A DNA stretch of 64,000 nucleotides from Actinomycetota bacterium. Its GTDB lineage: Bacteria > Actinomycetota > Nitriliruptoria > Nitriliruptorales > Nitriliruptoraceae. The notes below the pieces were generated by a model, which did no database searches, had not been told where the DNA came from, and saw only the letters and a program-made list of their open reading frames with translations. The translations under genes were made by a program, and so were the position numbers. The DNA lies in assembly GCA_019347575.1 (NCBI GenBank), contig JAHWKY010000014.1, positions 1-64,000 of the forward strand, written 5' to 3'. Below are positions 1-64,000 of this stretch, piece by piece; the first letter of the stretch is position 1, and every line of letters starts with the position of its first letter.

Positions 1-722
1 TCCCGCGGCTGATGGAGTCGGTCCAGGGCCACGTCGACGACACGTCGTACGCCGTGTTGAAGGGCCGGTCCAACTACGCCTGCCTGCACCGGATCCGGGA
101 GGGCGTGCCCGACGACCAGGGCACCCTCGTCGACATCCCCGAGGGCACGATGGGGGCCGACGTGCTCAAGCTGAGGGCGTGGGCCGAGGAGGAGGCCGAG
201 GCCGGCGGCACCGGCGAGCGCGACTGCGCGCCCCGGCACAACGAGCGGCTGTGGCGCCAGGTGTCAGTGAGCGCCCGCGAGTGCCTGGGCGCGGCGAAGT
301 GCCCCTACGGCCAGGAGTGCTTCGCCGAGCGGGCGAAGGAGAAGGCCGCCCGATCCCAGCTGATCGTCACCAACCACTCCCTGCTGGCGATCGACGCCAT
401 CGAGGGCGTCCCGATGATCCCGGAGTACGACGTCGTGGTGGTCGACGAGGCGCACGAGCTCGCCGCCCGGGTGACCCAGGCGGCCACCGACGAGCTGACC
501 GTCGGCGAGGTGGAGCGGGCCGCGCGGCGGTCCCAGCGGCACCTCGACGAGGGTGAGGCCGATGCCCTGATGGACGCCGCCAACACGCTCCGCGACGCGA
601 TCGCCGAGACCGCGCCCGGGCGGATCGACCGGAGCCCCGACCGGCTCGGTGACGCCCCGCAGCGCGTGCGCGACGCCGCCCGCGCCCGCCTGTCGGCCTT
701 CCCGCAGGACGGCGACGCCGAG
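1..722 (+). CDS. DinG/XPD-type ATP-dependent helicase, internal fragment (both ends missing)
   Basis: The reading frame is open to the left edge of the window, so the 5' end is missing. It carries the DinG-family motif KGRSNYACL near residue 18, a cysteine set around residues 77-103 (C-x-C pattern ending PYGQEC) like the Fe-S ligands of DinG/XPD helicases, the conserved VTNHSLL, and a DEAH box (VVVDEAHEL) near residue 145. Family members are superfamily 2 DNA helicases acting on replication or repair intermediates. Near position 722 the frame passes without a stop into a CobT-like sequence, so helicase motifs IV-VI are absent. The fragment as it stands cannot be a working helicase. The family call is firm; whether the truncation is biological or an assembly error is not decided. 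Confidence 0.8.
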
Positions 723-981
723 ATGCGCGCCGAGCAGACGGACGAAACCGCCAATGAGAGCCAGGCGGCAGAGGATTATGAGCCGGGCGAGGACGAGCTC
801 GCGGAGGCCGATGAAGCCAGTGACAGCGGCCGGCCGGGCCAGACCCGGCGCAACTGGGAGCTGGCACCGCCAACCGACTACAAGGCGTTCACGACCCGCT
901 TTGACGAGATCGTCGAGGCTGGCGAACTGTGCGACGAAACCGAGCTCAACCGGCTCCGCACCTATCTCGACCAGCAGATCG
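723..981 (+). pseudogene. CobT (aerobic cobaltochelatase) internal fragment, foreign-looking
   Basis: In the same frame as the preceding helicase piece. An acidic linker (residues about 238-280 of the joint frame) is followed by [20 protein letters not shown] and [12 protein letters not shown], which match the start of the conserved C-terminal half of proteobacterial CobT (family form: Y-K-V-F-T-T-x-F-D-E, then L-C-D-E-E-E-L-x-R-L-R-x-Y-L-D-K-Q-L). CobT works with CobN and CobS to insert cobalt into hydrogenobyrinate diamide. The metal-binding VWA domain that should follow is missing: homology ends at about 981 where a reversed stress-protein gene begins. Codon choice (GAA, GAT, AAT, TAT) is less GC-biased than the neighbours. 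It is best read as a chimeric or transferred fragment, not a gene. Confidence 0.7.
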
Positions 982-1679
982 GCGCGCTCGTCGGTCGAGA
1001 CCCGGACGAGGACCTCGGCGGGTGCTCCGTCGTCACCCCGGCGGGTCGAGGTGACCCCCGCCTCGGCGGCGACATCGGAGGCGCGCGACAGCACCTCGTC
1101 ATCCCCCCCAGCGTTGACGATCACGATCTCGGCACCGTCCTCGGCCGCGACACCAGCGGCACGCCGCAACGCCTCGAGCGAGGTGTCCGAACCGTCCACG
1201 CCGACGACGACGCGCTGGTACGGCGTCAAGGGCCCGCCGTGATCCGCGCGTTCGCGATGCACCGCATCGCTCGTGTGGACGATGAGCACGTCGGTCGGGG
1301 CGTGGTGCGCGAGTTCGTGAGGGACGCTGCCGCGGGCGCGCTGCACGCGCGAACCGAGGCCGACGTTGCCCACGACGACGAGGTCAGCGGAGGTGGTCCG
1401 GGCGACCTCGGCGATCGCGTCGACGACCTTGCCTTCGACGAGGTGAGTCCGGACCTCGAGATCGTCGTAACGCTTCTGCACACCGGTGAGAGCGCCGCGA
1501 CCGACCTCGCCGGGGTTGGCACCGGACTCGGCGAAGGGCCCGCCTGACGACTTCGCCGGCCCGTACGCGAACACCGCGTGCAACGTCGCTCCGTGCCGGC
1601 GGGCCAGCATCGCGGCCCGCTCCTCGGCACGCATCGCGGTCGAGGACCCATCGGTCGCGACGAGGATCACATCGAACAT
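968..1679 (-). pseudogene. Universal stress protein, two UspA domains, truncated in the second
   Basis: Starts at an ATG at 1679 with GGGGAGG about 9 bases upstream. Domain 1 (residues about 1-145) opens MFDVILVATDGSSTA and closes with the ATP-site signature [20 protein letters not shown] and VLIVHTS. A second UspA domain starts at [20 protein letters not shown] but stops at [10 protein letters not shown], just where the G-x2-G-x9-G nucleotide loop should come. Beyond about 968 the frame is only the antisense of the CobT and DinG pieces. Such tandem stress proteins are normally about 280-300 residues; this one keeps about 235. It converges on a breakpoint shared with the plus-strand fragments, with a short microhomology (about ACCAGCAGATC) at the joint. 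Confidence 0.8.
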
Positions 1680-1825
1680 GGCGGCTACCCCTCCCCGGAG
1701 GACACCGAGCGTAGCCTCGGTCGCGGAGCTGTCGGGCCCCAACGCTCCCACACACGGCTCGCGGGTGCGCCACTCCGCTGGCATCATCCGGCTCCCTCCT
1801 CCCAGCGATCCACACCGGAGCTGCC

Positions 1826-3442
1826 TTGCCCTCCCTCCGCCTGCGCCCGTGGCAGAAGGCTGCGCTCGAACGGTTCCACGCCACCGCGAGCACGGATTTC
1901 CTGTGCGTCGCGACGCCCGGAGCGGGCAAGACCACGTTCGCGCTCACCGCGGCGGTGCAGGATCTCGCGCTCAACCCGCACCAACGGGTGATCGTGGTCA
2001 CCCCGACGCAGCACCTCAAGGCGCAGTGGGCCGCAGCGGCCGGGCGGTTCGGGCTCCAGCTGCATCCGACCTGGGCGCCTCGTCACGGCGGACTGCCCGC
2101 GGACGCCCACGGCATCGTGACCACGTTCCAGCAGATCGCGTCCGCAGCGGCCGCCGTCGCCCCGATGGCGACCGACGCGTTCGTGATCCTGGACGAGGTG
2201 CATCACGCCGGCGACGAGCGCGCCTGGGGGGACGGGCTGCGCCGCGCGTTCGCCGCGGCGGGGCGCCGGCTCTCGGTCTCCGGGACGCCGTTCCGCTCGG
2301 ATACCAACAGCATCCCCTTCGTGCGGTACGAGGAGGAGGAGGCGGTCGCGGACTTCAGCTACGGGTACGGCGACGCTCTCGACGACGGCGGCGTGGTGCG
2401 CCCCGTCTTCTTCCCGCGGATCGATGGCCACATGGAGTGGAGTGCCCCGGACGGCTCGCTGCACAGCCACAGCTTCGATGACGTGGTGACCAACGAGGTC
2501 GCCAGCCAGCGGCTCCGCACGGCGCTGTCGCCCGACGGCGAGTGGCTGCCGACGGTCCTGCGACGAGCGCACGAACGGCTCCTCGAGCTCCGACGGGACC
2601 ACCCGGAGGCCGCCGGGGTGGTGATCACGACCGACCAGGAGCACGCCCGCGCGGTGAGTCGGATCATGCGCCAGCGTCTGCGCGTTCGGCCCGTGGTCGC
2701 GACATCCGACGACCCGAGAGCCTCAGGCCGCATCTCTGGCTTCGCCGCCGGTACCGAACCCTGGATCGTCGCCGTCCGCATGGTCTCCGAGGGCGTCGAC
2801 ATCCCGCGGCTGCGGGTGGGCGTCTACGCCACCTCGACCTCCACGGAGCTGTTCTTCCGTCAGGCGGTGGGTCGACTGGTGCGGTGGATCCCCGGGATGC
2901 CGCGCCAGAAGGCGTTCCTGTTCGTCCCCGACGATCCGCGGTTCCGCGTCCTCGCGCACCACATCGCCGAGGAGCGGCGGCACAGTCTCCGCAAGCGCCA
3001 GGAACGGATGGATCGCGAGCGTGATCCCGACCTGGTGACGGCCACCGTCGGCGAGGATGGCCAGCTGGCCATGTTCGAGGTGATCAGCGCGGTGGCGCTG
3101 GGCGAGGAGGAGACGTCGATCTTCTCCGATCGCCACCGCGAGGACCTCGTCCACCTCGATGACCTGACCTACGATCCCGACCTCGAGATCGCGCTCACGC
3201 CTCCCCCTCTGCCGGACGGGTCGGTGCACATCGGTGACGCGGCGCTGCACGACGAACGCGATCGACTCCGGCGGGTCAACCAGGACCGCGTCGCCATGCT
3301 CGTGTTGCTTACCGGCGAGGACCACGCCACCGTCAACGCCACCTTGAACCGCGAGACCGGCATCCGGTCCGTCGCGGAGGCCACGGTCGGACAGCTCGAC
3401 AGGAGGGTCCACCTGGCCGACCGCTGGCTCGCCCGTCTCTGA
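1826..3442 (+). CDS. Superfamily 2 DEAD/DEAH-box helicase (restriction-subunit-like)
   Basis: A 538-residue protein with Walker A ATPGAGKTTF near residue 30, motif II DEVH (VILDEVHHA) near residue 123, motif III SGTPF and a C-terminal helicase lobe with SEGVDIPRLR and RQAVGRLVRW (motif VI) near residue 350. The fold is that of the UvrB/ResIII-type helicase core, with a charged C-terminal extension of about 150 residues that I do not recognise. The TTG start at 1826 has GGAG 9 bases upstream and gives a sensible N-terminus directly before the Q-like motif LRPWQKAAL. It stands alone between the broken stress gene and fdhD. Role in DNA repair or defence is unknown; no methylase or nuclease partner is adjacent. 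Confidence 0.85.
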   Translation: MPSLRLRPWQKAALERFHATASTDFLCVATPGAGKTTFALTAAVQDLALNPHQRVIVVTPTQHLKAQWAAAAGRFGLQLHPTWAPRHGGLPADAHGIVTTFQQIASAAAAVAPMATDAFVILDEVHHAGDERAWGDGLRRAFAAAGRRLSVSGTPFRSDTNSIPFVRYEEEEAVADFSYGYGDALDDGGVVRPVFFPRIDGHMEWSAPDGSLHSHSFDDVVTNEVASQRLRTALSPDGEWLPTVLRRAHERLLELRRDHPEAAGVVITTDQEHARAVSRIMRQRLRVRPVVATSDDPRASGRISGFAAGTEPWIVAVRMVSEGVDIPRLRVGVYATSTSTELFFRQAVGRLVRWIPGMPRQKAFLFVPDDPRFRVLAHHIAEERRHSLRKRQERMDRERDPDLVTATVGEDGQLAMFEVISAVALGEEETSIFSDRHREDLVHLDDLTYDPDLEIALTPPPLPDGSVHIGDAALHDERDRLRRVNQDRVAMLVLLTGEDHATVNATLNRETGIRSVAEATVGQLDRRVHLADRWLARL

Positions 3443-3471
3443 ACACCCGAACGAGCAACTAGCCTCGCGAC

Positions 3472-4350
3472 GTGACCTCTCGATCATCGCGTCGCCGCCC
3501 CGGACCGCGGACCTCGGCCTCCGTCCTCGCCCTCGACGGACGGGGGGCGCGTGAGCACCCCGACAGCCTCGTGACCGAGGAGCCGCTCGAGATCCGACTG
3601 CGCGACGACCACGGACGTCGCACCGTCGCGATCACGATGCGCACCCCGGGATCGGATGTCGAGTTGGCTGCGGGCTTCCTCCACGCGGAGGGCGTGGTCG
3701 CCCGGCGTGAGCACATCAGCCACATCCGCTACTGCACGGACCCCGGGGTGGAGCAGCGCTACAACACCATCACGGTCGAACTGCGTCCCGGCGCGCACGC
3801 CCACCTGCCACCGCTCGAGCGGCACTTCATGACGACGTCGGCTTGTGGCGTGTGTGGGAAGGCCAGCCTGGACGCACTCGATCTCGACGGCCACACACCG
3901 ATCGACTCGCAGCTGGCGATGTCCCTCGACGTGCTGTACGACCTGCCCACCCGTCTGCGGGCCGCACAGGCCGTGTTCGCACGAACGGGGGGCCTCCACG
4001 CGGCCGCGCTGTTCTCCCCCGACGGCGAGCCGATCGCGATCCGGGAGGACGTGGGACGGCACAACGCGGTCGACAAGCTCCTCGGCTGGGCGTTGCTCGG
4101 GGACCGGCTCCCCGCGGACGACTCGGTCCTGCTGGTCAGCGGTCGCACGAGCTTCGAGATCCTGCAGAAGGCGCTCGTCGCACGTATCCCGGTCGTGGCG
4201 GGTATCTCCGCTCCGAGCAGCCTGGCGTTCGATCTGGCGCGACGGTTCGGTGTGACCCTGATCGGCTTCCTGCGGAACCAACGCGCGAACGTGTACAGCC
4301 ATCCGGAGCGCATCCGCCTCCCCGCGGCGACCGAAGGAGCCCGATCGTGA
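3472..4350 (+). CDS. fdhD: Formate dehydrogenase accessory sulfurtransferase FdhD
   Basis: FdhD passes sulfur from IscS to the bis-MGD molybdenum cofactor so that formate dehydrogenase becomes active. The 292-residue product has the diagnostic TSACGVCGKAS with Cys125 and Cys128, the active-site pair, followed by AVFARTGGLHAA and the REDVGRHNAVDK block typical of the family. Start is a GTG at 3472. The stop overlaps the GTG of the DUF6457 gene (GTGA), indicating translational coupling. Formate dehydrogenase itself is not in this window, so its gene must lie elsewhere. Full length and all motifs intact. Confidence 0.95.
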   Translation: MTSRSSRRRPGPRTSASVLALDGRGAREHPDSLVTEEPLEIRLRDDHGRRTVAITMRTPGSDVELAAGFLHAEGVVARREHISHIRYCTDPGVEQRYNTITVELRPGAHAHLPPLERHFMTTSACGVCGKASLDALDLDGHTPIDSQLAMSLDVLYDLPTRLRAAQAVFARTGGLHAAALFSPDGEPIAIREDVGRHNAVDKLLGWALLGDRLPADDSVLLVSGRTSFEILQKALVARIPVVAGISAPSSLAFDLARRFGVTLIGFLRNQRANVYSHPERIRLPAATEGARS

Positions 4351-4565
4351 CGCTGGACGACCTCGCCGGGGAGCTCGGTGTCGCCGCGCTGACGGACGAC
4401 GAGATCGAGCTGCTCCTCGACGTCGCCCGCGACGTCGCGCACGCGACCGAGCGCCGCTTCGCGCCCCTGAGCTGCTTCCTGATGGGCTTGGCAGCGGCTA
4501 CCGGGACTGATCGCTCGGCGGAGCTACACGCCCTGGCCGGGCGGGTCAGGGCGCGGCTGCCCTGA
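4347..4565 (+). CDS. DUF6457 small protein of the molybdenum-cofactor cluster
   Basis: A 72-residue acidic protein that begins at a GTG overlapping the fdhD stop. The core L-L-x-V-A-R-D-V-A-H-x-x-E-R-x-x-A-P-L-S-x-F-L-x-G-L-A is what I know as DUF6457, a small domain found in actinobacteria beside, or fused to, fdhD and mobA. Its last 42 bases overlap the convergent mobA 3' end. No catalytic residues are evident. Its constant company with MobA and FdhD suggests an accessory role in MGD cofactor handling, but that is inference. The family assignment rests on memory of the motif. Confidence 0.75.
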   Translation: MTLDDLAGELGVAALTDDEIELLLDVARDVAHATERRFAPLSCFLMGLAAATGTDRSAELHALAGRVRARLP

Positions 4566-5162
4566 CACGGACCCGCCGAGCGCAGCGAGGTCCTCGGGGC
4601 GGTTGAGGTTGAGCGTGAATCGCCCCGCAGGGTCGAGATGATCGACGTCCACCGCTACACCTTCGAGCTCGTCGAACGCCCCGTGGACGCTGCGGCCGCC
4701 TCCATCGAGGTACCTGCGGAGCGCGCCGCGGGCAGCGGCCCGCCACACCGCGTGCAGCGGCTGGATCCTCCCTCGGTGACGAGGCGCGACCACCGCCGCT
4801 CCCCGTCGTCGCAGCTCCGAACCGAGGGTCGCCAGCACATCGGGATCCGCGTGCGGCAGGTCCACGGCGACGACGGCGACGAGGTCGTGGTCGGAACCCG
4901 CGAGCTCCAGAGCCGCGAGCACGCCTCCGAGAGGACCCACGTCGTCGACCGCATCGGCGATCTGGGTCCACGGCAAGGAGCCGAGTCGCTGGCCATCGCC
5001 CGAGGCGATGACCACACGCGCACACGCGCTCGCGACACGACGCGCCACCCGTACCACGAGCAACTCGCCGTCGAGCCAGAGCGATGCCTTGTCGGAGCCC
5101 ATGCGGCGGCTCGCGCCGCCGGCGAGGACCACGCCGATGGGGATGGGGCGATCGTTCGTCAC
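4524..5162 (-). CDS. mobA: Molybdenum cofactor guanylyltransferase MobA
   Basis: MobA attaches GMP from GTP to molybdopterin, making the MGD cofactor used by formate dehydrogenase and other DMSO-reductase-family enzymes. The 212-residue product opens with the nucleotidyltransferase loop VVLAGGASRRMGSDKASL (residues about 11-28), has the metal-binding aspartate in VAVDLPHADPD, and RIQPLHAVW plus FTLNLNRPEDL near the end, all family features. It is transcribed opposite to fdhD and moeA: its 3' end overlaps the DUF6457 gene by 42 bases, and its start lies 56 bases from moeA, so the two share a short divergent promoter region. Confidence 0.93.
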   Translation of the reverse strand: MTNDRPIPIGVVLAGGASRRMGSDKASLWLDGELLVVRVARRVASACARVVIASGDGQRLGSLPWTQIADAVDDVGPLGGVLAALELAGSDHDLVAVVAVDLPHADPDVLATLGSELRRRGAAVVAPRHRGRIQPLHAVWRAAARGALRRYLDGGGRSVHGAFDELEGVAVDVDHLDPAGRFTLNLNRPEDLAALGGSVSGQPRPDPPGQGV

Positions 5163-5218
5163 GGGCGCAAGGATGCCGCAAGCTTGCCGTCCGGATCGTG
5201 TGCCGTGCGGAGGTGGTC

Positions 5219-6448
5219 GTGGAACATCGACTGACCCCGGTCGACGTCGCGCGCGAGCACGTCCTGGCCCAGGTCGCAGCAGTGCCCGGCGAGGACGTAC
5301 CGCTGCGAGCCGCTCTGGGTCGCGTCACGACCAGGGCCGTTGTTGCCCCGCACGATCTCCCACGGTTCGACAACAGCGCGATGGACGGCTTCGCCGTACG
5401 TGCCGCGGACACGGCGGGCGCGACGCCCGACGAGCCCGTCACGCTCGAGGTCACGGCCGAGGTCGCCGCGGGATCCGATCCGCTGCCGACCATCGCGCGG
5501 GCACAGGCGGCGCGCATCGCGACGGGTGCGCCTCTGCCCCCCGGCGCCGACGCGGTCGTGCGGCTCGAGCGGGTGCGGATCGATGACGGACGTGTCCACG
5601 TTCCGCGGCAGGTCGCCCCCGGCGCTGATGTGCGTCGGCGCGGGGAGGACGTACACCGACAGGACGTACTGGTGCCGATCGGGACCCGTCTCGGACCCGG
5701 TCAGATCGCGGCGATCGCTGCGACCGGTGCGGAGACGGTCGAGGTCCACCGTCGGCCACGGATCGCACTGGTCATCACCGGCGATGAGATCGCCGTCGCT
5801 GGAACGCAGCTGCGCCCGGGTCAGGTCTTCGATGCCGTCGGGCCGTCGCTCGCGGCGTGGTGTGGGGCGACCGGAGCGAGCGTCGAACTGGAGGGCCCGG
5901 TGCGCGACGAGGCCGACTCGCTGCGCGCTCGCCTCACGTCCGCGGCCGAGGCCAGCGACGTGGTGCTGACGGTCGGGGGCGTGTCCATCGGCCACCGCGA
6001 TCACGCTCGCGCGGTGGTCGACGAGGTGTCGCTGTCGGGCGTGGCGGTCCGGCCCGGTAGACCCTTCGCCGTGGGCCGGGTCGGCGGGCAGCTGTGGCTG
6101 GGGTTGCCGGGCAACCCGGCGGCGGCCCTGGTGACGTTCAGCCTCTTCGTCGAGCCCGCTCTGCGACGACTCGGCGGCTACGAGCCGGCTGACACCACGG
6201 TCCGTGCGGTCCTGACCACGGAGCTGGCCAGCCTGTCGGACCGCGTTCACGTGGTGCGAGCACGTTGTTGGGAGGAGCACGACACGCGCTTCGTGGCGCC
6301 GGTCAGGGGCCAGGGCGCAGGCATGGTCGGAGCCCTCGCCCGGGGCAACGCCCTCATCGTCGTGCCGATGGGGGTAGGCGAGTACGGCCCTGAGGACCGC
6401 GTCGACGTTCGACCACTTCCGACCGCGGTTCAGAACGGCGGATCCTGA
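5219..6448 (+). CDS. moeA: Molybdopterin molybdenumtransferase MoeA
   Basis: MoeA inserts molybdate into adenylylated molybdopterin. The protein contains LPRFDNSAMDGFAVRA, ATGAPLPPGADAVVRLE, a TGDEI segment and GVSIGHRDHARAV, then the LWLGLPGNPAAALVTF block before the C-terminal domain IV, in family order. I place the start at GTG 5219 (VEHRLTPVDVAREH) because GCGGAGG lies about 6 bases upstream and the product becomes 410 residues, the normal MoeA length; an upstream ATG at 5084 would add 45 Arg-rich residues that overlap mobA. It is probably co-transcribed with the following sensor kinase, whose GTG is 2 bases after the moeA stop. Confidence 0.92.
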   Translation: MEHRLTPVDVAREHVLAQVAAVPGEDVPLRAALGRVTTRAVVAPHDLPRFDNSAMDGFAVRAADTAGATPDEPVTLEVTAEVAAGSDPLPTIARAQAARIATGAPLPPGADAVVRLERVRIDDGRVHVPRQVAPGADVRRRGEDVHRQDVLVPIGTRLGPGQIAAIAATGAETVEVHRRPRIALVITGDEIAVAGTQLRPGQVFDAVGPSLAAWCGATGASVELEGPVRDEADSLRARLTSAAEASDVVLTVGGVSIGHRDHARAVVDEVSLSGVAVRPGRPFAVGRVGGQLWLGLPGNPAAALVTFSLFVEPALRRLGGYEPADTTVRAVLTTELASLSDRVHVVRARCWEEHDTRFVAPVRGQGAGMVGALARGNALIVVPMGVGEYGPEDRVDVRPLPTAVQNGGS

Positions 6449-6450
6449 AC

Positions 6451-8244
6451 GTGGCCGGTACGGTCGAGCCGTCACCCACCAGGAGGCACGCACGAGTGCG
6501 GTCCGAAGCGCGGTCCGGCGCTGCGCCCGTGCCGGACACCCAAGGATCGGACGGCGACGTCACGGCTACGGTCACCGCCGATCGGGGTGACCGGCAGAGC
6601 GTCGAGGAGCAGCTCCTCGACAGCGAGCAGCGCTTCCGCTCGCTGTTCGAGAGCGCCCCGCTGGGGATCCTCCTCGCCGATCTCGACGGTCGTCTGGTCC
6701 GTGCGAACGCCGCTCTGTGCCGCATGCTCGACCGGCGCGAGTCCGACCTGCTCGGCGGGGACCTCGCCGACCTGATGGACCCCACGGCCGCCGAGGATGC
6801 CGAGGCGAGGTTGGCGGACGTCGCCACCGCGCGGACCGATGGCTTCACGATCGAGACGCGCTACCTGCGGGGCGACAGCAGCACGATCCACGCCCGCACG
6901 ACCTCCTCGCCGATGCGGGACGCGACCGGCCAGCCTGCCTACATCATCGCGGTCGTCGAGGACATCACCGACCGGCTCCGGCTCGAGGAGCTCGAAGCCC
7001 GCCAGCGTGAACTGGAACTGATCGCGGCCCACACCGAACAGCTCCAGAGCCTCAACCGTGCGGCGATCCTCATCAACACCCAGACCAGCCTCGACCAGAT
7101 GCTGTTGACCATCACCGAACAGGCGCGCGCGATCATCGGCGCCCACCTCGGCGCCACCTCGCTCACCGTCCCCGGCGCCGGCCCCGAGGAAGGGTGGCCG
7201 CAACAGGACATCACCGTTTCCGTGTCGGACAAGTACGCGAGCTTCCGGGCCTACGACGAACCCTCCCGCGGCTCGCCGGTGTACGGGCTCGTCTGCGACC
7301 GCAACGACGTCGTGCGTATGACCGACGACCAGCTGAAGTCGAACCCGGCCTGGCGCGACTACGGCAGCGAACATGATCGACACCCACCGCTGCGCGGCTG
7401 GCTCGCGGCACCGCTGATCGCACGCGATGGGACCAACCTGGGGATCCTGCAGCTGTCGGACCGCTACGACGGCGACTTCACCCCCACCGACGAAGCCTTG
7501 CTGGTGCAGCTGGCACAGATGGCCTCGGTGGCGGTCGAGAAGGCCCACCTCTACGCGCTCGAGGCGGGGCGCGCGGCAGCTCAACGCCGGGAAGAGCTGC
7601 TCGCGGGCATCAGCCACGACATGCAGACTCCGATCGCGGCGATCGTGGGTTTCATCGACGCCCTGAGCTTCGACGACATCCCGAACGTGGACCGCGACGA
7701 GATGCTCACGGTCCTGCGCCGTCAGTCCCGCAGGTTGCGGGCGCTGGTCCAGCAGTTCCTCGACTTCTCGCGACTCGAGGGCCAACGTCCGCTCGCGGTC
7801 GACCTGCGACCCATCGACGTGGTCCCCGTCATCGAGCGAGTCGTCGAGCTGTTCGAACATCAGCACGAGTTCATCGTGGGCGCCGAGGCCGGCCTCGCTC
7901 GTGCTGTAGCCGATGGGAACCGGCTCGAGCAGGTCCTGACGAACCTCGTCGCCAACGCGGTGAAGTTCAGCGACCGACCGGTCCGCGTCGTCGCGCGACG
8001 GAGCGGCGATCACGTCCTGATCGAGGTCATCGATGAGGGAGACGGCATCTCCGAGAGCGAGCTGGAGCTGGTGTTCGAGAAGTTCTACCGTGGGGACGGC
8101 GCCGGCGGCACGTCCGGTTCCGGACTCGGGCTCTACGTCGCCCGTGCCTTGACGGAGGCGCAGGGAGGGGAACTCTCCGTCTCCTCGACGGTGGGGGTAG
8201 GCACTAGGTTCCGCATCCTGCTCGAGCGGGAGACCCCCACGTGA
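6451..8244 (+). CDS. PAS-GAF sensor histidine kinase
   Basis: A 597-residue, apparently soluble sensor kinase with no membrane segment. A PAS domain lies at about 55-175 (EQRFRSLFESAPLGILLADL; ends VVEDITDR), then a linker helix, a GAF domain at about 200-370, and a HisKA dimerisation box with phospho-acceptor His389 in ISHDMQTPIAA. The ATPase domain has the N-box NLVANAVKFSD, the G1 box DEGDGIS, the F-box FEKFYRGDG and the G2 box SGSGLGLYVA. GTG start at 6451. The stop overlaps the start of the receiver gene, so the pair form a two-component unit. The stimulus is unknown; its position after moeA may be fortuitous. Confidence 0.92.
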   Translation: MAGTVEPSPTRRHARVRSEARSGAAPVPDTQGSDGDVTATVTADRGDRQSVEEQLLDSEQRFRSLFESAPLGILLADLDGRLVRANAALCRMLDRRESDLLGGDLADLMDPTAAEDAEARLADVATARTDGFTIETRYLRGDSSTIHARTTSSPMRDATGQPAYIIAVVEDITDRLRLEELEARQRELELIAAHTEQLQSLNRAAILINTQTSLDQMLLTITEQARAIIGAHLGATSLTVPGAGPEEGWPQQDITVSVSDKYASFRAYDEPSRGSPVYGLVCDRNDVVRMTDDQLKSNPAWRDYGSEHDRHPPLRGWLAAPLIARDGTNLGILQLSDRYDGDFTPTDEALLVQLAQMASVAVEKAHLYALEAGRAAAQRREELLAGISHDMQTPIAAIVGFIDALSFDDIPNVDRDEMLTVLRRQSRRLRALVQQFLDFSRLEGQRPLAVDLRPIDVVPVIERVVELFEHQHEFIVGAEAGLARAVADGNRLEQVLTNLVANAVKFSDRPVRVVARRSGDHVLIEVIDEGDGISESELELVFEKFYRGDGAGGTSGSGLGLYVARALTEAQGGELSVSSTVGVGTRFRILLERETPT

Positions 8245-8621
8245 CCACCCGCGTGCTCGTCGCTGATGACGAGCCGGACATGCGGCTGCTCGTGAGCCGG
8301 CTGCTGAAGCGGGAGGGTTTCGACGTCACGACCGTCTCCTCCGGCGAGGAGGCGCTGCAGACGTACGCCGAGGACGGGGCCGACGCCGTCGTCCTCGATC
8401 ATCGGATGGACGGCATCTCGGGGGTCGAGACGGCACAGCGGCTGCGACAGAGTGGCTGCGACGCGCCGATCGTGATCTTCTCGGCCTACCTCGAGCCCGC
8501 GATCGATCAGCTCGCGAGGGAACTGCGGGTCGCCACGTTGCCGAAGGCCGACGCTCCCCAGCTGGCGACGGCGGTGCGGTCGCTGCTCGACGACCGCGAG
8601 GATCCTCGCGCTCAGGCGTAG
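8241..8621 (+). CDS. Stand-alone receiver-domain response regulator
   Basis: A 126-residue CheY-like receiver with acidic pocket Asp9-Asp10, phospho-acceptor Asp53 (VVLDHRMDG), Ser81 at the usual Thr/Ser switch position and Lys102 (LPKAD). There is no DNA-binding or enzymatic output domain, so it must act by protein contact or pass phosphate on. It begins at a GTG overlapping the kinase stop (GTGA), which makes that kinase its likely partner. The 3' end overlaps the convergent flavodoxin-like gene by 10 bases. Confidence 0.92.
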   Translation: MTTRVLVADDEPDMRLLVSRLLKREGFDVTTVSSGEEALQTYAEDGADAVVLDHRMDGISGVETAQRLRQSGCDAPIVIFSAYLEPAIDQLARELRVATLPKADAPQLATAVRSLLDDREDPRAQA

Positions 8622-9073
8622 TCCGCGCTCAGCGATGCGGCGACCGTCGCTCCGAGGTTCCAGCAGGCGTCGCGGGCCTCCGCCGTCGGAGCGCCCACGA
8701 TCTCGACCGCTGCGGCGACCTCCCTCCATCCCAGCCCCTGGGTGATCGAGGTGACGGCTCGCAGGGCACCGGAGGTATCGCTGCCGCCGTGGATGTACAC
8801 GCCGTAGGGCCGACCGCGGCTCGCTTCCATGGCGGGGTAGTACACGCGGTCGAAGAAGTGCTTCAACGCGCCCGACATGTAGCCGATGTTGGCGGTTGTG
8901 CCCAGCACGTAGCCGTCGGCCTCGATGGCGTCGACGTCGCTCGCCGTCAGCGCCGGCCGCGTGATCACCTCGACGTCCTCGATGGCGTCGTTGGTCGCGC
9001 CGTCGAGCACCGCTTCCAGCAGTTCCTGGAGCGTCGGGGACGGCGTGTGGTGGACGACGAGCAACCTCGGCAC
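8612..9073 (-). CDS. Flavodoxin / NAD(P)H-dependent FMN reductase family protein
   Basis: A 153-residue flavodoxin-fold protein. The N-terminus VPRLLVVHHTPSPTLQELLEA gives the phosphate-binding loop after strand 1, and DGYVLGTTANIGYMSGALKHFFDR is the second FMN-contact loop of the NADPH-dependent FMN reductase group. A GTG at 9073 is chosen because it directly precedes strand 1; longer starts would add 68 residues with no fold and run into the upstream divergent gene. No clear ribosome site is visible. Likely a small quinone or flavin reductase; the substrate is unknown. Confidence 0.75.
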   Translation of the reverse strand: MPRLLVVHHTPSPTLQELLEAVLDGATNDAIEDVEVITRPALTASDVDAIEADGYVLGTTANIGYMSGALKHFFDRVYYPAMEASRGRPYGVYIHGGSDTSGALRAVTSITQGLGWREVAAAVEIVGAPTAEARDACWNLGATVAASLSADYA

Positions 9074-9164
9074 GCCGCGACCGTACCGGCACCCCGCGGC
9101 GGACCCGTGTCTCGTTCGGACGAACCACGTGCAGCCCCTAGATTCGTCTCGGGAGGCCGGTGCT

Positions 9165-9551
9165 ATGGACAGGCTCAGCGACAACGTCGTCCTCGGGGCG
9201 ACCGTGTTGCGAGTTCGCGACGTCGACCGCAGCGCCGCGTGGTACCGGGAGATGCTCGGTGTCGAAGTGACCGTCACCGCGGCGATCGAGCACCCGACCG
9301 CCGTCTTCCGCTTCGGGCAGACGCTCTACAGCATGTGGCAGCTCACCGAAGGCGAGGAACCGCCTCGGGGGTCGGTGAGCGATCCGTACATCGTCGCCGT
9401 CGTGCCCGAGAACCTCGAGGGGATCCGCACCGGACTGGTGGCGGGCGGGGCGAACGTCACATCGATCGGCCAGGGCAACGGGTTCCGCTTCTTCCGGGTG
9501 CGCGACCCCGACAACAACCTGATCGAGATCTCGTCGCCGGACAGCCGTTGA
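9165..9551 (+). CDS. VOC (glyoxalase/bleomycin-resistance) family protein
   Basis: A 128-residue single VOC domain: the first half VLRVRDVDRSAAWYREMLGVEV and the second half ending FRVRDPDNNLIEISSP show the paired beta-alpha-beta-beta-beta units. The terminal Glu in the NLIEI strand is the usual metal ligand position. ATG at 9165 follows GGGAGG with 8 bases spacing. It is divergent from the flavodoxin gene. VOC proteins include glyoxalases, dioxygenases and antibiotic-binding proteins; nothing here allows a choice. Confidence 0.8.
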   Translation: MDRLSDNVVLGATVLRVRDVDRSAAWYREMLGVEVTVTAAIEHPTAVFRFGQTLYSMWQLTEGEEPPRGSVSDPYIVAVVPENLEGIRTGLVAGGANVTSIGQGNGFRFFRVRDPDNNLIEISSPDSR

Positions 9552-9557
9552 GGGTGT

Positions 9558-10478
9558 TCAACCCTTGAACGTCGAGGCGCCGGGATCGCCGAAGGGCTCG
9601 TCACGTTCGCGCACGGCCTGGCGGAAGCCCACCTGCGCCGTGCGCTGTTGGAACGCGTACCCCTCACGGGTGTGACGGGCGATGCCGTCGAAGACGGTTC
9701 CGAGGATCTGGGTAGCGTCCAGACCCTGGTTCGCCAGCGTCTGGTTGACGAGCAGCTTCATCATCTGCAGCTGGTTCAACGGCATCCGCGCGATGCGTCG
9801 CACGAGCGCCTCGGTGCGCTCGTCGAGCTCCTCTGGCGGTGGCGCTTCGATCGCCAGACCCCACTCGGCGGCTTCCGTACCGGACAGCGAGTCGCCGGTG
9901 AACAGCAGACGCTTGGCGCGCTGCGCTCCGATGCGGTGGGCCCACAACGCTGTCGTCGGTGAACCCCAGACCCTCGCCGGCGGGTAGCCGATCTTGGCGT
10001 CCGCGCTGATCACGAGCAGATCCGAACACAGCGCGAGGTCGGTTCCACCTCCGACGCAGAACCCGTGGACCTTGCAGACCACCGGCGTCGCGGCGTGGAA
10101 CAGGGTCATGAACGCGCGCACGTTGCGACGCATCATGGCGAAGTCGACCATCGGGTCCCAGGTGGCTGACGGATCGTGGTTGGCGACGATCACGCCGGGG
10201 TCGAGCGGTGAGCCGGCGAGATCCTCGTCGCCCGCGCCCGCTTGGCTCGTCCCCATCGCCTCGGCGGATTCGACCAGGTCGTAGCCGCCACAGAAGCCCT
10301 TGCCGTTGCCCGACAGGAGGATGACGCGCACAGCGGGATCGAGATCGGCGCGCTCGACCGTCTCCGCGAGCTCACCGATCAGCCGCGGCGTGAGCCCGTT
10401 CCCTCGCTCGGGACGGTCGAGCGTGATCCGGCCGATGCCCTCCGCGACCTCGTACCGCAGCGTGCTGAGCGGGCTCAA
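9558..10478 (-). CDS. Enoyl-CoA hydratase/isomerase (crotonase) family protein
   Basis: A 306-residue crotonase fold protein: ITLDRPERGNGLT at the N-terminus, the first oxyanion-hole strand GKGFCGGYDL, and the second oxyanion loop HGFCVGGGTDLALCSDL. An insertion between these (residues about 75-115, including DPSATWDPM) is longer than in standard ECH-1 and resembles mycobacterial EchA-type paralogues. It starts at TTG 10478 with AGGAGAG 6 bases upstream. It stands alone, so the acyl-CoA substrate cannot be inferred. Confidence 0.87.
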   Translation of the reverse strand: MSPLSTLRYEVAEGIGRITLDRPERGNGLTPRLIGELAETVERADLDPAVRVILLSGNGKGFCGGYDLVESAEAMGTSQAGAGDEDLAGSPLDPGVIVANHDPSATWDPMVDFAMMRRNVRAFMTLFHAATPVVCKVHGFCVGGGTDLALCSDLLVISADAKIGYPPARVWGSPTTALWAHRIGAQRAKRLLFTGDSLSGTEAAEWGLAIEAPPPEELDERTEALVRRIARMPLNQLQMMKLLVNQTLANQGLDATQILGTVFDGIARHTREGYAFQQRTAQVGFRQAVRERDEPFGDPGASTFKG

Positions 10479-10508
10479 GACGGCTCTCCTGCGACCGGCT
10501 TCTCACGC

Positions 10509-10532
10509 GTTCTCGGAAGACCTACTACCATC
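10509..10532 (+). promoter_or_regulatory. Candidate Fur-family operator and -10 element upstream of the zur-like gene
   Basis: GTTCTCGGAAG (10509-10519) resembles GTTCTAGGAAC in the znuA/znuC spacer (9 of 11 bases). A few bases downstream both loci share the 10-mer ACTACCATCG, which contains a possible -10 hexamer TACCAT (10527-10532). With that -10, transcription would begin at or next to the ATG at 10539, giving a nearly leaderless mRNA. Read as an autoregulatory site; the support is two similar sites only. Confidence 0.35.
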
Positions 10533-10538
10533 GTTCCC

Positions 10539-10988
10539 ATGTCCTCCGCTGCCGAGCTCACCGACGTGCATGCGACGGTGCGCGACCAGCTCCGGCGCAC
10601 CCGGCAACGCTACACGCACGGTCGGCAGCATCTCGTCGAGCTGCTGGTCGAGCTCGCGCGCCCCGTGACGATCCCCGAGCTGCTCGAGCACGGGGCGCAG
10701 CAGTCGCAGTCGTCCCTGTACCGCAACCTCGCGATCCTGGAACGCGCGGGGGCGGTGCGACGGCTGGCCTCGGTGGACGACGTCGCACGCTACGAGCTCG
10801 ACGAACACCTGACCGAACACCACCATCACCTCGTGTGCGGCACGTGTGGCCGGATCGACGACATCGCTCTGCCCGATGACATCGAACGGTCCCTGATGCG
10901 AGCGGTCCAGGGAGCCAGCGGCGACCACGGGTACCAGCTCACCAGCCACCGGCTCGAGCTCGTCGGGGTCTGCGCGGACTGCGACTGA
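10539..10988 (+). CDS. Fur-family metal regulator, probably zinc-responsive (Zur-like)
   Basis: A 149-residue Fur-family protein. An N-terminal winged helix contains QSQSSLYRNLAILERAGAVRRL (recognition helix S-x-S-x-Y-R-N), followed by HHHHLVCGTCGRIDDI, which provides the His-rich sensory site and the first structural CxxC; the second Cys pair is VGVCADC at the C-terminus. It is convergent with znuB, with 3 bases between the genes, so zinc is the likeliest metal. ATG at 10539 has no clear ribosome site, which fits leaderless expression. Confidence 0.82.
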   Translation: MSSAAELTDVHATVRDQLRRTRQRYTHGRQHLVELLVELARPVTIPELLEHGAQQSQSSLYRNLAILERAGAVRRLASVDDVARYELDEHLTEHHHHLVCGTCGRIDDIALPDDIERSLMRAVQGASGDHGYQLTSHRLELVGVCADCD

Positions 10989-10991
10989 CCC

Positions 10992-11843
10992 TCATGCCGG
11001 TGCCTCGGCGACCCGCGACGCGGCGATCGACGCGCCGATCTCTCGGATGGTCAGGACGAGGAAGAACTCGACGACGGTGGCGACCGCGATCGAGGACGCC
11101 GCCGGCGTCGCTACGTGGTAGCTCGTGAGCAGTCCTGCCACCACCGCGACCGCCCCGAGGGCGACGGCGATCACGACCATCACCGGCACGCGCCGCGAGA
11201 TCAGGGACGCTGCCGCCGGTGGGGCGACGAGGAAGGCGAAGACCAGCAGCGTCCCGACGGTCTGGAACGACACGACGATCGCCAGGCCGATCAGCACCAG
11301 CATGGCGAGGTGCGTCGGGCCCGGACGGAACCCCAGCGCTTCGGCCTTCGCCCGACTGAACGACAGGACGAGGAACGGGCGGTAGAGCAGCACCGTCACC
11401 ACGATGGTCACGATGGCCGCCGCGCCGGTGGCGGCGACGTCCCCCCAAGTCACGCCGAGTGCGTCTCCGAACAAGATGGCGGTCAGGTCACCGGCGTAGG
11501 CGCCCTTCAACGAGATGATCATCACGCCGAGGGCGAGCATGCCGACGAAGAGCAAGCCAATGCCGGTGTCCTGAGGCAGGTGGGACCGGCGGTTCACGAG
11601 GTCGATCCCCGCGACCATGACGAGCGCCGACACGGCGGCGCCCAGACTGAGGTTGATGTCGAGCAGGAACGCGAGGGTGATGCCGGGGATGACCCCGTGA
11701 GCCATCGCATCACCGAGGAAGCTCAGCCCCCGTAGGACGACCCAGGTCCCCACCAGGGAGGTCGTCACGACCGTGAGCAGGCCGGCGACCAGCGCTCGCT
11801 GCATGAAGGCGTTGTCGGTGAAGGGTTCCAGCAGCCACTCCAC
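10992..11843 (-). CDS. znuB: Zinc/manganese ABC transporter permease (ZnuB family)
   Basis: A 283-residue ABC-3 family permease with about eight hydrophobic segments. Typical features are LVGTWVVLRGLSFLGDAMAHGVIPG at the N-terminus and SFQTVGTLLVFAFLVAPPAAA in the second half. It forms the membrane channel of the importer with ZnuA and ZnuC. The gene follows znuA by 10 bases on the same strand. The ATPase gene is divergent, an arrangement shared with many actinobacterial znu loci. Metal specificity (Zn against Mn) is inferred from the adjacent regulator only. Confidence 0.9.
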   Translation of the reverse strand: MEWLLEPFTDNAFMQRALVAGLLTVVTTSLVGTWVVLRGLSFLGDAMAHGVIPGITLAFLLDINLSLGAAVSALVMVAGIDLVNRRSHLPQDTGIGLLFVGMLALGVMIISLKGAYAGDLTAILFGDALGVTWGDVAATGAAAIVTIVVTVLLYRPFLVLSFSRAKAEALGFRPGPTHLAMLVLIGLAIVVSFQTVGTLLVFAFLVAPPAAASLISRRVPVMVVIAVALGAVAVVAGLLTSYHVATPAASSIAVATVVEFFLVLTIREIGASIAASRVAEAPA

Positions 11844-11853
11844 AGCGATCTCC

Positions 11854-12744
11854 TCAGCAACCCGCGAGAGTCTCCGCTACCAGCTGTGCGTTGGTGCGGA
11901 TCATGTCGGTGTACGTGGCAGCTCCCGAGTCAGGCGCACCGAGAGACTCGGTGTGCAACGACACGACCTCGACGTCGCTGCCGACCTCGGCAGCGAGCGT
12001 CTCGGCGAGCCGCGACGACGACTCGACCTCGGCGAACACCGCGGGCACTCCGGTCGCGCGCAGGGTGTCGGCGAGCTCCGCCAGTTCGGCCGCGCTCGGC
12101 TCTGCCTGTGACGACGTGCCCGGGATGACGCTGCCGACGACCTCGAAGCCGTAACGCGCAGCGAAGTAGCTCAGCGAGTCGTGGTTGGTGATGAGCTGCC
12201 GGCACCGCTCCGGAACGGCGGCGAGGACCGTCCGCGCCTGCTCGTGTGCCACGAGGATCTCCGCTGCCACCTGCTCGCCGCGGCCGGCCCAGTCGGCATC
12301 GTCACCCGCCACTTCGGCCAGTCGCTCGGCGATGTGCTGTGCTGCGTCGGCCATGCGTACGGGGTCGTGCCACACGTGCGGATCCTCGTCCAGCGGATCG
12401 ACGATCTCGGCGACACGCAGGACCTCGACGCCATCGCTCTCGGCCGCCCGCAGGCTGTCCTGCAGCTGCTCCTCGAGGTCGAACCCGATCGCCACGACGA
12501 GGTCGGCCTGGCGCAGCGACCGCGTCTGCTGTGCCGAGGGGGCGAACGCGTGCGCGTCCTGGCCCGGCTCCACGAGCACCTCGACCGTGCCCTCGTCGCC
12601 GACGATCCCGCGGCTGATGTCCGCGACGATCGACGTCGTAGCGACGACCTGGAGCCCTGGGGGGCTGGTCGCGCCCTCTGCGCCACACGCAGCGAGCGCG
12701 AGCGCCGCGACGGCGAGCAGTCCTGCGAGCGGTCGGTACGACAC
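11854..12744 (-). CDS. znuA: Metal-binding lipoprotein of the zinc ABC importer (ZnuA family)
   Basis: A 296-residue cluster A-I solute-binding protein. It has a signal peptide with lipobox LALAAC. Metal ligands expected in the family are visible as HAFAPSAQQ, the HVWHDP block, NHDSLSYFA and the EVESSS-region acid. GTG at 12744 is chosen because CGAGGAC lies 5-9 bases upstream and it begins the signal peptide directly; the ATG 45 codons upstream would add an Arg-rich stretch lying in the divergent promoter. The His-rich loop common in ZnuA is short here (DPLDEDPHVWHDP), so manganese cannot be excluded. Confidence 0.88.
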   Translation of the reverse strand: MSYRPLAGLLAVAALALAACGAEGATSPPGLQVVATTSIVADISRGIVGDEGTVEVLVEPGQDAHAFAPSAQQTRSLRQADLVVAIGFDLEEQLQDSLRAAESDGVEVLRVAEIVDPLDEDPHVWHDPVRMADAAQHIAERLAEVAGDDADWAGRGEQVAAEILVAHEQARTVLAAVPERCRQLITNHDSLSYFAARYGFEVVGSVIPGTSSQAEPSAAELAELADTLRATGVPAVFAEVESSSRLAETLAAEVGSDVEVVSLHTESLGAPDSGAATYTDMIRTNAQLVAETLAGC

Positions 12745-12785
12745 GTCCGTCCTCGGGGCCGAGCGGGGTGTGGAGCTGACGGTCC

Positions 12786-12810
12786 GATGGTAGTGTTCTA
12801 GGAACCGTTC
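12786..12810. promoter_or_regulatory. Candidate Zur operator in the znuA-znuC divergent promoter
   Basis: Overlapping inverted repeats GTTC-TAG-GAAC (12795-12805) and GAAC-C-GTTC (12802-12810) sit in the 89-base divergent spacer. The element ACTACCATCG (reverse strand, 12786-12795) with possible -10 TACCAT for znuA is identical to one upstream of the zur-like gene. TAGTGT at 12791-12796 could serve as a -10 for znuC. The GAAC-N-GTTC core has the 7-1-7 geometry of Fur-family sites but is not a textbook Zur box. Confidence 0.4.
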
Positions 12811-12833
12811 TCGCAACCGAGCCTGGAACGAGG

Positions 12834-13682
12834 ATGCAACCGTCGTTCGTTCGTCCGTACGCTGCGTCCGTGAGCGCATCCCCCGCTGTGGCTGCAGGGC
12901 CCGCCGTCGTCGCCGACGGCGTGCTGCTCACGTACGACGACCACGTGGCCCTGCGCGACGCGACCTTCGCCATGCCGACGGGCGCGACCACCGCCGTCAT
13001 CGGTCCCAACGGCTCGGGGAAGACCACGCTGCTGCGAGCGATCAGTGGCCTGCTCCAGCCCCGCCGCGGCGCGTTGCAGGTGCTCGGCGCCCCGGCGGGG
13101 CGTCGTCGACGCGCGGTCGCCTACGTCATGCAATCCAACCGCGTGAACGAAGCGGTACCCCTGACGGTCGTCGAGGTGGTCCGGATGGGCCGCTACGCCC
13201 AGCGCAGACTGGTCGGTCGCTTCACCTCCGAGGATCACGAAGCGGTCGACGAGGCCATGGATCGGATGGGCATATCCGACCTCGCACGGCGCCACCTCCG
13301 TGAACTCTCGGGCGGCCAACGACAACGGGTGTTCGTCGCACAGGGCCTGGCCCAGGACGGCGAGTTGCTGCTGCTCGACGAGCCGGTCACCGGACTCGAT
13401 CTCGTCAGTCAGGACCGCATCGAGCGCTTGCTCGAGGACGAGACCTCGCGCGGCAACACGGTCGTCCTCACGACCCACGACGTCGTCACGGCAGCGGCAG
13501 CGGACCACGTCCTGCTCCTGGCGACGCACGTGGTCGCCGCCGGCCCGCCGGACGAGGTGCTGACCGAGGAGCACCTTGGCCACGCCTACAGCGGGACCGC
13601 GTTCCGTACCGTCGAGGGGACCCTCGTGATCGGCGATCCCCACGTGCACGGCGCGCCTGTCACCGGCCACGAAGGACATTGA
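12834..13682 (+). CDS. znuC: Zinc ABC transporter ATP-binding protein (ZnuC family)
   Basis: A 282-residue ABC ATPase: Walker A GPNGSGKTTLL near residue 62, Q-loop VMQSNRVNEAVPL, signature LSGGQRQRV, Walker B LLLLDEPVTGLD and the switch His in TTHDV. GTG at 12870 (VSASPAVAAG) is an alternative start; the ATG at 12834 has its GAGG too close to act as a normal ribosome site, so a leaderless or internal start is possible. The gene powers ZnuB and is divergent from znuA. Confidence 0.88.
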   Translation: MQPSFVRPYAASVSASPAVAAGPAVVADGVLLTYDDHVALRDATFAMPTGATTAVIGPNGSGKTTLLRAISGLLQPRRGALQVLGAPAGRRRRAVAYVMQSNRVNEAVPLTVVEVVRMGRYAQRRLVGRFTSEDHEAVDEAMDRMGISDLARRHLRELSGGQRQRVFVAQGLAQDGELLLLDEPVTGLDLVSQDRIERLLEDETSRGNTVVLTTHDVVTAAAADHVLLLATHVVAAGPPDEVLTEEHLGHAYSGTAFRTVEGTLVIGDPHVHGAPVTGHEGH

Positions 13683-13727
13683 CCTCGGCGGCGGCCTGGC
13701 CACGACGTCCCTACGCGACGGTACCGG

Positions 13728-14480
13728 TCAGGCGAGACGGAAGCCGTGGGGCAGCTCGAGGCGGTGTCGGCGGAGGCGCTCGTCGTCCCTGAGGAGCTCC
13801 CGAGTTGCGCCATCCGCGACCACCCGGCCCTCGTCAACGATCACCGCGCGCTCGCACAGCTGCAGCGCGAACGGCAGGTCGTGGGTGATCACGAGCTGGG
13901 TCAGGTCGAGCGGGGCGAGGACCTCGACCAGCTCACGCCGCCCGGCCGGGTCCAGCCCGGACGTCGGCTCGTCCAGCACGAGCACGTCCGGCCGCATCGC
14001 AAGAACGGTCGCGAGCGCGGCACGTCGGCGCTCGCCACCGCTGAGGTGGTGCGGGGCGCGATCGGCGAGGTCCGCCGCCTCGACCGCTCTCAGCGCCTCG
14101 CGCACCCGGGCTTCGAGCTCCGCTCCATGCACTCCGTGGTTGGCGGGCCCGAAGGCGACGTCCTCGGCGACGGTGGGCATGAACAGCTGGTCGTCGGGAT
14201 CCTGGAACACAAGCTGCACGCGGCGGCGGATCTCGGTGAGGTGCTCATCCACCACGGGCAACTCACCCACGTGGACACTCCCGGTCGCGGCGGTGTGGAT
14301 CCCGTTGAGGTGCAGTGCGAGCGTCGTCTTGCCTGCACCGTTCGGTCCGAGCAACGCCACCTTCTGGCCGCGCGGGACCACGAGATCGAGTCCGCGGAGC
14401 GCCTCGGTCCCGTCGGGGTAGGTGAAGGTGACCCCGGCCGCGCGCACTGCGGGCACGGGCGCTGGCGCGTCCTGGATCAT
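13728..14480 (-). CDS. cbiO: ECF-type nickel/cobalt importer ATPase CbiO/NikO
   Basis: A 250-residue ECF ATPase: Walker A GPNGAGKTTLALHLNG, Q-loop VFQDPDDQLF, signature HLSGGERRR, Walker B DVLVLDEPTSGLD and the His switch in VITHDL. The VFQ-D/N-P-D-D-Q-L-F sequence is typical of CbiO/EcfA ATPases. Start at ATG 14480, which overlaps the cbiQ stop in a TGATG, so translation is coupled. The gene is last in the cbiMN-cbiQ-cbiO operon and convergent with znuC. Confidence 0.9.
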   Translation of the reverse strand: MIQDAPAPVPAVRAAGVTFTYPDGTEALRGLDLVVPRGQKVALLGPNGAGKTTLALHLNGIHTAATGSVHVGELPVVDEHLTEIRRRVQLVFQDPDDQLFMPTVAEDVAFGPANHGVHGAELEARVREALRAVEAADLADRAPHHLSGGERRRAALATVLAMRPDVLVLDEPTSGLDPAGRRELVEVLAPLDLTQLVITHDLPFALQLCERAVIVDEGRVVADGATRELLRDDERLRRHRLELPHGFRLA

Positions 14481-15244
14481 CACGACGTCACCGCGGCCAC
14501 GACCGCCGCTGCAGCGGCGATCGCCGGAGCGGACGACGCGAGCAGCCACTCCCCCGGGCTGGCGGAAACCTGATCGAGGTGTGGCATCACCCCGGTGAAC
14601 CCCCGACCCAGCATCGCCGCGTGCACACGCTCGGCACGCTCGTAGCTGCGGATGAACAGCGCGCCCGCGGCGGTGGCGAGGGGCCGTGCCTGCCACAGCG
14701 AGCGGGGGGCGTAGCCCCTGGCCGCCATGGCGGTGCGCATGCGACCGAACTCGTCCGCGAGCAGCTCGAGGTACCGCAGCATGAACGCGGCGATCGCCGT
14801 GAGCGCACGTGGCACGTGGAGGCGTTCGAGGCCCTCGAGGATGCGGGCCTGCTCGGTGGTGCCAGCCAGCGTGATGCTGGCGGTCGCACCCAAGCCCGCC
14901 TTGGCCAGGATGTTGAACGCGCTCCACAGACCGTCGCGCGACAGTGCCACCCCGATCACCTCGGTGCGCTCGCCACCGGCGATGAAGGGGATGAGGACGG
15001 CGAAGACCACGAACGGGATGACCACGGCCAACCGTGCGAGGACGAAGCGGAGAGGCAGACCCGCAGCGGCGACGATGACAGCGAGGACGACGGCATCGAG
15101 CATGAAGACCCAGACCGCCTCCCGTGGGGTCAGCGCCACAGCCGTGACGAACGCCAGCGTGGTCGCGACCTTGACCTCCGGCGCGAGTCGGTGCACCCGG
15201 GTGTGGCCGTGGTGGTAGAGCGTGTGGGCGTGTCCCGCTCCCAC
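14480..15244 (-). CDS. cbiQ: ECF transporter transmembrane component CbiQ/NikQ
   Basis: A 254-residue membrane protein with five or six hydrophobic segments. The two coupling-helix motifs of the CbiQ/EcfT family are seen as LEGLERLHVPR and AAMLGRGF (A-R-G-type), and MRTAMAARGYAPR precedes the second. N-terminal HAHTLYHHGHTRVHRL is His-rich. GTG at 15244, 3 bases after the cbiM stop. It links the substrate-capture unit CbiMN to the CbiO ATPase. Confidence 0.88.
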   Translation of the reverse strand: MGAGHAHTLYHHGHTRVHRLAPEVKVATTLAFVTAVALTPREAVWVFMLDAVVLAVIVAAAGLPLRFVLARLAVVIPFVVFAVLIPFIAGGERTEVIGVALSRDGLWSAFNILAKAGLGATASITLAGTTEQARILEGLERLHVPRALTAIAAFMLRYLELLADEFGRMRTAMAARGYAPRSLWQARPLATAAGALFIRSYERAERVHAAMLGRGFTGVMPHLDQVSASPGEWLLASSAPAIAAAAAVVAAVTS

Positions 15245-15247
15245 CGG

Positions 15248-16237
15248 TCAGCCCGTGCGCGGCGACGCGCGGCTGCGCCGGTCACGGATCGCGGCGAACA
15301 GACCTGCTCCGACCGCCAGGGTGATCGCGACCCCGGCCACGCCGGCGACGGTGAGGCTCAGACGCTCGTCGCCGAGACCCCTGGTGGCGTAGTCGGCGAA
15401 CGGGGCGTCGGCCAAGGGGTGGTCGCCGGCGACCTCGGCGAACCCCTGCTCGGCGGCGACCGATTCCAGCCCATCCGGAGCGTCGGCGGCGAACTGGCTC
15501 ACCACACCGGCGACGACGACCGCGACGAGCACGGCCGCGATCGCGAACCCACGCACGTCACTTCGGGGGCGTTCGAGCAGGCGGAGTCGCGGGATGTCCT
15601 GGGCACCGTGGACGAGGTCGGGGCGTGAGGCGAGGACGCCGGCCACCGCAACCGCGCTGAGCAAGCCCTCGCCGATGCCGATGATCAGGTGGACGCCGAC
15701 CATCGCCCCGAACACCGTGTCGAACGGGACGTCCGCGGTCGCCCCGAACAGCCACTCGAGCGAGAACGCCGCTGCGGAGAGCACGACCGAAGCACCGGCG
15801 GCGACCGCCGTCGCGGTGACAACTCCGGTGGCGTTCGCCGGGAGGAGACGCCTCGTGGCGCGGAACACGGCGTAGCCGCCGAACGAGGTAACGACGGCCA
15901 TGTTCAGGACGTTGTAGCCGAGGGCCGTGAGCCCTCCGTCAGCGAACACCAGAGCCTGGATGACAACCACGACCGTCACCACCAGCGCTCCCACGGCGGG
16001 GCCGAGCAGGATGGACGCGAGCGCTCCCCCGAGCAGGTGGCCCGTCGTTCCGGCCGCGACCGGGAAGTTGATCATCTGCGCCGCGAAGATGAAGGCCGCA
16101 GCGACCCCGGCCAGGGGCACCTGCTTGTCCGCCAGCTGCCGACTGGACTGACGCAACGCGACGGCGACCGCCGACACGCTCGCCGCGCCAGTAGCCGCGG
16201 CCGTGCCGGCGTTGAGGAAGCCGTCCGGGGCGTGCAC
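15248..16237 (-). CDS. cbiM: ECF nickel/cobalt substrate-capture protein, CbiM-CbiN (PDGLE) fusion
   Basis: A 329-residue protein. The N-terminus MHAPDGFLN is the CbiM/NikM metal-binding segment (Met1, His2 and a later His coordinate the metal), followed by INFPVAAGTTGHLLGGALA and about seven membrane segments. From about residue 230, RGFAIAAVLVAVVVAG, an extracellular loop with DAPDGLESVAAEQGF (PDGLE motif), and a last membrane helix form a CbiN/NikN-like module in the same chain. Such M-N fusions occur in nickel and cobalt systems. GTG start at 16237, 31 bases from the -10 of a promoter overlapped by a Nur-type operator; nickel is therefore the likelier metal, in keeping with hypCDE in this window. 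Confidence 0.9.
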   Translation of the reverse strand: MHAPDGFLNAGTAAATGAASVSAVAVALRQSSRQLADKQVPLAGVAAAFIFAAQMINFPVAAGTTGHLLGGALASILLGPAVGALVVTVVVVIQALVFADGGLTALGYNVLNMAVVTSFGGYAVFRATRRLLPANATGVVTATAVAAGASVVLSAAAFSLEWLFGATADVPFDTVFGAMVGVHLIIGIGEGLLSAVAVAGVLASRPDLVHGAQDIPRLRLLERPRSDVRGFAIAAVLVAVVVAGVVSQFAADAPDGLESVAAEQGFAEVAGDHPLADAPFADYATRGLGDERLSLTVAGVAGVAITLAVGAGLFAAIRDRRSRASPRTG

Positions 16238-16267
16238 GGGACCCGTTCGTCGTGGTCGGACGTCCCG

Positions 16268-16298
16268 AGCGTAAGTTTGTTGCGAGTCGTTCGCAACA
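16268..16298 (-). promoter_or_regulatory. Nur-type nickel operator overlapping the cbiM promoter
   Basis: A perfect inverted repeat TGTTGCGA-N5-TCGCAACA occupies 16278-16298. The Nur box described in Streptomyces is TTGCaa-N5-ttGCAA, which this matches at every capitalised position and in spacing. On the minus strand TTGCGA (16296-16291) would act as -35 and TACGCT (16273-16268) as -10 with exactly 17 bases between, placing the operator over the -35. Binding of a nickel-loaded Fur-family repressor here should shut off the importer. Confidence 0.8.
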
Positions 16299-16343
16299 CG
16301 GCGGAGGCGGAGCGATGCCGGTGCATCCCGACGGGGCGTTGCC

Positions 16344-16772
16344 TCAGGCGCGCCCCGCGCAGTCCGAGCACCGCCCGGTGACGATCAGCTCGACGTCGCG
16401 CGCCTCGAACCCGTGGCCGTCGGCGAGGTGGTCACGGATCTCCTCGACCAGCGTCCCCACGTGGTGATCGATCCGACCGCACGAGTCGCAGACGAGGTGG
16501 AAGTGCTCGTCGGGGTGCGCGAGCTCCCAGCGGCTCGCCTCCTCACCGACCATCCGCGATTCGCGGACGAGCTCGAGCTCCTCGAACAGCGCCAACGAAC
16601 GGTAGATGGACGCCAGGTTCACCCCCGGGTCACGGCGCTGCACGCGTTGGGCGATCTCCTCCACCGTCAGGTGGCCGTTGGCGTCAACCAGGGCGCGCCA
16701 GACCGCCTGTCGCGGCTGGGTCACGCGGTAGCCACTGCGGCGCAGCAGGAGCTCGATGTCGTCGGGGGCCAT
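16344..16772 (-). CDS. Fur-family regulator, probably nickel-responsive (Nur-like)
   Basis: A 142-residue Fur-family protein: winged helix with GYRVTQPRQAVW and NLASIYRSLALFEELELV (recognition helix), sensory region HPDEHFHLVCDSCGRIDHH, and a C-terminal VTGRCSDC pair giving two structural CxxC sites. It is immediately upstream of cbiM on the same strand, separated by 106 bases that hold the Nur-type operator, so it is the natural candidate for the repressor of the importer. The family call is firm; the metal is inferred from the operator and neighbours. Confidence 0.83.
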   Translation of the reverse strand: MAPDDIELLLRRSGYRVTQPRQAVWRALVDANGHLTVEEIAQRVQRRDPGVNLASIYRSLALFEELELVRESRMVGEEASRWELAHPDEHFHLVCDSCGRIDHHVGTLVEEIRDHLADGHGFEARDVELIVTGRCSDCAGRA

Positions 16773-16800
16773 GGCGCGAGACTACGCCCGCGAGCCTGTG

Positions 16801-16817
16801 CGCTGCGGCACGCAGCG
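16801..16817 (-). terminator. Hairpin between the cyclase and nur-like genes
   Basis: Perfect 7-base stem CGCTGCG-GCA-CGCAGCG located 25 bases past the stop of the cyclase gene on the minus strand. There is no T-tract, which is common for high-GC actinobacterial terminators. It could equally be a minor regulatory hairpin in the leader of the nur-like gene. Confidence 0.4.
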
Positions 16818-16841
16818 GATGCGGATCCCCGTCAGCGGAAC

Positions 16842-17825
16842 TTAGGAAACCTCCGAAGACGACCGCACCCGGTAGGGACGGTGCTCGCCGATGCCGTGCA
16901 GGTGCGTCGGCGGCACACTGCTCAGCTCGAAGTGATCCTCGAGCCGGTCCGCCAGCTCGTCCGCCGCGAGGATGCTCCAGGGCTTGGCGTGGTCGGTGAG
17001 TCGGGACGCGAGGTTGGGCACCTGGCCGTAGAAGTCGCCTTCGCGGACGAGCACCCGACCGTACGCCAGTCCCGCGTGACGCGGCGTCTCGGTCAGCTGC
17101 TGGCGGTCGTCGACGAGGTGGAGCAGCACGCGGGCGACCTGCAACGGATCCGAGCCGACGACCATGGCCGCGTCTCCGACGAACTTGGCCAGGAGGGTGT
17201 CAGCGATGCGGTCGACCGCCTCGGTGACCAGCTCCTCGAAGCGTCCCAGCAGCCGGTCAAGACCAGCCGGATCGATCTTCCGTGACAGCTTCGTGAACTC
17301 CACCAGATCCACGAATCCCACGGCCAGATCGACCTCTCGAGCCTGTAGCTGTGCGCCCTGCGAGACCGCGTCGGAACCGAGCAGGCCGACGAGGATGTGG
17401 CGGTAGTCCTCCGCGAGCTGTCCGGTGATGAGCGGCAGGAGCTCACCTGCCGTCTCGCCCAACCGGACCGCGAGGCCGGTGGTGTCGGCACCGCCCTCGA
17501 GGGCAGGAGCGATCACCCGGTCGCGGACCGTGCCGAGATCGCTCACCACGATCGTCGTCATGCCGCGGTACCGGGTGCGGAGGTTGCGGACGACGACGTC
17601 GAGCGGGTACAGGTCCAGGATCCGGCGCAGGGCGCGCGCGTACGCGACGTCACGCTCGTCGTAGCCGGGTCGGGCGTCCCAGTTCATCGCGGCGAACGCC
17701 TCGCGCAGCACCTGAGCAGGGACGTCCGCTTCGTCCGCGACCTGCTCGAGCGTGAGCTCGGCATCGCCCTCGACCACGTCGCGGACGTGGTCGAACACCG
17801 ACGACGTCGCCTCCTCGTCACTCAT
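16842..17825 (-). CDS. Class III adenylate cyclase with N-terminal pH-type regulatory domain
   Basis: A 327-residue soluble protein. Residues about 1-150 (LTLEQVADEADVPAQVLREAF; VAYARALRRILDLYPL) resemble the regulatory domain of the Rv1264 group of acid-activated cyclases. The catalytic domain starts at VAVGFVDLVEFTKLS-type sequence with metal-binding Asp, then LLAKFVGDAAMVV (substrate-specifying Lys and second metal Asp) and VPNLASRLTDHAKPW (transition-state Asn/Arg). All catalytic positions look filled, so it should make cAMP. ATG at 17825 overlaps the hydrolase stop (ATGA), and the two genes form an operon. Confidence 0.85.
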   Translation of the reverse strand: MSDEEATSSVFDHVRDVVEGDAELTLEQVADEADVPAQVLREAFAAMNWDARPGYDERDVAYARALRRILDLYPLDVVVRNLRTRYRGMTTIVVSDLGTVRDRVIAPALEGGADTTGLAVRLGETAGELLPLITGQLAEDYRHILVGLLGSDAVSQGAQLQAREVDLAVGFVDLVEFTKLSRKIDPAGLDRLLGRFEELVTEAVDRIADTLLAKFVGDAAMVVGSDPLQVARVLLHLVDDRQQLTETPRHAGLAYGRVLVREGDFYGQVPNLASRLTDHAKPWSILAADELADRLEDHFELSSVPPTHLHGIGEHRPYRVRSSSEVS

Positions 17826-18739
17826 GCGCTGTCGCGACTGGTCCCTGAGCCGCGGCGGATGACATCGCCCCAACGCTCCCTCGGCACCCCTCCCGGTTCG
17901 GTCGTCCGGACGAAGTCGGCGATGAACTCGGCGACGCGGACGGGCTCATCGACGTGAGGGAAGTGGCCGGCGTCGCGCAAGACCCGCAGACGGCTACCCG
18001 GGATCGCCTGGTGCGCGTCCGTGGCGTGCGCGAGCGGGATGATGCGGTCGCGTGCGCCCCAGATCAGCAGTGTGGGAACGTGCTCGGCGAGGTAGAGCTT
18101 GTCACTCGCGGACACGCGCTGGCCGGTGAGGCCGATCGTGGCCTGGACCGTCCTTAGGAAGGCCCGGCGTGCTTCGGCGTCGGACAGCTTCTGTAGACCC
18201 CGACGGGCCTCGAGAAGGTCCGCGCCGCGCGCCAGTCCGAATCGCTGGAGCGCCCGGGACAGCGAATCCATGGCCCGAAGGGCACGGTCGGTCGCGAGGA
18301 GCGCCACCACCGGATCGGCACCGGGTAGCGAGGCGGCGCGCAGGAAGGGGCTCACTTCGGGACCGAGGCCGCCGGCGTCGATCAGGACCAGGCGGTCCAC
18401 CATCTCGGGGAACTGGTACGCGAACTGCAGCGCCACGCCCCCGCCGAGCGAGTGTCCGATAACGGTCGCGCGCGGTTCGTCGAGCGTGAACAGCAGGTCG
18501 CGAACCGTGCTCGCGTACGCGCCGAGGGAGTGGTCCCCTTGCGGGCTCTCGCTGCGGCCGTGGCCCGGAAGATCGACGGCGATCAGTCGCAGGTGCTCGG
18601 CGAGGAGGGGACCGACGTGATCCCACGTCGAGGCGTCCTGGGTCATGCCGTGGATCAGCACGGCGGCAGGGCCACGCGTCCCCGCGGAGCGGTACGCCAC
18701 CGTGCGACCGTGGATCGCGATCTCCTGCTGCTCCATCAT
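17822..18739 (-). CDS. Alpha/beta hydrolase
   Basis: A 305-residue hydrolase with oxyanion segment AVLIHGMTQDASTW, DLPGHGRSESP, nucleophile elbow IGHSLGGGVA, acid in WGARDRIIPL and the catalytic His in RDAGHFPHV. A cap region lies between residues about 145 and 220. The order and spacing match epoxide-hydrolase/carboxylesterase-type relatives. There is no signal peptide. It is translationally coupled to the downstream cyclase gene. The substrate is unknown. Confidence 0.87.
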   Translation of the reverse strand: MMEQQEIAIHGRTVAYRSAGTRGPAAVLIHGMTQDASTWDHVGPLLAEHLRLIAVDLPGHGRSESPQGDHSLGAYASTVRDLLFTLDEPRATVIGHSLGGGVALQFAYQFPEMVDRLVLIDAGGLGPEVSPFLRAASLPGADPVVALLATDRALRAMDSLSRALQRFGLARGADLLEARRGLQKLSDAEARRAFLRTVQATIGLTGQRVSASDKLYLAEHVPTLLIWGARDRIIPLAHATDAHQAIPGSRLRVLRDAGHFPHVDEPVRVAEFIADFVRTTEPGGVPRERWGDVIRRGSGTSRDSA

Positions 18740-18828
18740 GCCTCCGTGTACGTGCCTAGCCGTCGGTGGAACCTACCCACTGGTCACAGATGTCTGGCGT
18801 TCGGGAGCTGTACCTATGCTCGACCACC

Positions 18829-20133
18829 ATGGGGTCGGATGGGTCCTCCGCTCGTCCGTGGTTGTCACCACGGGCGAGCGAGCGCGAGACCGAGCTGCTC
18901 GCGTCGCTGCCGGTCGGGGTCGAGGAACTCGAGGAACGCATCGCGGCGCTGATCGCGCGGAACCGCAGCATCCACGAGTCCGAGTGCGTGAACCTCAACC
19001 CGGCGACCAACGTGATGAACCCGGTCGCCGAGGCAGCGTTGGGGGCGGGCCTGGGTTCGCGGCCTTCGCTGGGCCACCCCGGCGAGAAGTACGAGATGGG
19101 CCTCGAGGCGATCGAGCAGCTCGAGGTCATCGCCGCTGCGCTCGCGTGCCGGGTTCTGGTTGCCCGGTTCGCCGAGCTCCGGGTCGCGTCCGGCTCGATG
19201 GCCAACCTCTACGCCTTCATGGCAACGTGCGCACCCGGCGACGCGATCGTCGTTCCGCCACCGTCCGTCGGCGGGCACATCACCCACGACCGCGTCGGTG
19301 CGGCCGGCCTCTACGGTCTCGAGATCCACCATGCCCCGATCGACGCCGAGCGCTACACCGTCGACGTCGCGACGCTGGCCGATCTCGTTGACCGCGTGCG
19401 GCCGCGACTCATCACGATCGGCGGGAGCCTCAACCTGCTCCCCCACCCGGTGGCCGCGATCCGTGAGGTCGCCGACGGGGTCGGGGCGCGGGTGCTGTTC
19501 GACGCCGCGCACGCGTGCGGGATGATCGCGGGGCGGGTGTGGCCCAACCCGCTCGACGAGGGTGCGGACCTGCTCACGATGAGCACGTACAAGAGCCTGG
19601 GTGGACCGCCGGCGGGACTCGTCCTGACCAACGACGAGGGGCTCGCGGCGCGGATCGACGCCATCGCCCATCCCGGACTCACGGCGAACTTCGATGTCGG
19701 CAACACCGCAGCGCTCGCGATCGGGCTACTCGACTGGCTCGAGTACGGAGCCGACTACGCGGCAGCCATGACGAGCGCTGCGTCGGCGTTGGCCGGCTCG
19801 CTCGGTGATCTCGGGGTCCCGGTGTTCAGCACCGTCGAGGGACCCACGACCTCGCACCAGTTCGCCCTCCACGCCGACCGCTGGGGCGGGGGCCAGGCGA
19901 TGGCGGAGCACCTGCGCCACGCGAACCTTCTCACCAGCGCCATCGGACTCCCGACCGGAGACGGCCTACGCATCGGCACGCCCGAGATCGTGCGGTGGGG
20001 CATGAAGGATCCGGACATGCCGGAACTCGCCGGGCTCGTACACGACGCGCTGGGTGACGCACCCGAGGACGTGGCTACACGCGTGACGGAGTTCCGTCAG
20101 CGCTTCCGCGACCTGCACTTCATCCGGAACTGA
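18829..20133 (+). CDS. SHMT-like fold-type I PLP enzyme (non-canonical paralogue)
   Basis: A 435-residue protein aligned with serine hydroxymethyltransferase: NLNPATNVMNP near the N-terminus, the cofactor-binding LFDAAHACGMIAG, and the Schiff-base Lys in TMSTYKSLGGPPAG. In true SHMT the sequence is T-T-T-H-K-T-L-R-G-P; here the invariant His before the Lys is Tyr, and SLGGP replaces TLRGP. The N-terminal tetrahydrofolate region is also different, so it may act on another beta-hydroxy or amino substrate. ATG at 18829 is preferred because a possible -10 (TACCTATGCT) ends just upstream; an in-frame ATG at 18766 would run into the promoter region. Confidence 0.78.
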   Translation: MGSDGSSARPWLSPRASERETELLASLPVGVEELEERIAALIARNRSIHESECVNLNPATNVMNPVAEAALGAGLGSRPSLGHPGEKYEMGLEAIEQLEVIAAALACRVLVARFAELRVASGSMANLYAFMATCAPGDAIVVPPPSVGGHITHDRVGAAGLYGLEIHHAPIDAERYTVDVATLADLVDRVRPRLITIGGSLNLLPHPVAAIREVADGVGARVLFDAAHACGMIAGRVWPNPLDEGADLLTMSTYKSLGGPPAGLVLTNDEGLAARIDAIAHPGLTANFDVGNTAALAIGLLDWLEYGADYAAAMTSAASALAGSLGDLGVPVFSTVEGPTTSHQFALHADRWGGGQAMAEHLRHANLLTSAIGLPTGDGLRIGTPEIVRWGMKDPDMPELAGLVHDALGDAPEDVATRVTEFRQRFRDLHFIRN

Positions 20134-20149
20134 CAGGTCTGGGGCTGGC

Positions 20150-21558
20150 TCAACATCGTCGGGGCGGGGGGTGGGTGCGGATCTGGTGTCCGGTGGGTGA
20201 GGTGAAGGTGGCGATGGCGGTGTGTGGGTCGTAGTGAGCGGTCCAGCCGCCGGTGGTGTGCATGGCGTGGTGGCCGTCTTGGCCTTTGCAGGCGGGCAGG
20301 GTGTCGTCCCACTCGGTCTCGCCGTGGTCGGCCCAGGGGATCACGTGGTCGGCCTCGGTCCACGCCACCGGCCGGTCACAGAAGGGGTAGCGGCAGCGGG
20401 TGTGGAGGTGCTCCAGCAGCGGTCGGAGCCAGTCCGGCAGGGTGCGCAGGGAACGTCCGAACGCGACGGGACGGTAGGGCCCGGCGGTCAGGATGACGTT
20501 GGTGAGGAACCCCTCGTCGTGCACACCCCACCGGGTGAGCAGGTCGCGGGCGAGCTGGTCGTCGATGGTGCCGGCACGGCGCAGCCGGGATTCGAAGGTG
20601 CGGCGGCTTCCTGGCCCAGCAGGGTCCACAGGTCGATCATCAGGTTGACGTGCGGACGGGCACCGTTGCGGGTCTCCAGCGTCGCGGCGGCGGCACGTCT
20701 GAGGATCTCGGCGAAGGCGTCGTGGCGGATCTGCGCGGCGGTGCGGCGCTGCTCCTTGGGCACGTCCTTACTGTCGCGAACGGCGAGGGTCTCCAGCAGC
20801 TGGACCAGCAGCTCGTGCACATCCGGCACCACGGTCGCCTTGACGTCTCCGAGCCCATCGATGCCAGGGTGAACGGTGAACTCGCGACGCTCGTCCAGCC
20901 CCGACCCCAGCGGCTGGGCGTCGGTGCCGTCAGGATCGACCTGGTCACGGATCAGCTTGACGGCGCGGCGCACATCGGTGGGGGTGCCGTGCTTGGCGAA
21001 GGTCACCAGGGCGTCTTCGGCGTCTTGCAGCGCCCGCAACCGCCGCGACGTGGTGGCGCGCACGACCGGGTCGACGTGGTCGGAGGAGATGTGTCCGGCC
21101 TGGTAGGCCTGCTGCAGTTGGGGGAAGAAGTCCAGGCGGTGGGCACGGCGGGCGATCCGGGTGGTGGCGGCCCCGTCCAGGCCGGTGTGGGCCGCGTACC
21201 ACGACGCGATCGAGACCGCCCCGTCGAGGCGGTGCACACCGGTCACCCGGACCCGCTCCAGCAGCCGGGTCTGCTGCGCCTGGAGGCGGTTGACGTGCCG
21301 CTGCGCCGCGATGGCGGCGTCGGCGACGTCACGGTCGATCTCGTCACGTAGATCCAGCCCCGCCAGCGCGTCCAGGCCCTGGGTGATCAGGCCCAGCGCC
21401 TCACCCACATCCCGCACCGCCGGCGTCTCGTTCTCGCCAGCGCCGGGGTCGTAGCCGCCCCGCACTTCGCGCGCGACCGACGCCCCGACCTCCGTACGCG
21501 CGCCACCGCCACTGCGGGCTTCGGCCCGGCGGCTGGGGTAGCGGCGCGTCTGCTCCAT
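20150..21558 (-). pseudogene. DUF222/13E12-type HNH endonuclease, frameshifted
   Basis: Reading on the minus strand, residues 1 to about 320 form the DUF222 domain (for example AIAAQRHVNRLQAQQTRLLE, a helical repeat, and VNLMIDLWTLLGQE). At about 20600-20615 the frame shifts by one base; the continuing frame reads RRTFESRLRRAGTIDDQLAR and then the HNH part CRYPFCDRPVAWTEADHVIPW with ACKGQDGHHAMHTTGGW, ending at 20150. Both halves are well preserved on either side, so this is a recent single-base indel or a sequencing error. These genes are multi-copy in actinobacteria and may be mobile. Start at ATG 21558 (MEQTRRYPS) or GTG 21588. Confidence 0.85.
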
Positions 21559-21682
21559 GGCCCCCAAGCTACGCAGGGGGTGTGACATCTGAGCTCGAAC
21601 ACATCATCCCTACGTGCGTTCGGCGCATACCTGGGGGGACTGGTTCGAACTGCGCCTCGAGGACCCGAACGAAGCGTTCCCG

Positions 21683-22366
21683 TCAGGGACGGGACAGTGA
21701 CAGGTTGAACCGCGGGGTCCCCAGCGTCTGCATCAGTTCGATCCACAGCAGCAGCCAGGCCTCCATGCCGCGGGCCGCGGTCAGCGCCCCGAGGTCCAGG
21801 ATCTGCTCGTCGCGCCAGCCCAGATCGGCGAGCAGCGACCGCACCGCGCCCTTCGCGTCCTCATCGTCACCGGCGATGGGCGCGAGGTGGTCTCCCGGGA
21901 TGCTCGACGGGGACGTCATCACCGACGCGTTCATCGTGTTCAGCGCCTTGACCACGCGCGCATCGGGGAAGGTGCGCTGGATGCGTTCGGCGAGGCTGTC
22001 CGTACTGGTCGTGAACAACGCCAACCTGCCGGTCGAGAAGTCGAGCGGGTTCGCGACGTCGATCAGCGGCTTGTCCGCGAGCGCCTCCGCGCCGACGGCC
22101 TCGAGCGCCTCCAGCGAGGCCATCCCCGAGGTCGCGTTGATGACGATCTCCGCACCCGCACCCACGTCCGTCAGGGGCTGTAACCCGATGCCGGCGTGGT
22201 GTCGGTGCCACTCGGCGAAGGGCGGGTTGCCCATGCGGTCGGGTTCGGTCCGCGCCATCGTGTCGTGGGGATCTCGCGTCCCGATGACGACGTCGTGACC
22301 CGCCGACGCCAGGCCCCCCGCGAGAGCCCGCCCGACCATGCCCGTACCCACGATCGCGATGCGCAC
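21683..22366 (-). CDS. NADPH:F420-oxidoreductase-like NAD(P)-binding protein
   Basis: A 227-residue protein with an N-terminal Rossmann loop MRIAIVGTGMVGRALAGGL, the NADP-type second strand VVIGTRDP, EIVINATSGMASLEAL and ALNTMNASVM, the pattern of the F420-dependent NADP oxidoreductase/pyrroline-5-carboxylate-reductase-like group. Residues after about 165 form the helical C-terminal part (LGALTAARGMEAWLLLWIEL). ATG at 22366. It probably transfers hydride between NADP and a deazaflavin or quinone; no F420 synthesis gene is near, so this remains a family-level call. Confidence 0.78.
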   Translation of the reverse strand: MRIAIVGTGMVGRALAGGLASAGHDVVIGTRDPHDTMARTEPDRMGNPPFAEWHRHHAGIGLQPLTDVGAGAEIVINATSGMASLEALEAVGAEALADKPLIDVANPLDFSTGRLALFTTSTDSLAERIQRTFPDARVVKALNTMNASVMTSPSSIPGDHLAPIAGDDEDAKGAVRSLLADLGWRDEQILDLGALTAARGMEAWLLLWIELMQTLGTPRFNLSLSRP

Positions 22367-22707
22367 GTGCGCTCCTCACGTCACCAGAGGCGTCAGCATG
22401 CCGCACGGATCACGCCGACCGAGCGCCAAGGTGACCAGCGAGCATCGAACTGCTCGCGGACGGAGACGTGGTCGAGGGTCCCGACGTCGGCGACGGTCAA
22501 CAGGCGATACGCCACCGTTCGGACGACGCAACGCGACCGACGACCGTTGGATGGACGCACAATCCGGCGACGAGACCGACCTGGTGTCCATGACCTGACC
22601 GTCGCGTCCACGAGCGCGCCCTTCTGCCCAGAAGTCCGGGACCATCGGCGGGGGCGCTCGCGTTCGTACGCTCTGCTACCGGCACCGGTCGGGACGGAGG
22701 TACCGCC
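22367..22707. other. Intergenic region without a recognisable gene
   Basis: 341 bases between the divergent oxidoreductase and PfkB genes. Short open frames exist on both strands but their compositions (runs of Arg and Ala from GC-rich shadow frames) give no credible protein. The right-hand end holds GGAGG as ribosome site for the kinase. I see no convincing riboswitch or long palindrome. Confidence 0.6.
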
Positions 22708-23631
22708 GTGCCCAGCATCGTGACCTTGACCCTGAACCCGACCGTCGACGCCAGCACCGAGGTCGGCCGGGTCACCGCGAACGAGAAGTTGCGCTGCGAG
22801 TCGATGCGCTACGAACCCGGTGGTGGCGGCATCAACGTGGCGCGAGTCGTTGCGCGACTCGGTCTTGACGTCACGGCCGTGTTCCTCGCCGGGGGTGCGA
22901 CAGGCCGGCAGCTACGCGAGCTGCTCGAGGACGAGACCGGCATCGACGCCCTCCCCGTGGACATCGATGGGTCAACCCGACTCAACGTGCATGTCGACGA
23001 GCACGAGAGCGGCGACCAGTACCGGTTCGTCATGCCGGGTCCCGAGGTGACGGCAGAGGAGTACGAGACAGCCGTGGACGCCGCGCTGCAGACGTCCCCC
23101 GACATCCTGGTCGCCTCCGGGAGCCTGCCCCCGGGTGTCTCCGACGATGCCCTGGCCGAGGTAGCGAAACGGACGCGCGAGACACCGACCCGCTTGATCG
23201 TCGACACGTCCGGACCAGCTCTCGAAGCCGTGGCGGGAGCAGGGGTCTACCTGCTGAAGCCCAACGCGACGGAGCTGCGCGACCTGTGGGGGGGTGACCT
23301 CGAGGACGACGACCTCGAGGCGGCCGCCCGCCGCCTCGCCGAGCGGGGCGCCGCGGACGTCATCGTGCTGTCCCTCGGTTCCGGCGGCGCCTACCTCGCC
23401 ACCAGCGACGGAGGCAGACACCTACGCGCCCCGACCGTCCCGATCGAGAGCCGCGTCGGAGCAGGCGACAGCATGGTCGCCGGGATCGCCGTCGGGCTCG
23501 TCCGCGGCTGGGAGGTCACCGACGCCGTTCGGCTCGGGCTCGCCGCCGGGGCCGCGGCGGTGATGACACCTGGCACCGAACTCGCGCGTGCTGACGACAT
23601 CGAACGCCTGTACCGACGTGGGACCGACTGA
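22708..23631 (+). CDS. PfkB-family sugar-phosphate kinase (1-phosphofructokinase/Pfk-2 type)
   Basis: A 307-residue ribokinase-fold enzyme. IVTLTLNPTVDAS at the N-terminus is diagnostic of the 1-phosphofructokinase/tagatose-6-P kinase branch; then GGGGINVARVVARLG (first PfkB signature), ASGSLPPGV, LKPNATELRDLW, and the C-terminal signature RVGAGDSMVAGIAVGL with the catalytic base Asp. GTG at 22708 is preceded by GGAGG with 8 bases spacing. No PTS gene is next to it, so a glycolytic 6-phosphofructokinase role like E. coli PfkB is possible. Confidence 0.88.
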   Translation: MPSIVTLTLNPTVDASTEVGRVTANEKLRCESMRYEPGGGGINVARVVARLGLDVTAVFLAGGATGRQLRELLEDETGIDALPVDIDGSTRLNVHVDEHESGDQYRFVMPGPEVTAEEYETAVDAALQTSPDILVASGSLPPGVSDDALAEVAKRTRETPTRLIVDTSGPALEAVAGAGVYLLKPNATELRDLWGGDLEDDDLEAAARRLAERGAADVIVLSLGSGGAYLATSDGGRHLRAPTVPIESRVGAGDSMVAGIAVGLVRGWEVTDAVRLGLAAGAAAVMTPGTELARADDIERLYRRGTD

Positions 23632-23637
23632 TCCGGC

Positions 23638-23692
23638 CTGGGGGAGGGCGATCCACCGCACGCACGATGGTCGGCGGCGTCGATCCTCCCAG
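23638..23692 (+). terminator. Possible imperfect hairpin after the PfkB gene
   Basis: CTGGGGGAGG-GCGATC (from 23638) can pair with GATCCTCCCAG (23682-23692) with small bulges, closing a loop of about 28 bases. It starts 6 bases after the kinase stop codon. It may terminate the kinase transcript or be the 5' half of the structured element described next. Confidence 0.3.
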
Positions 23693-23717
23693 TGCTCAAG
23701 TAGCGAAGCGGTAGCAC
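23691..23717 (+). repeat. 27-base dispersed repeat, copy 1
   Basis: An exact 27-base match, in opposite orientation, to 59113-59139. The ends pair as GTGCT/AGCAC to form a small hairpin around GTAGCGAAGCGGT. Similarity continues on the right side (CCTGAG at the same offset in both copies). This copy is about 93 bases upstream of the nuoA-like start. It does not match any riboswitch that I recognise. Confidence 0.6.
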
Positions 23718-23809
23718 GACCTGAGGCGTCCGGCTGGCCGGGTGGACCAGCGCGGCCGAGACTACGGTCCCGGAGGACCGCATGGACGTCCGCACGTCGG
23801 GAGGGACGG

Positions 23810-24166
23810 GTGCTCGCAGGCTTCCTCAGCGCGGCGGTTGTACTGGTGGCCTCACTGGGCCTGCTCGGCACGGCGTCGCAGTGGCGCCGCATCACCGACC
23901 CCACCGCGATCCCCTGGTCGGAGACCGTCCCGGTGCTCGGCGGCCACGAGCCTGCCACCCACGCGTGGTCGCGCTTCCACGCGCGCTACTACCCGATGAC
24001 CCTCGTCCTCATCGCGTTCGAGATGGAGATGATGTTCATGTACCCGTGGGCGGTCGTCTACGTCCGCGAGGGAGTCAAGGCGCTGGTCGAGATGGGGATG
24101 TTCCTGGCGATCCTGTCGCTGGGGGTGCTCTACGCGTGGCGTGAAGGAGCCCTTCGGTGGCAGTGA
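23810..24166 (+). CDS. nuoA: NuoA-like complex I membrane subunit
   Basis: A 118-residue protein with three membrane segments. The centre RFHARYYPMTLVLIAFEMEM followed by MFMYPWAVVY corresponds to the NuoA signature (RFY-x-x-A-L-x-F-x-I-F-D-V-E-x-x-F-L-F-P-W-A). The conserved acidic residues of that helix are kept as E-M-E. The GTG at 23810 follows GGGAGGG with about 5 bases spacing. It is the first gene of an eight-gene cluster of complex-I-like subunits and overlaps the next gene by 10 bases. Divergent from standard NuoA, with an unusual loop (DPTAIPWSETVPVLGGHEPA). Confidence 0.78.
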   Translation: MLAGFLSAAVVLVASLGLLGTASQWRRITDPTAIPWSETVPVLGGHEPATHAWSRFHARYYPMTLVLIAFEMEMMFMYPWAVVYVREGVKALVEMGMFLAILSLGVLYAWREGALRWQ

Positions 24167-25167
24167 GCCTCCTGCATCGGATCGCTTCGTCGGCCCGAGT
24201 CCCCGTGTGCATCGTGACCGGGCGCGGCGAGGAGCCCGTGGCGCTCCGGCTGGGGATCGACCCGCGCATCGAGGTGGTGGACTCGCCCCGACACGCGACC
24301 GTCCTCGTCGTCATCGGTGCGATCGCCGCCGACCACGCCCCGGCCTTGCGGCGCGTGCACGATCAGCTCCCCCACCCTCGAGCTGCCGTGTGGTGGACGG
24401 CCGAACGGCTGACGGTGACCACGCGGGATGTCCTGCCGGACGTCGAGGAGGTACGGGTCGAGCCTCTCGTCACGATCACCGACCTCCACCGGGCACTGCT
24501 CCTCGGGGATCGCAGCTCCGCGCCGGCCGTGGGGCCAGCGGACAACCCCACGTCGTGGAAGGGCGTGGGGCCCCACGGCCAAGGCGGCGAGGGGATGATG
24601 GGCGGCGTTCCCTACGGCCGCGGGATGGCGATGACCGGCGAGGATGTCCGCGACGGGCTCGAACTCGATCGCGTCCCGCTCACCCTGGGTCCGTTCCACC
24701 GCGCCCTGCCGTCCGGGCTGACCCTGGAGCTGGAGCTGCAGGGCGACGTCATCGTCGCCTGCGACGCGCGCGGTCCGAACGGACCGTGGCTGGGATCAGC
24801 CACAGGCGCCGACGGTGACGTGCCGGACGCGCGGCTCGTCGCGGTGGCGCACCTGCTGCGGGTCCATGGGCTGGATGCGCTCGCCCAACGTGTCGTGCGC
24901 ACGACGGTCGATGGACCCGAGGCGGCGATCGCCCCCCTGCTGCGCTCGGCCCGCAGACGCCTGCGCCCGGCACTCCAGGGCGTGGGCGTGATCGAGGGCG
25001 CCGACGCACTCGATCGCTTCGACGAGCTCATCGCGGATGCCAGCCTCCCGGACCTGGCGCTCGATGAGCTGGGGGAACATCTCGTGGGGCTGGGGTGGAG
25101 CGAAGCGGTCACGACGGTGTCGACCTCGCTGGGCACCATCCACGACCCGGCGGAGGTGAGCGGTTGA
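24157..25167 (+). CDS. Degenerate NuoB-NuoD-like fusion protein
   Basis: A 336-residue soluble protein that I read as two parts. Residues about 1-110 (DSPRHATVLVVIGAIAADHA; LPHPRAAVWW) follow the C-terminal half of NuoB, but the CC...C...C ligands of Fe-S cluster N2 are absent: the only cysteine there is in VPVCIVTG. Residues about 128-200 contain SWKGVGPHGQGGEGMMGG, PYGRGMAMT and then LPLTLGPFHRALPSGLTLELELQGD-type sequence that corresponds to the start of NuoD (GPQHPAxHGVLRLVLELDGE), with the conserved histidines largely replaced. The rest is not recognised. GTG start with GAAGGAG 8 bases upstream; the stop overlaps nuoH. Probably a structural remnant or adaptor on the membrane module. Confidence 0.65.
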   Translation: MAVSLLHRIASSARVPVCIVTGRGEEPVALRLGIDPRIEVVDSPRHATVLVVIGAIAADHAPALRRVHDQLPHPRAAVWWTAERLTVTTRDVLPDVEEVRVEPLVTITDLHRALLLGDRSSAPAVGPADNPTSWKGVGPHGQGGEGMMGGVPYGRGMAMTGEDVRDGLELDRVPLTLGPFHRALPSGLTLELELQGDVIVACDARGPNGPWLGSATGADGDVPDARLVAVAHLLRVHGLDALAQRVVRTTVDGPEAAIAPLLRSARRRLRPALQGVGVIEGADALDRFDELIADASLPDLALDELGEHLVGLGWSEAVTTVSTSLGTIHDPAEVSG

Positions 25168-26096
25168 CGGTCCCGCACCTGCATCCCGTCATCGCGGTCG
25201 CGGCGGTCGGCGTGGTGATGGCCGCGGGAGTGTGGGTGGCGGCGATGGCCGATCGCCTGCTGACGGCACGCGCCGCCGGCGCCCCGCTGACGGGACAGCT
25301 CGCCGCACCCTGGCGACGCGCCAGCCTGCTCCTGGTACAGCAGCAGACGACGACCGAGCGCCCCGACGTGACGCTGTGGCGGCTCGCGCCGGCGATGTAC
25401 GGAGCGATGGCGGCGACCATCGTTGTGCCGGTGCCCCTCACCGAGGGGGCCGTCGCGGCCGACGTGCGAACGGGCATCGTCCTGATCGGCGCGGCCGAGG
25501 TCGGAGCCATGGTCGCGATCTTCCTCAACGGCTGGTCCGCCAACAGCTACCCCGCACTCGTGGGCGCGTACCGCATCCTCGCCATGGGCCTGTCGTACGT
25601 GCTGCTGAGCATGTTCGTGCTCATCGCGGCCGCACTCCCGGCGGAGTCACTGTCGGTCGGCGCGATCGTGGCGTCGCAGGAGCCGCTCTGGAACGTGGTC
25701 CGACAGCCGCTCGGTCTGCCGCTGTGGCTCATCGTCGGTCTGGGTGTGGCGTTCTGGGGGCCGCTCGAGCTCCCGGATGGTCGCGACCTCGGAGGCGGGA
25801 CCGCGGCCGAGACCGCCGGGGCGCACCGGCTCGTCTGGGAGCTGTCGCGCTACGCGATGCTCGTCGCCTACGCGGTGGTCGGCGCGGCCGTGTTCCTCGG
25901 CGGCCACCACGGCCCGCTCTTGCCGGGCTGGGCGTGGATGGCGGTGAAGTCGCTCGGGCTCCTCGTGGCGCTCGTGGCCAGTCGTCAGGTCGTGGGCCGC
26001 GTGCCCCCGGAACGGTTCGTGCTGTGGACGTGGACGGTGCTGCTGCCGCTGGCGTTCCTGGATCTGCTCATCGCCGGGCTCGAGGCGCTGCCGTGA
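25164..26096 (+). CDS. nuoH: NuoH-like complex I membrane subunit (divergent)
   Basis: A 310-residue protein with about eight membrane helices. LLLVQQQTTTERPDVTLWRLAP corresponds to the quinone-side loop near the N-terminus of NuoH, and WGPLELPDGRDLGGGTAAE to the P-F-D-L-P-E-x-E-x-E-L loop, where most of the usual glutamates are changed. Later ETAGAHRLVWELSRYAML replaces T-E-Y-S-G...E-Y-x-N. The TTG at 25164 overlaps the preceding stop (TTGA) after CGGAGG. NuoH normally couples quinone reduction to proton movement; the lost acidic residues suggest a changed coupling site. Confidence 0.75.
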   Translation: MTVPHLHPVIAVAAVGVVMAAGVWVAAMADRLLTARAAGAPLTGQLAAPWRRASLLLVQQQTTTERPDVTLWRLAPAMYGAMAATIVVPVPLTEGAVAADVRTGIVLIGAAEVGAMVAIFLNGWSANSYPALVGAYRILAMGLSYVLLSMFVLIAAALPAESLSVGAIVASQEPLWNVVRQPLGLPLWLIVGLGVAFWGPLELPDGRDLGGGTAAETAGAHRLVWELSRYAMLVAYAVVGAAVFLGGHHGPLLPGWAWMAVKSLGLLVALVASRQVVGRVPPERFVLWTWTVLLPLAFLDLLIAGLEALP

Positions 26097-26728
26097 GCGC
26101 GCCGCTCGCTGCCGACATCGCCTTCTGGGGCTTCGGGCTCGCCGCGGTGTGGTTCGGCTGGCGCGTCTTCGTGACCGACTCGATGGTCCGAGCGACGTTC
26201 GCGCTGCTCGCGTCGTTCGTCAACGTCGGCGCGATGATGGTGCTGCTCGTCGCCGAGTACCTCGGCGTCGCGCTGCTGTTCATGATGACGGTCGAGATGA
26301 CCGTCATGGCCATCTTCATGGTGGCGTTCATGATGAACCCTGCTGGCCTGAACCCGATGCAGATGGTCCACCAGCACACGGTCGCGATCGTCGCGGGCGC
26401 GCTGACCTTCATCGGACTCGCCGCCCTCGCGCTGCTCGCCGACTGGCCCGATGACCCCGTCGCCGCCCACGTCGACGCTGTGCCGAGCACGACCATCGAG
26501 GATCTCGGCACCGAGCTGCTCGGTGGCTCGATGCTCGTGTTCGAGTCGGCGGGGGTGACGCTGCTCGCGACCATGATCGGGGCGGTGATCCTGTCCTCAC
26601 GTCGGGGACGCTACGGCCCGTCCGACGAGGGCTCGACACCGCCACCGCTCGACCCTGACGACCCTCACGGCCGCACGGCGGAACCGCAGCCGGCGACCGA
26701 TCAGGGCGGCCACCACCATCACCACTGA
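26093..26728 (+). CDS. nuoJ: NuoJ-like subunit with natural C-terminal polyhistidine
   Basis: A 211-residue protein with five membrane segments. VRATFALLASFVNVGAMMV, EYLGVALLFMMTVEMTVMAI and, near the end, ESAGVTLLATMIGAVILSS match NuoJ (the last is the G-V-x-L-L-x-x-L-I-G-A-x-x-L helix). GTG at 26093 overlaps the nuoH stop. The protein ends in a Pro/Asp-rich tail finishing GGHHHHH, five consecutive histidines, which is odd for this subunit and might bind a metal. Upstream residues in the same frame belong to nuoH antisense coding and are not included. Confidence 0.85.
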   Translation: MSAPLAADIAFWGFGLAAVWFGWRVFVTDSMVRATFALLASFVNVGAMMVLLVAEYLGVALLFMMTVEMTVMAIFMVAFMMNPAGLNPMQMVHQHTVAIVAGALTFIGLAALALLADWPDDPVAAHVDAVPSTTIEDLGTELLGGSMLVFESAGVTLLATMIGAVILSSRRGRYGPSDEGSTPPPLDPDDPHGRTAEPQPATDQGGHHHHH

Positions 26729-26740
26729 GGAGACGAGCCC

Positions 26741-27046
26741 TTGGGACTGCAGGCTGCGCTGGTCATCGCCGCCGCGCTCATCGGCGTGGGCGTCTACGGC
26801 GTGCTGTCGCAGCAGACCTTCGTGATGATCATGATGGGCTTCGAGCTCGCGATCAACGGGGTGATGCTGGCCGGCGCGGCCTTCTGGGCCTACTCGACCG
26901 GTGGCCCTCCCCAGGGACAGGTGCTGGTCATCATCGCGATGCTGGTCATGGCGGTCGAGGCTGCCATGGGCTTCGCGCTGGTCATCGCCGTCTACCGCGC
27001 CCGTCAGGTCGACATGACCGAGGGCATCGACACGCTGAAGGGCTGA
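26741..27046 (+). CDS. nuoK: NuoK-like complex I subunit
   Basis: A 101-residue, three-helix protein. The two proton-channel glutamates of NuoK are present: Glu35 in MMGFELAING and Glu73 in MAVEAAMGFAL. TTG start at 26741 is preceded by GAGGAGACGAG. Length and helix spacing are standard (MrpC/NuoK family). Together with L, M and N it forms the proton-conducting arm. Confidence 0.9.
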   Translation: MGLQAALVIAAALIGVGVYGVLSQQTFVMIMMGFELAINGVMLAGAAFWAYSTGGPPQGQVLVIIAMLVMAVEAAMGFALVIAVYRARQVDMTEGIDTLKG

Positions 27047-27050
27047 TGCG

Positions 27051-29015
27051 GTGACCTGGATGCTCGTGCTGCTGCCGCTGCTCGCGGGCCCGCTCACCTG
27101 GTGGGCCTCCGGGCGCGTCGCGGAGGACCGACGCCGTGTCTTCTTGGCGTCCGTCGGTGGGACGACGCTCGTCGTCACGACGGCCGTTGGTGTCGCGGTC
27201 GCGGTGCAGCGTCCGAGCAGCGTGGCCGAGCTCGGGGAGGGATGGCGGCTCGTCCACGACGTCACACCGCTGGCCGGCATCGTCGCGGTGCTGGTGCCGG
27301 TGGTCGCGCTGCTCGTCGTGGTGTACGCCGCGGCTCACGAGCAGGCACGCGGGCTCGGTCGCCTGATCGGTGGCCTGGTCGCGTTCGTCGGGGCGATGGA
27401 GCTGATCGTCGTCGCGGGCGACCTCCTGACGCTGCTGATCGGCTGGGAGCTCGTCGGGGCGGTCTCGTGGGGACTGATCGCGCAGGACTGGCGCGACCCG
27501 ACCGTCCCACGTCAGGCCGCGCACGCGTTCAACGCGACCCGCCTGGGCGACCTGGGGCTGTTCGTCGCCGCGGGTGCGGCGCTCGCGGGGGTCGGAACCC
27601 TCGACTACGACGGGCTCGGAACGCTGTCGGGTGGTGAGCTGCACGTCGTCGTAGCCGGTGTGATCCTCGCCGCCACCGCGAAATCGGCGCAGGGGCCGTT
27701 CGCACCCTGGCTGTTCTCGGCGATGGCCGGTCCCAGCTCGGTGTCGGCACTGCTGCACTCCGCGACGATGGTGGCGGCCGGGGCGTACCTGCTGGCACGC
27801 CTCCACCCGGTCCTCGACCGAGCCGACTGGTTCGGGCCGACGACGATCGGCATCGGACTCGCGACCGCGCTGGCCGGAGGAGCTGTCGCCGCGCTCCAGA
27901 CCCACACCAAGAAGCTGCTCGCCGCCTCGACGTCGGCGCAGTACGGGTTGATGTTCGTGGCCGTTGGTGGCGGCTTCCCTGCCGCTGCGACCGCGCACCT
28001 GGTCACCCACGCGGTGTTCAAGTCCCTGCTCTTCCTGGTCGCGGGCATCGCGATCGTGGTCACGGGCAGTGCCACGCTGGGACGCCACCGGCTCGGCTCG
28101 CACCTACCGATCGTTGCGGGGGCCTCACTCGTCGGTGCGCTGGCGCTGGCCGCGGTCCCTCCCCTCGGCGCGGCGTGGACCAAGGAGGAGGTGGTCGCGG
28201 CCGGCGGTCACCACGCCCCGTGGCTCGCCGTCGCGGTGGCGATCGCGGGGGGACTGTCGGCGCTCTACGCCGCACGGTTCCACCTGCTGTCGTACGGACC
28301 GACCCAGGGCGGTCTGCGCGATCTCGGTCGGCCGTCGCGTAGCGAGCGGGGCGCCGTCGTCGCCCTCGCGGCCGCGTCGATCGGGCTGGGTGTGCTGCTC
28401 ATCCCGGGCTCGGCTGAAGCCGTGTCCGACCTGTTCGACGCCCCGCTGCCACCTGGCGAACCCTGGGAGCTCGCGCTGTCGCTGCTCCTCGTCGCGGCGG
28501 GCATGTGGACCGCAGCCGTCGCCGACCGGCGCGACCGGCTCGGCAGCCTCGGCATGACCGGGGCCACCTCGCAGGCTGCGGACTGGCTCGGCCTGCCCAC
28601 ACTGACCCGCCGTGCGGTCGACGGTGCGCTGCGTCTGGCAGCGGCCGCGGCGCGGTTCGACGACCGCATCGTTGATGCCGGCGTGCGCGTCGCGGCGGCC
28701 GTCGGCGTCGGTCTGTCGTGGCTCCTCGCGGGACCGGGCGCCTGGAACCTGCCCCGGAAGGGCGTGCGGCGGGGTGTCGAACCCAGCGTTGACCGGGTCG
28801 TTCACGGGGCCGCCGCGGCGGTCCGGTGGCTCGCGGACCGCGCCTCGGTGCTGATCGAGCTCGTCGTCGACGGCGTGGTCGAGGGGACCGCGACTGGCGT
28901 CGGGGTCGCGGGGCGTGATCTCCGACGGCTCCAGACGGGACAGGTCCACCACTACTACGTGTTGATCGTCGTCGGTCTCGGGCTGCTCGTGGCCGTGGCC
29001 GCCATCTGGAGGTAG
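27051..29015 (+). CDS. nuoL: NuoL-like proton-pumping subunit
   Basis: A 654-residue antiporter-like subunit with about 14-16 helices. The key charges are present: Glu133 in LIGWELVGAVSW and Lys211 in ATAKSAQGPFAPWL, followed by AMAGPSSVSALLHSATMV. The C-terminal third carries the extra helices expected for the lateral helix of NuoL, though this part (VDGALRLAAAAARFDDRI and repeats of charged segments) is poorly conserved. GTG start, 4 bases after nuoK. Confidence 0.9.
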   Translation: MTWMLVLLPLLAGPLTWWASGRVAEDRRRVFLASVGGTTLVVTTAVGVAVAVQRPSSVAELGEGWRLVHDVTPLAGIVAVLVPVVALLVVVYAAAHEQARGLGRLIGGLVAFVGAMELIVVAGDLLTLLIGWELVGAVSWGLIAQDWRDPTVPRQAAHAFNATRLGDLGLFVAAGAALAGVGTLDYDGLGTLSGGELHVVVAGVILAATAKSAQGPFAPWLFSAMAGPSSVSALLHSATMVAAGAYLLARLHPVLDRADWFGPTTIGIGLATALAGGAVAALQTHTKKLLAASTSAQYGLMFVAVGGGFPAAATAHLVTHAVFKSLLFLVAGIAIVVTGSATLGRHRLGSHLPIVAGASLVGALALAAVPPLGAAWTKEEVVAAGGHHAPWLAVAVAIAGGLSALYAARFHLLSYGPTQGGLRDLGRPSRSERGAVVALAAASIGLGVLLIPGSAEAVSDLFDAPLPPGEPWELALSLLLVAAGMWTAAVADRRDRLGSLGMTGATSQAADWLGLPTLTRRAVDGALRLAAAAARFDDRIVDAGVRVAAAVGVGLSWLLAGPGAWNLPRKGVRRGVEPSVDRVVHGAAAAVRWLADRASVLIELVVDGVVEGTATGVGVAGRDLRRLQTGQVHHYYVLIVVGLGLLVAVAAIWR

Positions 29016-29018
29016 TCG

Positions 29019-30503
29019 ATGCTCACCGCTGCCGTCCTGGTCCCGCTGGTCGGGGCGATCGCGTTGGCGCTGTGGCCCCGCGCGTCCGAACGCACCGCGC
29101 GGGGAGTCGGGGTGGTCACGACACTCGTCCCGCTGGTGCTGCTGATCGTGACGTGGGGCCGCTTCGAAGCCGGCGCGAGCGACCCGTTCCAGCTGGTCGA
29201 GCGGATCGAGTGGATCCCTCAGCTCGGTGCGTCGTTCGCCTTCGGCGTCGACGGCATCGGCCTCGCCGTGGCCGCGACCGCAGCGCTCCTCTTCGTCGTC
29301 GCGGTCGTCTACCCCGCCGACACCCGGGGGCGCCCACGACAGTACGTGGCATGGTTCCTCTTCCTCGACGCGGTCTCGCTCGGCCTGTTCCTCACGGTCG
29401 ACCTGCTGCTGTTCTACGTCTTCTTCGACCTGTCGCTGGTCGGGATGTACTTCCTGATCTCGTCGTGGGGGCATGGCGATCCCAAGCGCGCGGCGTTGAA
29501 GTTCTTCCTCTACACGCTGGCCGGATCGCTGGTGATGCTGTTGGGGGTGCTGGCCATCTACCTGGGTACCGAGCCGCGCACGTTCGACATGGCCGAGGTG
29601 ATCGCCCAGCAGCCGCTCGCGGGTGAGGCGACCCGGGCCGGGCTCGCACTGCTCGCGCTCATGATCGGTCTGGGCATCAAGTCGCCGGTGGTGCCGTTCC
29701 ACACCTGGCTGCCGCCTGCCCACGTCGACGCGCCCGGTCCCGCGTCGACCATCCTCGCGGGCGTGCTGCTGAAGATGGGGACGTTCGGGATGATCCGCCT
29801 CCCCTACGCCATGCTGCGCGACAGCTTCCAGCGTTGGGCCTTCGTCATCGCCGTCGTGGCGGTGATCTCGATCGTGTACGGGGCGCTGGTCGCGTTCGGG
29901 CAACGCGACCTCAAGCGGCGCATCGCCTACACGTCGGTCAACCACATGGGCTACACGGTCCTGGGTGTCGCGGCGGCCGGTGCCTTGATCGGGGGTGACG
30001 AGGCCGCACGAGAGCTCGCGCTGACCGGCGCGACGGTCGAGATGGTCGCGCACGGGCTGATCACCGGAGCGCTGTTCCTCATCGCGGGCTCGTTCTGGCA
30101 GCGGGGCGGGGAGTACGACCTCGACGCGTACGGCGGGCTCGCCGGTCAGGCACCCAAGCTCGCCGGCGCCACGACCATCGCGGCTTTCGCCAGCCTCGGG
30201 CTGCCCGGACTGGCGGGGTTCGTCGCCGAGTTCCACGTCTTCGTCGGGACCTTCTCGGTGTTCCCGGTGCTCGCTGCCGTCGGCCTGCTGGGCATCCTGA
30301 TCACCGCCGCCCTGTTCCTCCAGGTGCTCCAGGAGCTGTTCCTCGGGGACCTGCCCGACCGGTGGCGTGGGTTCCCCGATCTCGTCCCCCGCGAGGTGTC
30401 TGCCCTCGGGGTGCTGCTCGCGCTGACGGTCCTGATCGGAGTCTGGCCGGGGTGGCTGCTCGACGTGGTCCGTGACGGAACGGCGTGGCTCGTGGGGTCG
30501 TGA
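29019..30503 (+). CDS. nuoM: NuoM-like proton-pumping subunit
   Basis: A 494-residue antiporter-like subunit. GIKSPVVPFHTWLPPAHVDA contains the channel Lys (Lys221) and ILAGVLLKMGTFGMIRL follows in normal order. The essential Glu of the NuoM helix-5 motif (F-Y-x-F-F-E) is Asp137 here (FYVFFDLSLVGMYFL), a conservative but notable change. ATG at 29019, 3 bases after nuoL; the stop overlaps the nuoN start. Confidence 0.9.
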   Translation: MLTAAVLVPLVGAIALALWPRASERTARGVGVVTTLVPLVLLIVTWGRFEAGASDPFQLVERIEWIPQLGASFAFGVDGIGLAVAATAALLFVVAVVYPADTRGRPRQYVAWFLFLDAVSLGLFLTVDLLLFYVFFDLSLVGMYFLISSWGHGDPKRAALKFFLYTLAGSLVMLLGVLAIYLGTEPRTFDMAEVIAQQPLAGEATRAGLALLALMIGLGIKSPVVPFHTWLPPAHVDAPGPASTILAGVLLKMGTFGMIRLPYAMLRDSFQRWAFVIAVVAVISIVYGALVAFGQRDLKRRIAYTSVNHMGYTVLGVAAAGALIGGDEAARELALTGATVEMVAHGLITGALFLIAGSFWQRGGEYDLDAYGGLAGQAPKLAGATTIAAFASLGLPGLAGFVAEFHVFVGTFSVFPVLAAVGLLGILITAALFLQVLQELFLGDLPDRWRGFPDLVPREVSALGVLLALTVLIGVWPGWLLDVVRDGTAWLVGS

Positions 30504-31912
30504 TGCCGGTCGAGCACGTCGTCCCCGAGATCGCGGTCGTGATCGGTGCCGCGGTCGTGCTCGTGGTCGCCATGTTCACTCGGCGTGCCCGGCAGTGGGT
30601 GAACGCCCCGCTGGCGCTCCTGACGCTGGCTGCCGCCGCCGGGTTCACGATCGACGTCGCGATCAACGGCTCGCCCCTCACGACGATGCACGCTTCGTGG
30701 GCGGTGGATCCCGTGACCCACGCAGCCCGGCTGACCATCCTCGGCGCCACCGCGATCGCGGTCGTGCTCGCCCCGGAGTGGTTGCGACGCGACCCGCGTC
30801 ACGGGGAGTACTACGGCGTGCTGCTGCTGTCGGCCCTCGGGGCGATGCTGATGGCTGGCGCCGCCGACACGATGGAGCTCGTCCTCGGACTGCTGCTCGC
30901 GTCGATCACGGGCTACACGCTCGCCGCCTACCACCGTGGATCGGCGGCATCGGTCGAGGCTGGGATGAAGTTCTTCCTCGTCGGGGGCCTGGCCAACGTC
31001 GCCCTCATCACCGGGGTCGTGCTGCTGTTCGGCGTCACCGGGACGACGGGGTACGAGCACGCGGCCATGGCGCTCGACGGAGCCTCCCGACCGGTGCTCG
31101 TGACCGCCGTCACGCTCATCACCGTCGGCCTCGCGTTCGAGCTCGGAGCCATCCCGGCGCACACGTGGATGCCCGACGTCGCCGAAGGCGCGCCAGCACC
31201 GGCAGCGGCGTTCCTGACCGTCGTGCCGAAGATCGGCGCGCTGGTCGGTCTCGCCCGCCTGCTGTCGATCCTGCCCGAGCCGCAGGTGGGGTGGCGGCCC
31301 CTGGTCGCCGTCATCGCGGTCATGACGATGACCCTCGGGAACCTCGCCGCGCTGTGGCAGGACGACGTCCGACGGCTGCTCGGCTGGTCCTCGGTCTCCC
31401 AGTCGGGCTACGGGCTGATGGCGATCGTCGCCATCGGGCACAGCGATCGCGCCATCCCGGCTCTCATCACGTTCCTGATCGCGTACGCGCTCGCGAACCT
31501 CGCGGCCTTCGGCGTGGTCGTCGAGCTGCGTGGCCGCACCGCCATCGCCGACTACGACGGGCTCGCCCGGGCCCGGCCATGGCTGGCAGCCGTCCTCGTG
31601 GTCGCGTTCCTGTCGCTGGTGGGGATCCCGCCGTTGGCAGGCTTCGTCGCCAAGCTGGAGCTGTTCACCGCCACCATCGACGCGGGCTACGCGTGGCTGG
31701 CGATCGCCGCCGTGCTGAACACCGTCGTCTCGCTGTTCTACTACCTGCGCGTCCTCGGGCCGGCCTACACCGCCGAGGCGCCTCGCGCCGTCCCGGTGCT
31801 GGGGCGCTGGGCCGGCATCGGGGCGGGCGTGGCCGCCGCGGGGCTGCTCACCGTGGGGCTGCTCGCCGGGCCGGTCTCGCGTGGCCTCGAGGGCGCACCG
31901 CTGCTCCCCTGA
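30503..31912 (+). CDS. nuoN: NuoN-like proton-pumping subunit
   Basis: A 469-residue third antiporter-like subunit: MELVLGLLLASITGYTLAAY, GMKFFLVGGLANVALI, IPAHTWMPDVAEGAPAPAAAFL and the WSSVSQSGYGLMAI region match NuoN. ATG at 30503 overlaps the nuoM stop (TGATG). It ends the cluster; no C, E, F, G or I subunit gene follows, and the next gene is convergent. Confidence 0.9.
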   Translation: MPVEHVVPEIAVVIGAAVVLVVAMFTRRARQWVNAPLALLTLAAAAGFTIDVAINGSPLTTMHASWAVDPVTHAARLTILGATAIAVVLAPEWLRRDPRHGEYYGVLLLSALGAMLMAGAADTMELVLGLLLASITGYTLAAYHRGSAASVEAGMKFFLVGGLANVALITGVVLLFGVTGTTGYEHAAMALDGASRPVLVTAVTLITVGLAFELGAIPAHTWMPDVAEGAPAPAAAFLTVVPKIGALVGLARLLSILPEPQVGWRPLVAVIAVMTMTLGNLAALWQDDVRRLLGWSSVSQSGYGLMAIVAIGHSDRAIPALITFLIAYALANLAAFGVVVELRGRTAIADYDGLARARPWLAAVLVVAFLSLVGIPPLAGFVAKLELFTATIDAGYAWLAIAAVLNTVVSLFYYLRVLGPAYTAEAPRAVPVLGRWAGIGAGVAAAGLLTVGLLAGPVSRGLEGAPLLP

Positions 31913-32045
31913 CCGCGACGGGTACACCGCGACGAGCCAGGCAGAACACGCCCCGATGCCCGCTCGATGTACGCGATACGGTGCCATCTGGCAACGGATC
32001 ACTTTCGTCGACATGCCAGAAGCGCTGCGGCCACGGAGCGGGTCG

Positions 32046-33923
32046 TCAGCTGACGGACCCGACCTCTTCGGACGTCGAGGGATGATCTCCAGTGGGGTTC
32101 GCGCGGACGAGGAGCACGACCTCGTCCCCCGCCTCGAGATCGTCGGCCGTATCGAAGAGGATGCGGTTCTCGCCGCGCAGCACGACCAGTGGCAGTCCGC
32201 GTCGCTGAACCTCCCAGACCGCCCGCAGCCGCTGCGCGTCGCCCTCGTCCGCCACCCTCTCGGTGACGATCTCGGTCCGGTTCGTCGTCAGCCACCCCTC
32301 CCACAGGCCGATGTCGACGTGGCCACCGAACAGCGGCTCCGCCCCGGCGTTCTCGCTGAAGCTGCGCAGGCCCGCGCTCATCGAGGCCCGCAACGCCGCG
32401 AGCACGCGCGGCACGAAGAACTCCTCGCGAGCGATGCGCGCCGCCAGCACGTTCACCTCGGCGTTGGTCGTCATCGCGGCGAACACCCCAGCCTCCTCGA
32501 TCCGTGCCCGCTGCATCGTCTCGGCGTCGAGCACATCCCCTCTGACGGCGCTGAGCCCCTCCCGCCGCGCTTGAGCGCACAGGTCGGGGTTGGAGTCGAT
32601 GAGGGTCACCGGCCGGGCATCGCCCAGCTGCGAGGCGATCGTGCGCGGTAGCGGTCCCGCGCCGCAGAGGACGACCCGGCGGCGGGCACTCTCGGAGCGA
32701 TCGAGCTCTCCGTGTCGACGCAGCCATCGCACGCCGGCCGTCAACAGGATCGGAACGGTCGCGGTCGTGAAGATGGCCATGAAGACCAGGATCGTGAACA
32801 GCTCAGCCGAGATGAGCCCGAGCTCGAGACCGATCCCGGCCACGATGATCTCGACCGCGCCGCGACCGTTCATCGCCATACCGAGCACCAGGCCCTCACG
32901 CCAGCCGTACTGCGTCGGGATGTAGAACAGTGCGGTGCCTCCGATCTTGCCGAACATGGCCACCGCGAGGACGCCGAGCAGCAGTGCCAGGTCGGTCCGG
33001 AACACGTCGAGGTCGATCTGGAAGCCAGCGGTGACGAAGAACACCGGCGCGAGGAAGCCGACCGAGATGTCGTGGATGGTCCGGTTCACCTCCGTGAAGA
33101 CGCGGCCCCCGAGCGCCTCGCTGCGCAGGAACAGTCCCGCGACGAAGGCGCCGAGGATGGGGTGCAGACCGGCGTACTCAGCTATCTCGGCGAACGCGAG
33201 TCCACTGCCGAGCACGAAGATGAAGGCGAGGCTGCGGTCGTTGCCGGACACGCGAGCTACCAGGCGGCCCAGCCGTGGGAGCAGGAGCGCACCGATCAGG
33301 CCGGTCACGACGAAGAAGGCCACCGCTTCGCCCGCTACCCGGGCAGTGCCGAACACATCGAACGCGCCGAGTTCGACGAATCCGATGATGCCGGCGAACA
33401 CGATCAGCGTCGCCGTGTCGGACAGCAGCGCCCCCGCCATGAGCACGGACGCGATCCGGGTATCGAGCAGCTTGAGGTCGAGCAGGATGCGCGACTTGGT
33501 CGCCAACGACGTCACACCGACGGCACTGCCGACGAACAGCCCGGCGATGGCGGAGCCACCGGTCAGCATGATCAGGCCGAACCCCAGGCCGAAGGGGACG
33601 ACGAAGCCACCCACCGCTGCGAGCAGACCGGGCACGGAGGCGCGTCGGAGATCACGGACGTCGATCTCGGTGCCGATGTAGAGCATCATCAGGATGACCC
33701 CGAGGTCACCGATGATGGTGAGCGCGTCGCTACTGTCGAGCAGCCCCAGGAGCGGTGGGCCGAGGAGGATGCCGACGATGAGTTCACCCAGGATCGCCGG
33801 GTAGCCGACGTGCACGGCGAGCCGCCCAGCGGCCCATGCGGCTACCAGTACGGCGAGCAGGTTGCCGACGCTGAAGGCCCCGTGAGCCGCCGTTTCCTGA
33901 GCGGCGAGCACTGCTTCGGTCAC
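32046..33923 (-). CDS. CPA2 cation/proton antiporter with C-terminal TrkA-N/RCK domain
   Basis: A 625-residue protein. Residues 1 to about 400 form a 12-13 helix Na+/H+-exchanger fold with GELIVGILLGPPLLGL, GALLSDTATLIVFA (the conserved acid of the transport site) and FFVTAGFQIDLDVF. From about residue 405, RRVVLCGAGPLPRTIASQL begins a Rossmann-type TrkA-N domain with VTLIDSNPDLC, then a small TrkA-C-like end (RILFDTADDLEAGDEVVLLV). The architecture is that of KefB/KefC and YjbQ-type K+ efflux systems gated by nucleotide. GTG start at 33923. Confidence 0.9.
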   Translation of the reverse strand: MTEAVLAAQETAAHGAFSVGNLLAVLVAAWAAGRLAVHVGYPAILGELIVGILLGPPLLGLLDSSDALTIIGDLGVILMMLYIGTEIDVRDLRRASVPGLLAAVGGFVVPFGLGFGLIMLTGGSAIAGLFVGSAVGVTSLATKSRILLDLKLLDTRIASVLMAGALLSDTATLIVFAGIIGFVELGAFDVFGTARVAGEAVAFFVVTGLIGALLLPRLGRLVARVSGNDRSLAFIFVLGSGLAFAEIAEYAGLHPILGAFVAGLFLRSEALGGRVFTEVNRTIHDISVGFLAPVFFVTAGFQIDLDVFRTDLALLLGVLAVAMFGKIGGTALFYIPTQYGWREGLVLGMAMNGRGAVEIIVAGIGLELGLISAELFTILVFMAIFTTATVPILLTAGVRWLRRHGELDRSESARRRVVLCGAGPLPRTIASQLGDARPVTLIDSNPDLCAQARREGLSAVRGDVLDAETMQRARIEEAGVFAAMTTNAEVNVLAARIAREEFFVPRVLAALRASMSAGLRSFSENAGAEPLFGGHVDIGLWEGWLTTNRTEIVTERVADEGDAQRLRAVWEVQRRGLPLVVLRGENRILFDTADDLEAGDEVVLLVRANPTGDHPSTSEEVGSVS

Positions 33924-34182
33924 GGTGCTCCCGTGGTCGAGGGCTCAGCAGCCAACCATACCCAGCCCACGAGTGTGGTACCCGACTCGCGCCGAACGCT
34001 CCCCACGGTGGTGCCGGTGCTGGACGCGTAACCCATGCTCCAGATCGCTCGGCGCAAGGCTCTCGACCTGATCGACACCGGGCCACTTCTTGTCCCGCGA
34101 TGCAACCAACCTGAGCCGTGTGACGTCTTCCTCTCGACGCCGCGAGCAACGGTGCTCCAGCACCTCCTGAACAGGAACGACG

Positions 34183-34881
34183 ATGATGGACATGACGCGC
34201 GCGCGCATCTCGATCGCGCTCGCTGCCGGTCTCGCGATGGCTGCGCTGCTGGCCTCCGCTTGCTCGAGTTCGGATGCGGCGGCACCCCCGACGGACCCAC
34301 CAACATCACCGGCACCACCGAGCACACCACCGACCGAAGCCATCGAGATCGACTGGAACGACGCGGAAGCCACGACCACGCTGGGCAACGGCTGGACGGT
34401 GAGCCACTGCGAGGGCGACGCGCCGCTCCTGTGCGTGTACGACGGCGACGAGTGGCTCGGGGTCCTCGAAGCCGGAAGCTCTCCTCTCGACGACGATCTC
34501 GCCGCGACGCTCGAGGCTGAAGGCCTCGCCGCGACGCTCGCCCAGCACGTCGAGGCCTACCACGCCACCTTCGAGGTGGACCGCGAGAACGGGTGCGGGC
34601 CGGGCTACGGGTACAGCGCTCTCGAGACCGTAGAGGCGACGCTCGCAGGCAACCTGGCACTGCGGTACGGCTTCGTCGGCACCCGCGACGGTGTCGAGGT
34701 GGAACGCAACCTCAGCTACGTCAGCATCGTCGACGGTCAGCTCAAGCTCATCACGGCGACGGCCAACGACCCCGACTCGTGCGTGTACTCCGACGAGTTC
34801 CACGAACTCACGCCCGCGGCTCTCCGCGAGTTCGAGACTCACCTCGATGCACTCGCCGCAGGGAGTCGCCTCCCACGGTAG
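34183..34881 (+). CDS. Hypothetical lipoprotein
   Basis: A 232-residue secreted protein with a signal peptide ending in lipobox LLASAC, then a Pro/Thr-rich linker (residues about 35-52, PPTDPPTSPAPPST) and a globular domain with four cysteines (HCEGD, LLCVYDG, NGCGPGYG, SCVYSD) that may form two disulfides. I do not recognise the fold; it loosely resembles the small lipoproteins placed beside transporters in actinobacteria. It lies 24 bases upstream of the CPA2-stress-domain antiporter on the same strand, so they may be co-transcribed. Confidence 0.75.
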   Translation: MMDMTRARISIALAAGLAMAALLASACSSSDAAAPPTDPPTSPAPPSTPPTEAIEIDWNDAEATTTLGNGWTVSHCEGDAPLLCVYDGDEWLGVLEAGSSPLDDDLAATLEAEGLAATLAQHVEAYHATFEVDRENGCGPGYGYSALETVEATLAGNLALRYGFVGTRDGVEVERNLSYVSIVDGQLKLITATANDPDSCVYSDEFHELTPAALREFETHLDALAAGSRLPR

Positions 34882-34905
34882 ACCGCCCTCCTAGAGTGCG
34901 CGGGG

Positions 34906-36852
34906 ATGGTCTCGCTGCCCCTCGAACAACCGGCGTTCGTGTTCGCGGTGCTGTTCGTGGCCATCCTCGTCGCCCCGCTCGTCGCGGAACGCCTCCGAGC
35001 CCCAGGTCTCATCGGCTTGCTCCTCGCCGGAACCCTGATCGGACCGGCTGGCCTGGGACTCGTGGCACGCGGTGGTGTCGTGGAGTCACTCGGGGCCGTT
35101 GGACTGCTGTACCTGATGTTCGTGAGTGGCCTCGACCTCGACCTCGATGGGTTCGAGGAGTACCGCCGTGACTCGGTGCTCCTCGGCGTCCTGACGTTCA
35201 TCGTCCCCGCGGTGGCTGTCGTCACGCTGGCGTTGGCGTTCGATCTGCGGTTCGCGGCGGCGGTGATGATCGGCTCCGCCTTCACCAGCCACACGCTGCT
35301 GACCTACCCTGTCGTGCAGCGCTTCGGGATCGTCCGCAACCGCGCCATCACCGCGACGCTGGGAGCGACGCTGCTGTGCACGGTGGCGGCGTTGCTCATG
35401 CTCGCGGTCGCTGCCGCCGCCGGTACCGGGTCGTCCGACCTCGGATTCTGGGTGGGCTTCCCGATCGGTCTGCTCACGTTCGGCGTCGTCACCCTGATGG
35501 GTCTGCCACGACTGACGCGATGGGTGTTCAGGGGGGTCGGACAGGACCGCGCGGTCAGGCTGACGTTCGTGCTCGCCGCGATGTTCGCGCTGTCGGCCAC
35601 GGCCGATCTCGTGAACATCGAGCCGATCGTCGGTGCGTTCCTCGCTGGGCTCGCCGTCAACCGGTTCGTCGGCGAAGGCACCACCGTCCGCGAGCGGCTC
35701 GACGTGCTCGGATCCGCGCTGTTCATACCGCTCTTCCTCATCTCGACCGGGATGCTCATCGATCCGATCTCGGTCGCGACGAACCCGAGGACGCTGGCGA
35801 TGGGGGCGGCGTTCACCGGCGCGACGCTGCTCTCGAAGTCGCTGGCAGCGTGGTCGACCGCCCGCCTCCTGGGCTTCGACCGGAACGAGCTCGGGATGAT
35901 GGTGTCGCTCACGGTCGGGCAGGCGGCGGGAGCCCTCGCGGCAGTCATCGTCGCGTCGGATCTCGGACTGGTGGGTCAGGAGGTCGTGGATGCGACCGTG
36001 CTGGTGATACTCGTGACGGCCCTCGTGGCCGCACTCTCGGCTCAGCACTTCGCACCGCGGGTTGCGGTCCCCCCCGTCCGCGTGCGTGGGCTCGGACAGC
36101 GTGTCGTCGTCCCGGTCGCGAACCCGCACACCGCGGGACCGCTCGTGGAGCTCGCGGGGCTCGTCGCAGGTGCGGACCACGGCGCCGTCGTGGCGGTCAA
36201 CGTCCTCGATCATGCGGCTTCGCCGCACGAGGTCGATGAGCACCGGAAGGTGACCGCCGAGGCGGAGCGAGCGGCCCTGCGGGTGGGAGCGGAGGCGGTC
36301 AGTCTCGTCCGGATCGATGCCAGCCCCACGGCTGGTGTGCTCCACACGGTGGTCGAACATGCAGGCACGAGCATCCTGATGGGTTGGACCGGCCACACCA
36401 ACCGACGAGAGGCGTTCTTCGGCAGCATCATCGACGCGGTCATCGCCCGGGCGTCCGTGCCGGTACTCGTCGCACATCCGGGTAGCGATGGCGAGATCCG
36501 GCGGGTCGTGCTGTCGCTGACGTCCTACGACCTCACGATCGAGGGTGAACGGACGCTCGAGCTGACCCGCGATGTCGCCACACGGCTCGCCACTCAGGCC
36601 GGAGTTCCACTGCTCGTCGTCGGGCCGGAGCCACCCGAGCGCCTGCGAGCGCTGATCGCGAACGAGCGCCAACGAGGAGTGGAAGCGGTGCACGATGACC
36701 GGGCGCAGACGGTGTCCCTACGCGACCACACCGGCCCCGGTGACCTGGTCGTGACTGGCGTGCCTCCGACCCGAGGCCGGCTCGCACGGCGTGCGCTGCG
36801 GGTCGGACGCACCGTGCAGGACCGCACCCTGATCGTCGCCGTCCCGCACTGA
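34906..36852 (+). CDS. CPA2 cation/proton antiporter fused to universal stress protein domains
   Basis: A 648-residue protein. Residues 1 to about 385 form a Na+/H+-exchanger fold (LIGLLLAGTLIGPAGLGL; IEPIVGAFLAGLAVNRF; FLISTGMLIDP). From about 395, RVVVPVANPHTAGPLVELA starts a cytoplasmic UspA-like region with the motif ILMGWTGHTNRREAFFGSI near residue 490, then a second, weaker half. The MGW-G-x(6)-FGS-IDxV motif is a divergent nucleotide-site variant seen in antiporter-linked stress domains and also in the riboswitch-controlled gene at 57955. Likely a K+ or Na+ efflux system gated by a small ligand. Confidence 0.9.
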   Translation: MVSLPLEQPAFVFAVLFVAILVAPLVAERLRAPGLIGLLLAGTLIGPAGLGLVARGGVVESLGAVGLLYLMFVSGLDLDLDGFEEYRRDSVLLGVLTFIVPAVAVVTLALAFDLRFAAAVMIGSAFTSHTLLTYPVVQRFGIVRNRAITATLGATLLCTVAALLMLAVAAAAGTGSSDLGFWVGFPIGLLTFGVVTLMGLPRLTRWVFRGVGQDRAVRLTFVLAAMFALSATADLVNIEPIVGAFLAGLAVNRFVGEGTTVRERLDVLGSALFIPLFLISTGMLIDPISVATNPRTLAMGAAFTGATLLSKSLAAWSTARLLGFDRNELGMMVSLTVGQAAGALAAVIVASDLGLVGQEVVDATVLVILVTALVAALSAQHFAPRVAVPPVRVRGLGQRVVVPVANPHTAGPLVELAGLVAGADHGAVVAVNVLDHAASPHEVDEHRKVTAEAERAALRVGAEAVSLVRIDASPTAGVLHTVVEHAGTSILMGWTGHTNRREAFFGSIIDAVIARASVPVLVAHPGSDGEIRRVVLSLTSYDLTIEGERTLELTRDVATRLATQAGVPLLVVGPEPPERLRALIANERQRGVEAVHDDRAQTVSLRDHTGPGDLVVTGVPPTRGRLARRALRVGRTVQDRTLIVAVPH

Positions 36853-36858
36853 CTCCGG

Positions 36859-37806
36859 TCAGGCTGCGCCGGCTCGGGTGTCGGTCTCGCGCAGCGCGTC
36901 GATGAGTTCGTCCTTGGACATGCTCGAGCGCCCCGAGATGTCGCGCTGCTGGGCGAGATCGTACAGCTCGTCCCGCGTCAGATCGGTGTACGAGCCGTCG
37001 CCGCTGGCCGCCGCACGTCGGTCGCCACGGGACCGCTGCAGGCTCTCCTCCAAGGCAGCCATGAGGTCGACGACACCGCCGACATCGCGCTCCGGAGGGG
37101 TGATCTCCACCTCCTCGCCTTCCGCCTTGGCCTCGAGGAACTCGATCAGGCGCTGCTGGTACTCGTCGTGGTAGGCGGAGGGGTCGAACTGGGTGACGAG
37201 CCGGTCGATCAGCTGCTCGGCCATCTCGAGTTCACGCTCGCGCACCTCGACGTCTTGCCCGAAGGAGCCCACGTCCAGTTCCTCGGGATCGGCGACCTCG
37301 TCGGCGTAGTTCATGGTGGACAGCAGCAGCACACCATCTCGTGGCCGCAGCGCCGCGAGGTACTCCTTGTTGCGCATGACGAACTTCGCGATGCCGACCC
37401 GCCCCGACCGCTCCATCGCCTCGGTCAGCAGTCGGTAGGGCTTGAGTGCCGCCTCACCGTCAGGAGCCAGGTAGTAGGGACGGTCGTAGTAGATGGGGTC
37501 GATCTCGGACAGGTCCACGAAGTCGCGGATGTCGATCATCCGTGACGTCTCTGGATCGAGCTGCTCGAGCTCATCGGGATCGACGATCACGTAGCGATCC
37601 TCGCCGACCTCGTAGCCCTTGACGATCTCGTCGTAGGGGACCTCCTCGCCGGTCTCCTCGTCGACGCGCTTGCGCTTCACCCGCGCGTGGGTGGTCGCGT
37701 GGATCTGCTTGAAGTTCACGTCGTGGCTGCGGACCACGGTGAAGAGCTTCACGGGCACGTTGACGAGCCCGAACGATACGAAACCACTCCAGGTCGCTCT
37801 AGCCAT
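36859..37806 (-). CDS. ku: Bacterial Ku (non-homologous end joining)
   Basis: A 315-residue Ku homodimer subunit that binds DNA ends and recruits LigD. N-terminal MARATWSGFVSFGLVNVPVKL, then GYEVGEDRYVIVDPDEL and YYLAPDGEAALKPYRLL are family landmarks. After the core (about residue 255) there is a linker and a C-terminal SAP/Rho-N-like helical domain (YTDLTRDELYDLAQQRDISG, SSMSKDELIDALRE), a recognised extension of some actinobacterial Ku proteins. ATG at 37806 with AGGAG 7 bases upstream. LigD is not adjacent. The 3' end faces the antiporter gene with 6 bases between. Confidence 0.95.
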   Translation of the reverse strand: MARATWSGFVSFGLVNVPVKLFTVVRSHDVNFKQIHATTHARVKRKRVDEETGEEVPYDEIVKGYEVGEDRYVIVDPDELEQLDPETSRMIDIRDFVDLSEIDPIYYDRPYYLAPDGEAALKPYRLLTEAMERSGRVGIAKFVMRNKEYLAALRPRDGVLLLSTMNYADEVADPEELDVGSFGQDVEVRERELEMAEQLIDRLVTQFDPSAYHDEYQQRLIEFLEAKAEGEEVEITPPERDVGGVVDLMAALEESLQRSRGDRRAAASGDGSYTDLTRDELYDLAQQRDISGRSSMSKDELIDALRETDTRAGAA

Positions 37807-37923
37807 CCTGCTGCTCCTGATCGTCCTCTGCCAGGGTCGCTCCGATCAGGTCGCCGCGCCGCACCCGGCCACGTCCGACCGTCGGGTGTGACTACGGTGA
37901 CCCGACCGAGTGTCAGGGGCCAC

Positions 37924-38064
37924 GTGTTCCGTCGTCTCGCCGTGCTGGCTGCGCTCACCGGGCTGCTGTTGCCAGCCGCCCCAGCCCTCGCCGACCTCCC
38001 CGACGGGACCACGCATCCACGCGCGTTCCCGTCAGCGCGAACCCTTCGCGCCTCACCAGCCTGA
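37924..38064 (+). CDS. Possible small secreted peptide, perhaps the start of a broken repeat protein
   Basis: A 46-codon frame from GTG 37924 (AGGGGC upstream) encodes a credible signal peptide, VFRRLAVLAALTGLLLPAAP with cleavage after ALA, then DLPDGTTHPRAFPSARTL and a stop. A second copy of the segment PDGxxHPRAFPS is encoded 61 bases downstream but in a different frame, as if a longer tandem-repeat protein had suffered a one-base shift. Either a real 46-residue peptide or a decayed gene. Confidence 0.35.
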   Translation: MFRRLAVLAALTGLLLPAAPALADLPDGTTHPRAFPSARTLRASPA

Positions 38065-38094
38065 CGGAAACCCGCATCCACGCGCGTTCCCGTC
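38012..38094 (+). repeat. 22-base direct repeat pair, 61-base period
   Basis: Positions 38012-38033 and 38073-38094 are identical over 22 bases; weaker similarity extends about 12 bases to the left (GACGG-A). Both copies can be translated as HPRAFPS, in different frames because 61 is not a multiple of three. Confidence 0.75.
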
Positions 38095-38113
38095 GCGCGG
38101 CTCGATCGCTCGC

Positions 38114-38797
38114 CTACCAGCGGGCGTCGAGCAGGGACTCGACGGCGTCGACCACGCGGACCGGCTGCGTCCGGATCGCGAGGTGATCCGCGTCAAGAGC
38201 CGACCGAGGCCAGCTCCGCGCACCCGCCTCAGCGAACTCGGCGTCGTACGCGTCGCTGAGCTTCAGGTAGCTACAGCGACCGCGTGACCAGCCATCGGGC
38301 ACGGGAACCGCCTCGTCGTAGAACGACCGCGGCAGCGAGGCCATGTCCGCCGCGATCTCAGCTCGGTCGAGCGGATCGGGTATCAACTCCTCCACGACCT
38401 GCTCCGGCCACCACTCCAGCCAGGGTCGCAAGCGACCGTCCACGGTCTGCTCATCGAGCTGCCGACGCATCGCCGGCGGCGTCTCGTGGACCCCAGCACC
38501 GGGAGGGAGTACCGCGTCGACGAACACCATGTGGGCGTCCGAGACGCGATCGGCGATCTCCGGCAGGAACGCGCCTGCACCCGAGTGGCCGACCACGGCG
38601 GTCGGCCCGGTCAGTGAGGCGGCACCTGCAACGGCCACCTCGACGAACGCCTCCCACTGCGGAGGCGGTGACGACGCCACGACCGTGAGGTCGGGGAGGG
38701 CGACGTCGAAGCCTCGGGCCCCCAGGACCTCGGCGGCCAACGCCCAGGACGAGGGCCCCACCAGGGGGCTGTGGACCAGGACCACGGACATCGCCAT
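38114..38797 (-). CDS. Small alpha/beta hydrolase
   Basis: A 227-residue alpha/beta hydrolase: SVVLVHSPLVGPSSW (oxyanion strand), nucleophile elbow VVGHSGAGAFLPE and a terminal ALDADHLAIRTQPVRVV where the catalytic His sits. Such short proteins resemble the plant methylesterase/AB hydrolase-6 group. Start is ATG at 38797 or 38791 (MSVVLVH). Substrate unknown. The gene follows the sigma/anti-sigma pair on the same strand by 26 bases, so it could belong to that transcript. Confidence 0.8.
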   Translation of the reverse strand: MAMSVVLVHSPLVGPSSWALAAEVLGARGFDVALPDLTVVASSPPPQWEAFVEVAVAGAASLTGPTAVVGHSGAGAFLPEIADRVSDAHMVFVDAVLPPGAGVHETPPAMRRQLDEQTVDGRLRPWLEWWPEQVVEELIPDPLDRAEIAADMASLPRSFYDEAVPVPDGWSRGRCSYLKLSDAYDAEFAEAGARSWPRSALDADHLAIRTQPVRVVDAVESLLDARW

Positions 38798-38823
38798 CGC
38801 AAGGAGCAGGCTAGGGGGTAGCG

Positions 38824-39699
38824 TCAGCCGCGACCGTGACCCGGAGGCTCGGCCGGAGCCTGTCCGGGCTGGGGACCGGCAGGCACGTCGTCGGGGATGT
38901 GCTCGTCAGCCTGGTCCGGCGCGCGGTCCTCGGGCTCGGTCAGCCCCTCGCCGGAGCCCTCGGGTGCGTCGTCCGGCCGGTCGCCCGCGGTCTCGCGCTT
39001 GGTCTCCGCGGTCGTACGCCCCTCGTCGGCTCGATCGGGCAGGTCGCTGCTGCGGCCGTCCGACGCCTCGTCGGCGACCTCGCGCCCCTCGACGCCGGGT
39101 TCACCGTCGCTCTGACCGGTCGCGTCCTCCGCGACCTCCTGACCGAGGTCGGCCTCGAGTGCCGGAGCTCGATCCTCGTCGCCGGCACTGCCGGGGCCGC
39201 CCCGACGCTCGACGGCTTCGCGCGCGGTGTCGCTGGCGCTCGACGGCAGCTCGAAGGGCGTCACCGTCCCCACGACGCCCGCGACGGCGTCCTGGACCGG
39301 GGCGGGGAGCACGCCAGCGGCGCCCGCACCGGTGGTGGCGGCGGCCGCCACGGCGGCGCCGAGACCGAGCTTCACGAACAGCCCGAAGGCGGCGAACCGG
39401 GTTGCCAGCGTGCGCACCAGCCGGCGCCCGCGTGCGGTGCGCGACGGATCGGCGGTGGTGAGGGCGTAGCTCGGCCTCACCGGGTCGAGTCCGTCGGAGA
39501 AGATCTCAGAGAGCGCGTCAGACGGGCACTGCGGCGTGCCAGCGACGGCGCGATGCAGCGCGGAGACGAAGTCGGCCAGCTCGTACAGATCGGCGTCGTC
39601 GGGGCGCCCTCCGGCCAGGAGCCGGCCGATCGTTGCGTCGGAGAGGCGCTGGCGGCGTCTACGCACTGGTGAGCTGCACTGGCGAACTCCTCGTGTCAC
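38824..39699 (-). CDS. Putative anti-sigma-like membrane protein downstream of an ECF sigma gene
   Basis: A 291-residue protein. The N-terminal half (SDATIGRLLAGGRPDDADLY, LADFVSALHRA, residues about 20-60) resembles the short cytoplasmic part of actinobacterial anti-sigma-like proteins; a single hydrophobic segment (FVKLGLGAAVAAAATTGAGA) is near residues 108-130; the remainder is a very acidic, low-complexity tail rich in Glu, Asp, Gly and Pro. It lies 21 bases after the sigma gene. The zinc-finger HxxxCxxC motif of classical ZAS anti-sigma factors is missing. Start uncertain: GTG 39699 or GTG 39666. Confidence 0.65.
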   Translation of the reverse strand: MTRGVRQCSSPVRRRRQRLSDATIGRLLAGGRPDDADLYELADFVSALHRAVAGTPQCPSDALSEIFSDGLDPVRPSYALTTADPSRTARGRRLVRTLATRFAAFGLFVKLGLGAAVAAAATTGAGAAGVLPAPVQDAVAGVVGTVTPFELPSSASDTAREAVERRGGPGSAGDEDRAPALEADLGQEVAEDATGQSDGEPGVEGREVADEASDGRSSDLPDRADEGRTTAETKRETAGDRPDDAPEGSGEGLTEPEDRAPDQADEHIPDDVPAGPQPGQAPAEPPGHGRG

Positions 39700-39720
39700 C
39701 TACGTCATCGCCGTGAGAGC

Positions 39721-40272
39721 TCAGAGGGTTACGCCCCGTGCGGCGAGGATCTGCTTGACGCGCAGGAGCCCGCGACGCTGCAGCTGCTTGACCGCCCCGG
39801 GGCGCTTGCCGATCGTGTCCGCCGTCTCGTCGACCGTGAGGCCGCCGACGATCCGCAGGAGCAACACGTCACGCTGGGTGGAGGGGAGGTCGGCGAGGAG
39901 TTCCCCGACCTGCTCCTGACGCAGCTTGTGCACCACGTCGTCCTCGGTCGTCTCACCGGTGGGGACGTCGGTGCCCGGTTCGAGCTCGGTCGTGGACGGA
40001 CGGCGGGACCAGTAGCGGCGTTCATCGAGCAGGCGTCGGTGCGCGATCGTGAACACCCACGACCGGAACTGCTGCTCGGTCCCCTCGAAGGAGCCCAGAC
40101 CACGGAAGACGGCCAGGAAGGTCTCGGACGCCACGTCATCGGGCTCGCGCGCACCCTGTAGGCGCAGGTAGCCGGTCACGGTCGGGGCGAGGTGCTCGTA
40201 CAGCCGCTCGAACGCCCACCCCGCCCCGGCCTGGGCGGCGGCGAGCACGTCGTCGAAAGCCTCCAGGCTCAC
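39721..40272 (-). CDS. ECF-family RNA polymerase sigma factor
   Basis: A 183-residue sigma-70 family protein. Region 2 is LYEHLAPTVTGYLRLQGARE-type sequence with DDVASETFLAVFRGLGSFEG and RSWVFTIAHRRLLDERR; region 4 is LADLPSTQRDVLLLRIVGGL, LTVDETADTIGKRPGAVKQL, with the helix-turn-helix. GTG at 40272 overlaps the MarR stop (GTGA), so the regulator and the sigma factor are translationally coupled. Targets unknown; the downstream membrane protein is the likely partner that controls it. Confidence 0.9.
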   Translation of the reverse strand: MSLEAFDDVLAAAQAGAGWAFERLYEHLAPTVTGYLRLQGAREPDDVASETFLAVFRGLGSFEGTEQQFRSWVFTIAHRRLLDERRYWSRRPSTTELEPGTDVPTGETTEDDVVHKLRQEQVGELLADLPSTQRDVLLLRIVGGLTVDETADTIGKRPGAVKQLQRRGLLRVKQILAARGVTL

Positions 40273-40736
40273 CCCTGGGGGCGTGCGTCGAGCCGCTCCA
40301 GGATGGCGTCGCACACCCTCGCCAGGTCCGCGACGTCGCCGTCGTCCAGGCCATCGAACACGAACCCACGCACCGCCTCCGCGTGGCCGGGAGCTGTGGC
40401 GACGACCTTGTCCCAGCCCGCTTCCGTCAGGACCGCGTAGCTCGCGCGTGCGTCGTGCTCGCACGGCTCCCGGGCGACCCAACCGCGCTTCTCCAGGCGG
40501 GTCACCACGTGGGACAGTCGGGAGAGCGACGCGTTCGCCTGGGCCGCGAGATCGCTCAGCTGCAGCCGGCGCTCCGGTGCCTCGCTCAGCAACGCCATCA
40601 CCCAGTACTCGAAGTGGCTCACGTCCGCGTCCTGCTGGAGTTGGCGCTCGAGCTCGGACGGCAGCTTGAGCACGACCGCCGCCAGTCGGCGCCACGCGTG
40701 CTGCTCAGGGTCCGTCAACCAGCGTGGCTCCTCCAT
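40269..40736 (-). CDS. MarR-family transcriptional regulator
   Basis: A 155-residue MarR protein: FEYWVMALLSEAPERRLQLS, the recognition part ASLSRLSHVVTRLEKRGWV and the wing REPCEHDARASYAVLT, then the dimerising C-terminal helix. ATG at 40736; upstream in-frame codons would cover the operators. It is divergent from yceI, and three TTGA-N4-TCAA operators lie in the spacer, so autoregulation plus control of yceI are expected. The cysteine in CEHDAR on the wing could sense oxidants, but the N-terminal OhrR-type Cys is missing. Confidence 0.9.
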   Translation of the reverse strand: MEEPRWLTDPEQHAWRRLAAVVLKLPSELERQLQQDADVSHFEYWVMALLSEAPERRLQLSDLAAQANASLSRLSHVVTRLEKRGWVAREPCEHDARASYAVLTEAGWDKVVATAPGHAEAVRGFVFDGLDDGDVADLARVCDAILERLDARPQG

Positions 40737-40753
40737 GGCGCTCAACCTACCTC

Positions 40754-40839
40754 TTGACGATTCAACCGTTCTCCCCGACCGGCGACCACTGATACTTGAC
40801 ACATCAACCAACCCCCGGGTAGCTTACTTGAAGCATCAA
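40754..40839 (+). promoter_or_regulatory. Three MarR-type operators and the yceI promoter
   Basis: The inverted repeat TTGA-N4-TCAA occurs at 40754-40765, 40796-40807 and 40828-40839. A strong promoter for yceI, TTGACA (40796-40801), 18 bases, TAGCTT (40820-40825), is overlapped at its -35 by the second site and followed at once by the third. The first site is near the marR start. Binding by the divergent MarR protein would block RNA polymerase at both promoters. Confidence 0.8.
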
Positions 40840-40869
40840 CCGAACGCTACCGATCCGAGAGGACCTAGA

Positions 40870-41430
40870 ATGACGACCACCACGACCTCCCCGACATTGA
40901 CCGGCACCTACGAGCTCGATCCGACGCACACGCGCATCGGGTTCGTGGCGCGTCATGCGATGGTGACCAAGGTGCGCGGCTCGTTCAACGAGTTCAGCGG
41001 TTCCGGCTACTTCGACGCGGACGACCCCACCCGCTCCCACGTCGAGGTCACGATCACGGCTGCGAGCATCGACACGCGCAACGCCGACCGCGACGCACAC
41101 CTGCGCAGCAACGACTTCCTCGACATGGCCAACCACCCCGAGATCCACTTCGTCTCGAGCTCGGTGGAGCAGCTCGACGACGACACGTACCGTGTGGTCG
41201 GCGACCTCACGATCAAGGGCGTCACCAAGCCGGTCACGATCGACTTCGACCACGAAGGCAATGCCGTGGACCCCTACGGCAACCTGCGTCTGGGCTTCGA
41301 GGGCCGGACGACGATCAACCGCAAGGACTGGGGCGTGAACTGGAACGCCGCGCTCGAGGCCGGCGGCGTGCTCGTCAGCGAGAAGGTCACGCTCGAGTTC
41401 GAGGTCTCGGCGATCCGCACCGACAGCTGA
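40870..41430 (+). CDS. YceI-family isoprenoid-binding-like protein
   Basis: A 186-residue lipocalin-like YceI domain: GTYELDPTHTRIGFVARHAM, KVRGSFNEFSGSGYFD, SIDTRNADRDAHLRSNDFLD, GDLTIKGVTKPVTIDFD and FEGRTTINRKDWGVNWN in family order. There is no signal peptide, so it is cytosolic, as in many actinobacteria. ATG at 40870 with GAGAGGACC upstream. It is probably repressed by the divergent MarR and might bind a polyprenyl or quinone ligand. Confidence 0.92.
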   Translation: MTTTTTSPTLTGTYELDPTHTRIGFVARHAMVTKVRGSFNEFSGSGYFDADDPTRSHVEVTITAASIDTRNADRDAHLRSNDFLDMANHPEIHFVSSSVEQLDDDTYRVVGDLTIKGVTKPVTIDFDHEGNAVDPYGNLRLGFEGRTTINRKDWGVNWNAALEAGGVLVSEKVTLEFEVSAIRTDS

Positions 41431-41439
41431 ACCCACGCC

Positions 41440-41464
41440 GGGGCCGGGCGCGCCGCCCGGCCCC
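41440..41464 (+). terminator. Rho-independent-like terminator hairpin after yceI
   Basis: Perfect 10-base stem GGGGCCGGGC / GCCCGGCCCC around a 5-base loop, 10 bases after the yceI stop. No T-tract follows, and the next gene begins 17 bases later, so partial read-through is possible. Confidence 0.6.
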
Positions 41465-41480
41465 ACGAGGAGGGAGTCCG

Positions 41481-41990
41481 ATGACGTTCTCACCCGTGCG
41501 ACTCAACCACGCCGTGCTCTTCGTCGCCGACCTCGACCGATCACTGCGCTTCTACACCGACACCTTCGGCATGGAGGTCGTCGCCCGCGAGCCGCGTGCG
41601 AACGCGGCGTTCCTCCGTCTGCCGCGCTCCGACAACCACCACGACCTCGGGCTGTTCGGCGTCGGCACCATCGGGGGACCGCGACGGCGTGGCGCCATCG
41701 GCCTGTACCACCTCGCCTGGCAGCTCGATACCGTCGACGAACTCGCTGACGCGTACCGGACCCTGCGGGAAGTCGGCGCGTACACCGGCGCCTCCAACCA
41801 CGGCGCCACGCTGAGCGTCTACGGGGCGGACCCCGACGGCATCGAGTTCGAGATCATGTGGATGCTGCCCCGGGATCAGTGGGGCGCCTACGAGAACGCC
41901 GCACCGATCGAGCCGCTCGATCTCGATCGCGAGCTAGAGCGCTGGTCGGGCGTCAGCACTGCGCTGCGGCCAGCGTCGAGCGGTCAGTAG
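41481..41990 (+). CDS. VOC-family dioxygenase-like protein
   Basis: A 169-residue VOC domain: RLNHAVLFVADLDRSLRFYTD with metal-ligand His9, GLYHLAWQLDTVDELADAY with a His in the second unit, and GADPDGIEFEIMWML with the terminal Glu. This His/His/Glu set is that of the extradiol-dioxygenase/CatE branch of the family, although the protein has only one module pair. ATG with GGAGGGAG upstream. Its 3' end overlaps the sulfatase-like gene by 7 bases. Confidence 0.82.
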   Translation: MTFSPVRLNHAVLFVADLDRSLRFYTDTFGMEVVAREPRANAAFLRLPRSDNHHDLGLFGVGTIGGPRRRGAIGLYHLAWQLDTVDELADAYRTLREVGAYTGASNHGATLSVYGADPDGIEFEIMWMLPRDQWGAYENAAPIEPLDLDRELERWSGVSTALRPASSGQ

Positions 41991-43444
41991 TCTCGGACGA
42001 TCGGGAAGAGCCGGTCGGGTAGCAGATGCGGTTCCGAGCCGGTGAGGCAGCCCAACACGATCGCGAAGGTGTTGACGAAGGTCAGATCGTCGGGCACGTC
42101 GAGGTCACGGCACGCCTCGGGCAGCCGGATGGCGCTGAACGCGGAGAAGAACATCTCGCCGTCGAGCAGCACGCGACCGGACGTCTCGGTGCTGAACCCC
42201 AGCCGGGGCCCGTGGTCGCCCGTGATGATGATCACGGGGTCGGCATCGACCTCGAGGATGCGCCGGACGGTGGCGTCGAGGCGGTCGAACAGGCACGTCA
42301 CGGCATCCCGGTACCCCGGCCCCTCGCCCCAGGCCGCGAACACGGGAGCGACATCGCGCAGCCCGCAGGCCGCATCCCGGTAGTAGGGCGGGTGCGGGTT
42401 GATCAGGTGGATGAAGGCGAAGTACGGCGAGGGCGGAGCTCGGTCGAGCACCGCCCGCGTCACCTCGACCGGATCGTTGGACCGCGCGATGCTCGCACTC
42501 GCTTCCTCATCGACGATCAGCTCGATCAACGGCGTCTGTGTGGCGAGGGCCCACTCGGTGTCGCTCAGCGGACCGTGGTCGCCGATGCACACGTCCTCGA
42601 GGCCAGCACACCGGCTGCCTGTCCACAACCCGGGGTACGCGTGCACGTACCCGTACCCGTTGGCGCGCAGCGTCGCGACCGTGCGGTTGTCCCCCTGTAG
42701 GCGCTCGAAGAACGGTCCGGCGCCGGGTTCCTCGACGCCGTCGTACAGGTACTCCATGTCCAGCGCCGACGCGACCGCGAGGTGCGTGAACGGGTAGTTG
42801 CTCCTGGCCTGCTCCTGCACGTGGAAGCCCCGCTCCTCCAGCGAGCCGACGAAGCCGTCGGTCTCCACCCCCACCTGACGCAGGAACGGGGGACCCGCCA
42901 GCCCGTCGAGCACGAACCAGTAGACGTTGGGGTGGGGCTCGAACGCCGCGTCGGCGGACTCGCGCACGATCGTCTCCTCAGCGGCAGCCGTTGGAGCGGC
43001 GCTCAGGAGCTGCACGAGCGGCAGGAGCAGGAGCGCCGGCGCCCAGATCGCGAGGAAGAGCTGCGCCTTCTCCCTGCGCAGCAAGGGGATCGCGAGCGCG
43101 ATGATGACCGCAGCGACCAGCAGCCACCACTGCAGTCCCGTCAAGGGCGCCCCGACGCGATCGCGGACGTCGACGACGGCCGGGTAGTTGAAGAAGAGGA
43201 ACAGCGCCACACCCAGCACGGCACCGATCCACCGTGCGGCGCCACGGCTCCGCCACGCCACGAGGGCGACCACCGCCAGTCCCGCGGCGACGGTGATCGC
43301 CCACCACCAGAGGACGAACGCGAGATCGAGACCCTCCCCGACGTTGGCGGCGATCAGCGACAGGTAGGGCAGGCTCCCGAGCGCGGCCACGACGAGGACG
43401 GCCGGCCAGATCCGCCCGACTCGTCCCTCGGCTGTCTCGTCCAC
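41984..43444 (-). CDS. Membrane-anchored sulfatase/phosphoethanolamine-transferase-like protein
   Basis: A 486-residue protein with four or five N-terminal membrane helices (to about residue 165) and an extracellular alkaline-phosphatase-fold domain. NVYWFVLDGLAGPPFLRQVG gives the first metal-binding region (V-L-D-G-x-A), ARSNYPFTHLAVASALDMEY corresponds to the active-site segment, and VIIITGDHGPRL has the C-terminal metal-binding Asp-His. GTG at 43444 is chosen since GAGGGG lies 6 bases upstream. It could modify a wall or lipid polymer. Formylglycine motif C-x-P-x-R is absent, so Ser/Thr chemistry is likely. Confidence 0.78.
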   Translation of the reverse strand: MDETAEGRVGRIWPAVLVVAALGSLPYLSLIAANVGEGLDLAFVLWWWAITVAAGLAVVALVAWRSRGAARWIGAVLGVALFLFFNYPAVVDVRDRVGAPLTGLQWWLLVAAVIIALAIPLLRREKAQLFLAIWAPALLLLPLVQLLSAAPTAAAEETIVRESADAAFEPHPNVYWFVLDGLAGPPFLRQVGVETDGFVGSLEERGFHVQEQARSNYPFTHLAVASALDMEYLYDGVEEPGAGPFFERLQGDNRTVATLRANGYGYVHAYPGLWTGSRCAGLEDVCIGDHGPLSDTEWALATQTPLIELIVDEEASASIARSNDPVEVTRAVLDRAPPSPYFAFIHLINPHPPYYRDAACGLRDVAPVFAAWGEGPGYRDAVTCLFDRLDATVRRILEVDADPVIIITGDHGPRLGFSTETSGRVLLDGEMFFSAFSAIRLPEACRDLDVPDDLTFVNTFAIVLGCLTGSEPHLLPDRLFPIVRDY

Positions 43445-43544
43445 CGCATCCCCTCGTCGGTCGGCGCCAGAAGGTACCCACCACCGCCACCGCCACCGCG
43501 CCGAGCCGCCCTGGTCAGGAGACGCTAAGCTCAACCATCATCGA

Positions 43545-43560
43545 CTCAATATATGTTGAG
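43545..43560 (+). promoter_or_regulatory. ArsR-type operator upstream of the ArsR-arsenate reductase fusion gene
   Basis: CTCAA-TATATG-TTGAG, an inverted repeat with a low-GC centre, lies 12 bases before the GTG start. ArsR/SmtB operators are commonly (A)TCAA-N6-TTGA(T), so this fits a site bound by the fusion protein's own helix-turn-helix. TATATG may double as a -10. Confidence 0.6.
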
Positions 43561-43572
43561 AGGTTGTGGAAA

Positions 43573-44244
43573 GTGGCCGACCGCGAGACCCGAGCGCGAC
43601 GACACCACGCGCTGGGCGACACGCACCGACTCGCCATCGTCGACGCGCTGCAGGTATCCGATCGGACGCCATCGGAGCTGCAACGACTGACGGCGCTGCC
43701 CTCGAACCTGCTGGCGTTCCACCTCGACGTGCTCGAGGAGGCCGCCCTGATCGCACGGCACGGATCCGAGGGCGACCGGCGCCGCCGGTACGTCACCCTG
43801 GACGGCGGCGTCCTGGCCGACCTCGTCGTGGTGCCGCCCTCCGGCCTCGGCGACATCGCAGACCCGGTCCTGTTCGTGTGCCGTCGCAACTCGGCGCGCT
43901 CACAGCTCGCGGCCGCGCTGTGGAGCGAACGCACCGGCCGCGTCGGCCTCTCGGCGGGTCTCGATCCGGCACCGCGCGTCCACCCTCACGCCGTCGAGGT
44001 GGCGCGACGTCACCGCCTCGATGTCCGCGGGGCCCGTCCGCGCGGCTACCCGGAGGTCGAGGTCGAACCGGGTCTCGTCGTGTCGGTGTGCGACCGGGCA
44101 CGTGAGGCGGGCATCCCCTTCGACGCCCCCGTCCTGCACTGGTCGGTGCCCGATCCCACACGGGGTGGCCTGCGCGATTTCGAGACGGCCTACACCGTTC
44201 TCAGCCGGCGCATCGATCGGCTCGCGCAGGCGGTCGCTGCGTGA
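43573..44244 (+). CDS. ArsR repressor fused to a low-molecular-weight phosphatase/arsenate reductase domain
   Basis: A 223-residue fusion. Residues about 1-80 form an ArsR winged helix (HHALGDTHRLAIVDALQVSD; SELQRLTALPSNLLAFHLDV; RRRYVTLDGG). Residues about 95-220 form an LMW-phosphatase/ArsC-like domain with FVCRRNSARSQLAAALWSER, in which the loop C-x5-R is retained (C-R-R-N-S-A-R). Such fusions are known in actinobacteria, but their sensory use is unclear. GTG at 43573 with GAGAGG 9 bases upstream; TTG 43564 is possible. It precedes a separate arsenate reductase. Confidence 0.85.
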   Translation: MADRETRARRHHALGDTHRLAIVDALQVSDRTPSELQRLTALPSNLLAFHLDVLEEAALIARHGSEGDRRRRYVTLDGGVLADLVVVPPSGLGDIADPVLFVCRRNSARSQLAAALWSERTGRVGLSAGLDPAPRVHPHAVEVARRHRLDVRGARPRGYPEVEVEPGLVVSVCDRAREAGIPFDAPVLHWSVPDPTRGGLRDFETAYTVLSRRIDRLAQAVAA

Positions 44245-44347
44245 GTAGACGGGCGCTCACGCCGGCTCCTGACGTCGCTGAGTGCGTGGTCGTGCCGCAC
44301 CAAGACGACCGCCCTCCGCTGCCGACCTCGGCCACGGGAGGATGACG

Positions 44348-44764
44348 ATGTCCGAGCGACCCACCGTGCTGTTCCTGTGCGTGCACAACGCCGGCCGATC
44401 GCAGATGGCTGCGGCGTGGCTCCGCTACCTCGGCGGCGACCGCGTCGAGGTGCTCTCCGGCGGCTCCAGTCCCGGCGAGCGCGTCCACCCCGTCGCCGCC
44501 GAGGCGATGGCCGAGGTCGGCATCGACATCATGGCGGAGGAGCCGCAGCGCTGGACCGACGAGAAGCTGCACCGCGCGGACGTCATCGTCACGATGGGAT
44601 GCGGCGACGAGTGCCCGTTCATCCCCGGCAAGCGCTACCTCGACTGGGAGCTCGACGACCCGGCTGGTCGGCCCGTGGAGGCCGTGCGACCGATCCGGGA
44701 CGACATCGAGCGGCGGGTCCGTGCGCTGATGGCGGAGCTGGGCGTGACAGCCCGGCCAGCCTGA
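44348..44764 (+). CDS. arsC: Thioredoxin-type arsenate reductase ArsC (LMW phosphatase family)
   Basis: A 138-residue enzyme: VLFLCVHNAGRSQMAAAWL holds the phosphate loop C-x5-R; later VTMGCGDECPFIPGKRYLDW has the two Cys that complete the relay, typical of actinobacterial ArsC of the mycothiol/mycoredoxin or thioredoxin group. ATG at 44348 follows GGGAGG by 6 bases; the ATG at 44342 overlaps that site. It reduces arsenate to arsenite; an exporter (ArsB or Acr3) is not in the window. Confidence 0.9.
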   Translation: MSERPTVLFLCVHNAGRSQMAAAWLRYLGGDRVEVLSGGSSPGERVHPVAAEAMAEVGIDIMAEEPQRWTDEKLHRADVIVTMGCGDECPFIPGKRYLDWELDDPAGRPVEAVRPIRDDIERRVRALMAELGVTARPA

Positions 44765-46044
44765 TGCCCGATCGCGACGGGGAGCGGACGATGAGCCAGG
44801 GCAGGCACGAGCTCGCTCGCCGTCTCACGACGACCGACGCCGTGCTCATCGGGCTGGGCGCCATGGTCGGCGCTGGCGTCTTCGCCGCGCCCGGTCCCGC
44901 GGCGGAGGCCGCCGGGAGCTGGATGCTCGCCGGCCTCGCCCTGGCAGCGATCGTCGCCTACGCCAACGCGACGTCGTCGGCGCAGCTGGCGGCGCTCTAC
45001 CCCGAGTCGGGCGGCACCTACGTCTACGCCCGTCAACGGCTCGGTCCCTACTGGGGCTTCCTCGCGGGATGGAGCTTCGTGATCGGCAAGACCGCCAGCC
45101 TCGCCGCCATGGCGCTGACGTTCGGGGCGTACGTGCACGCGGATCTCGCACGCCCCGTGGGCATCGGCGCGGTCCTGGCCCTCACCGCCGTCAACTACCG
45201 CGGGGTCGAGAAGACCGCCCGCCTCACGCGCATCATCGTCGCGATCGGCTTCGCCGCCCTCGCCACCGTCGTCGTCGCCTCGCTCGTAGGGGGGGACCCG
45301 GCGCTCAGCAAGCTCGACGGGGACGCACCGCGGGGTCTGTGGGGCGTGCTGCAGTCGGGGGGTCTGCTGTTCTTCGCGTTCGCGGGCTACGCCCGGATCG
45401 CCACGCTCGGCGAGGAGGTGCGCGATCCGGCGACCACGATCCCCCGAGCGATCCCCATCGCGTTGTGGCTCGTGGTCGCCACGTACGCGCTCGTGATCGG
45501 GGCGACGCTCGTGGCCGTGGGCGCGGGGACGATCGCCAACTCCCCCGCCCCGCTCGCGGACGCCGTCGAGGCCGGACGCTGGCGCACTCTCGCTCCCGTC
45601 GTGGGCGTGGGCGCGGCGGTCGCTGCGGGTGGTGTGCTGCTGTCGCTGTTGGCGGGCGTCAGCCGCACCGCGTTCTCGATGGCTCGCCGACGTGAGCTCC
45701 CCGGCTACCTCAACGCGGTGCACCCCCGCTACCGCACGCCCCACCGGGCGGAGGTGACCGCGGCCGTTGTCGTCTGCGCCATCGTCCTAGCCGCGGACCT
45801 GCGGGGCGCGATCGGCTTCAGCTCGTTCGCGGTCCTGACGTACTACGGCCTCGCGAACGCATCGGCGTGGACGCTCTCAACAGACGAGCGGCGGTGGCCA
45901 CGCTGGCTCGCGGGTGTCGGCGTGGCGCTGTGCGCCCTGCTGGCCCTCACCCTGCCGCTGGTCGCGGTGATCGGTGGGCTCGTGCTGCTGGCTATCGGCT
46001 CGATCACCTGGTTCGCGACGGGCGGCCCGCGTCAGACGTCCTGA
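44764..46044 (+). CDS. APC-family amino-acid permease
   Basis: A 426-residue permease with 12 membrane segments. LTTTDAVLIGLGAMVGAGVF is the helix-1 motif of the APC superfamily, YPESGGTYVYARQRLGPYWGF follows, and FFAFAGYARIATLGEEVRDP resembles the helix-6/7 consensus. The ATG at 44764 overlaps the arsC stop (TGATG); an internal ATG at 44791 with GGGGAG is a plausible alternative. Its place directly after arsC is odd since no arsenite exporter is present; it is likely an amino-acid carrier. Confidence 0.85.
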   Translation: MPDRDGERTMSQGRHELARRLTTTDAVLIGLGAMVGAGVFAAPGPAAEAAGSWMLAGLALAAIVAYANATSSAQLAALYPESGGTYVYARQRLGPYWGFLAGWSFVIGKTASLAAMALTFGAYVHADLARPVGIGAVLALTAVNYRGVEKTARLTRIIVAIGFAALATVVVASLVGGDPALSKLDGDAPRGLWGVLQSGGLLFFAFAGYARIATLGEEVRDPATTIPRAIPIALWLVVATYALVIGATLVAVGAGTIANSPAPLADAVEAGRWRTLAPVVGVGAAVAAGGVLLSLLAGVSRTAFSMARRRELPGYLNAVHPRYRTPHRAEVTAAVVVCAIVLAADLRGAIGFSSFAVLTYYGLANASAWTLSTDERRWPRWLAGVGVALCALLALTLPLVAVIGGLVLLAIGSITWFATGGPRQTS

Positions 46045-47006
46045 AGGGCCCCGCCGCGCAGCACCAGGCTCAGGACCAGCGACGCGGTGGCGGGGCGATC
46101 GTCATCGACGACAGCGAGCAGCCGGACCCCTCGCGCATCCCAGCGCTCGGGCGCCAAGCCCTCGATCTTGCAGGTCGCGTACGGCTCCGGCACCGCCGCG
46201 ACGGTCGTGCGCTGCTCGTCCAGCAGCGCCAACACCGAGCCGGCGACGGGACCGTCGGCGACCGGATCGGGCGCGTCCTCGGCGGTGGCGGACACGCAGA
46301 TGGCTCCGGTCGGCAGCGCGACCGCATCGGTGATGCCGAACGCGAGTCCGCCGACGCCGCCGAGGTCGTATGCCCGCACGTCGCCCAGCTCCACGTCCGC
46401 GGGATCGCGTGCGCCCCGGACCGCGGCGATGAGCGCACCCAGTTCCACGTCGACGCTGGCCGAGGGAACACCCGATCGCGCGTGTCCCCGCTGGTACCAA
46501 CGCAGTCGCTCACCGACGACGCACGCGCCCTCGAGGTTGAGCGCCGCCGGCTCGATCTGCAGCGCCTGGCGGACGCGGCGGTAGAGCGGTGCGAGGTCGG
46601 CCGAGGTCGCGACGGGACCGTCCGAGCCGAGTTCGACGACGACGCCCCGGGTGCGTGGCGGCAACGAGCCGGACCCGAGCAGGAGCACGCCGCGGCCGCC
46701 CTCGATGGTGACCTCGCAGGCAGCCTCGAGGTCGGGCTTGAGGTGCTTGGTCGCCGACGCTTCGTCGAAGGTGTCGTGGCCCTCCACCGGCGGCAACAGC
46801 CGGACCCGCTCCACGCCACCGTGCTCCGGCGACCACCACGCGGCGTGGGTGGCGTCGTCCTGGACGACCAGCCATCCCGCGCCGAGACGGGCGACCGCCG
46901 AGGCCGCACGGACGGGATCGTCGGGACCGAAGCGCAGCGCGGTCACCCCGGTGACCTGCACGGACAGCGTCCCGTCGTGAGGCTCCTCGGGCACCGGTCC
47001 GGTCAT
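46032..47006 (-). CDS. DUF6929-like beta-propeller protein
   Basis: A 324-residue protein. The blocks KHLKPDLEAACEVTIEGGR, VLLLGSGSLPPRTRGVVVEL, ALNLEGACVVGERLRWYQRG and IEGLAPERWDARGVRLLAVV correspond to what I recall of DUF6929, a five- or six-bladed propeller of unknown role. No signal peptide. The 3' end overlaps the permease gene by 13 bases. The family name is from memory and may be wrong. Confidence 0.6.
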   Translation of the reverse strand: MTGPVPEEPHDGTLSVQVTGVTALRFGPDDPVRAASAVARLGAGWLVVQDDATHAAWWSPEHGGVERVRLLPPVEGHDTFDEASATKHLKPDLEAACEVTIEGGRGVLLLGSGSLPPRTRGVVVELGSDGPVATSADLAPLYRRVRQALQIEPAALNLEGACVVGERLRWYQRGHARSGVPSASVDVELGALIAAVRGARDPADVELGDVRAYDLGGVGGLAFGITDAVALPTGAICVSATAEDAPDPVADGPVAGSVLALLDEQRTTVAAVPEPYATCKIEGLAPERWDARGVRLLAVVDDDRPATASLVLSLVLRGGALQDV

Positions 47007-47049
47007 CGTCTCTCGCGTGGCGGCTAGATGCCGTGGTTAGCATGCCGGG

Positions 47050-47430
47050 ATGAGCGCGTGGCGACGACCCCTGGCCGTCTTCATCGGGGGGATAGCAGGC
47101 GGCGGGGCGCGGATCGGCCTCTCCGCGGCGTTCGCGGCTCCGAGCGGCATCCCGTGGGACACGCTCGTTGCCAACCTGAGCGGCGCGCTGCTCCTCGGGT
47201 ACGTCCTGACGCGGCTACTGGCGGGGGCGCGTCGTACGACACTGACGGTGCCGCTCCTCTGTACTGGGGTGCTGGGCAGCTACACGACCTTCTCCGCCCT
47301 TTCGCTGGAGACCTGGATGCTGCTGCGAGGTGACCGACCTGCTCTCGGAGTGGGCTACGCCGTCGCGAGCGTGATACTGGGACTCGCCGCTGCGGCAGCC
47401 GGGATCCGGCTCGCGGAGCGGACGCCATGA
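47050..47430 (+). CDS. crcB: Fluoride channel CrcB/Fluc, subunit 1
   Basis: A 126-residue four-helix protein. LVANLSGALLLGYVLTRLL holds the conserved Asn, and GVLGSYTTFSALSLETWMLL has the T-T-F-S segment near the central sodium site. ATG at 47050. Fluc channels are dual-topology dimers; two adjacent genes suggest a heterodimer. The second gene overlaps its stop. Confidence 0.9.
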   Translation: MSAWRRPLAVFIGGIAGGGARIGLSAAFAAPSGIPWDTLVANLSGALLLGYVLTRLLAGARRTTLTVPLLCTGVLGSYTTFSALSLETWMLLRGDRPALGVGYAVASVILGLAAAAAGIRLAERTP

Positions 47431-47795
47431 TCGTGCTCGCGGCCATCATCGCCGGCGGCGTCGGCTCCGCCGCCCGCTACGGGCTGGCTGGCACGGTGCA
47501 GCGCGGCGCACGCACGACCCGCCCGTGGGGTACGGCGGTCGTCAACCTCGCCGGTGCCCTCGTGCTGGGGCTACTGACCGGGCTGCACGCAGCGGGACAC
47601 CTCCACGTCGATATCGTCACCGTCGTCGGGACGGGGTTCTGCGGCGGCTTCACCACCTTCTCGACGTGGATGGTGGAATCGGTTCTGCTCGGCGAGGAGG
47701 GCGGAGGGGCGGGGCGCGTTGGCGCCTTGCTGAACGTGGCGGGGATGCTGGTGCTGGGTGTCGGCGCAGCCGCGGTGGCGGCGGCGATCGCGTAG
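47427..47795 (+). CDS. crcB: Fluoride channel CrcB/Fluc, subunit 2
   Basis: A 122-residue paralogue of the previous gene: AGGVGSAARYGLAG, TAVVNLAGALVLGLLTGL and TGFCGGFTTFSTWMVESVLL. The start ATG overlaps the first crcB stop (ATGA). The pair plus DUF190 downstream form a fluoride-export operon. Confidence 0.9.
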   Translation: MIVLAAIIAGGVGSAARYGLAGTVQRGARTTRPWGTAVVNLAGALVLGLLTGLHAAGHLHVDIVTVVGTGFCGGFTTFSTWMVESVLLGEEGGGAGRVGALLNVAGMLVLGVGAAAVAAAIA

Positions 47796-47806
47796 GAGGG
47801 AGCGAC

Positions 47807-48148
47807 GTGGAGGACCTGGAGGATGGCGTCCTGCTGCGGATCTTCGTCGGCGAGGACGACGAGCACGAGGGCCGTCCGCTGTACGAGGCCATCGTGCTGG
47901 CGCTCCGCGAGCACGGCCTCGCCGGTGCCACGGTGTTCCGCGGCGTGATGGGCTTCGGTCGGTCGAGCGTGGTGCACACCTCGAAGGTGCTGCGACTCTC
48001 GGAGGACCTGCCGATCGTCATCGAGTGCGTCGACCGGCGCGCCACCGTCGAGCGTGTGTTGCCCGTGCTCGACGGGATGATCGAGGACGGGCTCGTGACG
48101 CTCGAAGCGGCCGACGTGCGCGTCTACCGCGGCCGCGAACCCGGCTGA
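47807..48148 (+). CDS. DUF190 domain protein of the fluoride operon
   Basis: A 113-residue ferredoxin-like/PII-like fold protein: VLLRIFVGEDDEHEGRPLYE, LREHGLAGATVFRGVMGFG and LSEDLPIVIECVDRRATVE match DUF190. GTG at 47807 follows GGAGGG by 6 bases. DUF190 genes are usual partners of crcB and may regulate the channel. Cytosolic. Confidence 0.9.
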   Translation: MEDLEDGVLLRIFVGEDDEHEGRPLYEAIVLALREHGLAGATVFRGVMGFGRSSVVHTSKVLRLSEDLPIVIECVDRRATVERVLPVLDGMIEDGLVTLEAADVRVYRGREPG

Positions 48149-48192
48149 AGCCGGTCCGGAGCCCGATCGTGCCGTGAGTCATCGCACGGGCG

Positions 48193-49269
48193 TCACAGCC
48201 GGTGGATCACGAGCTCGTGCGCGCGCTCGACGAACCGGGCGTAGGCGTGTGCTGCCTCAGCCAGGTGCGGTCCGGCGCCCCGCGCATGGTCGGGATCCAT
48301 CCACACCTCGACGAGGACGACGTCGCGTCGCAGCGTCCGCTTCCACCGCCCCGCGGGTACACCATCGCTGACGACCACCCCCGTCGGAACGCCGAGCCGA
48401 CCGCTCGAGCGCCCCGCGCCGACCTCCATCCCCCGCGTCGCCTGGAATCCCACGAACAGCTCGTCGTAGGTGGGCAGCAGGTGCACCCTCGTTCCTCCGG
48501 CGCGGCGCGATGTTGGCTCGGCCCACCAGTACCTCACGCCCTCGACGTCGCGGTGCTCGAGCGTGTCTTGCAGCTCCTCCAACGCCCCACGGATGTCGGT
48601 GAGGGTCAGGCTCGCCCACCAGCGCAGGTCCGCGTCGCTGGCGGGACCGTGTCCCTGGAGGTAGCGCCGGACCAGTTCGGTGACGGCGGCGTCTCGATCG
48701 CGTGAGGGGGTCCGCGGGGCGCGGTCGTCGACGAGCGCGTACGTGTGCTGGTTGCCCGATCGCGGCCCGCTGCAGACGACCCCGGTCAGCTCGGCGTGCA
48801 TGAGCAGGTAGGGCAGGCGCTGCCCGTCGGGCTCGGTACCAGCGTCCTCGAGGATCTGACGCGCCTCGGACCGGGGCACCGCTCGACCACCACGCAAGGC
48901 AGCCGCGAGGGCCTCGCATCCCGTCTGCAAGACCGCGTCGTCGAGGCCGACCTGCCGGTACCGCGACCGGTTGTGGCCGATCACCCGTGGGCCGGTGAGG
49001 TCGAGCAGCCAGCGCAGATCGGCGGCGGTCACCAGGTGCCACGTGGGTCGCAGCACGTGGGTACGGACCAGCGTCGCGTCATCCAGAGCTCGATCGACTT
49101 CGGCGTCCGTCGAACCCCGCGTTCGCTGGGCGATCGACCACGTGCTGCCGGCGTACTCCTGGGCCTGGAGCGCGAGGAGGTGAGCCACGGCGTCACGCGG
49201 GCTCACCGCGCCGGGGCCCGTGAGCAGCTGGGTCGCCGTGCGCCAGCGCACGAGGTCACGAACGTCCAC
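48193..49269 (-). CDS. AlkZ-like DNA glycosylase (HTH_42 winged-helix protein)
   Basis: A 358-residue protein of the AlkZ/YcaQ superfamily. VAHLLALQAQEYAGSTWSIA contains Gln35-x-Gln37, the QxQ catalytic motif of AlkZ-type interstrand-crosslink glycosylases (YcaQ uses QxD). Later LVRTHVLRPTWHLVTAADLR, HGPASDADLRWWASLTLTDI and HLLPTYDELFVGFQATRG are superfamily landmarks. AlkZ relatives open crosslinked purine adducts and are often found near natural-product genes; here it stands alone. Convergent with the DUF190 gene. Confidence 0.82.
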   Translation of the reverse strand: MDVRDLVRWRTATQLLTGPGAVSPRDAVAHLLALQAQEYAGSTWSIAQRTRGSTDAEVDRALDDATLVRTHVLRPTWHLVTAADLRWLLDLTGPRVIGHNRSRYRQVGLDDAVLQTGCEALAAALRGGRAVPRSEARQILEDAGTEPDGQRLPYLLMHAELTGVVCSGPRSGNQHTYALVDDRAPRTPSRDRDAAVTELVRRYLQGHGPASDADLRWWASLTLTDIRGALEELQDTLEHRDVEGVRYWWAEPTSRRAGGTRVHLLPTYDELFVGFQATRGMEVGAGRSSGRLGVPTGVVVSDGVPAGRWKRTLRRDVVLVEVWMDPDHARGAGPHLAEAAHAYARFVERAHELVIHRL

Positions 49270-49337
49270 GCATCCGAGCCTACGCGGGCCGGTCGCAGCG
49301 ACGGTTACGTTGCCCGAGGGCTACGAGGGGAGAGGCC

Positions 49338-50882
49338 GTGGGACGACGTGGCCTGGCGGTGTGGCTGGCGGCGTTCATGGTGCCGCTGGTGCTCCACGCC
49401 CCGCCCGCGGCTGCCGAGGTGCCGACGCCGACGGTCGAGGAGATCCCGTACGGGGTCGGGGTGTTCGGCCACCCGCTGTGGGATCCGTGGTTCGACATCG
49501 AGGCCTTCGGCTACGAGTCGCACGAGTACCTCGTGTCCGGGACGGCCACCGCCACCGGAGGGACGCAGACCGCTGACTACACGACCCGCATCATCGTGGT
49601 GCACCCGACGGACCCGGCGGACTTCTCGGGCACCGTGATGCTCGACTGGGTGAACGTGACCGCACAGTTCGAGAACGCCGTCAACTCGCTCACCTCGGTC
49701 CGCTACCTGCTGCGCGAGGGCTGGACGTGGGTGCACGTCAGCGCGCAGGCAGCGGGTGTGTGCTGCACACCGCTGACACCGAAGGTCTACGACCCCGTCC
49801 GCTACGAGGCGCTCGACCACCCCGGTGACGAGTACGCCAACGACATGTTCAGCCAGATCGCCAAGGTGTTCGAGGAACCAGGTCCGGTCGACCCACTCCG
49901 GGGCCTGCAGGCCGAAGTGATCCTGGCGGCCGGACAGTCGCAGAGCGCCAACCGCCTGACCGACTACGTGCAGACGAGGCAGCAGGCCGCGGGGATCATC
50001 GACGGGTTCCTGATCCAGGCCGAGGGCGACAAGGTCTACCCCGCCAACCCCGATGTCCCGGTGATCCACGTACTCGGCGAGCGCGAGGGGGACCCCGAGG
50101 AGCCCACCGAGTGGCCCAACTACGTCCTGTGGGAGGTCGCCGGCGCCGCACACGCGGATTCGTGGATCGGACGACAGCAGACCGAGGGGCAGCGGGATCG
50201 CCTCGGTAGTCGCGAACGCAAGTCGCGCGAGGAAGCCGAGGCGTTGTGGCAGTCGGCGGGCAACATGGGCGAGGAGGTGGATCCGCGTTCGACGGTGTGC
50301 ATCGTCAACGGGGCGCTGTTCCCCACCCGGTTCGCGGTGAACGCCGCGCTCGACCACCTCGAACGCTGGGGGAGCGAGGGCATCCGTCCTCCGGTGCCGC
50401 CGCGGTACGAGTTCGAGGATGGGTCCGTGGCGCGGGACGCGGACCGCAACGCGCTCGGCGGGCTGCGACTCCCGCCGATCGACGTGCCGATCGCCCACTA
50501 CGACTCCGCGGCCTGCAACCTCGGCGGCATCACGGTCCCGTTCGCCGAGGTGGATCTGATCCAGCGCTACGGCGACCACCAGAGCTACTACGACCGCTTC
50601 GCCGCAGCCACCACCCAGACCGTCGCCGCCGGGTACCTGCTGCCGACCGACGCCGAGGAGCTGCTCGCCCGCGCCTGCGCCGCACGACCGCGCTTCCTCG
50701 ATACCAGCACCGAACCGTGCGCCGCGTCGGTCACCGACGGTGACCCACCGGATGGTCCCGCCCCGGCTCCGGATCCGCCGGCCTCGCCGCCACCTCCGTC
50801 CTCCCTCCCCACTACCGGTGGCGGAGTCGTCGCGCTCGCGCTGCTCCTGGCCGCGATGGGGTCGCGCCGGCGCTCGCGGTGA
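49338..50882 (+). CDS. Secreted alpha/beta-hydrolase-domain protein with LPxTG-type tail
   Basis: A 514-residue protein with a signal peptide cleaved after PPAAA, a large domain that resembles the PF20091 alpha/beta hydrolase group (IIVVHPTDPADFSGTVML; nucleophile region LAAGQSQSANRLTDYV; GAAHADSWIG with the catalytic His), then a Pro-rich spacer (residues about 460-485) and SLPTTGGGVVALALLLAAMG followed by RRRSR, a classical sortase signal. It should be anchored to the cell wall. GTG start at 49338 after GGGAGAGG. Substrate unknown. Confidence 0.8.
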   Translation: MGRRGLAVWLAAFMVPLVLHAPPAAAEVPTPTVEEIPYGVGVFGHPLWDPWFDIEAFGYESHEYLVSGTATATGGTQTADYTTRIIVVHPTDPADFSGTVMLDWVNVTAQFENAVNSLTSVRYLLREGWTWVHVSAQAAGVCCTPLTPKVYDPVRYEALDHPGDEYANDMFSQIAKVFEEPGPVDPLRGLQAEVILAAGQSQSANRLTDYVQTRQQAAGIIDGFLIQAEGDKVYPANPDVPVIHVLGEREGDPEEPTEWPNYVLWEVAGAAHADSWIGRQQTEGQRDRLGSRERKSREEAEALWQSAGNMGEEVDPRSTVCIVNGALFPTRFAVNAALDHLERWGSEGIRPPVPPRYEFEDGSVARDADRNALGGLRLPPIDVPIAHYDSAACNLGGITVPFAEVDLIQRYGDHQSYYDRFAAATTQTVAAGYLLPTDAEELLARACAARPRFLDTSTEPCAASVTDGDPPDGPAPAPDPPASPPPPSSLPTTGGGVVALALLLAAMGSRRRSR

Positions 50883-50889
50883 GAGCGAT

Positions 50890-50908
50890 CGCGGACGGGA
50901 GGTCCGCG
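50890..50908. terminator. Bidirectional hairpin between convergent genes
   Basis: Perfect 7-base stem CGCGGAC / GTCCGCG with a GGGAG loop, 8 bases past the hydrolase stop and 17 bases past the hypE stop on the other strand. It can serve both transcripts. Confidence 0.55.
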
Positions 50909-50924
50909 GGCACGGCGAGATCGA

Positions 50925-52007
50925 TCAGCAGATGCGCGGTAGGGGATCGCCGACCAGCATGTCGATGATGCGGTGTCCCCCGAAGGTCGTGCGCCCCAGC
51001 ACCCGACCCTCGGGTTCCTCGACCACCTCACCGATGATCGCGGCGTCCTCACCTGCCGGGTCGGAGCGCATCGCCTCGAGCCCGGCATCAGCGTGCTCGG
51101 GTGCGACGAACGCGACCAGCTTGCCCTCGTTGGCGACGTAAAGGGGATCGATGCCCAGGATCTCGCACGCCCCGGTGACGGCGGGACGGAGTGGGACCCT
51201 GGCCTCTTGGACCACGATCCCCGCCCCGGAGCTCAACGCGATCTCGTTCAGGACCGTCGCCACGCCGCCTCGGGTCGCGTCGCGCATGCAGTGCAGGCCG
51301 GCCCCGCAGGCGTCCATGACCTCCTCGGCGAGCGACCACAGCGGCTGCGTGTCGCTGCGGACGTCCGCGGAGATCTCGAGTTCCCCCCGAGCGAGCATGA
51401 TGGCGACCCCGTGGTCGCCGATGGTCCCTGATACGAGGACCTGGTCGCCGGGTCGGACCAGCTGGGGCGCGAGCATCCGATCCCCCGCGACCAGCCCGAC
51501 TCCGGTCGTGGTGATGTAGAGCCCGTCCGCCTTGCCGCGCTCGACGACCTTCGTGTCGCCGGTCACGATCGGCACGCCCGCCCGCTGTGCTGCGCCGGCC
51601 ATGGCCTCGATCTCGTGCCGCAACGCGTCGGCACCGAGGCCCTCCTCGAGGATGAAGGCCGCCGACAGCCCGAGAGGGCGCGCCCCGACGACCGCGAGGT
51701 CGTTCACGGTCCCGTTGACGGCGAGCTCGCCGATCGAGCCGCCGGGGAACACGTGCGGCCGGACGACGAACGAGTCGGTCGAGACCGCGATCCGAGCGCC
51801 GTCGATGCCGAGCACCGCAGCGTCGCCGAGGGTGGCGAGCGCGGGGTTGTCGAGCATCGGCACGAACACGCCCTCGACGAGTTGGCGCGACGCCTTCCCA
51901 CCGGCACCGTGGGACATGGTGATGTGCTCGTCGGTGAACCGGGGGCGGCGACGGCGCATGTCCTCGATGCGCTCGATCACCTCTTCCTCGGTGAACTGCT
52001 TGGGCAC
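50925..52007 (-). CDS. hypE: NiFe-hydrogenase maturation protein HypE
   Basis: A 360-residue protein that dehydrates HypF-carbamoylated Cys to make the cyanide ligand of NiFe hydrogenases. ITMSHGAGGKASRQLVEGVF opens the PurM-like ATP-binding domain, SGTIGDHGVAIMLARGEL is the central block, and the chain ends with the required Cys in DPLPRIC. GTG at 52007 follows GGGAGG. It is the last gene of hypC-hypD-hypE. HypF, HypA and HypB and the hydrogenase are not in this window. Confidence 0.95.
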   Translation of the reverse strand: MPKQFTEEEVIERIEDMRRRRPRFTDEHITMSHGAGGKASRQLVEGVFVPMLDNPALATLGDAAVLGIDGARIAVSTDSFVVRPHVFPGGSIGELAVNGTVNDLAVVGARPLGLSAAFILEEGLGADALRHEIEAMAGAAQRAGVPIVTGDTKVVERGKADGLYITTTGVGLVAGDRMLAPQLVRPGDQVLVSGTIGDHGVAIMLARGELEISADVRSDTQPLWSLAEEVMDACGAGLHCMRDATRGGVATVLNEIALSSGAGIVVQEARVPLRPAVTGACEILGIDPLYVANEGKLVAFVAPEHADAGLEAMRSDPAGEDAAIIGEVVEEPEGRVLGRTTFGGHRIIDMLVGDPLPRIC

Positions 52008-52031
52008 GGGACCTCCCCCGACCGGTCGGTA

Positions 52032-53156
52032 TCAGGCGTGGACGGGCAGCCGCTTCTTCGCGTACCTGCCGTAGTTGTAGTAGGCCGCGCACGCGCCCTC
52101 GGACGACACCATGCAGGTCCCGATCGGGGTCTCGGGCGTGCAAGCCGTGCCGAAGACCTTGCACTCCCACGGCTTGAGCACGCCCTTGAGCACCTCACCG
52201 CACTGGCACGACTTGGGGTCGGCGACGCGGACGCCCGGCATCTCGTAGCGCTGTTCGGCGTCGAAGTCGGCGTACGCGTCGGAGAGCCGCAGCGCGGAGT
52301 GGGCGATCGAACCCAGCCCGCGCCACTCGAAGTACGGACGGAGCGCGAACACCTCGCCCATCACCCCCAGCGCACGCGGGTTGCCGTCCCACGGCACGAT
52401 GCGCGCGTACTGGTTCTCGACCTCGGCACGCCCCTCGGCGAGCTGAGCCATGATCATCTCGATCGACTGCAGCACGTCGAGGGGTTCGAAGCCGGCGGTC
52501 ACCACCGGCATGCCGTGCTCCCGCGGCACGAACTCGTACGGCCGGCACCCGATCACGGTCGAGACGTGGCCGGGACCGATGAACGCGTCGAGGCGCAGGT
52601 CGGGCGAGTCGAGGATGGCCTTCATGGCCGGGATGATGGTGACATGGCTGCAGATGACCGAGAAGTTGTCGATCCCCTCGCGGCGGGCCCGGACCAGCGT
52701 CAGGGCGGTCGACGGAGCGGTGGTCTCGAACCCGATCGCGTAGAAGACGACCTGGCGGTCGGGGTTCTCGCGCGCGATGCGCAGGGCGTCCAGCGGCGAG
52801 TAGACCATGCGGATGTCGGCCCCCCGCGCGTTGGCGTCGAGGAACGACCCGTGGCTGCCGGGCACACGCATCATGTCCCCGAAGCACGTGAGGATCACCT
52901 CGACGTGCTGCTCGGCGAGCACGACGGCATCGTCGACGCGACCCATCGGGATGACGCAGACGGGACAGCCAGGTCCGTGGACGAGTTCGACGTTCTCGGG
53001 GAGGAAGTCGTGGACCCCGAACCGGTAGATGGCGTGGGTGTGGCCGCCGCAGACCTCCATGATCTTGTAGTGGCGTGCCGGGTCCGCCAGCGATGCGATG
53101 CGTGCGGCCAGGGCACGAGCCAGTTCGGGGTCGCGGTACTCCTCGACGAACCTCAC
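52032..53156 (-). CDS. hypD: NiFe-hydrogenase maturation protein HypD
   Basis: A 374-residue Fe-S protein that holds iron with CN and CO ligands. MEVCGGHTHAIYRFGVHDFL, ELVHGPGCPVCVIPMGRVDD, FETTAPSTALT and, near the C-terminus, CQCGEVLKGVLKPWECKVFG with CTPETPIGTCMVSSEGAC supply the expected cysteines (active-site pair and 4Fe-4S ligands). GTG at 53156 overlaps the hypC stop region (4 bases). Confidence 0.96.
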   Translation of the reverse strand: MRFVEEYRDPELARALAARIASLADPARHYKIMEVCGGHTHAIYRFGVHDFLPENVELVHGPGCPVCVIPMGRVDDAVVLAEQHVEVILTCFGDMMRVPGSHGSFLDANARGADIRMVYSPLDALRIARENPDRQVVFYAIGFETTAPSTALTLVRARREGIDNFSVICSHVTIIPAMKAILDSPDLRLDAFIGPGHVSTVIGCRPYEFVPREHGMPVVTAGFEPLDVLQSIEMIMAQLAEGRAEVENQYARIVPWDGNPRALGVMGEVFALRPYFEWRGLGSIAHSALRLSDAYADFDAEQRYEMPGVRVADPKSCQCGEVLKGVLKPWECKVFGTACTPETPIGTCMVSSEGACAAYYNYGRYAKKRLPVHA

Positions 53157-53362
53157 GCGTCGCTCCCCTCCGTCAGCTTCTTCAGCGCCACCTGCGCATG
53201 CACGAGCACGCGGTCACCGGGGACCACCGGCTCGACCAGCTCGATCGCGACGAGCTCCTCACCGCCATCGTCGGCCCGGCAGCGTGCGTCGTGCTGGCTG
53301 ACCTCGATGACCGTGAGGGCCATGGCGACATCCCCGCAGGTGATGCAGACGTCGCGGTTCAC
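53153..53362 (-). CDS. hypC: HypC/HupF-family hydrogenase maturation chaperone (variant N-terminus)
   Basis: A 69-residue protein. Standard HypC begins with M-C-L-x-x-P, the Cys2 being the iron-complex carrier. Here the N-terminus is MNRDVCITCGDVAMALTVIE, with the first Cys at residue 6 and a second at 9, a form that I recall from actinobacterial HypC/HupF proteins (CITCGD). The rest (VEPVVPGDRVLVHAQVAL) is normal. GTG at 53362 with GAGGATC upstream. Confidence 0.85.
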   Translation of the reverse strand: MNRDVCITCGDVAMALTVIEVSQHDARCRADDGGEELVAIELVEPVVPGDRVLVHAQVALKKLTEGSDA

Positions 53363-53431
53363 CTGATCCTCGATGCGGTGATGTCATCGGAATGTATGGC
53401 CGGGTCGGGTGCGGTGGCTACCTCCCTGCGG

Positions 53432-54487
53432 TCAGCGGGGGCGCTGAGCGCGAGGGCCGGCTGCGCGCGAGCTCGGCTCGACACTCGTCACGACCGCACC
53501 GGCCCACGGCCAACTCGAACTGGTCGCGAAGCCGAGGAGGATCCGTCGCCGCTCGTCGTGCACTGCGAGCCGATCGTGGAAGAGCGCATCATCGACCACC
53601 GGGATGCCCGCCGCTCGCAGCGGTGTGAGGTCCGGGGCAGGGGGCACGTGCTCGGCCGCGTCGTGGAAGCTCGTCTCGAGGATGCCGAGCAGTCGACCGA
53701 TCGCTGCGCGCGCGGTCTTCACCGCGGCCGCGTGCGGGCGGGCGTCTTCACGGACGGCGGTGATGGTGATCGTGAGCGCTTCATCGAGCGCCGTCACGCT
53801 CAGGGCGAACTCGTCGCTGCGATCAGGGCTGTGGAAGAAGTGCAGGATCGGGTAGGTGAGGTGGCGCTGCGCGGTGCGGTTGATGTCGGCGGCGAAGCTC
53901 ATCAGCGGCGCGTCTAGGAAACGCAGCGAGGACCCGTCCCACACGGACACGAGCAGCTCCTGCGCCGTGCTGCCGAGGCCCGTTATCGTCGCCGCCTGCT
54001 GTCGCCGTTCCGTGACCGCCGTCACCACGGGGATGGAGTAGGTGATGGCGAGCGTGGCCATCGCCAGGCCGTTGGCCACCGACAGCCCGGTCGCGAACTG
54101 CCACACCCGACCGCTGGGGCGGAAGTCCCCCACGCCCAGGGTGAAGACGGTGTAGCCCGCGAAGTAGACCCGGTCCCAGCCATCCGCAGGTCGCCCCGAA
54201 GCCGTCGCGACGACGGCGTCGACATCGGCCGAGAACACCAGCCACCAGCCGACCCACAGCATCGACATCCAGATGAGGATGGTCGTCACGAGGATGGCCG
54301 GCCCGGCCGCGGCGACGATGCGCGAGTGGGGACCCGCCCCGATGCGCTTCGCGAGCCACCACAGCCCCCCACCGACCCGCGCGGTGAGCGGTCCGGCCGC
54401 GGAGTTGGCGACCAGTGTCGTGGAGATCGCGTCGTAGACGACCACCGCGATCAGGGCGACTCCGGCGATCAGCATCCAGATCTGCAC
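53432..54487 (-). CDS. Two-helix potassium-channel-type protein
   Basis: A 351-residue protein with an N-terminal helix, one or two further membrane helices and a pore region: FAGYTVFTLGVGDFRPSGRV resembles the K+ selectivity filter (T-x-G-Y-G-D as TLGVGD). The cytoplasmic part (residues about 170-320) is helical and has no RCK motif. Val for Tyr at the filter centre is a known variant but alters selectivity uncertainly. ATG at 54487. Confidence 0.78.
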   Translation of the reverse strand: MQIWMLIAGVALIAVVVYDAISTTLVANSAAGPLTARVGGGLWWLAKRIGAGPHSRIVAAAGPAILVTTILIWMSMLWVGWWLVFSADVDAVVATASGRPADGWDRVYFAGYTVFTLGVGDFRPSGRVWQFATGLSVANGLAMATLAITYSIPVVTAVTERRQQAATITGLGSTAQELLVSVWDGSSLRFLDAPLMSFAADINRTAQRHLTYPILHFFHSPDRSDEFALSVTALDEALTITITAVREDARPHAAAVKTARAAIGRLLGILETSFHDAAEHVPPAPDLTPLRAAGIPVVDDALFHDRLAVHDERRRILLGFATSSSWPWAGAVVTSVEPSSRAAGPRAQRPR

Positions 54488-54560
54488 GCCCCGACGCTAG
54501 CGAGGACCACCGTCCCGCCCTGGTTCATCCCCGGTGCTTTCGGGCACGCGCCCGACGGGA

Positions 54561-55241
54561 TCAGCTGGGGGACGGCTCGACGAAAGCGACACAGCAGCGG
54601 CCCTCGCACGGGTCGAGCCGGGCCTCGAGGGGGGCTCCCGCGGCCTCGACCACCGCCCCGAGCATCGCGAGGTTCATGCCGCAGACCAGGTCGCGATGCT
54701 CGGTCGCCAGCCGGTGGAACGGACAGTTGCGGAGGCGGATCACCCCGTCGTCGTCGTAGGGCTCGTAGCCCTGCGCCGTCAGACGTTCGAGCACGTCGTC
54801 CGGCCCGTCGTCGGCCACCAGCTCCCGACCGAGCTCGGCGGCTGCGCGGTGGACCGCTTCGCGGACCGCGCCGCTCGCATCGGTCTCCGCGGCACGGGCG
54901 AGCAGTTCCGCGGCGAGTCGGTAGTCGCGAGGCGGCAGGCTGACCGCGAACTCCGCATCCGCACGTTCGTAGCGCTTGGCCGGGCGCCCCGCACCCGGTC
55001 CTCCCCGACCCTCCGGTCGAGCGAACGACGCGATCAGCAGCCCCTCCTCGACCAGCTTGTCGAGGTGGTAGGCGACGGTCGAGCGGTCCAGGTCGAGCGC
55101 GGCGCTCGCCGCATCGCGCGTGACCGCAGTCCCGGCCGTCGCGACGTGCTCGTAGAGACGGCGGCGGGTCGGGTCGTCGAGGCTGCAGAGCGGATCGAGC
55201 TGCGTCGGATCGAGTGTGCGGGGCGAGATCCGGTCGTCCAC
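54561..55241 (-). CDS. SufR-like winged-helix regulator with C-terminal Fe-S cysteines
   Basis: A 226-residue regulator of the COG2345 type. The helix-turn-helix is DPTRRRLYEHVATAGTAVTR followed by LDLDRSTVAYHLDKLVEEGL. The C-terminal part has NCPFHRLATEHRDLVCGMN and LDPCEGRCCVAF, a Cys pattern (C, C, C-x3-CC) like that of SufR-family iron-sulfur sensors. GTG at 55241 follows AAGGTGG by about 6 bases. It is divergent from doxX-folE and faces a palindromic operator, so it likely controls that operon in response to redox or iron-sulfur status. Confidence 0.85.
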   Translation of the reverse strand: MDDRISPRTLDPTQLDPLCSLDDPTRRRLYEHVATAGTAVTRDAASAALDLDRSTVAYHLDKLVEEGLLIASFARPEGRGGPGAGRPAKRYERADAEFAVSLPPRDYRLAAELLARAAETDASGAVREAVHRAAAELGRELVADDGPDDVLERLTAQGYEPYDDDGVIRLRNCPFHRLATEHRDLVCGMNLAMLGAVVEAAGAPLEARLDPCEGRCCVAFVEPSPS

Positions 55242-55267
55242 GAGCCACCTTCTATAGAGAAACAAAC

Positions 55268-55296
55268 TTGACGTTAGAGCGAGGCCCTTCTAACGT
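55268..55296 (+). promoter_or_regulatory. doxX-folE promoter with overlapping palindromic operator
   Basis: TTGACG (55268-55273) and TAACGT (55291-55296) are separated by exactly 17 bases. The same segment holds the inverted repeat ACGTTAG (55271-55277) / CTAACGT (55290-55296) with a 12-base centre, so a dimeric repressor would cover -35 and -10. The divergent SufR-like regulator is the likely ligand-sensing partner. Confidence 0.7.
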
Positions 55297-55328
55297 GAGT
55301 GCATCTTCATCTTACAACAGGAGGCGAC

Positions 55329-55775
55329 ATGCCACCGCTGACCGCTCCGACCCGTCCCACCTCCGACCCCGCCCGGCTCGCCAACCCGGTCGTCCAGGCG
55401 TTCCTGATCCTGCGCGTCGGGTTCACGCTCGCACCGATCCTGTTCGGACTCGACAAGTTCGTCGAGGTGACCGCGGATTGGTCGACCTACCTGTGGTCGG
55501 GGGTCGCCGACGCCGTGCCGGGCTCGGCCGATCAGATCATGCTGGGCGTCGGCGCGATCGAGATCGCGGCCGGCATCCTCGTCGCGGTGCGGCCCCGCAT
55601 CGGCGGCTACGTGGTCGCCGCCTGGTTGGCGGGGATCATCGTCAACCTGCTCCTCGTCGGCGAGTTCCTCGACATCGCGTTGCGCGACTTCGGCCTGTTC
55701 CTCGGAGCGCTCAGCCTCGCCCGACTGGCGACACTGTTCGGCGGCACGAGCGCGCCCGAGGCGGTCCGCCAGTGA
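55329..55775 (+). CDS. DoxX-family membrane protein
   Basis: A 148-residue protein with four membrane helices: FLILRVGFTLAPILFGLDKF opens the DoxX fold, GVGAIEIAAGILVAVRPRIG and AAWLAGIIVNLLLVGEFLDI follow. ATG at 55329 after CAGGAGGCGA. It is first in the doxX-folE-FAD oxidoreductase operon; DoxX proteins are linked to thiol/redox stress in mycobacteria, but the function here is not known. Confidence 0.85.
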   Translation: MPPLTAPTRPTSDPARLANPVVQAFLILRVGFTLAPILFGLDKFVEVTADWSTYLWSGVADAVPGSADQIMLGVGAIEIAAGILVAVRPRIGGYVVAAWLAGIIVNLLLVGEFLDIALRDFGLFLGALSLARLATLFGGTSAPEAVRQ

Positions 55776-56401
55776 CCTCGACGCTGGCACACCGCCAGCT
55801 CGACGGAACGGACCGGGAGGGCGGGGGCGCACCTCGGGTCCACGCCCGCCCCATCGACATACCCAAGGCCACGGCGGCGGTCGCCGAACTGCTCGACGCT
55901 CTCGGTCTCGACCGCAGCGACGAGGGCCTGGCCCGGACTCCGGCGCGGGTGGCGCGGATGTTCGCCGAGCTGCTGACGCCCGAGACGTTCCGTGCCACCA
56001 CCTTCCCCAACGATGCGGGCTACGACGAACTCGTCCTCGTGTCCGACATCCGCTTCACCGCGCTGTGCGAGCACCACCTGCTGCCGTTCCGTGGCGTCGC
56101 GCACGTCGGCTACCTCCCGGGCGCCCGCATCATCGGCCTGTCCAAGCTCGCGCGGCTGGTCGAAGCCCACGCACGTCGACCGCAGTTGCAGGAGCGGATG
56201 ACCACCCAGATCGCCGACTGGTTGCGCGAGCACGTCGCCCCGAGGGGGGTCGGCGTGGTCATCGACGCCGAGCACCTCTGCATGAGCATCCGAGGCGTGC
56301 GCACCGCGGGGGCTCGGACCGTGACTTCGACCCTGTACGGCCTCGTGCGTGAGGACCCCGCCGCACGCCAGGAGTTCCTCACGCTCACCCGACGGACCTG
56401 A
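55772..56401 (+). CDS. folE: GTP cyclohydrolase I FolE
   Basis: A 209-residue enzyme converting GTP to dihydroneopterin triphosphate. FTALCEHHLLPFRGVAHVGY carries the zinc-ligand Cys and the catalytic His pair, GLSKLARLVEAHARRPQLQE follows, and EHLCMSIRGVRTAGARTVTS contains the second zinc Cys. GTG at 55772 overlaps the doxX stop (GTGA). It is not in a folate operon, so it may be a stress-regulated second copy. Confidence 0.93.
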   Translation: MTSTLAHRQLDGTDREGGGAPRVHARPIDIPKATAAVAELLDALGLDRSDEGLARTPARVARMFAELLTPETFRATTFPNDAGYDELVLVSDIRFTALCEHHLLPFRGVAHVGYLPGARIIGLSKLARLVEAHARRPQLQERMTTQIADWLREHVAPRGVGVVIDAEHLCMSIRGVRTAGARTVTSTLYGLVREDPAARQEFLTLTRRT

Positions 56402-56412
56402 AGGAGGCGACC

Positions 56413-57642
56413 ATGCCCAGTAGCCCCACAGCCATCGTTGTCATCGGAGGCGGCCTCGCCGCCGCGACGGCGGTCGGGACCCTGCGCGACGAGGGCCACG
56501 AGGGCACCATCACGCTCGTCACCGAGGAGCCGGAGCGTCCCTACGAGCGACCGCCGCTATCGAAGAAGGTGCTGATCGGCGACGACCCGCCCGATGTCGC
56601 GTACGTCCACCCGGCCAACTTCTACGACGAGCACGGCATCGCCTTGTTGACGGACGACGCGGCGACGACCATCGACCGCAACGCTCGCGCCGTGACCACC
56701 CGCTCCGGCCGCCACCTCCGCTACGACCGTCTCCTGATCGCGACCGGCGCAGCGCCCCGCCGGCTGCCCGGCAACGACCTGGCACGCGTCGTGACGCTGC
56801 GCACCATGGCCGAGGCGATGTGGCTGCGCGACTCGTTGGCCGACGTGACCCACGTGACGGTCGTCGGCGCAGGCTGGATCGGTTGCGAGGTCGCCGCCGC
56901 GGCCCGGACCGTCGGGACCGACGTCACGATGGTCGACCCGCTACAGGTACCCCTCCAGCGGGTGCTCGGCGAGCACATCGGATCGGTCTTCGCCGGACTG
57001 CACCACGACCACGACGTGGACCTACGGCTCGGTGTCAGCGTCGACGAGATGAGGGGCGACGGGCACGTCGCCCAGGTGCGGCTGAGCGACGGATCGAACC
57101 TCGACACCGAGCTCGTCGTCGTCGGCATCGGCGTCGTCCCCCGCACCGAGCTCGCCGCACAGGCAGGTCTCGACGTCAGGGACGGGATCCTCGTCGACGC
57201 CTCGCTCGCCACCAGCGACCCGCGGATCCTGGCAGCGGGAGACGTCGCGAGCGCCTGGCATCCCCGCTACGGACGTAACGTGCGCGTGGAACACTGGGCC
57301 AACGCGCTCAACCAGGGCCGCACGGCGGCACGCAACCTGCTCGGGGCGGGGGATGTCTACGCGCGGCTCCCGTACTTCTTCAGCGACCAGTACGACCTGG
57401 GACTCGAGTTCGTGGGTCACACCGCCGAGGCGGACGACGTCGTCGTGCGTGGCGACCTCGATGCGCGGGAGTTCACGGCGTTCTGGACGGCGTCCGATCG
57501 CGTCGTGGCGGCGATGGCCGTCAACACCTGGGGCGTCGTCGAGGATCTCGAGGCCATCATCGACAGCGCGGCCCCGCTGGATCGCCGCCGACTGGTGGAT
57601 GCCGACATCCCCCTGCGGGAGCTCTCGCCGCTCGCGAGCTGA
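56413..57642 (+). CDS. FAD-dependent ferredoxin-reductase-type oxidoreductase
   Basis: A 409-residue protein: FAD loop VVIGGGLAAATAVGTLRDEG, YERPPLSKKVLIGD and RLLIATGAAPRRLPG, NAD loop VTVVGAGWIGCEVAAAARTV, and second FAD block ILAAGDVASAWHP. A C-terminal dimer domain of about 90 residues (YFFSDQYDLGLEFVGH) matches rubredoxin/ferredoxin reductases of dioxygenase or P450 systems. ATG at 56413 with AAGGAGGC upstream. It ends the operon. Confidence 0.9.
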   Translation: MPSSPTAIVVIGGGLAAATAVGTLRDEGHEGTITLVTEEPERPYERPPLSKKVLIGDDPPDVAYVHPANFYDEHGIALLTDDAATTIDRNARAVTTRSGRHLRYDRLLIATGAAPRRLPGNDLARVVTLRTMAEAMWLRDSLADVTHVTVVGAGWIGCEVAAAARTVGTDVTMVDPLQVPLQRVLGEHIGSVFAGLHHDHDVDLRLGVSVDEMRGDGHVAQVRLSDGSNLDTELVVVGIGVVPRTELAAQAGLDVRDGILVDASLATSDPRILAAGDVASAWHPRYGRNVRVEHWANALNQGRTAARNLLGAGDVYARLPYFFSDQYDLGLEFVGHTAEADDVVVRGDLDAREFTAFWTASDRVVAAMAVNTWGVVEDLEAIIDSAAPLDRRRLVDADIPLRELSPLAS

Positions 57643-57741
57643 CGCCGCCGGCCGCCCCAACACATCGGCGTCGTCGACGCGTTCCGGGCGCAGGCGTGGG
57701 GAGCCGCCGTTCCCGGTCGCGCTGGGGGGGCGACCGGCTAC

Positions 57742-57872
57742 CCTCCTCGTACGCCGAGCCCGGACACCGTCCGGGACGGGGGACCCAAGGTTCTGGGGCG
57801 AGTCCCGGCGCGAGCCGGGTAGGGCGGCCCTCCGGCCCGAGCCCGTCAGCTAACCCCGTAGGCGCGAGGAGG
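57742..57872 (+). ncRNA. c-di-AMP (ydaO-yuaA) riboswitch aptamer
   Basis: The 83-base spacing and order of conserved pieces match the actinobacterial ydaO class: GAGCCCGG (57756-57763), GGGGACCCAAGG (57779-57790), GGGGCGAGTCCC (57795-57806), a GCCGGG hairpin, then CCCGAGCCCGTCAGCTAACC followed by CCGTAGGC (57837-57863). The outer stem P1 is CCTCCTCG-TACGCC (57742-57755) with GGCGCGAGGAGG (57861-57872). Ligand binding should stabilise P1 and, as in rpfA leaders of Streptomyces, normally lowers expression of the gene behind it. Confidence 0.88.
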
Positions 57873-57923
57873 ACGCCGGCCACTCGGCTCCTCGACCTAG
57901 CCCCGCGGTAGCTGCCGCGGCCG
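57866..57923 (+). promoter_or_regulatory. Expression platform of the c-di-AMP riboswitch
   Basis: CGAGGAG (57865-57871), which is part of the P1 3' strand, can instead pair with CTCCTCG (57888-57894). A second hairpin CCGCGG-TAGCTG-CCGCGG lies at about 57903-57920. The two folds are mutually exclusive at P1, so ligand state could choose between them. The gene's own ribosome site GAGGAG lies further on at about 57945-57950. Confidence 0.5.
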
Positions 57924-57954
57924 TCCCGCCGCCCTGCGCGAGCGAGGAGCGAAC

Positions 57955-59067
57955 GTGACCCTCGGAACCACGATCGTCGTCCCGATCGCCAACCCGTCGT
58001 CGATCCGACGGCTGCTCGAGATGGCGGCGCCGATCGCCGCGCCCGACGCGGGACGCGTCGTACCGCTCACCGTCTTGCGCCCCGATGCGGATGCGGATGA
58101 GCGGGCGCACGCCTGGCGTGGCCTGGCTGACGCCGAAGCCTTGGGGCAGGAACTGGGCATCTCCGTCCGAGGCCGCGTCATCGAGTCGTCCGATGTCGCC
58201 AAGGGCGTCCTCGAAGCGATGGGGGAGCTCGAGGCGACGCTGGTCGTGATGGGCTGGCGCGGTCGCAGCTCCACGAGCAACATCTTCGGCGTGCTCATCG
58301 ACACGATCGTCGGTCGCTCGGCGGTGCCGCTGGCGGTGGTGCGGCTGGGCACCGAGCCGGTACGTCGGATCGTGCTGCCGGTCAGCGCCGACCACCTGCT
58401 CCCCGGCGGTGGCCGGGGGCTCGGACTCGCTGCCGAGATCGGTCGCCGGTTGGATGCGGCGTCTCCCGAACCGATGACCGTGCTGCGCACGGGACCGCGT
58501 GAGGTCGAGCTGCCCGAGGAGGTCGAGCGTCTCGCCGACCGCGTGCATCACGACCCCCGCCGCACAGACGATGCCGTCGGAGCGTTCGCCCGCCCCGACG
58601 ATGCCGTGGTGGCGGCGGTCGCCCCGACCGTGTCGGGACTGCGCGCGGCCACCACCCACCTCGCCTGGTCGGCTCCGGAGTCGACGCTCGTCGTCGCGAT
58701 CGACGTGGGCCCCACTCCCCAGGATGGTCTCGCGTCAGCCGTGGAAGGGGCGGGGCGGCCCGCCCCGCGCCAAGCCGAGCAGCCGGTAGGGCGCACCGTG
58801 CGGATCGTGGTGACCGCCCGGATGCCGGATCAGAGCTCGACGCGAGCCGACGATCTCGAACGGGTGCTTCGGGGTGCCGGGGCGACCGAGCACGTGATGG
58901 CGTGGTGGCCCGCATCCGATCCGCATCCGCACGTGCGGGCGACGGTGACCGTGCGAGCATCGTCGGTGAACGCGGCGATGTCCGCGGTCATGGTCGCGGT
59001 GCACGAGGCGCCGGCGTTCCGGGGCGCCGAGATCAGCTACGACGTGGACCGCGCGAGCCAGCTCTGA
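57955..59067 (+). CDS. Universal-stress-domain protein under c-di-AMP riboswitch control
   Basis: A 370-residue cytosolic protein. Residues about 1-130 form a UspA-like domain (TTIVVPIANPSSIRRLLEMA; LVVMGWRGRSSTSNIFGVLI; VGRSAVPLAVVRLG); residues about 130-245 a second, degenerate one (RRIVLPVSADHLLPGGGRGL); the rest includes a basic linker and an extra alpha/beta region. The MGW-G-x-S-x4-I-F-G motif is the same variant as in the antiporter-fused domain at 34906. GTG with GAGGAG upstream. Likely a K+-homeostasis regulator that is tuned by c-di-AMP. Confidence 0.82.
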   Translation: MTLGTTIVVPIANPSSIRRLLEMAAPIAAPDAGRVVPLTVLRPDADADERAHAWRGLADAEALGQELGISVRGRVIESSDVAKGVLEAMGELEATLVVMGWRGRSSTSNIFGVLIDTIVGRSAVPLAVVRLGTEPVRRIVLPVSADHLLPGGGRGLGLAAEIGRRLDAASPEPMTVLRTGPREVELPEEVERLADRVHHDPRRTDDAVGAFARPDDAVVAAVAPTVSGLRAATTHLAWSAPESTLVVAIDVGPTPQDGLASAVEGAGRPAPRQAEQPVGRTVRIVVTARMPDQSSTRADDLERVLRGAGATEHVMAWWPASDPHPHVRATVTVRASSVNAAMSAVMVAVHEAPAFRGAEISYDVDRASQL

Positions 59068-59099
59068 GTCCGGTGAGGACGGGGTCGCGGAAGCGGCCT

Positions 59100-59157
59100 G
59101 GGCACTCAGGCTGTGCTACCGCTTCGCTACTTGAGCACTAGGCCACCAAAAGTGCCC
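59100..59157. terminator. Structured intergenic element between convergent genes
   Basis: GGGCACT (59100-59106) pairs with AGTGCCC (59151-59157), enclosing a 44-base core that contains the second copy of the 27-base repeat and GCCTG/CAGGC. The stem's right arm touches the stop codon of the sugar transferase gene. It may be a bidirectional terminator or a small structured RNA. Confidence 0.4.
59113..59139 (-). repeat. 27-base dispersed repeat, copy 2 (inverted)
   Basis: Exact reverse complement of 23691-23717; matching CCTGAG continues outside the core at the same distance. The two copies are inverted with respect to each other and enclose 35.4 kb. Confidence 0.6.
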
Positions 59158-59822
59158 TAGCCGGCGCCGCGACCGACGGGCCAGAGCAGGACCGGGATGG
59201 TGCGCAGGAGGAGCACGACGTCGCGCCCCACCGATGGGTTGCGCGCGTAGTCGAGATCGAGCGCGACCCGTTCGTGGTCGGGCAGACGGTTGCGGCCCGA
59301 GACCTGCCAGGGGCCGGTCAGTCCCGGCGTGACCGCGAAGTAGGTCCCGAGGTCGGGACCGTACGCACTGAGCTCCGACGCCGACCAGCGTGGCCGCGGG
59401 CCCACCAGGCTCATGTCGCCGCGTAGGACGTTCAGCAGCTGGGGGAGCTCGTCGAGGCTGAGGACACGCAGGATCCTGCCGACCCGCGTCACCCGAGGGT
59501 CGTTGCGGAGCTTGCCGTGCTCCCGGAAGTGGTCGCGGTGATCGGGGTGGTCGAGCAGCGCCGTGATGCGCTCGTCGGCGCCGTCCACCATCGTCCGGAA
59601 CTTCAGGATGTGGAACGAGCGCCCGCCTCGGCCGTAGCGACGCTGCCGGTAGAGCACCGGCCCGCGTGAGCTGAGCGCGACCAGGAGCGCGACGAGGAGC
59701 CCGAGCGGCAGCAGCACGACGAGCGCCACCGACCCGACGGCCACGTCGAGGACCCGTTTCGACAGCGGTAGCGGTTGCGGCTCGGCATCTTCGATGACCG
59801 CGACCGGAGGAACGAGAGCCAA
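59157..59822 (-). CDS. Bacterial sugar transferase (polyprenyl-phosphate glycosyl-1-phosphate transferase)
   Basis: A 221-residue enzyme with one N-terminal membrane helix ([20 protein letters not shown]) and the catalytic block: [18 protein letters not shown], then [20 protein letters not shown] and [10 protein letters not shown] (catalytic Asp-Glu pair in LSLDELP). It loads the first sugar-phosphate on undecaprenyl phosphate and so starts a surface polysaccharide. TTG at 59822. It is last of a four-gene operon with three glycosyltransferases. Confidence 0.9.
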
Positions 59823-59907
59823 CTCACCGATGTGCTCGGTGAACGGGACACGTTCGACGACGGCGTCGGCGCTGACGGTCGACCTCCCCTTCGGACCGGG
59901 CGGAACG

Positions 59908-61035
59908 TTACACGCTGGCGCCGCCCGGTGTGGTCACGTCGCGGTAGACCCCCAGCGTCGCCCGAGCCATGAGCGCGACGTCGAAGCGCTCCGTGAGTTC
60001 CTCCGCTGCGGCACGCACCAGCCCGGAAGCGAGTCGATCGTCAGCGAGGACTCGCCGGACGGCCGCTGCCAGGACGACCGGATCGTCACGCGGGACGAGC
60101 AGGCCCGTCACCTCGTGCGTCACCACGTCGACGGTCCCGACGACGTCGGTGGCGACGACGGGGACGCCCGCCCGGAAGGCCTCCAGCGGCACGTACGGGG
60201 CTCCCTCCCACCGCGATGGCAACACGAGCACGTCGAACTGCGGCAGCAGCGCCGCGGCGTCCTCGACGTGGCCCAGCAGGTGGACCCGTGAGGACAGGTC
60301 GGTGGCGTGCACCTGGGCGGCGACGGCCTCGGCTCGGGGACCATCGCCGACCACCACGACGTGGACGTGGCTGGGGAGCAGACGGGCGGCCGTCACGAGC
60401 ACGTCGGGGCCCTTCTGCCGGGCGAGTCGGCCGACGAAGCCGACGATGGACGCATCGTCCGGCACCCCCCGCTCGTTGCGAAGGTTCCTCCCCGAGGGTC
60501 TGGGCGCCCGTGGGTCGATCCCGTTGGGGATCACCACCACCTGGTCCGGGCGCGCCGCCCCGGCTGCCAGGAGCAGGTCGCGCTCGCTGCTGGAGACGGC
60601 GACGATGGCGGTCGCGAGCGGTGCGAGCGAGCGTTCCACTAGGCGAACGGCGCGGGAGGGGTGCAGCCCGTTGGGGGTGTAGACGACCGCAGCCCGACGC
60701 GCGGCGGCGAGACGAGCGACGGTTCCTCCGACGGTGGCGTGACCGTGCACGACATCGGGCCGCAGGCGGGTGGTGAGGCGACGGACCTCGATGATGGCGC
60801 GCCCCAGGTCGGGGTGAAGGGGCTGGCGCCGCATCGGGGCGCGGTGGACCGTCACCCCGAGCTGTGCGAGCGCGCGAGCGGTGGCCTCCGGGTCGTGCTC
60901 TCCACGGATGCTCGGCTTCCGGGGTAGGACCACGTGGTGGTCCGCCGGGACGTGGCGCACCAGGTCGAGCAGGTGACGGCCGGTGCCGTGAGCCGTCGCC
61001 TCGATGACGTGCAGGACCTTCAACCGGTCAGGCAC
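59908..61035 (-). CDS. GT4-family glycosyltransferase
   Basis: A 375-residue GT-B glycosyltransferase: RLKVLHVIEATAHGTGRHLL at the start, VVIPNGIDPRAPRP, VGFVGRLARQKGPDVLVTAA and the nucleotide-sugar motif RWEGAPYVPLEAFRAGVPVV (E-x7-E). GTG at 61035 overlaps the upstream gene by 16 bases, indicating coupling. Confidence 0.9.
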   Translation of the reverse strand: MPDRLKVLHVIEATAHGTGRHLLDLVRHVPADHHVVLPRKPSIRGEHDPEATARALAQLGVTVHRAPMRRQPLHPDLGRAIIEVRRLTTRLRPDVVHGHATVGGTVARLAAARRAAVVYTPNGLHPSRAVRLVERSLAPLATAIVAVSSSERDLLLAAGAARPDQVVVIPNGIDPRAPRPSGRNLRNERGVPDDASIVGFVGRLARQKGPDVLVTAARLLPSHVHVVVVGDGPRAEAVAAQVHATDLSSRVHLLGHVEDAAALLPQFDVLVLPSRWEGAPYVPLEAFRAGVPVVATDVVGTVDVVTHEVTGLLVPRDDPVVLAAAVRRVLADDRLASGLVRAAAEELTERFDVALMARATLGVYRDVTTPGGASV

Positions 61036-62129
61036 GCGGCGTACACCTCCTCGGTCCTCGCCACGGTGGAGTCCCACGTGAACGTCCTCGCGCGGGAGCG
61101 GCCACGTGCCGTCAGGTCCGCGACGAGCTGGTCGTCGCGCGCCAGCTCATCCAGCGCCTCGGCCCAAACGCCGACATCCAGCACGTCGAGTAGCCACGCC
61201 CCGTCACCGACGACCTCGGGGATGGCACCGGTCCGCGCGGCGAGCACCGGTGTCCCCGCGGCCATCGCCTCGAGCGGTACCAGCCCGAAGCCCTCGTCGA
61301 GTGCGGGGTGGAGGACCGCTCTGGCACCGGCCACCAGGGCCGGGAGGTCGTCATCCGGGACGAACCCGACGAACCGCACCCGCTCGAGCACCCCGAGCTC
61401 CGACGCGACGTCCCGGAGCGACCGCTCGGCTCCGCCGGGAGGACCCGCGACGACGAGTGGGAGGTCAGAGCGCGCCCGCGCCAACGCTCGGACCGCGGTG
61501 ACGAGACCCTTGCGCGCCACGAGCCCGCCGAGGGCCAGCCAGTACCCCTCCGCCGGTAGGCCGAAGGGCACCGGCCCGCCGGGAGGCTGTCGGAAGCGAT
61601 CGTCCACGCCTTCGTGCACCACGTGCACGCGAGTCGGGTCCACAGGGAGCGCGCGTGACAGGCGGTCCGCGACGACGCGGGAGGGCACGATGACCGCCGC
61701 CGCCTCGGGCAGCCGTCTCGCGATGCCGCGGAACAGCAACCCCCCACGGCGCGGGGACCACCTCGGCTGCTCCAGCGGGAACAGATCGTGGACGGTGTAG
61801 ATGGTCGGTACGTCCGCCGGGACCGCGACGACGCCGTCAGCGACGTGCACGAGGTCGACGCTCGGCACCAGACGGTCGATGCGAGGTCGACCCGTCAGGG
61901 TCCATGCCGCCAGGACCCCGCGCCGGGTCCCGCCGATGCGCACGGTCGGGGCGGGCGCCCAGGACGGCGCCGCATCGCCGCGGTCGAACGGGGCGACGAG
62001 GACGACGTCGTAGACCTCCCGCCGCACCAGCCCGCCCGCGAGCTGCACGAGGTAGCGGCCGAGCCCCGTCATGTGCTCCAGCGGCGCATCGAGGCGGTGG
62101 GCAGCGAGCGCGACCAACGGGGCGGTCAC
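61020..62129 (-). CDS. GT4-family glycosyltransferase
   Basis: A 369-residue GT-B enzyme: GLGRYLVQLAGGLVRREVYD at the acceptor side, HVVHEGVDDRFRQPP, WLALGGLVARKGLVTAVRAL, and DEGFGLVPLEAMAAGTPVLA as the E-x7-E motif. GTG at 62129 overlaps the preceding stop (GTGA). The acceptor and sugar are not predictable. Confidence 0.9.
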   Translation of the reverse strand: MTAPLVALAAHRLDAPLEHMTGLGRYLVQLAGGLVRREVYDVVLVAPFDRGDAAPSWAPAPTVRIGGTRRGVLAAWTLTGRPRIDRLVPSVDLVHVADGVVAVPADVPTIYTVHDLFPLEQPRWSPRRGGLLFRGIARRLPEAAAVIVPSRVVADRLSRALPVDPTRVHVVHEGVDDRFRQPPGGPVPFGLPAEGYWLALGGLVARKGLVTAVRALARARSDLPLVVAGPPGGAERSLRDVASELGVLERVRFVGFVPDDDLPALVAGARAVLHPALDEGFGLVPLEAMAAGTPVLAARTGAIPEVVGDGAWLLDVLDVGVWAEALDELARDDQLVADLTARGRSRARTFTWDSTVARTEEVYAACLTG

Positions 62130-63214
62130 CTCGTCACCAGCCCCTCGTACAGGCGGACCCAGGTCTCGATCGTCGTCCCGGTCGAACCGTGTCGCGTACC
62201 AGGTGGGGTGCGGTCCGGATCCTCGGTGCCGAGGTCCAGGGCGCGCTGCAGGGCGGCCACCAGGGCGGCAACGTCCTCGACCGGCACGAACGAGATGGCG
62301 TCGCCGTCCGTGCCCTGCTCGCGGAGCGCTGGCAGATCGCTGGCGACCGCCGGGATGCCGACGCGGAGCGCCTGCGCGAACGCCAGTCCCTGGGTCTCGG
62401 TACGCGAGGGTTGCACGTACACGCGAGCGCGAGCGACGAGCGGCCAGGGATCATCGACGTGGCCCCGGAAGTGCACGGCACCGACCAGGTCGCGAGCCGC
62501 GGAGCGCTCGCGGAGTGCCCGCTCGTAAGCGGGTTGGTGCGGGTCCGCGGCACCCACGAGATCGAGTTCGATGTCGGGGCGCGAGGACCGGAGCTGCCCG
62601 ACCGCCTCGAGCAGCACGTCCTGGCCCTTGGTCGGATGCAGCCGGCCCACGGTGGCGATCCGGGCGGGGTCCCGAGGGTCCCACCTGACGGACGCCGGGC
62701 CGATGTGCCCTGCAACGACCGCGACCGGTGCCCCGAGCCCACGCAACCGCGCCGCCGCCGCAGCCGAGGGAGCGACCGCGAGGTGGACGATCGCGGCGCA
62801 CACGCGGTCGAGGGGGCGAGGCGCAGCGAGAGCGTGGGCGTGCCACACCACCTTCGCCCGGGCCAGCCGGGCGGGCACCCCGTACAGGAGCACCGCACGA
62901 TGGTCGTTGAGGTGCACCACGTCGGACCCTCGCAACGCGGTCGCCGAACGCCGCCAGTAGCCCGGCAGGCGGCTGAGTGCAGCCGCCCCGGCGCGCCCGC
63001 CGTAGGAGCTGAGCGGACCCGTGGCAGGGACGACGACGGTCGCTACCCCGTCCCGCGCGAGCGACCGGGTCAGCGGGCCCAGGGCCGGGGCGATGACGCG
63101 GACGTCCCACCCCGCACCGCGTAGCTCCGAGACCAGCCAGCGCAGCTGCGACTGACTACCGCCCCGCAGATGGGGGTAGGCATCCGCGAGCGTGATACGC
63201 CGTGCTCGGGTCAC
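62126..63214 (-). CDS. GT4-family glycosyltransferase
   Basis: A 362-residue GT-B enzyme: HLRGGSQSQLRWLVSELRGA, IATVGRLHPTKGQDVLLEAV and SRTETQGLAFAQALRVGIPA (E-x7-equivalent with Gln in the second position). It is the first gene of the operon; GTG at 63214. Together with the following genes it builds a short polysaccharide or lipid-linked oligosaccharide. Confidence 0.9.
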   Translation of the reverse strand: MTRARRITLADAYPHLRGGSQSQLRWLVSELRGAGWDVRVIAPALGPLTRSLARDGVATVVVPATGPLSSYGGRAGAAALSRLPGYWRRSATALRGSDVVHLNDHRAVLLYGVPARLARAKVVWHAHALAAPRPLDRVCAAIVHLAVAPSAAAAARLRGLGAPVAVVAGHIGPASVRWDPRDPARIATVGRLHPTKGQDVLLEAVGQLRSSRPDIELDLVGAADPHQPAYERALRERSAARDLVGAVHFRGHVDDPWPLVARARVYVQPSRTETQGLAFAQALRVGIPAVASDLPALREQGTDGDAISFVPVEDVAALVAALQRALDLGTEDPDRTPPGTRHGSTGTTIETWVRLYEGLVTR

Positions 63215-63437
63215 GCGGCCTCCAGCGCGCGGAAGCGGAGGGTGGGACAGCGCAGCCTACGAGAGCAGCCCGGCCACACCCACGCGCGCACCCCGACCCG
63301 GGGCGGGAGCCGCTTCGCCGTGCTGGACGAACGAGGTTGACGCATCCGTGCTCGACATGCTCTACAGTGTCCCGCCGACAGCATCCAGCACCATGACGCG
63401 CCGTCCCGGCACGGTCGGGCGCGGAAGAGGGGTAACC

Positions 63438-63896
63438 ATGAACCGGATCCCGATCATCACCGCGATCCTCACCGGGCTGCTGTTGCTGCTGCCCGCGGCC
63501 GGCCACGCGCAGGACTACCCGCCGACGTCAGGCGGGATCTCGGTCGCCTGCTCGTTCGACGGCACCACCGTCTCCTGCAGCGGCCGCGGCTTCCAACCCT
63601 CGAGCGAGGTGACCGCGCGGGTGTTCGCCGCCGGCTCCACGACCGCCCGCCGCACGGACACGCTGACCGCGAACGCGCAGGGCGAGGTCCTCCACCGCTT
63701 CGAGCCGGTGTGCGACGTGAACTCGATCGACGTCGAGATGAGCGGGACCGACGCCAACGGCAGCGCCGGCTCCGCCCGCGCGACCGTCGACATCTCGAAC
63801 TGCACGGGCGCGACGCCTCAGACCGGCGGTGGTGCGGCCCTGCTCGGACTGGTCGCGCTCGGCGGCTTCACGGCACTCGCCCGGCGTCGCCGCTGA
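63438..63896 (+). CDS. Small secreted protein with C-terminal sorting-like tail
   Basis: A 152-residue protein with a signal peptide (IPIITAILTGLLLLLPAAGH, cleaved after AQ), a beta-rich domain with Cys pairs (ACSFDGTTVSCSG; VCDV/NCTG), and the end TPQTGGGAALLGLVALGGFT then ALARRRR, a PxTG-type anchor. The overall shape resembles small cell-surface beta-sandwich proteins of actinobacteria. ATG at 63438 with GAAGAGGGG upstream. Function unknown. Confidence 0.75.
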   Translation: MNRIPIITAILTGLLLLLPAAGHAQDYPPTSGGISVACSFDGTTVSCSGRGFQPSSEVTARVFAAGSTTARRTDTLTANAQGEVLHRFEPVCDVNSIDVEMSGTDANGSAGSARATVDISNCTGATPQTGGGAALLGLVALGGFTALARRRR

Positions 63897-63909
63897 CCTC
63901 CCCAACCCC

Positions 63910-63939
63910 GTGATCCCGCGCCCGGTGGCGCGGGATCAC
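63910..63939. terminator. Strong bidirectional terminator hairpin
   Basis: Perfect 13-base stem GTGATCCCGCGCC / GGCGCGGGATCAC with a CGGT loop, 13 bases after the secreted-protein stop; its right arm includes the stop codon of the convergent partial gene. No T-tract follows on either strand. Confidence 0.75.
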
Positions 63940-64000
63940 TCGTTGGTCCCCGTCGCGTCGGTGTTCACGTGGACCTCGAGCGTGACCGGCCGGGTGACGT
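63936..64000 (-). CDS. 3' end of a gene cut by the window edge
   Basis: On the minus strand the window's last bases read VTRPVTLEVHVNTDATGTNE then a TGA stop at 63938-63936. The pattern of alternating hydrophobic and Thr/Val residues suggests a beta-rich or secreted protein. Only 20 codons are visible, so identity cannot be judged; the case for coding rests on the adjacent terminator and open frame. Confidence 0.45.
   Translation of the reverse strand, partial: VTRPVTLEVHVNTDATGTNE

Follow-up and report, generated by a model that had tools for sequence, protein, structure and literature searches.

Chimeric DNA is known to arise both when DNA is amplified and when it is assembled. More than 70% of the chimera junctions formed during MDA used 2–21 complementary bases (PMC1855051), and chimeric-contig misassembly is an acknowledged, relatively rare error in MAGs (PMC8201837). 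The start of contig C14 resembles both kinds. As in MDA and library PCR chimeras, unrelated pieces are joined at short complementary stretches, and the overlaps at its two joints (about 11 bases at joint 1; 8–12 bases, at most 22, at joint 2) agree with the range given for MDA (PMC1855051). As in misassembled interspecies contigs, several organisms are represented in one contig, here of a draft genome with an estimated contamination of 4.59%, and the structure lies at a contig end, the place least supported by an assembly (compare the contigs in PMC8201837). It also differs from the MDA chimeras of the single-cell study, which were mostly inversions within one genome (PMC1855051), whereas C14 joins three organisms; an amplification chimera would therefore need a mixed template. 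We consider it highly probable that the chimera formed by the first ≈980 bases of C14 is an artefact.

The window, i.e., the whole stretch of DNA analysed, comprises 64,000 nucleotides and starts at base 1 of C14, which is 119,805 bases long. The draft genome consists of 4.89 Mb in 120 contigs and is 98.77% complete. The three-part structure makes up the outermost ≈980 bases at the start of C14 and thus represents the extreme contig terminus. The initial annotation had described a joining of three gene fragments (DinG, CobT and, in reverse, UspA), and all three could be identified close to where it had placed them:

1–721, + strand: internal piece of a helicase gene (DinG/YoaA type) originating from another class of actinobacteria (NCBIfam YoaA, E 4.2e-27)
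711–721, no strand: joint 1, about 11 bases fitting both dinG and cobT, GGCGACGCCGA (from homologue comparison)
711–979, + strand: internal piece of cobT (cobaltochelatase subunit), Sphingomonas type (TIGR01651 positions 251–334 of 600)
968–989, no strand: joint 2, fitting cobT as well as the stress protein gene in reverse orientation (from cobT relatives and the ADLLV motif)
968–1679, − strand: two-domain universal stress protein gene, native to the contig and truncated in the second Usp domain (Pfam Usp, E 1.7e-36, two stretches)
1826–3442, + strand: DEAD/DEAH-type helicase gene, native, adjoining the stress protein gene (best matches in its own family)

The reading frame of the DinG piece is open from base 3 and has no start, as the contig begins inside the gene. 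The piece also lacks the C-terminal helicase domain. Its similarity to intact homologues at the DNA level ends at 703–722, and the intact homologues continue (SAYPKES...DADPGRTQA...VQEVF) at the place where the window switches to CobT. Within the organism's own class, the 61 genomes searched (its own and those of relatives up to class level) gave a match to the piece in 9, its own among them, with no more than 38% aa identity. The best match in the phylum sample (65%) was to genome G256 from family f60, which belongs to another class and which we tentatively take to be Nocardioidaceae. Nearly all genomes of this family (326 of 342) match the piece in DNA, with up to 81% identity; a near-identical source genome for the DinG piece was not found, 81% being the best DNA identity. 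No Helicase_C_2 domain could be recognised anywhere in the genome's assembly, and the other half of dinG is therefore absent from it. The Helicase_C_2 domain (DinG/XPD-type) thus went unrecognised throughout a 98.8%-complete genome, and few genomes of the class hold relatives of the DinG piece. The lineage may commonly be without DinG-type helicases.

Similarity to CobT starts at 711–720 (GDAEMRAEQ...) and stops at 979–989 (YLDQQ...). Only genomes of the Sphingomonas type and other proteobacterial genomes match the piece. The six best genomes all belong to Sphingomonas or Sphingomicrobium (52–63% aa identity), which bears out the earlier suggestion of an alphaproteobacterial origin. Over the aligned parts the DNA identity is 80% to L035 and 84% to L037. 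Among the 398 genomes of the nearest genome's family no near-identical source was found above the known 80%, a weak negative, as two candidates per genome were scored. A second CobT was not found in the genome.

The stress protein gene starts at 1679 and is read on the opposite strand. Its first Usp domain is complete (1275–1679), while the second is partial (1110–1220) and ends after ADLLV; the fit to the family is lost at about 968–972. The outer genes had been described as truncated, and this holds for both: DinG is without its C-terminal part and the stress protein stops in the middle of its second Usp domain. No separate piece with the missing C-terminus of the stress protein was recognised elsewhere in the genome. 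Two more stretches with Usp domains are found on the + strand of the window (36097–36474 and 57970–58344), and a further Usp pair lies beyond it on C14 (97409–98200).

The helicase next to the stress protein gene has up to 61% aa identity within the organism's own family, compared with 49% in the sampled f60 genome. It is thus closest to the own family, and the right-hand side is therefore native, in sharp contrast to the origin of the DinG piece. A separate comparison of the pieces, as proposed in the initial annotation, thus gave a different taxonomic source for each of them, namely f60 for DinG, the Sphingomonas type for CobT and the own family for the right-hand helicase.

The third-position GC content is 0.979 for DinG, 0.839 for CobT, 0.860 for the stress protein and 0.900 for the helicase. 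The codon use of CobT is less GC-biased, as noted earlier, although its value is near that of the stress protein. DinG departs more, and in the opposite direction. As the pieces are short, composition is regarded as supporting evidence only.

Both joints could be placed by comparison with homologues. On the dinG side of joint 1, the dinG of L082 is identical to 708–721 at the homologous place. On the cobT side, the relatives align from GDAEMR onward, and L034 is identical over 718–737. The upper limit for the shared stretch is about 17–18 bases. At joint 2 the overlap is certain for 972–979 (8 bases), likely for 968–979 (12 bases) and at most 968–989 (22 bases), the stress-protein side being judged solely from the conserved protein motif ADLLV. 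All cobT relatives have ATG at 978–980, where the window has ATC. The microhomology of about 11 bases previously reported for the second joint is hence present there, with 8 certain and about 12 likely bases, but it is not confined to this joint, as about 11 bases are also shared at joint 1. When such sequences were joined at random, the two sides shared a run of 11 or more bases in 1–3 of 100,000 trials and one of 8 or more in 3–4 of 10,000. Since such long shared runs are rare at random joints, the joining was very probably guided by short identity.

Microhomology at both joints is also compatible with end joining in a living cell. DNA from an alphaproteobacterium and from another actinobacterial class might have been joined by true illegitimate recombination into the organism's own stress protein gene, and illegitimate recombination in cells leaves microhomology too, which counts against an artefact. 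Both foreign pieces, at least the cobT piece, are also smaller than typical uptake fragments. It would, however, take two independent donors from different phyla whose DNA came together inside 270 bases and right at the end of a contig; this end cuts the dinG piece, the other half of which is nowhere in the assembly. The whole 1.7-kb stretch was also searched for in 41 relatives, the initial annotation having suggested a search for the same three-part arrangement, and only short partial matches and no comparable arrangement were found. With two phyla, a contig end and the missing remainders of the broken genes, such a double capture is far less likely than an artefact, and we regard it as improbable. 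Less probable still, to the point of being hardly credible, is a real fusion gene, with a single protein made from the frame 3–1547 (DinG, CobT and the stress protein gene in antisense). The frame does stay open across both joints over 514 codons. Yet at ≈71% GC long frames often arise by chance, and the window has 82 with a length of 250 aa or more, many of them overlapping on opposite strands. Past ≈990 the frame simply runs antisense to the stress protein gene, and Pfam recognised no domain in the frame as a whole. The phylum's homologues of DinG are full-length and of the ordinary DinG kind, and a DinG-CobT fusion was rejected on these grounds.

An artefactual chimera accounts for the three lineages, the truncated genes with remainders unaccounted for in the assembly, the microhomology at both joints and the terminal position. 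The initial annotation had favoured such an artefact, and the three sources, the microhomologous joints and the contig terminus support this reading, short of proof. The genuine sequence of C14 would break off within the gene for the universal stress protein, around base 968–989. Beyond it, a piece of ≈270 bases of cobT from a Sphingomonas-type bacterium would have been attached via a short shared sequence, and next to this, again via a short shared sequence, ≈720 bases of a dinG whose source is an actinobacterium outside the organism's class. The sample would have been a mixed one, and the joining may have happened when its DNA was amplified, when the library was made or at the assembly step. 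Against an artefact we count that the best source identities in DNA are only 81% (DinG) and 84% (CobT).

The certain overlaps of 8–11 bases are also short for a purely computational joint. The k-mers usually used for assembly have a length of 21 or more. The certain overlaps are below this length; the maximum at joint 2 (22 bases) would be sufficient, while that at joint 1 (about 17–18 bases) would not quite be. Because common k-mer sizes exceed the certain overlaps, a physical chimera (amplification or library) is mildly favoured over a computational one (graph collision).

For the 18 longest contigs, the terminal 3 kb on either side were compared with one another. The start of C14 overlapped none of the other contigs; the matches in this comparison were repeats, not tails. 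In the same genome, the right end of C12 (L138) and the left end of C7 (L116) are near-identical over the first ≈300 bases and then diverge, giving an overall similarity of 73% across ≈1.1 kb. These two ends represent a repeated or paralogous gene where the assembly broke.

The three-part end of C14 is thus almost certainly no real biological feature. For quality control, bases 1 to about 990 of C14 should be trimmed or flagged. Unless this is done, the organism would be credited with a dinG and a cobT that are foreign to it and with a spurious fusion protein of 514 codons, and the start of C14 could be misread as horizontal transfer or taken for a trace of aerobic cobalamin synthesis.
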